This document shows positions 1-32,961 of a stretch of DNA of 32,961 nucleotides, in pieces. Origin of the DNA: a bacterium (lineage in GTDB: Bacteria; Campylobacterota; Campylobacteria; Campylobacterales; Sulfurovaceae). Below the pieces are notes generated by a model. The model did no database searches. It saw only the letters and a list, made by a program, of their open reading frames with translations, and had not been told where the DNA came from. The translations under genes and the position numbers were made by a program. How positions within the stretch are numbered: position 1 is the stretch's first letter; every line of letters begins with the position of its first letter. The stretch spans positions 1 to 32,961 of the forward strand of contig JAHJJU010000055.1 of NCBI GenBank assembly GCA_018822805.1, written 5' to 3'.

Positions 1-126
1 ATTTATATAAAAATATCTTTATACTTTGAATATCAATAAATATTTTTAAGTATTTTTGATAGCTATTAGGTTTTCTGCTGAGCTTTATTGGTGGATTTAG
101 AAAAATTAAAAGATAAAGGATTTAAA

Positions 127-264
127 ATGGCTATGCGTAATTGGGGTAATTGTCATTGGTGTGGTAAAACAATTCTTACAGAACACAGACCACCAAACTT
201 AAGTAAAATGTATTACTTTTGTTCAAACAGTTGTATGTCAAGCTATCAAGCTTCTCTAAGATAA
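127..264 (+). CDS. 45-aa Cys-rich small protein (TRASH/zinc-ribbon-like)
   Basis: This short ORF has a good ribosome binding site (AAAGGA at 115-120, six bases before the ATG). The product has a CxxC pair near the N-terminus (CHWC) and a CxxxC pair (CSNSC) near the C-terminus, preceded by Tyr-Tyr-Phe. That layout resembles TRASH/MYM-type zinc fingers. It is the first of four tiny Cys-rich ORFs in a row upstream of a radical SAM/SPASM gene. It may be a metal-binding microprotein or a substrate of that enzyme; nothing in the sequence decides between them. The frame stays open upstream to a TGA at 79-81 and includes a GTG at 91, so a longer product starting with Asp-Leu-Glu-Lys is possible, but no ribosome binding site supports it. 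Confidence 0.6.
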   Translation: MAMRNWGNCHWCGKTILTEHRPPNLSKMYYFCSNSCMSSYQASLR

Positions 265-274
265 AGGAAAAATT

Positions 275-397
275 ATGAGTAAAGAAGAAAAAGAAAAATT
301 GGCAAAGATGTTTTCAAAAGGGGCTGTAAAAGCTACTAAGAGTAAGGCTGAACATCTTAATTGTACTAAGCAAGGTTGTGGCTCTTCTTGGGCTTGA
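275..397 (+). CDS. 40-aa Lys-rich peptide with C-terminal Cys motif, candidate modified peptide precursor
   Basis: The ORF begins 10 bases after the previous stop, with AAGGA at 264-268 as ribosome binding site. The first ~29 residues are charged and Lys-rich, probably helical, with no Cys. The last 11 residues are CTKQGCGSSWA, with two Cys, Gly and a penultimate Trp. A charged leader followed by a compact Cys/Gly/aromatic tail is the usual shape of a RiPP precursor. Of the four small ORFs this is the one least like a zinc ribbon, having only two Cys. A radical SAM/SPASM enzyme with an RRE-like domain lies 1.6 kb downstream on the same strand. The precursor role is inferred from shape and context; I do not recognise the peptide family. 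Confidence 0.6.
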   Translation: MSKEEKEKLAKMFSKGAVKATKSKAEHLNCTKQGCGSSWA

Positions 398-455
398 TTG
401 AATATTGAAGAGTAATTTTTACTTTTCATAATAAAAATAAAGAGAAAGGTAAAAA

Positions 456-575
456 ATGGATCGTATAACTTGTCCATATTGTAGTTCACAAAATACAGAA
501 TATCTTGGTTTTGAAAAAGGAAGGTATTTTTGGAGATGTAAAAACTGTGGGGGAAATTATAGTAATCCTGAATAA
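456..575 (+). CDS. 39-aa zinc-ribbon microprotein
   Basis: This short ORF encodes CPYC near the N-terminus and CKNC about 20 residues later, followed by Gly-Gly-Asn-Tyr. The four-Cys spacing fits a single zinc ribbon. The second half (Trp-Arg-Cys-Lys-Asn-Cys-Gly) resembles the C-terminal tail of the lipoprotein at 872-1984 (Tyr-Gln-Cys-Lys-Val-Cys-Gly), so the two probably share a fold. The ribosome binding site is a purine run, AGAGAAAGG, at 441-449. It is the third of four tiny Cys-rich ORFs in the cluster. A zinc-binding microprotein is the simplest reading. Whether the radical SAM enzyme downstream acts on it is unknown. Confidence 0.55.
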   Translation: MDRITCPYCSSQNTEYLGFEKGRYFWRCKNCGGNYSNPE

Positions 576-595
576 ATTACCTATAACGCATGGTC

Positions 596-601
596 TATAA
601 T
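596..601 (+). promoter_or_regulatory. Possible -10 box in the small-peptide cluster
   Basis: TATAAT lies 58 bases upstream of the fourth small ORF, in a stretch with no gene. A second purine-rich site, ATAAAGG, follows at 606-612. No convincing -35 is visible, which is usual for Campylobacterota sigma-70 promoters. It could drive the fourth peptide separately from the first three. Confidence 0.3.
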
Positions 602-658
602 CAAAATAAAGGTATAAATTTTGAGTAATTTTATACTTATAAAATAAAGGAAAAAATC

Positions 659-796
659 ATGAAAAGAATATGGCAAGTAGAGTGTATGGCTTCTAATCAA
701 AGATGTGTTATCTGTGGTGGATGGGGTGGAGAATGGGGAAGAGGACAAGGTGGTCGAGCTATATGTATCGATTGTTGGAATAAAGGGAGTAGATAA
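659..796 (+). CDS. 45-aa Cys/Gly/Trp-rich small protein
   Basis: The ORF is preceded by ATAAAGGA (643-650), the same ribosome-binding context as the first two small ORFs. The product has an upstream Cys at residue 9, then CVIC, a Gly/Trp-rich stretch (GGWGGEWGRGQGG) and CIDC near the C-terminus. The two CxxC pairs could bind zinc. The Gly/Trp-rich linker is unusual for a zinc ribbon and is the sort of segment RiPP enzymes modify. It is the last of the tiny ORFs, followed by a hairpin and then the lipoprotein gene. Function unknown. Confidence 0.55.
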   Translation: MKRIWQVECMASNQRCVICGGWGGEWGRGQGGRAICIDCWNKGSR

Positions 797-811
797 TTCT
801 ATTTCTTTTTT

Positions 812-835
812 AAAGCATTCTACAGTGAATGCTTT
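812..835 (+). other. Intercistronic stem-loop before the lipoprotein gene
   Basis: A perfect 9-bp inverted repeat (AAAGCATTC / GAATGCTTT) with a 6-base loop sits between the last small ORF and the lipoprotein. No T-run follows it on the plus strand; the T-run comes before it. It is therefore more likely a processing or stabilising hairpin, or a weak attenuator, than a classical terminator. Confidence 0.45.
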
Positions 836-871
836 GAAGATGAAATAATCGTCTAAATAGAGGAGGATATT

Positions 872-1984
872 ATGAAAGTTTTTAAAATTACAATGCCTAT
901 AGCTATGAGTTTGTTTTTTTTAGGTTGTGCTTCAAAATATTTTGAAGAAGCTGTAGAAAAAGATACGGTTTATGCTTATAAAAGTTTCTTAGAAGAATAT
1001 GGAGATAGTGATTATGCATATCAAGTAAAAGAAAAATTATCCATTTTAATGGCTTATAATACGGCAAAAAGTAGAGATACAATTGCAGGATATAATTATT
1101 TTTTATCAGCATATGGTTCAAGTAAATATGCATATGAAGTTACAAAAAGGAGAGATTATTTAGAAAAACAAAAATATATAAACAATTTGACGAGTAAAAT
1201 TAAAAACTCAAATTCAGCAATTGACCAAGCTATAATTATGAATAGATATATGTATAATAAATATAGTAATGATATTAAAAGTGATTATTTTTTAAAAAAA
1301 TATTATGAAAATGCAATTGGTTGTTTTAGAACAACAAGAGATATTATACTCATTGATAAAAAAACAGAGTGGAAAGATTTATTATTTGTTGATAAACGAA
1401 TAGATTATATATATGCAGGGAAAGTATTCCAAGGGGATATTATATATAAAGATGGAGACTATATTAGTACACTTCATAGTTACAAAGATTTAAAAAAAAT
1501 TTATACAAATCATAGTGAATGGAATGATAAAGATGGAATAATCAAAGAAGCTTTTGGCTCAATGGCTGAGTTTAAAAAAGAAAATAAATTATCAAATGAA
1601 GATTTATTTCAAAGTGTATTTTATTCAGTTACTGCCAAGGAATTTATTCCAACGAAATATATTCAAACAACTTCTAGTTTAGAAGGAGCATTAATTGATT
1701 TTGTAGAAGAAAATCCTCTTACTAGTTTAGCTATTGGTGCAGGTGTTGCAACAATGTTGAATTCATCTTCTGATAATTCTAGTTTTTCAGCTTCTACTTC
1801 ATCAGACTCTAGCTCTAGTAATTATGATGTAACAGCTGACCCTGAAATGACACGATGGGAACAACGGTACTGTTCTAGTTGTGGAAAATCTACAAGACAT
1901 AAAGTTGGTAGACATGAACATGGTAGTAGTAAAGCAGATTATCAGTGTAAAGTATGTGGTGATGGTTATGCAGGAAGTTGGTAG
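872..1984 (+). CDS. Lipoprotein with two N-terminal repeats and C-terminal zinc ribbon
   Basis: The 370-aa product has a lipoprotein-type signal (hydrophobic residues ~8-18, then FLGC with Cys19). Two related repeats follow at about residues 30-60 and 68-98. Each has an Asp-Thr, an aromatic-rich helix, a Tyr-Gly-x-Ser and Tyr-Ala-Tyr-x-Val, like short TPR-type units of outer-membrane lipoproteins. A hydrophobic segment lies near 277-292, and a Ser-rich linker at ~295-318. The last 45 residues are a zinc ribbon (Cys334, Cys337, Cys359, Cys362) ending GDGYAGSW. AGGAGG at 861-866 is a strong ribosome binding site. The 3' end overlaps the probable start of the radical SAM gene by 17 bases, which suggests translational coupling. 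The gene is clearly richer in A+T than the housekeeping genes further right. Role unknown; it may be an envelope component or a substrate of the radical SAM enzyme. Confidence 0.8.
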   Translation: MKVFKITMPIAMSLFFLGCASKYFEEAVEKDTVYAYKSFLEEYGDSDYAYQVKEKLSILMAYNTAKSRDTIAGYNYFLSAYGSSKYAYEVTKRRDYLEKQKYINNLTSKIKNSNSAIDQAIIMNRYMYNKYSNDIKSDYFLKKYYENAIGCFRTTRDIILIDKKTEWKDLLFVDKRIDYIYAGKVFQGDIIYKDGDYISTLHSYKDLKKIYTNHSEWNDKDGIIKEAFGSMAEFKKENKLSNEDLFQSVFYSVTAKEFIPTKYIQTTSSLEGALIDFVEENPLTSLAIGAGVATMLNSSSDNSSFSASTSSDSSSSNYDVTADPEMTRWEQRYCSSCGKSTRHKVGRHEHGSSKADYQCKVCGDGYAGSW

Positions 1985-3332
1985 AACTTTCGAAAATTCT
2001 TTTCTCAAAATAAAAAATGCTTTCGGCAAAAGAGATTATATTTTAAGAGAAGAACAAGAGGGAGCTATTTTTTATGGTCAAGTGGGTAGCAAATACAAAA
2101 CATTTAAACTAAAAATTAGCCAAAGTGCTACTTTTCTTTTTGAGCTTATACGAGATGGTATCTCTTATGAAGAAATTTATGAAGTGCTTAGTACCAATGG
2201 ATTTTCTAAAGAGCTTATAGAGTCGGAACTAAATGCTTTGATTGCCATTAGTAATTTTGACAGAACACATGATGCTATTAGCAATGATGTTATAGTTGAA
2301 AAGTTAACAGCACCTATCAATATCACATGGGACATAACCAATGCTTGTAATCTACAATGTGACCACTGTATCAATGCTAGTGGAAAAGCAGATATATTTG
2401 AAATGACTACAGAGCAGTGTTTGAGTGTTATTGACCAATTGAGTGAGATGGGTGTTTACAATATTTGGATGGGAGGAGGCGAACCTTTAGCCAAAAAAGA
2501 TATAGATAAAATATTACGCCATGGAAAAGAGAAAGGTCTACATATTATCTTGGCAACTAACGGTAAGTTACTTTTAAAACCTGAATATCTGAAACTGGTG
2601 GGAGAGACTTGTGCTGAGGTTAATCTAAGTTTAGATGGTATGAGAGAAGAAGACCACTCCTATCTTCGAGGGCAATCAGCCAAATTATTAGAAGTTGTCT
2701 CAGCCATAAAACTACTTAAATCAAACTATCCTAATATTTGGGTAACAGCTCTAACTGTTGTGCATACAGAGAACCTATTTAAGCTTGAATCTCTTATTGA
2801 TTTCTGTTATGAGATAGGGTGTGATAAGTGGACGCATGATGAACTCTATCTTTTAGGAAGAGCCAGTTTGAAATATAAAGATATAATTTTGAAATACAAC
2901 GATTATATCAGTCTCTATCAAATCGTTAACAAAAAAGCTGATGAGTATCAAGATAAAATGCTTGTCGAACGATATGTAAGAATGGTCACACCCTCACAAA
3001 GTAACAATATGATTTATGGTTGTAGTGCAGGACGCAGTGAAATATCTATTCAGCAAAATGGAGATGTATTTCCTTGTCAAAAAATGCAATTGGATAAATA
3101 CCTTGCAGGTAATCTCAAATCTACCTCTCTAAAGAAGATTTGGGATAACAGTGAAGTGTTATATCAAATCCGAAACCTAGACATAAACCAAAGTGAATGT
3201 GCAGGGTGTGAGAGCTTTTTAAATCACAGTTGCAATGGTGGCTGTATAGCAGAGAAAGAGATTGTATTTGGAAAAAATACAGTTCGTGACCCAATGTGTC
3301 CTAAGAGGGAATTTGAAAGTGTGTTGTTTTGA
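1968..3332 (+). CDS. Radical SAM/SPASM peptide-modifying enzyme with N-terminal PqqD-like (RRE) domain
   Basis: Numbered from the ATG at 1968 (454 aa), residues ~23-97 resemble a PqqD-like RiPP recognition element: a YILREEQEGAIFY strand pair, then helices with ATFLFELI. The radical SAM core follows with the CX3CX2C cluster motif at Cys127, Cys131 and Cys134, and GGGEP at 169-173. A C-terminal SPASM domain has seven Cys (352, 370, 411, 414, 422, 426, 444) in the order expected for two auxiliary Fe-S clusters. This arrangement is typical of RiPP maturases that cross-link or epimerise peptides. The frame is open back to an ATG at 1881, but residues before 1968 translate lipoprotein sequence in another frame and do not look like domain sequence. 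The ribosome binding site is weak, so coupling to the lipoprotein is likely. The GNAT gene follows four bases later. The general class is confident; the substrate and chemistry are not known. Confidence 0.88.
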   Translation: MQEVGRTFENSFLKIKNAFGKRDYILREEQEGAIFYGQVGSKYKTFKLKISQSATFLFELIRDGISYEEIYEVLSTNGFSKELIESELNALIAISNFDRTHDAISNDVIVEKLTAPINITWDITNACNLQCDHCINASGKADIFEMTTEQCLSVIDQLSEMGVYNIWMGGGEPLAKKDIDKILRHGKEKGLHIILATNGKLLLKPEYLKLVGETCAEVNLSLDGMREEDHSYLRGQSAKLLEVVSAIKLLKSNYPNIWVTALTVVHTENLFKLESLIDFCYEIGCDKWTHDELYLLGRASLKYKDIILKYNDYISLYQIVNKKADEYQDKMLVERYVRMVTPSQSNNMIYGCSAGRSEISIQQNGDVFPCQKMQLDKYLAGNLKSTSLKKIWDNSEVLYQIRNLDINQSECAGCESFLNHSCNGGCIAEKEIVFGKNTVRDPMCPKREFESVLF

Positions 3333-3336
3333 GATA

Positions 3337-3711
3337 ATGGGATTAGAAGATAGTTTAGAAACTCGAAAAGATTTTATTGCTTGCTTTGAAGATATAGATG
3401 AAAAAATTTTATTCTTGAGACTGAAGGAATATTTTTCTTATAAGGAGAATTTTCATTATGGAATACAATATGATAACAAAATTGTGGGATTTCTTTTTTC
3501 TACAAAAGTTAATAAAGTATTTGAGCTTGAAAAATCTAATGGACTTTATATTCTTGATTTTGTTGTTCATCCCTATTTTAGAGGGAAAAAACTTGGTAGT
3601 AATTTATTGAAATTTTATGTTAATATGCATGAAAACTTGAGTATTATAGCTCATACTCGTAGTTTAGTTTTTGAGAGGATGTTGAGGAGATTTGATTTTA
3701 AAAAGGTATGA
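3337..3711 (+). CDS. GNAT-family N-acetyltransferase
   Basis: This 124-aa protein has the acetyl-CoA-binding motif A of GNAT enzymes: a strand ILDFVVHP (residues 72-79) followed by FRGKKLGSNLL, which fits the R/Q-x-x-G-x-G/A pyrophosphate loop. The C-terminal half (ending RMLRRFDFKKV) matches the family's last helix and strand. The ATG at 3337 lies four bases after the radical SAM stop, so the two are probably co-translated. An upstream in-frame ATG (3262) lies inside the radical SAM gene and is less likely. It is slightly short for a GNAT (usually 140-180 aa). Given its position it may acetylate the peptide product or give self-immunity. That role is an inference. Confidence 0.75.
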   Translation: MGLEDSLETRKDFIACFEDIDEKILFLRLKEYFSYKENFHYGIQYDNKIVGFLFSTKVNKVFELEKSNGLYILDFVVHPYFRGKKLGSNLLKFYVNMHENLSIIAHTRSLVFERMLRRFDFKKV

Positions 3712-3843
3712 TTTACATACGAGAATTTTTTACACTCCCTTAAATTCTATTTATACTCTTGTACTTGGCTTATCTGTTTATCTTTACGACCGTTACGGCT
3801 TGGGTCTTATCATTTATAACGTATCGTATTTTGCTGTAAAAAA

Positions 3844-3870
3844 GTAGGGTGGGCATTCTTGCCCACAAGT
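3844..3870. repeat. GTAGGGTG-type small palindromic repeat, copy 1
   Basis: GTAGGGTGGGC is followed by a 6-base loop and GCCCAC, giving a 6-bp GC-rich hairpin in a very AT-rich gap. A second element starting with the same GTAGGGTG and holding its own hairpin lies at 15982-16006. Similar GTAGGGTG-headed palindromes are scattered between genes in many proteobacteria. Lying between the convergent GNAT gene and ATPase gene, it could also help end transcription. Confidence 0.5.
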
Positions 3871-3884
3871 AAATCATCTAACTT

Positions 3885-5090
3885 TTAATAAAAATACCCA
3901 ATAGGTAGTGCTATACATCGTTCATCTATTTGTAAAACATTTTGACCCATATAAAAAACAATACCAAAGATATTTTTAGATGATTTCTTTTGATAATTTC
4001 GTATATGCTGAAAATCATCTTTCCCTACTTTTGAAGAGGATTTTACCTCTATAGCTATAATATTGTTGTTTCGTTGAAGTATAAAGTCTATTTCTTTTTT
4101 ATCGTTGGTTAAATAGTGATAAATTTTAGTATCATCTATCGCAAAGCTGATATGTTTAAGTAGCTCATTAAAAATAAAAGTTTCAACTAATGCTCCTTTA
4201 TAAGTGGAGGTTTCAAATTGTTCTAGGGTATAAATACCTAAAAAATAACTCATAATTCCTGTATCATTTAAAAAAATTTTAGGCGACTTAACAAACTGTT
4301 TACCAATATTATCAAAAAAAGGTCTAACCATATTTAACTGAAAGGTCTGCTCTAAAATAACTAGATAATTTTCACACGTTTCAACTCTTATTCCAACTGC
4401 TTTAGAAATCTTTGACTTGTTGAGGAGTGTTGTACTTCTTGGAGCTATAATGTTTACAAATCTAAAAAAACTATCTATATCGCGAAAGTCACCCAAATCT
4501 CGTGCATCTCTTTCGATGTAAGTACTTACATATGATGAGAACCAAAGTTTTTTTTCTAAAGGAGACTCTAGGTTTTGTACATCAGGATATCCACCTTTTA
4601 ATATATCGTTTATTATTTGGTTTGTTTCAACTTTTACAACATCAAAATCATGGTTAAACAACTTGTCTATAATATTTTCACTATTTTTATGCACTTTCTC
4701 TTTTATGCTCAATGGATATAAATCTATTTCAATAATCCTACCTGCTAAAGTATCTTGTGTTTGCTTCATATCTAAAATATTGGTAGAACCTGTAATTAAA
4801 AAGTCTCCATTTTTTCTCTGTTTATCAATATAGAGTTTTAATGACTCTAAAAGTTCAGGAACTTTTTGAATCTCATCAATGGTTACAGGTTTTTGAAGAA
4901 TCTCTACAAATCTATTGGGGTCATCTTTGGCACTAATTCGAGTGGAAACATCATCAAGAACAATATAGTTTGGATTTAATTCCATTGACAATGTTGATTT
5001 CCCTACTTGCCTAGCACCCTTAAGCAAAACAATTGGGGAAATTTTTAGAGCAGTTTTAAGTACAGGGTCGATACTTCTTTTTAGCATCAT
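3885..5090 (-). CDS. AAA-family ATPase with DUF4143 domain
   Basis: The 401-aa product has Walker A GARQVGKS (residues 25-32) and Walker B VTIDEI (69-74), followed by a sensor-like LITGSTN. This is the AAA_14 domain. The C-terminal half is the DUF4143 region with KEIDFIL and AIEVKSS, a strand pattern like a PD-(D/E)xK nuclease fold. Length is typical for the family. These proteins are widespread and scattered, often strain-variable, and have no settled function. AAGGA just upstream supports the first or second of the paired ATGs (5090 or 5087). The upstream region carries direct repeats overlapping a TATAAT, described separately. The neighbouring helicase is on the same strand but 147 bases away, so they are probably separate units. 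Confidence 0.85.
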   Translation of the reverse strand: MMLKRSIDPVLKTALKISPIVLLKGARQVGKSTLSMELNPNYIVLDDVSTRISAKDDPNRFVEILQKPVTIDEIQKVPELLESLKLYIDKQRKNGDFLITGSTNILDMKQTQDTLAGRIIEIDLYPLSIKEKVHKNSENIIDKLFNHDFDVVKVETNQIINDILKGGYPDVQNLESPLEKKLWFSSYVSTYIERDARDLGDFRDIDSFFRFVNIIAPRSTTLLNKSKISKAVGIRVETCENYLVILEQTFQLNMVRPFFDNIGKQFVKSPKIFLNDTGIMSYFLGIYTLEQFETSTYKGALVETFIFNELLKHISFAIDDTKIYHYLTNDKKEIDFILQRNNNIIAIEVKSSSKVGKDDFQHIRNYQKKSSKNIFGIVFYMGQNVLQIDERCIALPIGYFY

Positions 5091-5103
5091 AGAGTCCTTT
5101 TTT

Positions 5104-5144
5104 ATATATTATACTATTATACTAGTTTATTTTATACTAGTTTA
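5104..5144 (-). promoter_or_regulatory. Promoter with 13-bp direct repeats upstream of the DUF4143 ATPase
   Basis: On the plus strand TTATACTAGTTTA occurs at 5117-5129 and again at 5132-5144, a 15-base period. A truncated third copy (TTATACTA-like) sits just to the left. Read on the minus strand these give repeated TAGTATAA(T), so the repeats overlap the likely -10 boxes. Each full copy contains the palindrome ACTAGT. This looks like an operator over the promoter. The regulator is not evident. Confidence 0.45.
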
Positions 5145-5237
5145 ATAGAGTTTTTAATCTAATTATTCTAGAAAACGAGTAATAAATTTCAAAGAAATAG
5201 ATAAATAAATAAAATAATTAAGTAGTCGCATATATTT

Positions 5238-6953
5238 CTACACAAACAACATAACCAACCGTATCTCATCATAACCGGCTTCACCATCCATTGCATCAAA
5301 TATGGGTTTAAGCCTTAATGACCCATCGTCAGAGAAGTACTCTTCATTTTTCTCTTGTTGTAGTTTTAAAATCATCTGCTCTATGCGTTTGCTCTTTGCC
5401 CCTGTGGGTTTAAACTTGCTCAAATCTAAAGAACTCTCTTCTTTTTTCAAATAGGCTAAATGGTTCATAATGGTGCCTTCCGTTACACCTCTGGTTTTAG
5501 CTATCTCTTTGATGCTTGAACAACTCTCAATCAAAAATTTGGTTTTTAATTGCGTAGGGGTGTCATTTTTCATTTTTGCTACTTTACCACTTCTGAGTAG
5601 TTTTCTCTCCTCTTCTATCTGTACAAAACTGGTGAGTCCACCTAGACTTTTAATGTAGTTAAGATGACGTTTTTTGAGTTCATCTTCACTGTAACTCTCA
5701 ATCTCTTCACTCGCTTTTAATGAGGCTTTTTTAATGGGTTCATCAATACGCAAAGTCAAAGGGTCAACAGTTAATGCCATATCATTTAAGCCCATTAAGC
5801 GTAATCCTTCGATATTTTTTATTCGTGACAGTGCTACGTATCCTTGTCCTACTTCAAAAGTTTTAGACAAATCAATCTCGGCTGAATCAAGCGTCATACC
5901 TTGAGACTTATGAATGGTCAATGCCCATGCTAAACGTAAAGGAAGTTGTGAAACTGTAGCAACTATTTCTCCTGAATCATTCTCTACCGTCCAATCTTCT
6001 GCTATGACGCGTATGTTTTGTCCGGTTGATGTCTTGACTATAGGTATGTCACCCTCAAAGCTTACAACCACACCTGTCGTTCCATTGACATAACCCTTTT
6101 CAGGGTTGTTCTTTATAAACAACACCACGGCATCTTTTTTTAATGTTAGCTCCTCTAAGACTAAAGAGGTTTTAAAGATTTTTTCTATGTTTTTGGCTGA
6201 ACCTTTTGAGGTGTAGGTAAATGTTTTGGGTTTACTCGCTAGTCTATTTAGCTCTTCTAAATTGATTCTATCGACATCAATATTGTGTGTGTAGAGTTTG
6301 GTAGGCGTAAACTTAGCATCCAACTCTTTATGGAAACAGGACTCCAATGTTTCGTGTGATTGAACCGAGACAGCTCCACTTCGAATTTCATCTAAAATCT
6401 CAATCAATTGGTTGTCATCTTGTCTAAATTTTTCATTGAGGTAACAACTCTTTAATTCCAAGGCTCTCCAAACGGGTGACTGCCATGCAAAACGTTTCTC
6501 TTTAAACTCTTTGCTTACAGGGGGTAGCTGAAAAAAGTCACCAGAAATCACCACTTGTACTCCACCAAAAGGTTCGGGAGAGTTCTTAAATGCCCGTAAC
6601 ACTTTGTCCATGGAAGAAAATATTTCTGGAGAGACCATTGAAACTTCATCGATGATTAGAAGTTTCAACTTAGAAAAACGACTCTTTAAGTAACTCTTTT
6701 GAAGTAAGAATTCAACATAACCATTGTCCACAACGCTGTCACGTATGCCCAACGCAAAAAATGAGTGAATCGTTTGCCCTTTTAAATGTGACGCTGCAAT
6801 GCCTGTTGGTGCCACAACGGTTGGGTAAATTCGTCGCTCCTTTAGGTACTGGATAAATTGATTTAAAAGATAGGTTTTACCCGTACCTGCTGAACCTGTT
6901 ATAAAAACATTTTGTCCCGATTTTAGTATGTTAAGTGCTGTAAGTTGTTTCAT
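5238..6953 (-). CDS. PIF1-like superfamily 1B DNA helicase
   Basis: This 571-aa protein carries the ordered helicase motifs. Motif I is GSAGTGKT (residues 20-27), followed by VVAPTGIAA (Ia), LLIIDEVSMV (II), VISGDFFQLPPV (III), and late motifs ALTIHKSQGMTLD (V) and GQGYVALSRIKN (VI). This set is characteristic of PIF1/RecD-like 5'-3' helicases. A C-terminal helix-turn-helix of the type found at the ends of RecQ/PIF1 proteins is visible at about residues 478-505 (SIKEIAKTRGVTEGTIMNHL). PIF1-like helicases resolve G-quadruplexes and stalled forks in other organisms. No clear ribosome binding site precedes the ATG. It is a single-gene unit on the minus strand. Confidence 0.9.
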   Translation of the reverse strand: MKQLTALNILKSGQNVFITGSAGTGKTYLLNQFIQYLKERRIYPTVVAPTGIAASHLKGQTIHSFFALGIRDSVVDNGYVEFLLQKSYLKSRFSKLKLLIIDEVSMVSPEIFSSMDKVLRAFKNSPEPFGGVQVVISGDFFQLPPVSKEFKEKRFAWQSPVWRALELKSCYLNEKFRQDDNQLIEILDEIRSGAVSVQSHETLESCFHKELDAKFTPTKLYTHNIDVDRINLEELNRLASKPKTFTYTSKGSAKNIEKIFKTSLVLEELTLKKDAVVLFIKNNPEKGYVNGTTGVVVSFEGDIPIVKTSTGQNIRVIAEDWTVENDSGEIVATVSQLPLRLAWALTIHKSQGMTLDSAEIDLSKTFEVGQGYVALSRIKNIEGLRLMGLNDMALTVDPLTLRIDEPIKKASLKASEEIESYSEDELKKRHLNYIKSLGGLTSFVQIEEERKLLRSGKVAKMKNDTPTQLKTKFLIESCSSIKEIAKTRGVTEGTIMNHLAYLKKEESSLDLSKFKPTGAKSKRIEQMILKLQQEKNEEYFSDDGSLRLKPIFDAMDGEAGYDEIRLVMLFV

Positions 6954-6990
6954 AGAAGTATTTTAACATTAAACAATAACTTTTAAAAGT

Positions 6991-7011
6991 AATATGTCAA
7001 ATTGTCATATT
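6991..7011. promoter_or_regulatory. Imperfect 21-bp palindrome, candidate operator
   Basis: The arms AATATG-n-CAA and TTG-n-CATATT mirror each other around a central base, with mismatches only at the n positions and the centre. It lies in the 192-base gap between the divergent helicase gene and the three-gene cytidylyltransferase cluster, about 135 bases upstream of the latter. Symmetry and position suggest a binding site for a dimeric regulator of either unit. No regulator gene adjoins it. Confidence 0.4.
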
Positions 7012-7145
7012 TTTTTTATACAAAAATATGTGTATATATTAACCAATTAGGATAAAAGAGCTCCGATATAGTTTAATTCCTTAAGTATACAATACACTTT
7101 TTGTAATAATAGTTATTAATCCAAAAAATAGATAGGGAGTAACTG

Positions 7146-8516
7146 GTGCAAAATAAAAAGACCATCATAACCTATGGAACATATGACATGTTGCATATTG
7201 GACACATGAATTTACTAGAGAGGGCAAAAGCTTTAGGCGATTACTTAATTGTTGGGGTAACCGATGAGAATTATGACCGTTCTCGGGGTAAGCTCAATGT
7301 ATCGCAAAGTACAGCTGACAGGGTAAAAGCCATAGAGGCATTAGATTTTGTTGATATGGTTATTGTAGAGAAGCATAAAAATCAAAAAGCAGAAGATATG
7401 GTCAAGTACGACGTCGATATTTTTGCTATTGGTGATGATTGGGTAGGGGCATTTGACTACCTTAATGAGTATACGCATGTGGAGTATTTACCTCGAACAG
7501 AGGGAATTTCCAGTACCAAGTTACGTAAAGAGAATTTTGACATTATTAAAATGGGTATTGTAGGATTGGGTCGCGATACACAGGCATTTATAGATGAATC
7601 TGGATTTGTCTCCAGCATAAAAGTTAACCGAATTTATGCTAATGATTTTTTAGAACTTAAAGCCTTTACTAAAGAGCATAAAACCATTAAGTATGGACAC
7701 GATAACTATGATGAGTTTTTGGACACTTCTATAGAAGCAGTCTATATAGACACGGCGTTAGAACAACACTATACCCTGATAAAAAGAGCATTAGAAGCAG
7801 GGAAACATGTACTTTGTGAGAACCCTTTAGCTTTAGATAAGGGAGAGTTAAAAGAGTTGCTCTCTTTAGCAAAACGAGAGAAAAAGCTTTTGCTTTCTGC
7901 TCTTAAAACAGCTTTTCTTCCAGCCTTTAATCAACTACTTCAAGAGTTGGGAACAGGAGTTATTGGAGACATAAAAGAAGTACGAGCAACACGAACCTCT
8001 CTCTATAAAGAGAAAGATTATGCTGATACCTTTATACAACAAGGTGCTACCAATATTTTGTCATCTTATCCATCACTTCTGGTTAATAAGATTTTAGGAA
8101 AAAGTAAAAATATTACCTTTTTTGACCAAGAAGAGGAGGGTTACGACATTAACAACTTGATTGTTACCCAACATAAAAATGGTGCATTGGGTATTTCTAA
8201 TGTTGCCATTGGGATGAAGTCTGAAGGTGATGCTGTTATCTCCGGAACAAAAGGATATGCTTATATTCCTGCTCCATGGTGGTTGACCAAAACCTTTGAG
8301 TTTAGATTTGAAGATTCGCATAAAAGTCATACCTATAAATATGAGTTTGAGGGGTGTGGATTACGCTACATGATAGCAGAGTTTTCTTCACTTATTCAGC
8401 GTGGTAAACGTAAGTCTAAAATGTTGTCACCTTCAGACATGGTAGGTATTAACAGAGTATTACTAGAGTACAACGACAGTAAAAAAAATAAAAACAAAAA
8501 AGAAGAGGAAGCATAG
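7146..8516 (+). CDS. Fused cytidylyltransferase / Gfo-Idh-MocA oxidoreductase-like protein
   Basis: The 456-aa product joins two domains. Residues 1-128 are a glycerol-3-phosphate cytidylyltransferase-like (TagD/TarD) nucleotidyltransferase with TYGTYDMLHIGH (HxGH at 17-20) and the late ISSTKLR motif (121-127). From about 134 a Rossmann domain starts with GIVGLGR (137-143), followed by the Gfo/Idh/MocA fold. The usual EKP motif with its catalytic Lys reads CENP here (Asn226), so redox activity may be lost or altered. The start is GTG, with AGGGAG upstream at 7134-7139. The next gene begins right after the stop. The fusion, with an aminotransferase and LicD behind it, suggests synthesis of a CDP-activated (amino)polyol or amino-alcohol. 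The exact substrate is unknown. Confidence 0.85.
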   Translation: MQNKKTIITYGTYDMLHIGHMNLLERAKALGDYLIVGVTDENYDRSRGKLNVSQSTADRVKAIEALDFVDMVIVEKHKNQKAEDMVKYDVDIFAIGDDWVGAFDYLNEYTHVEYLPRTEGISSTKLRKENFDIIKMGIVGLGRDTQAFIDESGFVSSIKVNRIYANDFLELKAFTKEHKTIKYGHDNYDEFLDTSIEAVYIDTALEQHYTLIKRALEAGKHVLCENPLALDKGELKELLSLAKREKKLLLSALKTAFLPAFNQLLQELGTGVIGDIKEVRATRTSLYKEKDYADTFIQQGATNILSSYPSLLVNKILGKSKNITFFDQEEEGYDINNLIVTQHKNGALGISNVAIGMKSEGDAVISGTKGYAYIPAPWWLTKTFEFRFEDSHKSHTYKYEFEGCGLRYMIAEFSSLIQRGKRKSKMLSPSDMVGINRVLLEYNDSKKNKNKKEEEA

Positions 8517-9596
8517 ATGATATACGAAGATTACTACATATTTACCCCTGGACCCGTAAAGATGTCCGAGGAAATTTTAGAGGTAGGGGCAAAACAGACT
8601 CCCTATTTTAGAAACTGTGAATTTTCAGATGTCACCTATGCTTGTGAAAAGGGTTTACTCAAGATGGTCAATGCTCCAGAGGGAAGTAAAGTTATCTTTT
8701 TAACAGCCTCAGGAACAGCAGGTATGGAGTCGGTAGTAATGAACTTACTTACCAAAGATGATAAGGCATTGGTCGTTCATGGTGGTGGTTTTGGAGGTCG
8801 TTTTGTGGATATTTGTGCTATACAGGATGTACCTCATATTGATTTTAAAGTGAGTAACACAAATTTATCGGATATAGATACTTTAGCTCCCAAAGAGAAC
8901 TACACTTCACTAATTGTGAATGCTCACGAGACTTCTGTAGGACATCTTTATGATTTAGATGCGATGGGAGCTTATGTTAAGAAAAACGATTTGTTTTTTA
9001 TTGTCGATGCTATTTCTATGTTGGTAACCGACCCTATAGACATGAGTGAGCAGAACATAGACGTGATCATTGCAAGTTCTCAAAAAGGTTTGGCACTGCC
9101 TCCTGGATTAACCATGGTCATTCTTGCACCAAGGGCGTTAGCGAAAGTACAAGACGTCAAGAACTTGTATTTTAATTTTAAAGATTATTTGCGTAATGGT
9201 GAACGAGGGCAAACGCCTTATACCCCGGCTGTGACCATAATGTTACAACTCGAAGCAAGATTGGCTCAAATAGAGCGACGTGGTGGGGTAGAGCAGAGTA
9301 TTAAATCGGCTAAAGCCATTGCCGAGTATTTCCGTGAGAGCATTAAAGATTTACCTCTAAAAGCCTATACCGAATTTATGCCCAATGCTATGACGACCTT
9401 GACGCCAACGGATGGTAAATCTGCCATGGACATTGTCAACGGTTTAGAAGAGAAGTACAAGGTAATGGTTTGCCCAAATGGAGGAGCTGAGCGAGACATT
9501 ATCTTTAGGGTTTCACACATGGGTGACATGACCCGAGCTTATACTGATGTGTTGATTAATGCACTCTATGACTACTATGGGATAGAACGAAAATAG
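8517..9596 (+). CDS. Class V PLP aminotransferase (AEP/serine-pyruvate transaminase-like)
   Basis: The 359-aa product begins with the FTPGPVKMSEEIL signature of the alanine-glyoxylate / 2-aminoethylphosphonate transaminase branch. It has TASGTAGMESVV (63-74), the cofactor Asp in FIVDAIS (Asp164), and the PLP-binding Lys190 in SSQKGLALPPG. The C-terminal Arg in IIFRVSHMG fits a carboxylate contact. Length is normal. The ATG directly abuts the preceding TAG, and the next gene directly abuts this stop, so the three genes must be one operon. A likely role is to aminate an aldehyde or ketone precursor before CDP activation, or to make an amino-alcohol head group. No PEP mutase is visible, so a phosphonate route is not supported inside the window. 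Confidence 0.87.
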   Translation: MIYEDYYIFTPGPVKMSEEILEVGAKQTPYFRNCEFSDVTYACEKGLLKMVNAPEGSKVIFLTASGTAGMESVVMNLLTKDDKALVVHGGGFGGRFVDICAIQDVPHIDFKVSNTNLSDIDTLAPKENYTSLIVNAHETSVGHLYDLDAMGAYVKKNDLFFIVDAISMLVTDPIDMSEQNIDVIIASSQKGLALPPGLTMVILAPRALAKVQDVKNLYFNFKDYLRNGERGQTPYTPAVTIMLQLEARLAQIERRGGVEQSIKSAKAIAEYFRESIKDLPLKAYTEFMPNAMTTLTPTDGKSAMDIVNGLEEKYKVMVCPNGGAERDIIFRVSHMGDMTRAYTDVLINALYDYYGIERK

Positions 9597-10379
9597 ATGG
9601 CAAAGATAGATCCAAAAACACTGCGAAAAGCACAGCTGATTATGCTCGATATGTTGGTTGAATTTGATGCCATTTGTACCAAACATAATTTACAATATTG
9701 GTTAGATTCCGGAACCCTTCTTGGTGCTGTACGGCATCAAGGGTTTATTCCTTGGGACGATGACATTGACCTCTCGATGCCAGTGGAGGATTATGAGAAG
9801 TTTAGAAAAATAGCCCAAAGTGAACTCTCTGATTCTATCTTTTTCCAAACAGTTGAGACGGATGCTGCTTTTAAATTTGACTATATCAAACTGCGTTCAA
9901 ACAGAGCTTCTATTGTTGAGTTTCATGAGAAAGATAGAGAAGTAGGGTACCATCAAGGGGTATTTGTAGATATCTTCCCGATGTTAACGGTAGAAAATAC
10001 TCCCTTTCATCAGCAGTTTTATACCGATATTTTTAAACTGATTCGTTCGGTCTCCTCTGTAAGTCTACATACGCCGGAGGGGAAAGATAACCCTTTAATC
10101 AGAGCCAAATTGGTAGAGTCTTGGGATGTGATGCATCAAGGTTGGCAGAAAGAAGATATCAAAATAGTCTACAGTGGAAAAATGCCCGATGTGGCTGTAT
10201 GGTTTGATTATAAAAAAGTATTTCCTCTGAAAAAAATGGAATTTGAAGGGTTAGTGTTCCCTGTACCTAATGATCCTTGGCACTATTTAGAGAATACTTA
10301 TTCGTTTAATTATATGGAGTTGCCTCCTGTGGATAAACGTGCTATTCATGCTCATGAGATAAAGATAGAGAACGTTTAA
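9597..10379 (+). CDS. LicD-family phosphotransferase
   Basis: This 260-aa protein has the LicD hallmark at residues 33-59: QYWLDSGTLLGAVRHQGF followed by IPWDDDIDL, with the metal-binding Asp cluster. LicD enzymes move phosphocholine or similar phospho-groups from a CDP donor onto sugars of teichoic acid, LPS or capsule. The gene starts immediately after the aminotransferase stop. As the last member of the operon it is the natural candidate to transfer the CDP-linked group made by the two upstream enzymes. The acceptor glycan is not encoded nearby. Confidence 0.88.
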   Translation: MAKIDPKTLRKAQLIMLDMLVEFDAICTKHNLQYWLDSGTLLGAVRHQGFIPWDDDIDLSMPVEDYEKFRKIAQSELSDSIFFQTVETDAAFKFDYIKLRSNRASIVEFHEKDREVGYHQGVFVDIFPMLTVENTPFHQQFYTDIFKLIRSVSSVSLHTPEGKDNPLIRAKLVESWDVMHQGWQKEDIKIVYSGKMPDVAVWFDYKKVFPLKKMEFEGLVFPVPNDPWHYLENTYSFNYMELPPVDKRAIHAHEIKIENV

Positions 10380-10383
10380 TACT

Positions 10384-10417
10384 CCTCTTTTATGGATAAA
10401 TACATCCATGAAAGAGG
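10384..10417. terminator. Bidirectional stem-loop between licD-like and hsp20-like genes
   Basis: A 14-bp near-perfect stem has arms CCTCTTT-T-ATGGAT and ATCCAT-G-AAAGAGG, with one T/G wobble and a 6-base loop. It lies five bases past the LicD stop and just before the end of the convergent gene. It is well placed to end transcription from both sides. The following T-richness is moderate. Confidence 0.65.
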
Positions 10418-10423
10418 TCATGA

Positions 10424-10912
10424 CTATTTGGTTTTTTTAGGGAGCGTAATTTTAAGTAAACCTTCTTTATAGCTGCTCTGAAGCTTTGTTGCATCGGCAT
10501 CAAAAGGTATAAAATGCATTTCTGTATTGGTTGTGCTCATCTCTTGTTTAAAATCACTCATTTTTACCACTTTAACTTTGGTGATGAGGATTTTAATCAT
10601 CTCTTCTTCTATCGAAACATTAACCGTTGAGTGATTCGCATCAGAAATGGTTTTTTCGAGAAGATAGCTCTCTTTCATCTCTTTTAACTCAGATATTGGC
10701 TCATCTCTAAACTCTACTTCACTTCCATCAAGCGTCTCTATAACTTGTTTTTGTTGGTTTAGCTGTTCCATTTCTTTGTCCATGGCTTCTTGCATCTGCA
10801 TCATTTCTCTAGCCGGAGCGTACATATTCTCTTCAAGATGAAGATTGGTATCGGCTAAAAGAACTAAAGAACTTAATAGTAGTGTGTGTAGAGCTGTTTT
10901 TGTTTTAAACAT
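10424..10912 (-). CDS. Exported Hsp20/alpha-crystallin-like protein
   Basis: The 162-aa protein begins with a signal peptide (KTKTALHTLLLSSLVLLA, cleaved near residue 20). Residues ~28-60 are a Met/Gln/Glu-rich helix, probably a coiled coil. The C-terminal half looks like an alpha-crystallin core: YLLEKTISDANHSTVNVSIE, then FIPFDADATKLQSSYKEGLL and KITLPKK. The last part matches the family's 'SYKDGVLTITLPK' end. Small heat-shock proteins are normally cytoplasmic, so an exported member would be a periplasmic holdase or an envelope-stress protein. It is a single gene, with AAGGAAAAG upstream of the ATG. Confidence 0.72.
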   Translation of the reverse strand: MFKTKTALHTLLLSSLVLLADTNLHLEENMYAPAREMMQMQEAMDKEMEQLNQQKQVIETLDGSEVEFRDEPISELKEMKESYLLEKTISDANHSTVNVSIEEEMIKILITKVKVVKMSDFKQEMSTTNTEMHFIPFDADATKLQSSYKEGLLKITLPKKTK

Positions 10913-10987
10913 TTCTTTTCCTTTTTTTTCATCAATTTATAGCAGAAAAACTTTTAAAAGCAGTTCTATCAAAGTTATATTAAATCT

Positions 10988-11938
10988 TTATTGACCAAAA
11001 TTTTCAACAGAGAACTGTACTCTCTCTTCTACACTTAAATTCATAGCTTGCTTGTCTATTAACTCAAAGCGTGGAACGGAACCTTCTCTGTTGGCGATTT
11101 GTATCGCTAAGCCGGGTCGGGCATTGAGTTCAAGTATGAGAGGACCTAAGTTTTTATCTAGAACGATATCAACACCAAGATATCCCAGTTGCGTAATGTC
11201 ATAACATGAAGCTGCTAAAGGTAAAAGTTTTTCCCAATGAGGTATTTTGAGTTTGGAAAAGTCGTATCCTGTGTCGGGATGTATGCTTACAGCTCGGTTA
11301 TGTTGTACAGCATTAATGGGTTTCCCTGTAGCTAGGTTGATGCCCACACCGACAGCACCTTGATGTAAGTTTGCTTTTCCATCACTCTCTTTGGTTGAGC
11401 ATCGTAGCATGGCCATCGTAGGAAAACCTCTATAGACCACCACTCGAATATCGGGAACACCTTCATAAGAATAGTTGTCAAAAATAGGGTCAAATTCTAC
11501 TAAGCTCTCAATCATGGCAACATCATATTTACCACCCAAAGAATAGAGACCACTTAAAATACCTGATATATCTTTTTGTATATCTTTCAGTGTCAATTTC
11601 TCACCATTAGGTTTAATAAAATTATTACCCTCACGACCAACAATAACAAGGATACCTTTTCCTGCACTGCCATGTGCAGGTTTGATGACAAAGCCATTAA
11701 TTCCTTTAATCATCTCTTCAAAGTGTTTGATTTCAGATTGATTTTTTATGGTAGCAATCATTGCAGGTACAGCAATTCCGGCTTGTTGGGCTATCTGTTT
11801 TGTTTTTAACTTATTGTCTACCAACGGAAAATTTTTTCTATCGTTATGGCAACCAATATAGTGAATATTTCTTCGGTTCATACCAAGTATGCCCTTTTCA
11901 CGCAGTTGTCGTGGTGAAATAAATTGAAATCCAAACAT
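10988..11938 (-). CDS. RimK-related alpha-L-glutamate ligase-like ATP-grasp protein
   Basis: The 316-aa protein has the ATP-grasp phosphate-binding segment FVIKPAHGSAGKGILVI and, near the C-terminus, metal/ATP-binding LILELNARPGLAIQ. An N-terminal REKGILGMNRRN resembles the family of alpha-L-glutamate ligase-like proteins related to RimK. The start codon overlaps the stop of the upstream 7TM gene by one base, and that gene in turn abuts the protease-like gene. This trio (retropepsin-like protease, 7TM inactive transglutaminase, RimK-like ligase) is a recurring proteobacterial set. The ligase may form a peptide or isopeptide bond that the protease removes. Substrate unknown. Confidence 0.87.
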   Translation of the reverse strand: MFGFQFISPRQLREKGILGMNRRNIHYIGCHNDRKNFPLVDNKLKTKQIAQQAGIAVPAMIATIKNQSEIKHFEEMIKGINGFVIKPAHGSAGKGILVIVGREGNNFIKPNGEKLTLKDIQKDISGILSGLYSLGGKYDVAMIESLVEFDPIFDNYSYEGVPDIRVVVYRGFPTMAMLRCSTKESDGKANLHQGAVGVGINLATGKPINAVQHNRAVSIHPDTGYDFSKLKIPHWEKLLPLAASCYDITQLGYLGVDIVLDKNLGPLILELNARPGLAIQIANREGSVPRFELIDKQAMNLSVEERVQFSVENFGQ

Positions 11939-13470
11939 TAAAACTCTTTGACCGGATTAAATCGTATTAACTCGAAGAGTCTGTAACCACTGTATCTTCC
12001 TATTAAGATAATAATTGAAAGTACCACCAAAAGAAGCTCTGAAAAGTTAAAACTAAGATAGCCAACCAACTCATTGCTCATAGCAAAATAGGCTAAGACG
12101 GCGACCAATAGTGAACCACCTCCTTGCATGTAAACTTCTTTTGCTCCCTCTTCTTCCCAAAGTATAGACATTCGCTCAATGGTCCATGCCAAAATAATCA
12201 TAGGAAAAAAGGTAATGGTTAATGCCTCGTTAATGCCCAGTTTGTAACTTACAATACTAAAGATGGACATGATCCCTATGACCACTATGACCACCGAGGA
12301 TATTCTCGCCACCAGCAGTAGATTGAGATGAGACAAGTATGAACGGATAATCAAACCCATCCCAACAATGGAGACAAAAAGAATAAGTCCCGTAACAAGT
12401 TTGGTCTCCATAAAAGCTAAAGCTAAAAGAATGGGCATAAATGTTCCGGAAGTTCTTAGCCCAATTATAATACGCATAAATACCACCACCAATGCCCCAA
12501 TAGGAATAAGCAATATATGTCTAAATGCATTTTGTTCAGAGGTTGGAAGGGCAAACAGAGACAAATCAATAATCATAGATTTTTTTGCCAATGAGTCTTC
12601 TAAAACCATCTCTTTTATAGGTACAAGTCTTTGGGAGATAGAGAATTTAACCTTTGCATTTTCAGTACCAAAGGAGTCTAAAAGGGAGACCCCACCTCTT
12701 TGCCATATAAAGAGTTTTTTAGGTTTAATTACTTTCCCTTTTTTTAGACTGAAAAGTTGCCAATTTTTTCCATCATAAACTTCTAAATAGGGTTTAAGGT
12801 TCATGTTTTGTCGATTACCCTCTAATGTAATAGCATTAACGATACGCACGTGAATACCTTTGTAGCGTAGCAGTTTATAGACAATTTTTTCTAAATTATA
12901 ACTATCTTTTGTCTTAAATAGACTCAGCAGTTGAGAACTTTTTTCTTCATTAACACGTTTTAAGAGTTCTGCTGTAAAAGAGTAGTCATCGGCTGAATGG
13001 CTGTGTACTTCTGCTAGAAGTGCTTCAGCAGCATCACGTGTTTGACTGTCCCACTCATCCAAATTTTCTTCGGTTTTATCTGAAGGTAATTCATCAGGTA
13101 TTTTAACATGATGGTTTTTATCCATGACGACATCAACACTGTAAAAGATACTCTGCTGTCCTGTACTTTCTCTTTTTGTCCACTCTGCACGTTGACCTTG
13201 TTCGGTAGTTGCAATATTGTATCCATAACCTTGTGAAGCTGTCTCTTGTGAAAGAATCTTTATGCCATTTTGATTACTTGGAATGGCAAGTGAAATTTTA
13301 ATCGGTTCATCTTTGGCTTTAAAGCTGATTTTTGCACCCAACCTATAAATAGAGGTGGTTTCATTAGGGGTAAAAGGTATGCCTAAGGCAAGACCTTTAT
13401 AGAGGGCAACAGCAATACCAAGGCTGGAGAGGAAAATGGTAACAACTAGAATTTGTAGTCGTGAAGACAT
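11938..13470 (-). CDS. Inactive transglutaminase fused to seven-TM domain
   Basis: The 510-aa protein has an N-terminal membrane anchor (about residues 8-28) and a large soluble region with a transglutaminase-like fold (LLRYKGIHVRIVNAIT, YDGKNWQLFSL). Six to seven hydrophobic helices then fill residues ~315-505. I do not see a convincing Cys-His-Asp triad, consistent with the family name 'inactive transglutaminase, 7TM'. The soluble part is likely periplasmic. It overlaps its neighbours by one base on each side, so the three genes are translationally coupled. A sensing or scaffold role for the ligase/protease pair is an inference. Confidence 0.88.
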   Translation of the reverse strand: MSSRLQILVVTIFLSSLGIAVALYKGLALGIPFTPNETTSIYRLGAKISFKAKDEPIKISLAIPSNQNGIKILSQETASQGYGYNIATTEQGQRAEWTKRESTGQQSIFYSVDVVMDKNHHVKIPDELPSDKTEENLDEWDSQTRDAAEALLAEVHSHSADDYSFTAELLKRVNEEKSSQLLSLFKTKDSYNLEKIVYKLLRYKGIHVRIVNAITLEGNRQNMNLKPYLEVYDGKNWQLFSLKKGKVIKPKKLFIWQRGGVSLLDSFGTENAKVKFSISQRLVPIKEMVLEDSLAKKSMIIDLSLFALPTSEQNAFRHILLIPIGALVVVFMRIIIGLRTSGTFMPILLALAFMETKLVTGLILFVSIVGMGLIIRSYLSHLNLLLVARISSVVIVVIGIMSIFSIVSYKLGINEALTITFFPMIILAWTIERMSILWEEEGAKEVYMQGGGSLLVAVLAYFAMSNELVGYLSFNFSELLLVVLSIIILIGRYSGYRLFELIRFNPVKEF

Positions 13471-14117
13471 TATTGTTCCTTAGCAGAAAAATTTTTATCT
13501 ATGGTATAGGTTTGACTTACATCGACCAGAAAAGCATCTTTTATAAAGTTTCTTCCTATCAAGATAGGGTAGATATATTTTGATCGGTTGGCAAGTGTGA
13601 CGTTGACATTTCTAGAAATGTCTCCTAGTTTTAAACGCAGTTGAATCACGGGACGTTCTTGAGATTTTGTACCATGTCTTTTTATAAAGATATCTTTGAC
13701 CAAAGGTTTTTCAATGATTTTATTTGCAAACTTGAACTTAACCCACTCTTTACCATCTCTCTCAAACCGTAGAATATCTTTGGCATCAATAGAGGTGGTT
13801 TTAGCCCCTGTATCAATTTTTGCTTTTTGTGTGATATCAGCTGATACTACATGAATATATTCCACTCTTCCAATAATTGGTTTATCGTTAGAACAAGAAC
13901 ATTTGTTGGATTTTTTATCTCTATAAATGATTTTATCTTTATAGACAACCTTGTTCTTATAGACAATTTTTTCTTGAATAACCGGTTTCTCTTCAACCAT
14001 AATTATTTCTTTAACTATAACCTCGGGTTTACACTCTGTTTGCATTGGTTGTGATGTATTCTCTGTACTGTAACCAACTAAAACAAACAAAAACAAAATA
14101 GCAACTGTTTTTTTCAA
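13470..14117 (-). CDS. Retropepsin-like (RimB/Zn-protease family) exported protein
   Basis: The 215-aa protein has the aspartic-protease-like motif KIDTGAKTTSIDA (Asp102-Thr-Gly-Ala), followed by the IGRNFIKDAFLVDV end typical of the 'ATP-dependent zinc protease'/RimB-like family. The N-terminus is hydrophobic (KKTVAILFLFVLVGYS). It resembles a lipoprotein signal in which the lipobox Cys is Tyr16. Residues 49-68 are three short repeats, VYKNK / VYKDK / IYRDK, typical of an envelope linker, and a CSC pair follows at 73-75. It is first in the three-gene operon. It is predicted to act in the periplasm or at the membrane. The family is confident; the substrate is not. Confidence 0.85.
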   Translation of the reverse strand: MKKTVAILFLFVLVGYSTENTSQPMQTECKPEVIVKEIIMVEEKPVIQEKIVYKNKVVYKDKIIYRDKKSNKCSCSNDKPIIGRVEYIHVVSADITQKAKIDTGAKTTSIDAKDILRFERDGKEWVKFKFANKIIEKPLVKDIFIKRHGTKSQERPVIQLRLKLGDISRNVNVTLANRSKYIYPILIGRNFIKDAFLVDVSQTYTIDKNFSAKEQ

Positions 14118-14250
14118 CGATTCTCCTACCTATTTTAAATTTTTAATTATTTTATAAATATACCTTATTTTCATAATAATCAAACATTGATTTATCAGAA
14201 AATAGCATTATTTATATTATACAGTATTACAAGAGTAAAATAGTGAAGAT

Positions 14251-14290
14251 AATTGTTTGAACACTCTTTTAACAATTTATTGGTTATAAT
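14251..14290 (+). promoter_or_regulatory. Zinc-operon promoter with inverted repeat
   Basis: A TATAAT at 14285-14290 precedes the zinc-uptake genes, with the small ORF's ribosome binding site 16 bases further on. Just upstream, AATTGTT (14251-14257) and AACAATT (14271-14277) form an inverted repeat around a 13-base spacer, covering the -35 area. Zinc operons are usually controlled by Zur, so this is a possible operator; the match to any Zur consensus was not tested. Confidence 0.45.
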
Positions 14291-14317
14291 CTGAAAGTAT
14301 TTTACAGGAGAAACATT

Positions 14318-14596
14318 ATTAAACATTTAATCATTAAATCATTAATCTTTTTTTATGTTATCTTCTCTTTTTCAAATGCTACACACATTCACGTGGACAT
14401 GCAAGATCATCCTGATGATTGTCAAATATGTGTCATTGTTAAAGCATTCTCAGATATGGATGTTCCCAATAACTATATAGAAATATCATGTAGCTTATGC
14501 TCTTATGTTATTGAACTTTTTAGATCTTTAACGATAGAGACTTTTTATCTTAAAGGTTTTTTTTCTCACGCCCCTCCTTTTTCACTCTTTTCCTAA
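14318..14596 (+). CDS. Small secreted His/Cys-rich protein, apparent ATT start
   Basis: An ATG- or GTG-initiated ORF exists only from 14393. The same frame is open upstream and encodes a clear signal peptide (KHLIIKSLIFFYVIFSFSNA). AGGAG at 14306-14310 sits seven bases before the ATT at 14318 and four before an ATT at 14315, with no ATG/GTG/TTG in the right place. This points to a rare ATT start, giving 92 aa, or to a mutated/misread ATG. The mature part starts THIHVDMQDHPDDCQICVI and contains CQIC and CSLC, so it probably binds metal. It opens the zinc-uptake operon and recalls small DUF2946-like secreted proteins found next to metal transporters. The family assignment is tentative. Confidence 0.6.
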   Translation: MKHLIIKSLIFFYVIFSFSNATHIHVDMQDHPDDCQICVIVKAFSDMDVPNNYIEISCSLCSYVIELFRSLTIETFYLKGFFSHAPPFSLFS

Positions 14597-14635
14597 ACAG
14601 ACAAAAATTATAAAACTATTACTAAAGGATTAAGT

Positions 14636-15982
14636 GTGCAAAAAACACTACTATTGTCCATGGCGACTGCTTCATTATTAATGGGTGGTACGATGGAAGA
14701 TTTACAACAACAGGTTCAAACACAGCAACAAAGTATTGATTTACTAAAAAATAAGTTAGAAGGTTTAGAGCAAGGGAAAAAGAAAAAAGATTCCAGCTCA
14801 AGCTTTGCTCAAAAAGCGTTTATACCCGATATCTCACTTATTGGAGATTTCTCTTATGTGAACCGATCAGAAGAGACTGAACATACAAGTATGCCGGGAT
14901 TGACCCATGCTCATGGGGCAGGGGACAGCCATGGTCATGATCATGCCGGTCTGAATGGAAATGAAGGCTTTAATCTTAATTATGCAGAACTGGCACTGCA
15001 ATCAACGGTTGATCCCTATTTGGATATGACAGGGATTTTTCATTTAACTGAAAGTAATTTTGAAATAGAAGAGCTTTATGCCAACTCACGAGGTTTGCCA
15101 TACGGTTTGGGTTTAAAAGTGGGGAAGTTTTTCTCAAATTTTGGACGACTCAATGCAATGCACCATCATGTCTGGAACTTTGCTGATCAGCCACTAATAA
15201 ATAACGCTCTTTTAGGTGAACACGGTATTAATGAAAAAGGTATAGCCCTAAATTGGGTTGCCCCAACACCTTTTTATTTGAATTTTGGGGTGGAAGTGCT
15301 TAAAGGTTCCAACGAGTACAGCTTTGGTGATGCAGCCATTACATTAACCGAAGAGGTTGGAGTAGAAAAAGTGGATGCTCCAAATCTAAAAGTAGCCTAT
15401 GTTAAAGTAGGAACCGATATCGGTGATGTTGCTTTTTTAGGAGGTGTGAGTTATGCCGATGGAAAAGCACGTATTGACCACCTATCGGATGAAGCGTCTC
15501 CACATGCTTTTGCAGGGGACTCTACACTTTATGGGGCTGACTTAACACTCAAAAAACCATTGAGTTCGTATAGTGATATTACTTGGACAACCGAGTATAT
15601 TAAAAGAGAGTTGGATGGCACACAGTATGTCCCAAATGCTACAAGTGATGCGTGGGCAAAAGAGATGGCTTTAACAAAAGAGCAATCGGGTCTTTACAGT
15701 TCACTGATTTATAAAATGGACAGTGAGTGGAGAATGGGTGTTCGTTATGATGATATCTTAAAGAATGATGTGGTCTTAAATGGAGCTGATAGGGCATATG
15801 GTGATGACATGAATCGATATTCGGCAATGCTAGAGTACAATTTTTCAGAGTTTAATCGGCTTAGATTGCAGTACAACAAGGACAACTCTAAGTTTAATGA
15901 AGCCGGAGATAAAGTAGAAAATGATGAAATACTTTTACAGTTAAATCTCTCTATCGGTAGCCATGGGGCTCATACGTTTTAG
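14636..15982 (+). CDS. His-rich outer-membrane porin, zinc-uptake associated
   Basis: The 448-aa protein has a signal peptide (residues 1-17), then a coiled-coil stretch (MEDLQQQVQTQQQSIDLLKN). A His-rich loop (His83, 91, 93, 99, 101, 103) follows, then a beta-barrel-like body ending in Phe (LQLNLSIGSHGAHTF). This matches zinc-regulated porin-like proteins that cross the outer membrane without TonB. The GTG start at 14636 is supported by AAAGGA at 14624-14629. The small His/Cys protein precedes it and ZnuA/ZnuB follow, so it likely carries zinc to the periplasm. The His loop would capture Zn(II). Confidence 0.82.
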   Translation: MQKTLLLSMATASLLMGGTMEDLQQQVQTQQQSIDLLKNKLEGLEQGKKKKDSSSSFAQKAFIPDISLIGDFSYVNRSEETEHTSMPGLTHAHGAGDSHGHDHAGLNGNEGFNLNYAELALQSTVDPYLDMTGIFHLTESNFEIEELYANSRGLPYGLGLKVGKFFSNFGRLNAMHHHVWNFADQPLINNALLGEHGINEKGIALNWVAPTPFYLNFGVEVLKGSNEYSFGDAAITLTEEVGVEKVDAPNLKVAYVKVGTDIGDVAFLGGVSYADGKARIDHLSDEASPHAFAGDSTLYGADLTLKKPLSSYSDITWTTEYIKRELDGTQYVPNATSDAWAKEMALTKEQSGLYSSLIYKMDSEWRMGVRYDDILKNDVVLNGADRAYGDDMNRYSAMLEYNFSEFNRLRLQYNKDNSKFNEAGDKVENDEILLQLNLSIGSHGAHTF

Positions 15983-16006
15983 TAGGGTGCGTTTTTTAAC
16001 GCATCG
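15982..16006. repeat. GTAGGGTG-type small palindromic repeat, copy 2
   Basis: GTAGGGTGCGTT, four T's and AACGCATC form a hairpin (TGCGTT / AACGCA) beginning at the porin's stop codon. Its first eight bases equal those of the element at 3844. Lying between the porin and znuA, it may lower or separate downstream expression. Confidence 0.5.
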
Positions 16007-16031
16007 ATTGTTAAAATCTTAAAGGATAAAA

Positions 16032-16913
16032 ATGAAAATATTATTAATTGTAGCCATCTTAACAAGCATGGCTTTTTCAAAAGTAGAAGTAGCCGTAAGT
16101 TATAAATATATAGAAGATATTACTAAAAATATCGCAGGAGATTTGGTCGAGATAGAGACGCTTGCTAAACCTAAAGAAGATCCACACTTTGTAATGGCAA
16201 GACCATCACTTATTTCAAAATTACGTAATGTAGACTTATTGATTTTAAATGGTGGACAACTTGAAATTGGGTGGTTACCACCACTTATTAAACGGGCAAA
16301 TAACGCTAAAATATTTGATGGAGCAGGAGGATTTTTAGACCTTTCACAGCATATTAATATGTTGGATGTTCACAGTTCTGTAAGTCGTGCTGATGGTGAC
16401 GTTCACCCCGATGGAAACCCACACTTTATTTTAGACCCTTATAATGTGCCTATTATTGCTAAAGCAATTGCCGACAAATTGTCCAAGATCGATAGTAGTA
16501 ACAAAGAGACCTATCAAAAAAACTATGAAGCTTTTACTGCCAAATGGGATAAAAATCTTATAGCATGGGGTGAAAAGATGAAACCTTTTAAGGGTAAAAA
16601 GGTGATTCAATACCATAAGAGTTTTGATTATTTTTTAAAACGGTATAAGATGGAACTGTTGGATACCATTGAACCTCTCCCCGGAATTTCTCCGACATCC
16701 AAGCATATTATGGAGTTGATTTCTAAGATAAAAGAGGAAAAAGCTGCCCTATTGATTATGCATGATGTGTATCATAATAGAAAAGCTGCTAAGTTAATCT
16801 CGGCTAAGACCGAGTTAAAGATTATTGATGTTCCTCATGATGTTGATGCCTTGCAGGGTGCTGATAGCATAGAAAATTTTTATAATAGCATTATAAATGG
16901 ATTAACAAAATGA
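16032..16913 (+). CDS. znuA: Zinc ABC transporter substrate-binding protein ZnuA-like
   Basis: The 293-aa protein has a signal peptide (residues 1-16) and the cluster A-I metal-binding fold. Candidate metal ligands are His52 (KEDPHF), His131 (GNPHF) and His195 (QYHKSF), plus an acidic residue near the C-terminus (VPHDVDAL). A short His/Asp loop (DVHPDGNPH) replaces the long His-rich loop of many ZnuA proteins. It sits between the His-rich porin and the permease. Its stop overlaps the permease ATG by four bases (ATGA). Zinc is the likeliest substrate by context, with manganese or iron possible. Confidence 0.87.
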   Translation: MKILLIVAILTSMAFSKVEVAVSYKYIEDITKNIAGDLVEIETLAKPKEDPHFVMARPSLISKLRNVDLLILNGGQLEIGWLPPLIKRANNAKIFDGAGGFLDLSQHINMLDVHSSVSRADGDVHPDGNPHFILDPYNVPIIAKAIADKLSKIDSSNKETYQKNYEAFTAKWDKNLIAWGEKMKPFKGKKVIQYHKSFDYFLKRYKMELLDTIEPLPGISPTSKHIMELISKIKEEKAALLIMHDVYHNRKAAKLISAKTELKIIDVPHDVDALQGADSIENFYNSIINGLTK

Positions 16914-17647
16914 TAGAGATATTGGCTCCTTCTATCCTACTGGCATTTGTGCTGGTGGGGATTCATTCTCTTTTTGGATTGGAAGTGGTTCGTAGAGGAG
17001 TAATCTTTTCTGACCTCGCAGTAGGTCAGTGGGCCGGTTTGGGGATGGCACTTAGTATTTCATTTTTTGATAATGAATATAAGTATTTGCTCTCTTTAAT
17101 TTTTGCCTTATTCTGTGGATTATTGATCTCCTTTGCATTAAACAGAGTCAAAAACAAAGAAGCATTTATTGGACTGCTTTATGCTTTTGGTTCAGGGGCA
17201 GTGATGATCGCATTGACGCACAGTTCAGAGGGAATGGAGGCGTTTAGAAATTTAATTTCCAGTGATATTCTGTTTACGATGCCGGAGACCATTTACAAAA
17301 GTGCTTTACTTTACTTGCTTATTGGATTGATTTTGTGGAAAGTCTATCCTAAATTAGAGGGACTCTATAAAGACATGCTCTTTTTTGTACTTTTTGCTGT
17401 TACGGTAACCGGTTCAGTGTCACTAGCAGGCGTGCTTACAGTTTTTGTCTTTTTGATTGCTCCACCGTTTATAGCACTAAGTTTTGATAAAGATAATTTA
17501 CTTTTTGCATGGTTAGCAGGTTGGTTTTTTGCTGTTATTGCTATTTTTGTTTCTTACTTTTTAGATTTACCTACAGGGTACACCATTGTTACACTTGGAA
17601 GTTTTTTTGCTTTGTTGAGTGGGGTTCTTATCAATAAAAAAGTATAA
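16910..17647 (+). CDS. znuB: Zinc ABC transporter permease ZnuB-like
   Basis: The 245-aa protein is almost entirely hydrophobic, with seven to eight helices, and belongs to the ABC-3 family of metal permeases. VRRGVIFSDLAVGQWAGLGM near residues 28-47 is the typical early segment, and SLAGVLTVFVFLIAPP near 170-185 the conserved later one. It overlaps znuA by four bases. No ATPase (ZnuC) gene follows, so the transporter must borrow its ATPase from elsewhere in the genome. Confidence 0.86.
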   Translation: MIEILAPSILLAFVLVGIHSLFGLEVVRRGVIFSDLAVGQWAGLGMALSISFFDNEYKYLLSLIFALFCGLLISFALNRVKNKEAFIGLLYAFGSGAVMIALTHSSEGMEAFRNLISSDILFTMPETIYKSALLYLLIGLILWKVYPKLEGLYKDMLFFVLFAVTVTGSVSLAGVLTVFVFLIAPPFIALSFDKDNLLFAWLAGWFFAVIAIFVSYFLDLPTGYTIVTLGSFFALLSGVLINKKV

Positions 17648-17655
17648 GCTTTTTT
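17636..17655 (+). terminator. Weak A/T stem-loop at znuB end
   Basis: AAAAAAG and CTTTTTT pair around a 6-base loop at the znuB stop codon, and the right arm supplies a T-run. The stem has only one G-C pair, so it is a weak candidate for ending the zinc operon. Confidence 0.3.
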
Positions 17656-17750
17656 ATAAAGGATAACTGAAAGCAAACGACAACGGAATTAATTTTTATA
17701 TAAGTGACCTTTGTTATAATGAATCAAATTTTGTTTCCCAAAGGTTCTCT

Positions 17751-18605
17751 ATGTATATTGTGTTAAAGTTTTTTGTTTTTTTATCTTTTTTTATTGTTTC
17801 TACCTCACTAAATGCTGACAGCACACAAGTCAAAGGTATTGATGAAGCTTTAGAAAAGCCATTGATTGAGAGATACATTATGGATGAACTTAAAGATTTA
17901 AGAATGGAAAATATGAGGCTAAGAAATGAAGTTGAAAAAAGAGTTTCAAGAGCTGAAGTTGAGCAAACGGATAGAGCTGCTAGATACATTACTGATACAG
18001 TCGGTAATATCTTTTATCTTATTGCAGCTGCTACATCCATACTGATTTTTGCAGGATGGAATTCACTCAGAGATGTAAAAGGAAAAACAGAAGAAATAGT
18101 TGAGCAGAGACTAGATGAGATTACAAAAAAATATAACGCTCAGATGCAAACACTTCAGGATACACTGACACTACAATCAAAAAAAATATTGGACAATCAA
18201 AATAAAATATACAATAATCAGTATATTCACTCTTTATGGATGCGTTCAAATTTGGAGACAAATCCTCAGTCTCGAATAGACCTTTATGATGAAATCTTAA
18301 AAATAAACAGTAATGATGCAGAAGTTTATGCTTACAAAGCAGATGCCGTTCTAGACATAGATGAATATGAATGGGCATTACGTTTAAGCAATAAAGCCAT
18401 AGAGCTTGACCCCGAATATGGGTATGCTTATTGGCAACGCTCATGTGCCAATGCTGCTCTTGAGAATGAGTATGAAGCAATTGAAGATTTGAAAACAGCC
18501 ATAAAAAAATCTCCTCACTTGAGAGATGAAATTCCTGAAGAAGCGTTGTTTGAAAATATAAAAGAGAGTAAAGAGTTTAAGAGCTTACAAAGTAGAATAA
18601 TATAA
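17751..18605 (+). CDS. Membrane-anchored TPR protein
   Basis: The 284-aa protein has a signal peptide (FFVFLSFFIVSTSLNA, cleaved near residue 22). A coiled coil runs over ~45-75, a transmembrane helix over ~86-104 (IFYLIAAATSILIFAGW), and a second coiled coil over ~110-155. TPR repeats with AYAYKADAVLDIDEYEWALRL and AIELDPEYGYAYWQRSCAN occupy ~180-260. TPR domains bind proteins, but the partner is not apparent. It lies about 100 bases after znuB, with its own TTATAAT-like sequence upstream (17714-17720), so it is probably not part of the zinc operon. Confidence 0.75.
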   Translation: MYIVLKFFVFLSFFIVSTSLNADSTQVKGIDEALEKPLIERYIMDELKDLRMENMRLRNEVEKRVSRAEVEQTDRAARYITDTVGNIFYLIAAATSILIFAGWNSLRDVKGKTEEIVEQRLDEITKKYNAQMQTLQDTLTLQSKKILDNQNKIYNNQYIHSLWMRSNLETNPQSRIDLYDEILKINSNDAEVYAYKADAVLDIDEYEWALRLSNKAIELDPEYGYAYWQRSCANAALENEYEAIEDLKTAIKKSPHLRDEIPEEALFENIKESKEFKSLQSRII

Positions 18606-18643
18606 ATTTTAATTAGAGTTTAGTACGAAAGAGAAAGAGAGCT

Positions 18644-18665
18644 ACTACACCTTAAAAGGTGTAGT
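18644..18665. terminator. Stem-loop between convergent TPR and oorC genes
   Basis: ACTACACC and GGTGTAGT form a perfect 8-bp stem (10 bp if the inner TT/AA pair) between the 3' ends of two convergent genes. There is no T-run on either strand. It is placed as a bidirectional terminator but may work mainly as an mRNA 3' stabiliser. Confidence 0.55.
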
Positions 18666-18675
18666 AAAAAGTAAT

Positions 18676-19242
18676 TTATGATGCTGAAGCAGCCATTGCT
18701 TCTCTAGCATATTTTTGACCCAATTCATAAGCCAATAGGTTTGGTTTATGGAATCTTTCAGGTACAGCTGCAAGCATGGTATTCTTTAATGTTTCATCAT
18801 CAATTAGTTTTAAGAACGTATTGGCAATTGCCAAAGCAACAACCGATTGTGTAAGAACCAGTTTTACTTCCTCTTTCGCGATAGTAATAATAGGTATCTC
18901 AACGATGTTCCATCTTTTTCTATCTTCCTCTGTTGGGAATACAAGGTTTGGCTCAATTACAATGGTTCCACCATCACGTACACCATTTTTGAAAAGTTGG
19001 TATGATGCATCTGCAACAGAGAGCATAAAGTCAACTTCACCATCAATTGCATGTGGGTACCAAATCTCTTCATCATCAAGTTGAATATCAACAACCGTTG
19101 GTCCACCACGTACCTGTGAGGTATAGGTAGCAGTTTTTACACCAAATCCACCTAAGTTAATTTTTGCAGAAGCAAAAATTTCTCCAGCAAGAAGAACACC
19201 TTGTCCACCAACACCAGTAAATCTTAATACATTTCTAGCCAT
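18676..19242 (-). CDS. oorC: 2-oxoglutarate:acceptor oxidoreductase, gamma subunit OorC
   Basis: The 188-aa protein opens with RFTGVGGQGVLLAGEIFASA, the glycine-rich start of the gamma domain of 2-oxoacid:ferredoxin oxidoreductases, and continues with YTSQVRGGPTVVDIQLDDE. It is the last gene of the oorDABC operon, 12 bases after oorB, as in Helicobacter and Campylobacter. The complex converts 2-oxoglutarate and CoA to succinyl-CoA and CO2 with reduction of a low-potential acceptor. The reverse direction is used in the reductive TCA cycle. AAGGAG lies upstream of the ATG. Confidence 0.93.
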   Translation of the reverse strand: MARNVLRFTGVGGQGVLLAGEIFASAKINLGGFGVKTATYTSQVRGGPTVVDIQLDDEEIWYPHAIDGEVDFMLSVADASYQLFKNGVRDGGTIVIEPNLVFPTEEDRKRWNIVEIPIITIAKEEVKLVLTQSVVALAIANTFLKLIDDETLKNTMLAAVPERFHKPNLLAYELGQKYAREAMAASAS

Positions 19243-19254
19243 TGTGTCGTCTCC

Positions 19255-20112
19255 TTATATTTTTTTCTCAAAATCATCTTGAGTGATTTTGCTTCGTTTA
19301 CCTTGATGTGCATCAATTACCATTTGATAAAGGTCACAATACTCATCTTTTGTATCATCATGATGTAATATACCTGTTGGCAACAAGTTCAATCTCTCTT
19401 CTTCACTCATCGCATCATATTTCTTTTTAGAAACCGTAATGCTATCAATCCAATCAAGTGTATCCATGGCTGCGACCATCTTGTTCTTACGACCAAGGTT
19501 AACGTGACAGTTTGTCAATGCATCAACATAAGCAAAACCTTTATGCTCTAATGCAGCTTTAAAGATTTTTTCTAGCTTCTTAGGTGCTGTTACCGACTCT
19601 CTAGCTACAAATGTTGCACCGGCAGCTTCAACCAATCTACATGCATCAAAAGTAGGGTCAATGTTACCAATTTTTTGAGTAACTGTCCACATACCTTGAG
19701 GTGTAGTTGGAGAAGTTTGTGCATTGGTGAGACCATAGATGAAGTTTTGAACAACAATCATCGTAATATCAATGTTTCTTCTAGCACCATGAATGGTATG
19801 GTTACCACCAATTGCAAATGCATCACCATCACCGGTAACACAAACCACTTTTTTAGTTGGGTTAGCAAGTTTTACACCCGTTGCAAATGCTACGGTTCTA
19901 CCATGAGTAGTGTGAATGGTATTGAAGTCAACATAAGAAGAGAATCTTCCTGAACAACCAATACCGGAAACAACACAAATATCATCTTTAGCATAACCTA
20001 AAGAGTCAATAGCACGTACAAAAGCCTTAAGTACAATACCATCTCCACAACCCCAACACCATAGTGTTGGCATCTTTTCCATTCTTAAATAACTATCGTA
20101 ATTAAATGCCAT
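19255..20112 (-). CDS. oorB: 2-oxoglutarate:acceptor oxidoreductase, beta (TPP) subunit OorB
   Basis: The 285-aa protein has LWCWGCGDG (Cys19, Cys22) and GIGCSGR (Cys53), which carry a [4Fe-4S] cluster in this family. The thiamine-diphosphate motif is GDGDAFAIGGNH (94-105), followed by NFIYGLTNAQTSPTTPQG. It starts two bases after the oorA stop region and overlaps in transcription with the rest of oorDABC. It is the catalytic TPP-binding half of the complex, with OorA. Confidence 0.94.
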   Translation of the reverse strand: MAFNYDSYLRMEKMPTLWCWGCGDGIVLKAFVRAIDSLGYAKDDICVVSGIGCSGRFSSYVDFNTIHTTHGRTVAFATGVKLANPTKKVVCVTGDGDAFAIGGNHTIHGARRNIDITMIVVQNFIYGLTNAQTSPTTPQGMWTVTQKIGNIDPTFDACRLVEAAGATFVARESVTAPKKLEKIFKAALEHKGFAYVDALTNCHVNLGRKNKMVAAMDTLDWIDSITVSKKKYDAMSEEERLNLLPTGILHHDDTKDEYCDLYQMVIDAHQGKRSKITQDDFEKKI

Positions 20113-20114
20113 GA

Positions 20115-21290
20115 TTAAAATACCTCCTTAACTCTATCAATAATATCTGCAGGGGAGAATGGACGACCATTCGTTTTGGTTAACTTCTGAATGTCTCTTC
20201 TACCCATACATCGTTGAATCTCTTCTAGGTATTGACCTTGGTTAAGCTCAACTGAAAGAACTTTGTCGAACTTTTGTCCAAGCTCATACATTCTTGCTTC
20301 CGGACTTGGCCAGATGGTAATTGGTCTAAACATACCGGCTTTAATACCTTCTTCACGAAGTCTGTTTACAGCTTCTTTAATACCAAGTGATGCTGAACCA
20401 TAACCGATAAGTAAAATATCTGCATCATCTATCATGTACTCTTCGTTAAGTTCAATCTCATCTTGATGCTCTTCAACTTTTCTAAAGAGTCTGTCGATGA
20501 GTTTTCTACACGTCTCAATCTCTTCTGTCGGGAATCCCATAGCGTCATGGTGAAGACCTGTAAAGTGGTATCTATACCCTTGGAACATTGGATTAAGTAC
20601 AGCTGCTTCATCTTGCTCAACACCATAAGGTCTATAATCAGCTGGGTCACCCTCAAATTTCTTTCTAGGTACAATGCCGGCTTCTACTTCTTCAACTGTT
20701 GGAAGAATGGCTTTTGCATGCATAAGACCAAGCGTTGCATCTAAAAGTACAAATACGGGTTGCATAAATCTATCTGCTAAGTTAAATGCTCTTACTGTTT
20801 CAGTATAGCACTCTGCCAATGTACCTGCACATAAAGCAATTGATTTGTAATCTCCATGAGATGGATTTTTCGCTTGAGCAATATCTCCTTGAGCCACACG
20901 CGTTGGAAGACCGGTTGAAGGACCACCTCTCATGACGTTGACTACAACCAATGGAACTTCTGCCATTTGAGCAAGACCAAGGTTTTCAGCTTTAAGTGAA
21001 ATACCGGGACCTGATGTTGCCGTCATTGAACGAACACCTGACATCGCTGCACCTGTTGCCACGGCAACACCGGCAATTTCATCTTCCATCTGAATACATG
21101 TTCCACCAACTCTTGGTAAAAAGTCTGAAATAGCTTCCATTACTTCTGTTGAAGGAGTAATTGGATATCCACCAAAGAATTTACAACCACTATCTACTGC
21201 TGCTAGTGCTGCTAAGTGGTTTCCTATCATTACAACTTCACGTTTTCCATCAGCGTTAATTTTTCCTTGAGCGTTTGCATCTCCTGCCAT
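20115..21290 (-). CDS. oorA: 2-oxoglutarate:acceptor oxidoreductase, alpha subunit OorA
   Basis: The 391-aa protein has the pyrimidine-binding domain of 2-oxoacid oxidoreductases with GGYPITPSTEVMEAI (40-54), EDEIAGVAVATGAAMSG and SGPGISLKAENLG. A transketolase C-terminal-like domain follows (LLIGYGSASLGIKEAV). The ATG overlaps the oorD stop by one base (TAATG). The separate alpha, beta, gamma and delta subunits place it in the four-subunit OorDABC type of Campylobacterota. Confidence 0.94.
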   Translation of the reverse strand: MAGDANAQGKINADGKREVVMIGNHLAALAAVDSGCKFFGGYPITPSTEVMEAISDFLPRVGGTCIQMEDEIAGVAVATGAAMSGVRSMTATSGPGISLKAENLGLAQMAEVPLVVVNVMRGGPSTGLPTRVAQGDIAQAKNPSHGDYKSIALCAGTLAECYTETVRAFNLADRFMQPVFVLLDATLGLMHAKAILPTVEEVEAGIVPRKKFEGDPADYRPYGVEQDEAAVLNPMFQGYRYHFTGLHHDAMGFPTEEIETCRKLIDRLFRKVEEHQDEIELNEEYMIDDADILLIGYGSASLGIKEAVNRLREEGIKAGMFRPITIWPSPEARMYELGQKFDKVLSVELNQGQYLEEIQRCMGRRDIQKLTKTNGRPFSPADIIDRVKEVF

Positions 21291-21622
21291 TAGTTTGCCT
21301 CCTTATAATCTTCCGGTAATCTATACCCATTGTTCATAATTGCCTCTTGACGAGCTTTTGAGCTGTCTGTCAATTTAGCAAATTTATACTCTTTTTTCTC
21401 TGCTACATAAATAGCAAAATCTGGACATGAGAGTTCACACTCATTACATCCAATACAAGCCTCAAGAGCTACAATTTCAATGTTTGCACCAAGTGTTGAG
21501 CCTGCATCCGGTTTCATAGAAAGTACACCAGCTGGACATGCGTCAACACAAATATCACAAGCTTTACATCTTGCTGTATCAACCCATACCGGAGTATTTT
21601 CAGGAGCTGTCATTACTGCCAT
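21290..21622 (-). CDS. oorD: 2-oxoglutarate:acceptor oxidoreductase, ferredoxin-like subunit OorD
   Basis: From the ATG at 21622 (AAGGGG upstream) the protein is 110 aa. It has two CxxCxxCxxxCP motifs, Cys19/22/25/29 and Cys56/59/62/66, so it carries two [4Fe-4S] clusters that move electrons to ferredoxin or another low-potential carrier. A longer frame opens at 21688, but the extra 22 residues look like untranslated leader. It is first in the operon. About 490 bases of non-coding DNA lie upstream. Confidence 0.93.
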   Translation of the reverse strand: MAVMTAPENTPVWVDTARCKACDICVDACPAGVLSMKPDAGSTLGANIEIVALEACIGCNECELSCPDFAIYVAEKKEYKFAKLTDSSKARQEAIMNNGYRLPEDYKEAN

Positions 21623-22109
21623 GGTTTCCCCTTTAATTTTTAAAATTTTAAGTGAGATAGTTTCTATCACTTCAAGTAGAATATCCAACTTTTTGTAATG
21701 TGTTTATAAATAACTCATTATTATTTGTATGATAAGTTACATTGTTACTAATAGTACCAAGATTTTTTTTAGAATTTTTATTCATTAAATTTAATAAATA
21801 TAACACTTATATCGCTATTTCTTTATTTGCTATACAATTTTTTTAGCGTTAAATAGTTTTTACTAAATACCATATATTAGGTATTTAAAGCTATTTTTCT
21901 CTTTTTGTTTTTTGTTTAATTATCATAATTTTTATGGAAGAAGTATGGGTTGTTTTTTTTATGAATAGGTTACTAAGTAAAGTTGACTGTCACCAAAGTT
22001 CTCTTTTTAAGAATTCTTTAGTGTTTTGATGATTTTTTTTAAATGAAGAAAGAGCTATTCCCAAGATAAACTTGAGAATAGTATAAAAAGTTAATATTTG
22101 TAACTTTAA
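21623..22109. promoter_or_regulatory. Long AT-rich gap upstream of oorD with inverted repeat
   Basis: This 487-base stretch contains no gene I can support. TAAATACC (21864-21871) and GGTATTTA (21880-21887) form an 8-bp inverted repeat with an 8-base spacer, about 240 bases before oorD. It is a plausible operator or leader hairpin. The right-hand end carries the terminator of the porin gene. Several TATAAT-like boxes are present on the minus strand, none decisive. Confidence 0.4.
22055..22081 (-). terminator. Terminator after the porin gene
   Basis: CTATTC-CCAAG and CTTGA-GAATAG pair around a 5-base loop, with one internal C/A mismatch, about 30 bases past the porin stop. On the minus strand the following sequence is CTCTTTCTTC and then a T-rich run, so it fits a moderate rho-independent terminator. 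Confidence 0.55.
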
Positions 22110-23612
22110 TTAAAATCTATATCGAATATAGGTTCTAATGTCTTGTGCTGATTCAACAGGGTTCATTCCTGCTGCTTTTGCAGCTGCTATGGTCATAGGT
22201 GTACCACCATCTCCAAAGAAGGCATTACTTCCAGTGTAATCATAATCAATGTTCGTAAATCTTAGTTGAGCACTTAAGCTTTCTGTAATAGGTTGAGTAT
22301 AATAAGCTTCGATAGCATTACCTCTAGTAGCTAACTTAGAACCAATCATGGTGTCTTCAGCATAGGTAAAGCTTCTCCAGTATTTACTCCCTTTGTTGTA
22401 CTCAAGACCAAATTTACCACCCCAAGCACTTACAGGCATTTGTGTTCCAACCCAAAAAGAGTGACCATTTTGTTTTTCTGTAGAACCTAGCATGGCACTT
22501 CCTCCCTCAGGTTGCGTTTGACTCATTGCATAGGATGCAAAAAGTTTTGTTTCTGATAAAAAGTCTGATTCTACAATATCATCTAATCCGTCAACCAGAA
22601 TAGAGATAGCTCCACCAACTTGATCACCTTTTGTAGATAAAATAGCTGTACCTGTAGAGGCATAGCCATTTGCTGTCATGTATTCTCCATTATTATTCAT
22701 ACTGATACCAGGGAGATTAAATGCTTTAAAGGCATTTGTTTTTACTTGAAGGGTACCATTGTCATAAGGAACAAAAATGAATCCTGCAAGTCGGATATCG
22801 TCTAAGCCAGTAGTACTATCTCCGGCATAGTCTGTTCCTGAAAATCTAGGAGAGGCATTGGTTCCACCTTGTCCTGCACAGATTTTAAATGACATACCAG
22901 AGATACCGGTTACTTTTTCAAGTTTAAAGAGGGAACTCCCTCCATCAAATTCAACATCGATATTGTGTCCTAGTGGTGATTGAGCTTGATCATCTTCTCT
23001 TAAGTGTGAAAGGAATCCTGTTGTTGATGGTCTTCTTCCTAAACTTGCTGTCCATGGTATGCCTGCACCAAGAAAGTCATCACCCATATAGAGCCAATAA
23101 GCTTGTCTGAGTTGCATCTCATTGCCTGTTAATGCCTCATTTGTAACCCAATCAAATTGATCATAACCTCTTCCTCTACCATTATTCATATCGGCACCAT
23201 ATGCTTTGTTATAGCCTAATTGCCCTTTAAATACAACTTTGTTACTAGGCTGATAAGCCATATTTAGCCAAAGCCTATTGGCAAAAAGGTCTCTATTTTT
23301 TTTAGTTGTACCATCTGCCATTTTATATTCAATACTATCAAGTGATGTTCTTAAATCAACACCCCACTTAATATTATCATTCGCATCGTGTGCTCTAACT
23401 TTATTAATTTTTGCATCCATGCTTTTAATTTTCTTTGCTAATTTTCCATCAGCGTCGGCACTTTTTTGTGCTTTTAATGCAGCTACTTCACTTTTCAAAG
23501 CTTCAAGCTCAGCTCTTATGTCATCATTGCTTTCTATTTGTCCCATAGCAGCATCTCCACCTGCAAAAGTGAGTGATGCCAAAACAACGGTTGATAATAC
23601 GATTCTTTTCAT
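22110..23612 (-). CDS. Outer-membrane porin (DUF3373-like)
   Basis: The 500-aa protein has a signal peptide (MKRIVLSTVVLASLTFAGG). A coiled-coil region follows at ~28-75 (IRAELEALKSEVAALKAQ, then KIKSMDAKINKV). The rest is a long beta-barrel-like body with alternating aromatic strands, ending RTYIRYRF, the terminal Phe needed for outer-membrane assembly. The coiled coil plus barrel fits porins such as DUF3373 members common in sulfur-oxidising Campylobacterota. Substrate unknown. AAGGAG sits eight bases before the start. Its own terminator and a long 5' gap suggest a single-gene unit. Confidence 0.8.
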   Translation of the reverse strand: MKRIVLSTVVLASLTFAGGDAAMGQIESNDDIRAELEALKSEVAALKAQKSADADGKLAKKIKSMDAKINKVRAHDANDNIKWGVDLRTSLDSIEYKMADGTTKKNRDLFANRLWLNMAYQPSNKVVFKGQLGYNKAYGADMNNGRGRGYDQFDWVTNEALTGNEMQLRQAYWLYMGDDFLGAGIPWTASLGRRPSTTGFLSHLREDDQAQSPLGHNIDVEFDGGSSLFKLEKVTGISGMSFKICAGQGGTNASPRFSGTDYAGDSTTGLDDIRLAGFIFVPYDNGTLQVKTNAFKAFNLPGISMNNNGEYMTANGYASTGTAILSTKGDQVGGAISILVDGLDDIVESDFLSETKLFASYAMSQTQPEGGSAMLGSTEKQNGHSFWVGTQMPVSAWGGKFGLEYNKGSKYWRSFTYAEDTMIGSKLATRGNAIEAYYTQPITESLSAQLRFTNIDYDYTGSNAFFGDGGTPMTIAAAKAAGMNPVESAQDIRTYIRYRF

Positions 23613-23782
23613 TTTTTCTCCTTGTGATAGTTAAAAAATTTTAACGCATGAATGGTTATATTAGTATTAAATGTACTTAATATAATAATAAATCATTGTT
23701 ATAAGTTAATGTTTGTTACAAAAAAATTGATAATAAATGGAAGTATGAATAATATAAAAAAAGAAGTGTTTGAAAAAGTTGG

Positions 23783-23811
23783 AAAAAACTCCTCTTTTTA
23801 AAGAGGAGTTA
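23783..23811 (-). terminator. Rho-independent terminator after the small periplasmic gene
   Basis: A perfect 11-bp stem AACTCCTCTTT / AAAGAGGAGTT with a 2-base loop. On the minus strand it runs directly into TTTTTT, so it is a strong terminator. It lies 22 bases past the stop of the 106-aa gene. Confidence 0.85.
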
Positions 23812-23832
23812 AAGTATGTAATAGAAATATAA

Positions 23833-24153
23833 TTAACAGCTAGGAACGTTACCTGAGTCACTTGAATATTCTACTGCAAAGTCACCGATAAACGGAACCA
23901 ATTTTTCTTTAATTTCTGCATCGTCTCCACAGATTGCTTTGATTTCATCAGCCATTTTACCTTCTTCTATGATAGCAGTCCACTCATCTGTAGTGTGTTT
24001 TTTTGCAAAATCAGCACCTGACATTTCACAAGCTTCTTTAAGTTTTTTAGAATAAAGTTTAAGACCTTTAGCTGCATCACCTGCTGAAGCAGTTGTTGTT
24101 ACCATTGCCATACCGAAAAGTGCTACTAAAGCTAGTTTTGTAAATTTTGTCAT
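23833..24153 (-). CDS. 106-aa periplasmic protein, cytochrome-c-like but without a haem motif
   Basis: A clear signal peptide (ALVALFGMAMVTTTASA) is cleaved before GDAAKGLKLYSKKLKEAC. The mature 82 residues resemble class I cytochrome c in layout (GDAAKG-LY-KK, then a late LVPFI). However, no CxxCH is present; the expected region reads KEACEMSGADFAKKH. Three Cys remain: 42, 75 and 106, the last being the C-terminal residue. It is transcribed in the same direction as the SQR gene that ends upstream of it, but a hairpin separates them. It may be a haem-free relative of the small electron-carrier partners of sulfide dehydrogenases. That is an inference. Confidence 0.7.
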   Translation of the reverse strand: MTKFTKLALVALFGMAMVTTTASAGDAAKGLKLYSKKLKEACEMSGADFAKKHTTDEWTAIIEEGKMADEIKAICGDDAEIKEKLVPFIGDFAVEYSSDSGNVPSC

Positions 24154-24340
24154 TTGTATCCTTTTAATTTAAATACACTTATAATATATAGTAATTATAT
24201 TTATAAGGTGATGCACAAGTATAGCAATTTTTTATCAAAAAAACAAATAACAATCATAAATTTTAATCATTTTTTTTCAAAAAGTAACATTTTAAGGAAA
24301 ATTTTCAGAGGATAATATAGAAAAAGAGTAGAAAAGAGGT

Positions 24341-24369
24341 GATATAGAAGAGATTTTCTCTTCTATATC
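24341..24369 (-). terminator. Terminator after the SQR gene
   Basis: A perfect 13-bp stem, GATATAGAAGAGA / TCTCTTCTATATC, with a TTT loop, 20 bases past the SQR stop. Downstream on the minus strand the sequence is pyrimidine-rich (ACCTCTTTTC) but not a pure T-run. It separates SQR from the next gene. Confidence 0.75.
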
Positions 24370-24388
24370 TATGTACCAGAATAAAAGG

Positions 24389-25864
24389 TTATGCTCTACC
24401 TGAAAGCATACCATATTGTGTCATTGGTTTAAGTGCATACACTTTGAGCAACCACCAAATCCATCTCTCTTGTGTTGGATCAAGAGGGAATGAAGGCGTT
24501 GGTTTTGCACTCCAGTCGAATTCAGCCAACATAACGGTACCAAGGCTAGTAATAAGAGGACATACCGTATACCCGGCATATTTGTCATTCTTATTAATGT
24601 CACCACCCTCCATGAGTGTAATAATATTATCCACTACAACTTTGTATTGTTTTCTTGCTGATCCACCTGTTTTACCCATTGGTACACCGGCAATATCACC
24701 AAGAGAGAATACATTTTTATATTTTACATGTTGTAGAGTTTCTTTATCTACAGGTACCCAACCGGCTTTAGAACCGATAGGAGAGTTTGCAATCTCTTCA
24801 GCAGCTTTCATTGGTGGTGTAATGTGTAAAAAGTCAAATGGAACTTCTACATTTTCATGTGTTGTTTTCATTTCAAACTCTTCTAAATCTTCATCCCATG
24901 CACCTTTTACTGTTGCATGTTTATCAAATGTTGCAATTTTATTTTCAGTATCAACTTTGATAAGATTGTGATTGTAACTCCATTTCATATCACGTGCTTC
25001 AAATTGTGCTTTAATTGCATCATGATATTCAGGAACACCAAACATCTTACCACCATTAGGATAGAAGTGTAAGTCAGCATTGGCTCGTGCAGCATCACCG
25101 GCTTCTCTAAGTCGTGCATCGGTTAGATACATAATCTTTTTAGGTGCACCACCACATTTAATTGGTGTGTTCGGGTGTGTAAATACACCTTTTACTTTTT
25201 TACCGGACTTTGCATCATCCACAAATTTTTGCATGTTTGTCCAAGTATCTGTTGCTCCATTTGCAAAGTAGATAGATGACGTACCATTTTGACCAATTAT
25301 TTTTCTAACAGCTGAATCGTCACCTCTTGATGTAATGGTTTCTGTAATACCAAGACCTTCAATTGCTCCAAAGTCAAGTTTAAGACCGGCAGCAACTACT
25401 AAGTAATCATAACTTATTTTTTGTCCACCTGATGTTGTAAGTGTGTTATTTTCCGGATCAAACTCTACAGCTTTCTCTTTAATAACAGTTACATCATCCG
25501 GAATAAAATCAGCTGTTTGATACTCTGTATCAGAATTGTCCCAAACACCGGCACCCACAAGTGTTTGACCCGGTTGATATGAAGTTGCTGTTTCTCCCGG
25601 CTCAATGACGGTAATATCCGGATTGTCTAAATTTCTTGTAAATCTTGCAGCTGTTGACATACCGGCTAAACCACCACCAACAATTACAATTTTAGCTTTA
25701 GCACTAGAACTTGCTTGTGCTTCAGTCGGTATCGCAGCACTTCCCATAAGCATTGCAGCCCCACTTGCTCCAAATAACTTCATGGCATCACGACGTGAGA
25801 TACCCTCTTCTTTAAAGTGAGCGTCAATAAGCTCCATACTTTCTTTCATCATCTTTTTGTCCAA
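24389..25864 (-). CDS. sqr: Tat-exported sulfide:quinone reductase, type II-like
   Basis: The 491-aa flavoprotein has a twin-arginine signal (SRRDAMKLFGASGAAMLMG, Arg24-Arg25) and an FAD-binding KIVIVGGGLAGMSTAARF (58-75). Exactly two Cys remain, Cys237 in TPIKCGGAPKKIMYLTDA and Cys435 in YTVCPLITSLGTVMLAEFD. Both contexts closely match type II SQR (the mitochondrial SQOR group) and serve as the redox pair. The C-terminus is amphipathic (ERWIWWLLKVYALKPMTQYG) and could contact the membrane. It would oxidise sulfide on the periplasmic side and reduce quinone. Flavocytochrome c sulfide dehydrogenase is a less likely alternative because of these Cys contexts. Confidence 0.87.
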   Translation of the reverse strand: MDKKMMKESMELIDAHFKEEGISRRDAMKLFGASGAAMLMGSAAIPTEAQASSSAKAKIVIVGGGLAGMSTAARFTRNLDNPDITVIEPGETATSYQPGQTLVGAGVWDNSDTEYQTADFIPDDVTVIKEKAVEFDPENNTLTTSGGQKISYDYLVVAAGLKLDFGAIEGLGITETITSRGDDSAVRKIIGQNGTSSIYFANGATDTWTNMQKFVDDAKSGKKVKGVFTHPNTPIKCGGAPKKIMYLTDARLREAGDAARANADLHFYPNGGKMFGVPEYHDAIKAQFEARDMKWSYNHNLIKVDTENKIATFDKHATVKGAWDEDLEEFEMKTTHENVEVPFDFLHITPPMKAAEEIANSPIGSKAGWVPVDKETLQHVKYKNVFSLGDIAGVPMGKTGGSARKQYKVVVDNIITLMEGGDINKNDKYAGYTVCPLITSLGTVMLAEFDWSAKPTPSFPLDPTQERWIWWLLKVYALKPMTQYGMLSGRA

Positions 25865-26030
25865 AACGACTCCTTTTTAATAGTGTTGAAGTCTATTTTA
25901 CACTAAAAGAGAAAAATATAAAAGAAATTCATTAATATCTTATGAATTTTTAATGATTATTCTTATTTTGTTCGGATTTTGTAGCATTTTATTTTCAATA
26001 TGTAAGTATATAAGTATTACTTATAGGATA

Positions 26031-26702
26031 TTAATGCTTAATAAAGGTATTTTTAGCATTCAGTTGTGCAATATCAGGATTTGGATGATATATAATATCT
26101 TGATTTTTTTTCTCGACACTTTTACCATTAAGTTCATCTAGGACTTTTAGAAGTTTTTGTTCCGTTTCATAAGTTAAATTTCCGGAACTTAAAAGAGTTA
26201 GAATTTTTTCTGCATACTCTTTTTTTGCAATCATCTCATTGTATTTATTCTCTTTTTCTATCTCTATTTGTGTTAATTGTTTTTGATACTTTAGATAGAT
26301 AAAAATGAGTAAAAAGAGAAAAAATGCCATAACAATAAAGGTCATATTGTCTTTCTCTTTTTGTTCTGTAATGGATTGAACTTTTAAAGTTGCTAAGGCA
26401 TGATTGATCTTATAGTCAATCTCTTTGAGTTCAACTTTGGTGTTGTTCTCTTTTTCATTGATCTTGATATGTTCATAAGTACGAAGTTCATTTAACTTTT
26501 CTTGATTTTTTAATGCAATGATGTTTTCTTCATTTTCATTAACAAGTTTGTTAAATGCCAACTCTTGTTGTTTCTGCATATCTGCTTGAGGTTGTTCAAT
26601 GATTTTACGTAGGGCGTCTTTAGGTGTTTCAGTCGTAGAAAATGCTGAGAAAACAATGTAACCCAATAATGCAGATATACTAACCAGTAGTATTTCTCTC
26701 AT
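26031..26702 (-). CDS. Two-TM coiled-coil membrane protein of unknown function
   Basis: The 223-aa protein has an N-terminal hydrophobic helix (ILLVSISALLGYIVFSAF), a Glu/Lys/Gln-rich coiled coil to about residue 115, and a second TM helix (FIVMAFFLFLLIFIYL, ~120-137). A further coiled coil of ~140-195 ends in a short polar tail. AGGT/GGAGG precedes the ATG at a normal distance. No enzymatic motif is visible. It lies between SQR and sucD on the same strand, with gaps on both sides. I do not recognise the family. Confidence 0.65.
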   Translation of the reverse strand: MREILLVSISALLGYIVFSAFSTTETPKDALRKIIEQPQADMQKQQELAFNKLVNENEENIIALKNQEKLNELRTYEHIKINEKENNTKVELKEIDYKINHALATLKVQSITEQKEKDNMTFIVMAFFLFLLIFIYLKYQKQLTQIEIEKENKYNEMIAKKEYAEKILTLLSSGNLTYETEQKLLKVLDELNGKSVEKKNQDIIYHPNPDIAQLNAKNTFIKH

Positions 26703-26886
26703 AACGTGCTACCTCCAAATCATAAAGTAATTAAAAAAAACTATTTTTAACAATTCTAGCATTTACTTTTATTTACTAAGCTTAGTTTGAAAAATTATAA
26801 CATTTTTTTTTAGGTTTATAGATTTAAATTTCACAATTTTGGTGAGAATGAAGTGGGGGTGTTTTTTTGATAATAGAAAATTAAAG

Positions 26887-26914
26887 CAAGAACAAGGCAA
26901 AAGCCTTGTTCTTG
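26887..26914 (-). terminator. Rho-independent terminator after sucD
   Basis: A perfect 12-bp stem CAAGAACAAGGC / GCCTTGTTCTTG with AAAA as loop, seven bases past the sucD stop. On the minus strand it is followed by CTTTAATTTTC. A strong terminator for the suc operon. Confidence 0.85.
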
Positions 26915-26921
26915 AACATGC

Positions 26922-27791
26922 TTAAGAAAGAACTTCTTTAACAGCTTTACCAATTTCTGCAGGAGAAACAACAACTTTTACACCGGCTGCTGAAAGGGCA
27001 TCCATTTTTTCTTTTGCCGTACCGGCTGAACCGGAAATAATTGCACCTGCGTGACCCATTCTTTTACCGGCCGGAGCTGATTGACCTGCAATAAATGCAA
27101 CCACAGGTTTAGTAATGTTCTCTTTAATGTAAGCAGCAGCTTGAATTTCAAGATCGCCACCAATTTCACCAATCATTACAATCGCTTCTGTCTCTGCATC
27201 GTCTTGGAACATTTGAAGAAGTTGCTTGTAGCTAAGACCAATAATCGGGTCACCACCAATACCTACAGCTGTAGTAATTCCATAACCTTCGTTACATACT
27301 TGGTTTGCACCTTCATAGGTTAATGTACCGGATTTAGAGATAAGACCAACATTTCCTTTTTTGAAAATGCTACCTGGCATAATACCAATCTTACATTCAT
27401 CAGCTGTAATAATACCAGGACAGTTTGGTCCAATGGTCATCATACCATTTTTAACAGCACAAGCTTTAGCAGCCTGCATGTCTCTAACCGGTGCACCTTC
27501 AGTAATAACAACGGCCAGTTCAATACCGGCTTGTGCAGCTTCCATAACAGCATCAGCCACAAATGCAGGTGGAACAAATACCATAGAAACAGTAGCACCG
27601 GTTGCAGCAACAGCTTCTTTAACGGTATTAAATACAGGTTGACCTAAGTGTATTTGACCACCTTTACCCGGTGTTACACCACCTACAATTTGTGTACCAT
27701 ATGCCATACATTGCTCAGCATGGAAAGTACCCTCTCCACCTGTGAAACCTTGAACGATTACTTTTGTATCTTTATTTACTAAAATTGACAT
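26922..27791 (-). CDS. sucD: Succinyl-CoA ligase, alpha subunit SucD
   Basis: The 289-aa protein has the CoA-binding Rossmann start ([20 protein letters not shown]), the [20 protein letters not shown] segment and the phosphohistidine His247 in [18 protein letters not shown]. With SucC it interconverts succinate, CoA and ATP (or GTP) with succinyl-CoA. Together with OorDABC this links 2-oxoglutarate and succinate in the forward or reductive TCA cycle. The ribosome binding site AAGGA is embedded in a 12-base repeat that can pair with an upstream inverted copy (see the hairpin entry). Confidence 0.95.
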
Positions 27792-27795
27792 CTAT

Positions 27796-27845
27796 TTCCT
27801 TTATAAAACTTTCTTCTTTATAAAGGAACCAAGTTCCTTTATAAA
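27796..27845 (-). promoter_or_regulatory. sucC-sucD intercistronic stem-loop that may gate the sucD ribosome binding site
   Basis: On the minus strand TTTATAAAGGAA occurs twice (27845-27834 and 27807-27796), with its reverse complement TTCCTTTATAAA between (27828-27817). The first copy and the inverted copy form a perfect 13-bp hairpin with a 3-base loop. Alternatively the inverted copy can pair with the last copy, across a 9-base loop, and cover AAGGA of sucD. The two structures are mutually exclusive, so this could be an mRNA switch or a stabilising/processing element. Confidence 0.6.
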
Positions 27846-27878
27846 TTCATCTCACTAAAGCTTGACTGTGTCAGAAGC

Positions 27879-29051
27879 TTACGCTTGTTTTGCTGCTGCT
27901 ACGGCTTTTGCTGCACCATCACCTAAATCAGTCGCTACAATAAGGTTAGCGATGTTTGCATTACTTAAAATTTCTGCTGCTTCTGGTGCATTTGTACCAT
28001 CAAGTCTAACAATAACAGGTACATGTACATCTGTAATTTTAGTCGCTTCAATAATTCCGTTAGCAATTCTGTCACATCGTACAATCCCACCAAAAATGTT
28101 TACAAAGATTGCTTTAACATTTGGGTTTTTAAGAATAATCTCAAAACCTTTTGCAACCGTTTCAGCATTGGCTGAACCACCAACGTCTAGGAAGTTTGCA
28201 GGTGTTCCACCCATATAGTTAATGGTATCCATGGTTCCCATTGCAAGACCTGCACCGTTTACCATACAACCAATTTCACCATCTAACGCAATGTAAGAAA
28301 GACCATATTGACTTGCTTCTCTCTCATCCGGATCTTCTTCAGAGATATCTCTCATATCTTCAATGTCCGGGTGTCTACCCAATGCAGAGTCATCAAAGCC
28401 CATTTTTCCATCAAGTGCTAGGAAATCTCCAGAAGCTGTTTTGATCAGTGGATTAATTTCAATCATCTCTGCATCATTTTCCATATATAATGTATAGAGT
28501 TTTTTTGCAAAGTCAATCATTTTTTTCTGTTCAGCTTTGTCCGTGATTCCAAGACCAAATACAAGCTCTCTACCGTGGAAACCTTGAAAACCAAATGCAG
28601 GATCAACAGCTATTTTAATGATTTTTTCAGGTGTGTCATGAGCCACGGTTTCAATATCCATACCACCTTCTGTTGAAGCCATGATAATCGGCATTTCTGC
28701 AGCTCTATCAAGTACTACAGATAAGTACAACTCATCCTTAATGTCAGCACCCTCTTCAATGTAAACTTTTTGAACAAGCTTACCCTCCGGTCCTGTTTGG
28801 TGAGTTACCAAAGTCATTCCCAAGATTTCAGTAGCAAGTTCTCTTACTTCTTCTTTTGATTTAGCAAGTTTTACACCACCACCAAGTCCTCTACCACCTG
28901 CGTGGATTTGAGCCTTAACAACCCAAATGTTTCCACCAAGTTCGCCTGCGTTAGCTACAGCTTGGTCTGGTGTATTTGCGATAATACCTCTAGGTGTTGG
29001 TACACCATATTTAGCAAAAATCTGTTTTGCCTGATATTCATGAATATTCAA
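27879..29051 (-). CDS. sucC: Succinyl-CoA ligase, beta subunit SucC
   Basis: The 390-aa protein begins MNIHEYQAKQIFAKYGVPTP, the usual SucC opening. It has the ATP-grasp elements VVKAQIHAGGRGLGGGVKLAK and EINPLI, and the CoA-ligase half with FVNIFGGIVRCDRIANGI. Length is standard (385-395). It forms a bicistron with sucD 87 bases downstream. A 282-base gap precedes it. Confidence 0.95.
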   Translation of the reverse strand: MNIHEYQAKQIFAKYGVPTPRGIIANTPDQAVANAGELGGNIWVVKAQIHAGGRGLGGGVKLAKSKEEVRELATEILGMTLVTHQTGPEGKLVQKVYIEEGADIKDELYLSVVLDRAAEMPIIMASTEGGMDIETVAHDTPEKIIKIAVDPAFGFQGFHGRELVFGLGITDKAEQKKMIDFAKKLYTLYMENDAEMIEINPLIKTASGDFLALDGKMGFDDSALGRHPDIEDMRDISEEDPDEREASQYGLSYIALDGEIGCMVNGAGLAMGTMDTINYMGGTPANFLDVGGSANAETVAKGFEIILKNPNVKAIFVNIFGGIVRCDRIANGIIEATKITDVHVPVIVRLDGTNAPEAAEILSNANIANLIVATDLGDGAAKAVAAAKQA

Positions 29052-29238
29052 TGTGGACTCCTTCTATTTAATAAAGTTGCATTAATTATACGCTTATGGA
29101 GAATAATCTTAAATTAATAGTAATATTATTCGGAGTAATTTTGTAGAGTTGTTAACTATTGATACATACATGCTCTGAAGAGAAAAGTCGCTAAGATATG
29201 AAAAATTAAGATATCGGTATATAATGTGAATATTAGTA

Positions 29239-29272
29239 ACAAACTAAAAGATTGCTTAGATAATTAGTTTGT
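29239..29272. other. Inverted repeat between DcaP-like porin and sucC
   Basis: ACAAACTAA and TTAGTTTGT, 9-bp arms with a 16-base spacer, lie in the 282-base gap between two minus-strand genes. It could be the porin's terminator (no T-run follows) or an operator upstream of sucC. The gap otherwise shows no gene; TTGATACATA occurs twice in it (near 29158 and 29275). Confidence 0.4.
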
Positions 29273-29333
29273 AATTGATACATAATTATCTGTTTTACTT
29301 ATTTTGTAATTAAATAAGGGGGCAGATAATGTA

Positions 29334-30578
29334 TTAAAAATCGTAACTTGTACGAAGATATAAACGATCAACAGCATATTTTTTATGGTTCTGTAATTCT
29401 CGTTCACCATGAATATACTCCAATCCTAAAAAAAATTTTTTCAATGGATTATATTGTAAACCCAAGTGTCCTGACCATGCAGATTTATCAATAGTATCTA
29501 GGGTTAAAATGGGATGGGTTTCAATTTTACCTGCTGCCATATTGAGTCGTAATTGATGGTTGATCCAATGTTCATAACCCAAATGCATTCCCCATGATTG
29601 TTGTGCTTTTAATTGTTGCTCCGGGGTGAGGGTGGCTGAAGGAAAAAAGCTGGTTGCCATATATCGACCGATACCTTTTCCTCCTACTAAACCAAAAGTG
29701 AGGGTGTTGTTTTTATAGGTATGTACGGTATTATTAAAGTTTATTCCATATCCAAAAGTACTGTCTGTAATGGGTATACCATTTTCTTGTTCGATACGTA
29801 GTTCTCGTGCCAACAGTGAAAGAGAAAGATCATTCCGGTTATTATAGTACGCATATTGAACAACCATATCTGGAAGTCGGTCATCATTAACAGTTATTTT
29901 CTCTCCGATAGAGGTCATAATAACCGATTCAGCTTGTTCAAACGAGAGTGCCAATCTATTTTTTTTAAACTGTTTTTTATAGCTAATAAGTGCTTGACGC
30001 ATAAACACATCATCGACAGGAGAGAGTAGGGTATGAGGTTTTGAAGTTCCTACAAAAAGGCTATTGGTTTGTCCAAGAGTCCAGCCATTATAGATAATAT
30101 AAGCATGACGCAGTCTCAAGTTATGGGAGTTTGAATTTGTTTCGTTACCATTGCTTCCCCAAAAATCAATTTCTAAAAGCGTTCGCAGAGGTTTATCATT
30201 TACTTGAGCTGTTCGTGTTTTCACCCAAAATTTACTGTTTCGAGCTGTTAGGCTTAACTCAGAATCTTCACCTTTTTGGTCAATAGGAATGTTGTTGGCA
30301 TTGAAAAATTGATCACTGCTGTTATTCCCTCCTGTTTCTCCATTTGCCGTATGGAGGTAGATGGTGTCTAATGAGACAGTACCTCCTAAAAACATGGTGG
30401 TATCAGCAGACCCAAGCTGAATGAGACCTTTAGATTTTTTTTCTTTTTCTAAGTGTTGAATACGTTGTTCAAGACTGTTAATATAGTGTGTAAGGTTTTC
30501 ATCTGCATTTAAACAAAATGTTCCTTCTAACAAAGGTAAAAAAAGAAAAAGTGATAGCTTTTTAGCGTAAGGTATCAT
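29334..30578 (-). CDS. DcaP-like outer-membrane porin
   Basis: From the ATG at 30578 the protein is 414 aa with a signal peptide (YAKKLSLFLFLPLLEGTFC). A short coiled coil follows (INSLEQRIQHLEKEKKSK), then IQLGSADTTMFLGGTVSLDTIY, the start of DcaP-type trimeric porins. The barrel ends DRLYLRTSYDF with terminal Phe. A longer frame begins at 30623 but its extra 15 residues overlap the upstream gene and lack signal character. The start overlaps the cytochrome stop by 17 bases, so translation is probably coupled. DcaP-like porins take up dicarboxylates or other anionic solutes in other bacteria. Substrate here unknown. Confidence 0.8.
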   Translation of the reverse strand: MIPYAKKLSLFLFLPLLEGTFCLNADENLTHYINSLEQRIQHLEKEKKSKGLIQLGSADTTMFLGGTVSLDTIYLHTANGETGGNNSSDQFFNANNIPIDQKGEDSELSLTARNSKFWVKTRTAQVNDKPLRTLLEIDFWGSNGNETNSNSHNLRLRHAYIIYNGWTLGQTNSLFVGTSKPHTLLSPVDDVFMRQALISYKKQFKKNRLALSFEQAESVIMTSIGEKITVNDDRLPDMVVQYAYYNNRNDLSLSLLARELRIEQENGIPITDSTFGYGINFNNTVHTYKNNTLTFGLVGGKGIGRYMATSFFPSATLTPEQQLKAQQSWGMHLGYEHWINHQLRLNMAAGKIETHPILTLDTIDKSAWSGHLGLQYNPLKKFFLGLEYIHGERELQNHKKYAVDRLYLRTSYDF

Positions 30579-31008
30579 GGCATTTGGTACAGATGCTATT
30601 AATCTCATCGAGGGTCGGAGCAATCTCTTCTGTTTTATACTCTAAAACAAGTTTTTTCAATTTTTCTGATTTACCTTCTAATGCTTTGGCTAAGGTTAAA
30701 AATCCTTTTGATCCTTCTTCTGTTAATCCTGTATTGGAGATATTTTGAAGCTCTTTACTATTTTCGACCAAATCATCAACGACTAGAATCATTTCTTTAG
30801 TATAGTCCAGACGTTTTCTATCACGATCGAGTTCACTTTGATAATGTTGAAAAATCAAATTGTCAAATTTCTGCATAATGGTTTGAAGTTCCGTACTCTT
30901 TGTAATATGTCCTGTAGGAATTGTTTTGTTGGGTAGAGGAGAGGTTGTGTTTTGACTGCATCCAATAAACAGAGCAATAGTGATGGTAATTGGTATTAAT
31001 AGTTTCAT
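30562..31008 (-). CDS. Monoheme c-type lipoprotein, four-helix cytochrome-like
   Basis: The 148-aa protein has a lipoprotein signal (ITITIALFIGC, Cys17) and a single CxxCH haem motif (CTKCH) five residues from the C-terminus. The region between is all helical and charged. A C-terminal CxxCH after a helical body is the layout of cytochrome c' and cytochrome b562-like four-helix proteins. The next gene is a DcaP-like porin overlapping by 17 bases. A role as an envelope electron carrier or gas/redox sensor is possible; the partner is unknown. Confidence 0.75.
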   Translation of the reverse strand: MKLLIPITITIALFIGCSQNTTSPLPNKTIPTGHITKSTELQTIMQKFDNLIFQHYQSELDRDRKRLDYTKEMILVVDDLVENSKELQNISNTGLTEEGSKGFLTLAKALEGKSEKLKKLVLEYKTEEIAPTLDEINSICTKCHDTLR

Positions 31009-31116
31009 AGAGTATCCTTTATTATAAAATTTGTTTATCTCTTAATATCAAAAGAGACAATTAAAAAATGGTAACAAGAATATTCTGTGAAATAGATGAT
31101 TTATGATGCTGAATGA

Positions 31117-31139
31117 TAAAAGTCTCTGTTAGAGACTTT
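31117..31139 (-). terminator. Terminator overlapping the adk stop codon
   Basis: AAAGTCTCT / AGAGACTTT, a 9-bp stem with a GTT loop that includes the first bases of the adk stop codon. On the minus strand the stem ends in a TTTTAT run, so it works as a compact terminator. Confidence 0.6.
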
Positions 31140-31734
31140 AGTTGTTGATGTTACTTAAAACAAAAGCTTCCATCTCCTCAACAATCACTTCAAGCGTTCG
31201 TTCACCGTCAATGACTTTGAGTACTGCTTTGTTGCTGTAAAATGCTTGAATTTCTGTTAATGGATCGGTATAAATTTTCATTCTATCATAGAAAACTTCC
31301 ACAGAGTCATCGGAACGTACCATTTCAGCTTCAGCTGCACGTCCTAAAATTCTCTTTTTGGCCACCTCTTCACTGACCCGTACTTCAATAACAGAAACCA
31401 GTTCAATCTCATCTTCATTGGCAAGCATCTCATCTAAGGCATTCATCTGTTCGGTACTTCGTGGGTAACCGTCAATCAATACCACATCAGTTGGTGCATT
31501 TTTAATGGCAGAGATAATGGTGTTCATAATGATATTCAGAGGAACCAACGCTCCTTTGCTAATAAAATCATGAATCATTTTACCCAGTTCACTATCACTA
31601 GCAACCTCTTCTCTTAACATATCACCTGTTGAGTAGTGAACAATACTTTGAGTATATTTCTCTGCAATAATACTTGCATCGGTTGTTTTTCCAGAACCTG
31701 GAGCTCCGATGATTAAAAATAATTTTTTTGCCAC
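31138..31734 (-). CDS. adk: Adenylate kinase
   Basis: The 198-aa protein has the P-loop GAPGSGKT, the AMP-binding STGDMLREEV and the VLIDGYPRSTEQ segment of adenylate kinases. The LID region is short (RILGRAAEAEMVRSDDSVEVF), as in the short-form Adk of Campylobacterota, without zinc Cys. It converts AMP plus ATP to two ADP. The nearby acs gene produces AMP, so the pairing makes metabolic sense. AAAGGAT lies upstream of the ATG. Confidence 0.92.
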   Translation of the reverse strand: MAKKLFLIIGAPGSGKTTDASIIAEKYTQSIVHYSTGDMLREEVASDSELGKMIHDFISKGALVPLNIIMNTIISAIKNAPTDVVLIDGYPRSTEQMNALDEMLANEDEIELVSVIEVRVSEEVAKKRILGRAAEAEMVRSDDSVEVFYDRMKIYTDPLTEIQAFYSNKAVLKVIDGERTLEVIVEEMEAFVLSNINN

Positions 31735-31744
31735 ATTTTATCCT

Positions 31745-32719
31745 TTAGTTTTTGCTTTTGTATACATTGTATTTCTTTCTTCGTTCATGCAGGCTTTTTC
31801 GTGAAAAACCTAACTTTCGAGAAAGTACGGTATCCGGGAATTGGTACTGATACCGTTGTACAATGTAGATGATGTACTCATCGATACTCAGTATCTCATT
31901 TCCTTCAAAACCTTTATCTTTTGTTTCAATCTTATAGGTTCGATAAGAAGATTCTATGGGATTGGTTGTCGAAATAATGAACTTTTTATTTTTGAGTAGA
32001 TCGAATAGTTTTTCGGTATCTTTTTTTGTTAGTGTTTGGAAATGAGAGAGATAAATCAACTCATTGTCAGAAGTCTCTTTAACTTTTTCTTTCCACGTGT
32101 TCGAGGTTAATGAGATAAAGGTAAGCAACTCTCCTTTGGTTTCAGCATAGGTAAAAACCAATTTATCGACCAATGCAATATAGTTGGTCTCAACAATCAT
32201 AGGAGGATTAATTACATGAATATTGTCTCCTATAAAGATATTTTCTAAGGTGTAGTTATGATAGTCTCTATAGGTTTTTAAAGATTGTTGTAAGGCATAA
32301 AATTCAGCATAATGTTCAATCTTTTTTTGGAGTTCATCTATCATAAAAGGTTTAACGATATAATCATTGGCACCGGAATTTAATGCTTGATAAATGAGCT
32401 CATTGTTACTGTGGTTGGTCATTAGAATGATGATTTTCGATTTAAATTTAGCGATTAAACGGGTAATGCTTTGTTTTGGAATATCAATAGAGAGGATGAA
32501 GATGTCTCCTTCACTCTCTCTTATTGCTTGCTCTACAGAGGTAAATATTTCTGTTTTGTATCCCAAATTATTAAGTTTCAAAGCGATGCTCTGAGCTAAA
32601 TAGATCTCATTCTCAACAATCGTAATGGTTGTCTTTTGGTTTAAAGCCATCTCACCATATTGACAATAACTCCCCTTATGGTTTCTAAGAAGCGTTCTGT
32701 TTTTTATATGTTTAGTCAT
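31745..32719 (-). CDS. Response regulator with REC and Fis-type HTH domains
   Basis: The 324-aa protein has a REC domain (TITIVENE; phospho-acceptor Asp in FILSIDIP; Lys in YIVKPF). A ~100-residue middle region is not an AAA sigma-54 activator domain. The C-terminal Fis-like helix-turn-helix is [29 protein letters not shown]. The ATG overlaps the acs stop (ATGACTAA). A second in-frame ATG at 32650 gives a 301-aa protein starting seven residues before the REC fold, and is an equally good start. No histidine kinase adjoins it. Coupling to acs suggests it senses or controls acetate metabolism, an inference. Confidence 0.78.
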
Positions 32720-32961
32720 TTTTATTCACAATATCCTCAATCGTAGCAACGATACTCGGATCTTCAAGCGTAGAAGTATCTTGAGTAATAGGTTCACCCT
32801 TAACAATACTTCTTAAGATCCTTCTCATAATCTTACCTGAACGTGTTTTTGGTAGATCAGGTACAAATGCCATAGAGTCACAAAGGGCAATGGCTCCAAT
32901 CTCGTTTTTAATAATGCCGTTAATCTCTTTCATCATGGCAAACTCATCAGCCACTTCATCG
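32712..32961 (-). CDS. acs: Acetyl-CoA synthetase, C-terminal end (partial)
   Basis: The last ~82 residues of the gene are inside the window; the rest lies beyond the right edge. [20 protein letters not shown] carries the conserved Lys of AMP-forming acetyl-CoA synthetases, which is acetylated to switch off the enzyme. The tail ([18 protein letters not shown]) matches the family's end. It activates acetate to acetyl-CoA with release of AMP and pyrophosphate. It is followed directly by the response regulator gene, with overlapping codons. Confidence 0.93.

Follow-up and report, generated by a model that had tools for sequence, protein, structure and literature searches.

A candidate RiPP-type operon around a radical SAM/SPASM enzyme in a Sulfurovaceae contig

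Genes and small ORFs at the locus

The window, which here means the whole stretch of 32,961 nucleotides analysed (contig JAHJJU010000055.1, assembly GCA_018822805.1, family Sulfurovaceae), begins at contig base 1, so that genes upstream of the locus could be missing. Seven genes lie on the plus strand between positions 127 and 3711: four mini-ORFs, followed by those for a lipoprotein, a radical SAM/SPASM enzyme and a GNAT acyltransferase (Table 1). The lipoprotein and radical SAM genes overlap by 17 nt, and 4 nt separate the radical SAM stop codon from the GNAT start. An ATG at 1962 is also possible as the start of the radical SAM gene. Between the mini-ORFs and the three larger genes is a hairpin without a U-tail, possibly a processing or attenuation element. 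Rfam detected no RNA families in the window, and no tRNA that would mark an island lies beside the locus within it. No protease or exporter adjoins the locus on this contig, where such a gene may have been cut off at base 1.

Table 1. Features of the locus, with positions in the window and the basis of each assignment.
Feature	Position	Strand	Basis
Mini-ORF1, 45 aa, CxxC..CxxxC, zf-FCS/TRASH-like zinc-finger miniprotein	127..264	+	Pfam zf-FCS
40-aa candidate precursor, MSKEEKEKLAKMFSKGAVKATKSKAEHLN-CTKQGCGSSWA	275..397	+	ORF; leader-plus-core layout
Mini-ORF3, 39-aa zinc-ribbon miniprotein	456..575	+	Sub-cut-off matches to many zinc ribbons
Mini-ORF4, 45 aa, CxxC..CxxC miniprotein	659..796	+	Similarity to lipoprotein tail
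Strong hairpin	800..847	+	-26.3 kcal/mol, z -6.6, 0/200 shuffles; inverted repeat I2
Lipoprotein, 370 aa, lipobox FLGC, C-terminal zinc ribbon ending CKVCGDGYAGSW	872..1984	+	ORF and lipobox
Radical SAM/SPASM enzyme, 454 aa	1968..3332	+	Pfam Radical_SAM and SPASM, RRE fold, Cys map
GNAT acyltransferase, 124 aa	3337..3711	+	Acetyltransf_1

All four mini-ORFs have coding character and passed every coding test that was run. Each is preceded by a purine-rich ribosome-binding site, and not one of 2000 dinucleotide-preserving shuffles yielded four ATG ORFs of 35-60 aa led by such sites (mean 0.08); two ORFs with two CxxC motifs each were likewise never obtained (0/2000). The codon score peaks in the annotated frame in all four cases (0.84, 0.70, 0.76 and 0.74 vs 0.42-0.63 out of frame).

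Mini-ORF1 scores 24.5 bits against Pfam zf-FCS (cut-off 22.4) and has cysteines at positions 9, 12, 32 and 36, while mini-ORF3 and mini-ORF4 resemble the zinc-ribbon tail of the lipoprotein (z 3.4 and 3.3, respectively). ORFs 1, 3 and 4 each carry two Cys pairs with zinc-knuckle-like spacing, the first at residue 6-9, and none of them resembles the 40-aa peptide. Two apparent relatives of mini-ORF1 in the family are artefacts, lying antisense to an arsenate-reductase-like gene. The lipoprotein has no relatives in its own genome, Thiomargarita nelsonii, phages, plasmids or viral contigs. The GNAT scores 40.4 bits against Acetyltransf_1 (cut-off 20.7).

An earlier note on this DNA had described the four mini-ORFs with their own ribosome-binding sites, the lipoprotein with its zinc-ribbon tail, the GNAT and the one-strand arrangement with an overlap or four-base gap at the 3' end, and all of these stand. 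It had also started the locus at 88; the ORF is real, but 88 is an in-frame TTG that would give 58 aa, and the ATG preceded by AAAGGA is at 127 (45 aa).

The radical SAM/SPASM enzyme and its N-terminal domain

The enzyme exceeds the Pfam cut-offs for both Radical_SAM (79.3 vs 29.5 bits) and SPASM (41.8 vs 21.5 bits). An RRE-type domain is predicted at about residues 5-100, followed by the CxxxCxxC motif (CNLQCDHC) at 127-134, GGGEP at 169 and the full set of seven SPASM cysteines at 352, 370, 411, 414, 422, 426 and 444. It falls under the cut-off of every NCBIfam equivalog shown. Its best neighbours include the peptide maturases MftC, StsB, PqqE and the GDL-peptide maturase, all below cut-off, and this neighbourhood counts in favour of a RiPP function. 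The best match is the mycofactocin maturase MftC (TIGR03962; 159.2 bits, cut-off 265), and rSAM_w_lipo (TIGR04133; 121.7, cut-off 425) is also among the top neighbours. Scores against StsB (132.8, cut-off 625), the GDL-peptide maturase (TIGR03913; 106.1, cut-off 591.75), PapB (76.1, cut-off 340) and SkfB (75.5, cut-off 300) do not make the enzyme a member of any of these families either. The radical SAM core also matches the antiviral viperin pVip at 77 bits, but the SPASM domain and the RRE-type N-terminus speak against a viperin.

The N-terminus has no Pfam match, even at E 10, and thus none to a PqqD profile; PF05402 has no match in the genome. Alignment to PqqD sequences by hhalign gave a weak score of 20.05, against maxima of 14.9 for 60 shuffles and 18.8 for 42 unrelated segments. 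A single-sequence AF2 model of the domain alone (pLDDT 65) predicts a winged-helix fold of three strands followed by three helices and carries moderate weight; the corresponding model of the whole enzyme (pLDDT 36) is usable for secondary structure alone. Eleven of the top 13 structural matches to the modelled domain are RRE-carrying RiPP proteins, which counts for the RiPP reading. They are led by the lasso B1 protein 5v1v (2.7 A over 79 residues), whose Z of 7.6 is to be read in the light of the single-sequence model and of the fact that Z values below 8 can reflect a common arrangement. Further RRE-bearing matches are the lasso B1 proteins 6jx3 and 5v1u, PqqD (5sxy, Z 6.8), TigE (8vpo), MadB, TbtB and SuiB. 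On the other side, DNA-binding winged helices (5clv and 9dlu, Z 4.8) have a near fold, and this counts against the RiPP reading. The prediction supports an RRE fold for the N-terminus.

The assignment to the radical SAM/SPASM class with an RRE-type N-terminus, made before any of these searches, is therefore upheld by the Pfam domains and the predicted fold. So is the view that this is not a described family, as no NCBIfam family claims the enzyme. The label "PqqD-like" agrees with the structure and the weak profile match, but the likeness is invisible to Pfam.

The 40-aa peptide as substrate, and the alternatives

The 40-aa peptide alone among the four mini-ORFs has a leader-plus-core build, with a charged, Cys-free N-terminal stretch of 29 residues and a short core containing Cys30, Cys35 and Trp39, and this counts for the RiPP reading. 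As a precursor beside a maturase, the ORF has the expected layout and coding codon usage, and no homologues were found. Of the candidates it is the likeliest target of the radical SAM enzyme. The earlier suggestion that the mini-ORFs supply the substrate remains plausible for this peptide; a substrate set is not supported, since the Cys pairs of ORFs 1, 3 and 4 begin at residue 6-9 and ORFs 3 and 4 are like the lipoprotein tail.

We tentatively propose, at close to even chances, that the locus is a small RiPP-type operon whose 40-aa peptide is cross-linked and then acylated. In this peptide, residues 1-29 would serve as the leader and CTKQGCGSSWA as the short core. The enzyme would hold the leader with its RRE-type domain, which would present the core to the active site. 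There SAM would be reductively cleaved at the CxxxCxxC cluster, and the resulting 5'-deoxyadenosyl radical would take a hydrogen atom from one of the core residues. The SPASM clusters would help to accept the electron. The peptide would be left cross-linked within itself, with a Cys thioether or a bond to Trp39 as the likeliest form, after which the GNAT may acylate the product. GNATs act in other RiPP pathways, including goadsporin (GodH) and the selidamides (PMC10373908). Also in favour of the proposal are the Radical_SAM and SPASM domains, the weak PqqD match, the close packing of the lipoprotein, radical SAM and GNAT genes, and a parallel on an Aureibacter plasmid, described below. The lipoprotein may be an envelope partner in anchoring, export or immunity, and the three zinc-ribbon miniproteins would be accessory or unrelated, not substrates.

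Several observations count against this proposal, among them the lack of an adjoining protease or exporter gene on this contig and the limits of the RRE model given above. The gene adjacent to that of the enzyme encodes the lipoprotein, not the 40-aa peptide. No relatives of the peptide were found in the 399 genomes of the order, plasmids or phages searched, and no known precursor in the libraries searched is similar. In viral contigs, the nucleotide pattern encoding CTKQGCGSSW has a single match, which lies out of frame within a phage-like ORF and is due to chance. Searches of viral contigs for the enzyme and the lipoprotein found nothing. Among about 1,000 genomes, no intact orthologue of the maturase was found outside its own genome. 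The one close relative (62%) is a decayed remnant in T. nelsonii that lacks its own 5' part. A GNAT-type gene directly follows the remnant, which counts for the RiPP reading; its alignment with the GNAT of this locus is no better than chance. The sample for co-occurrence of peptide and maturase is thus one intact and one decayed locus. A second intact locus was not found, and the absence of co-conservation from the data counts against the proposal.

An unlikely alternative is that the enzyme acts on the lipoprotein, modifying its C-terminal zinc-ribbon segment, CKVCGDGYAGSW, and perhaps on mini-ORFs 3 and 4, in the manner of sulfatase or quinohemoprotein maturases. The gene overlap, the similarity of ORFs 3 and 4 to the tail and the place of TIGR04133 among the top neighbours fit such a role, as does the Gly/Ser-Trp end common to the lipoprotein (GSW) and the 40-aa peptide (GSSWA). 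However, the enzyme is not a TIGR04133 member, the zinc-knuckle spacing fits metal-binding cysteines better than cross-linked ones, and the presence of an RRE would favour a peptide leader as the bound element over the tail of a 370-aa protein.

Equally doubtful is the view that the genes came together by chance in a variable island, each with a function of its own, and that the substrate is encoded elsewhere. The seven genes on one strand, with the overlap and short gap at the 3' end, argue against it, as do the GNAT-type gene following the T. nelsonii remnant and the lack of cassette-type repeats between the mini-ORFs, which also speaks against integron-like cassettes. Nevertheless, the mini-ORFs are mutually dissimilar, they and the radical SAM gene have no orthologues in 175 genomes of the family (for the lipoprotein, its own genome and T. 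nelsonii were covered), and the GC content of the locus, at 28-34%, is lower than that of most of the window (mostly 33-41%).

It is improbable that the product is a small molecule like mycofactocin or PQQ, formed when the enzyme modifies the GCGSSWA end, proteolysis frees a fragment and the GNAT caps it. The match to MftC and the aromatic Trp39 near the C-terminus suggest this route, but the score is far below cut-off, the enzyme carries the RRE in its own chain and not as a separate protein, genes resembling those for MftD, MftE or MftF were not seen beside the locus on this contig, and Ala40 leaves the aromatic residue non-terminal. More improbable still is that the enzyme matures a set of Cys-rich targets (the lipoprotein tail, mini-ORFs 3 and 4, perhaps 1, and the 40-aa peptide) as metal-binding ribbons and not a dedicated natural-product core.

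That so close a remnant occurs in Thiomargarita suggests horizontal transfer across bacterial lineages that are far apart. The operon, which seems to be rare, looks like a relative of known pathways to peptide natural products, one that has no name and was acquired horizontally. A search of the papers available gave no account of a RiPP radical SAM enzyme from Sulfurovum. The RiPPs would gain a new precursor and a maturase family that has no name if the enzyme indeed acts on the 40-aa peptide. It is unusual to find zinc-ribbon miniproteins together with a radical SAM enzyme and a lipoprotein that itself has a zinc ribbon.

Comparison with known systems

The mycofactocin system (MftA/MftB/MftC) has the nearest maturase by profile, together with a short precursor and an RRE-type recognition domain. 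The precursor there has 31 aa and is bound by the chaperone MftB; MftC carries out the oxidative decarboxylation and cyclisation of the Val-Tyr at the precursor's C-terminus (PMC7491314). In the present locus, by contrast, the RRE is fused to the enzyme, a GNAT and a lipoprotein take the place of MftD/E/F, and the peptide has no C-terminal Val-Tyr.

TIGR04133 systems likewise have a radical SAM/SPASM gene adjoining a lipoprotein gene, but the enzyme scores well short of that family. The GDL-peptide maturase locus (TIGR03913) on an Aureibacter plasmid is similar in having tandem small ORFs, a radical SAM/SPASM enzyme and a tailoring enzyme, and the two maturases are 30% identical over 355 aa. 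However, the Aureibacter maturase is without an N-terminal RRE, and the small ORFs of its locus encode three DUF1843 proteins of 56 aa that are homologous to one another, in contrast to the four dissimilar mini-ORFs here.

The predicted order RRE, radical SAM, SPASM is shared with the sactipeptide and related maturases CteB, SkfB, SuiB, TigE and StsB, which have a fused RRE and a SPASM or twitch domain. The enzyme is far under the profile cut-offs of StsB, SkfB and PapB, but SuiB and TigE are both among the structural matches to its RRE-type domain.

Layout of the locus and its small open reading frames

The locus consists of seven ORFs, all on the + strand, which bears out the layout proposed in the earlier note. 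The lipoprotein and enzyme genes share 17 nt, and 4 nt separate the enzyme stop from the GNAT start, in keeping with the overlaps and four-base gaps described there for the 3' end. The start that had been placed at 88, however, is an in-frame TTG, and the better ribosome site belongs to the ATG at 127. The window starts at base 1 of its contig, and genes upstream of the locus may be missing.

Position and strand of the seven ORFs
Feature	Coordinates	Strand
ORF1	127-264	+
40-aa peptide	275-397	+
ORF3	456-575	+
ORF4	659-796	+
Lipoprotein gene	872-1984	+
Radical SAM enzyme gene	1968-3332	+
GNAT gene	3337-3711	+

The mini-ORFs look like genuine coding sequences on three tests. The ribosome sites originally claimed for them are present ahead of all four; none of 2000 shuffles yielded four such ribosome-site-led ORFs, nor did any of 2000 yield two double-CxxC ORFs; and the codon score peaks in the annotated frame in every case. 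ORF1, ORF3 and ORF4 encode two Cys pairs apiece, the earliest Cys falling at residue 6-9. ORF1 scores above the Pfam zf-FCS cut-off, ORF3 (z 3.4) and ORF4 (z 3.3) are similar to the lipoprotein's zinc-ribbon tail, and all three look like zinc-ribbon miniproteins. No such resemblance is seen for the 40-aa peptide, which alone has a 29-residue charged, Cys-free N-terminus followed by CTKQGCGSSWA. If any local ORF is a precursor guided by an RRE (RiPP recognition element), this architecture would make it the candidate.

Between ORF4 and the lipoprotein gene lies a very stable hairpin (800-847; -26.3 kcal/mol, z -6.6) that lacks a U-tail and is therefore not a standard terminator. It is possibly an RNA processing or attenuation site that sets the dosage of peptide versus enzyme. 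Elsewhere in the window (7146-10379), consecutive genes for a cytidylyltransferase-like/oxidoreductase-like fusion, an aminotransferase and a LicD-like protein look like a surface phospho-decoration operon.

The radical SAM/SPASM enzyme and its putative substrate

Pfam matches to Radical_SAM and SPASM, both above cut-off, confirm the identity of the enzyme, which has CNLQCDHC at residues 127-134 and all seven SPASM cysteines. Its nearest NCBIfam models (MftC, AhbD, TIGR04053, NirJ2, StsB, GeoRSP, TIGR04133 and PqqE) all score well under cut-off, and the enzyme thus represents an unnamed family inside the SPASM class.

The proposed PqqD-like N-terminus found no counterpart in Pfam, where the first 110 residues have no match even at E 10. 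A profile of about two dozen PqqD sequences matches weakly in the strand-3/helix-1 region, beating 60 shuffles and 42 other segments. Predicted alone, in a model built from one sequence, the domain consists of strands followed by three helices (pLDDT 65), and its best structural matches are RRE-bearing RiPP proteins (11 of the first 13 rows): lasso B1 proteins (Z 7.2-7.6), PqqD and TigE (6.8), then MadB, TbtB and SuiB. A Z below 8 is by itself no proof, yet such a match list is hard to obtain by chance from the PDB, and the modelled domain is likely an RRE.

SPASM enzymes with an RRE hold the leader and work on the core downstream (PMC8326336). In the simplest reading, the enzyme would install a cross-link in the 40-aa peptide's core, probably via Cys30 or Cys35, and the GNAT would acylate the product, as GNATs do in the goadsporin and selidamide pathways (PMC10373908). 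As the closest profile is that of MftC, a mycofactocin-like route (PMC7491314) acting on the C-terminus of the peptide is possible, although the MftC score is far under cut-off and mycofactocin partner genes were not seen at the locus. The lipoprotein gene is tightly coupled to that of the enzyme, so the lipoprotein may be a partner or a substrate, the substrate role being improbable. It is also doubtful that the genes were assembled by chance in a variable island.

Distribution and relatives

No intact enzyme orthologue was found among 399 genomes of the order, 175 of the family and 269 of the phylum (overlapping sets). The scan of genome contigs relied on exact eight-residue patterns, which recover close relatives only. 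Candidatus Thiomargarita nelsonii carries the sole close relative (locus L004, 3286-3914), which shows 62% identity over enzyme residues 179-300 and a match to residues 401-446 in a different frame. This copy lacks residues 1-176 and about 98 residues between its two matched parts; it is a decayed, frame-broken, N-terminally deleted remnant of the maturase, an assembly fault being less likely. A GNAT-type ORF begins at most about 80 nt past the match, arranged as in the window, and aligns with the window GNAT no better than chance. Searches of the T. nelsonii order (43 genomes) and class (369 genomes) found no intact orthologue either, the class set giving one further 29% match over residues 92-445.

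Plasmid matches to the enzyme are all below 60% identity (25-30% among the matches listed), and viral contigs gave none. The 40-aa peptide has no relatives in the order's genomes, plasmids or phages; the mini-ORFs have none of note in family genomes, the weak matches being explained away; and for the lipoprotein, neither its own genome nor T. nelsonii, plasmids, phages or viral contigs yielded any. The locus looks horizontally acquired.

Two other loci were noticed. Within the family, locus L031 encodes a radical SAM/SPASM protein of 467 aa that is distinct from the window enzyme and has an additional domain, some 110 residues long, at its N-terminus. A Rhizobium sp. T1473 plasmid (locus L017, 4995-7489) has two neighbouring radical SAM proteins adjoining a pyrophosphatase gene, both with a short N-terminal stretch that is PqqD-like by eye; the first shares 25% identity with the window enzyme across residues 24-444.

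Comparison with known systems

According to a published survey that recognised numerous putative pathways, SPASM-type enzymes form more than 250 clusters (PMC9062424), so finding one without a name is in itself no surprise. Small ORFs ahead of a radical SAM/SPASM gene and a tailoring enzyme are likewise an already known arrangement. Plasmid pAT1 of Aureibacter tunicatorum (locus L076, 3183-5953) has three tandem 56-aa peptides, a radical SAM/SPASM enzyme and a methyltransferase. There, however, the small ORFs are homologous DUF1843 peptides and the enzyme is TIGR03913-like (535 bits against a cut-off of 592); this is likely a GDL-peptide RiPP-type locus slightly under the curated cut-off. The unusual feature of the window locus is the zinc-ribbon miniproteins and zinc-ribbon lipoprotein that accompany the enzyme.
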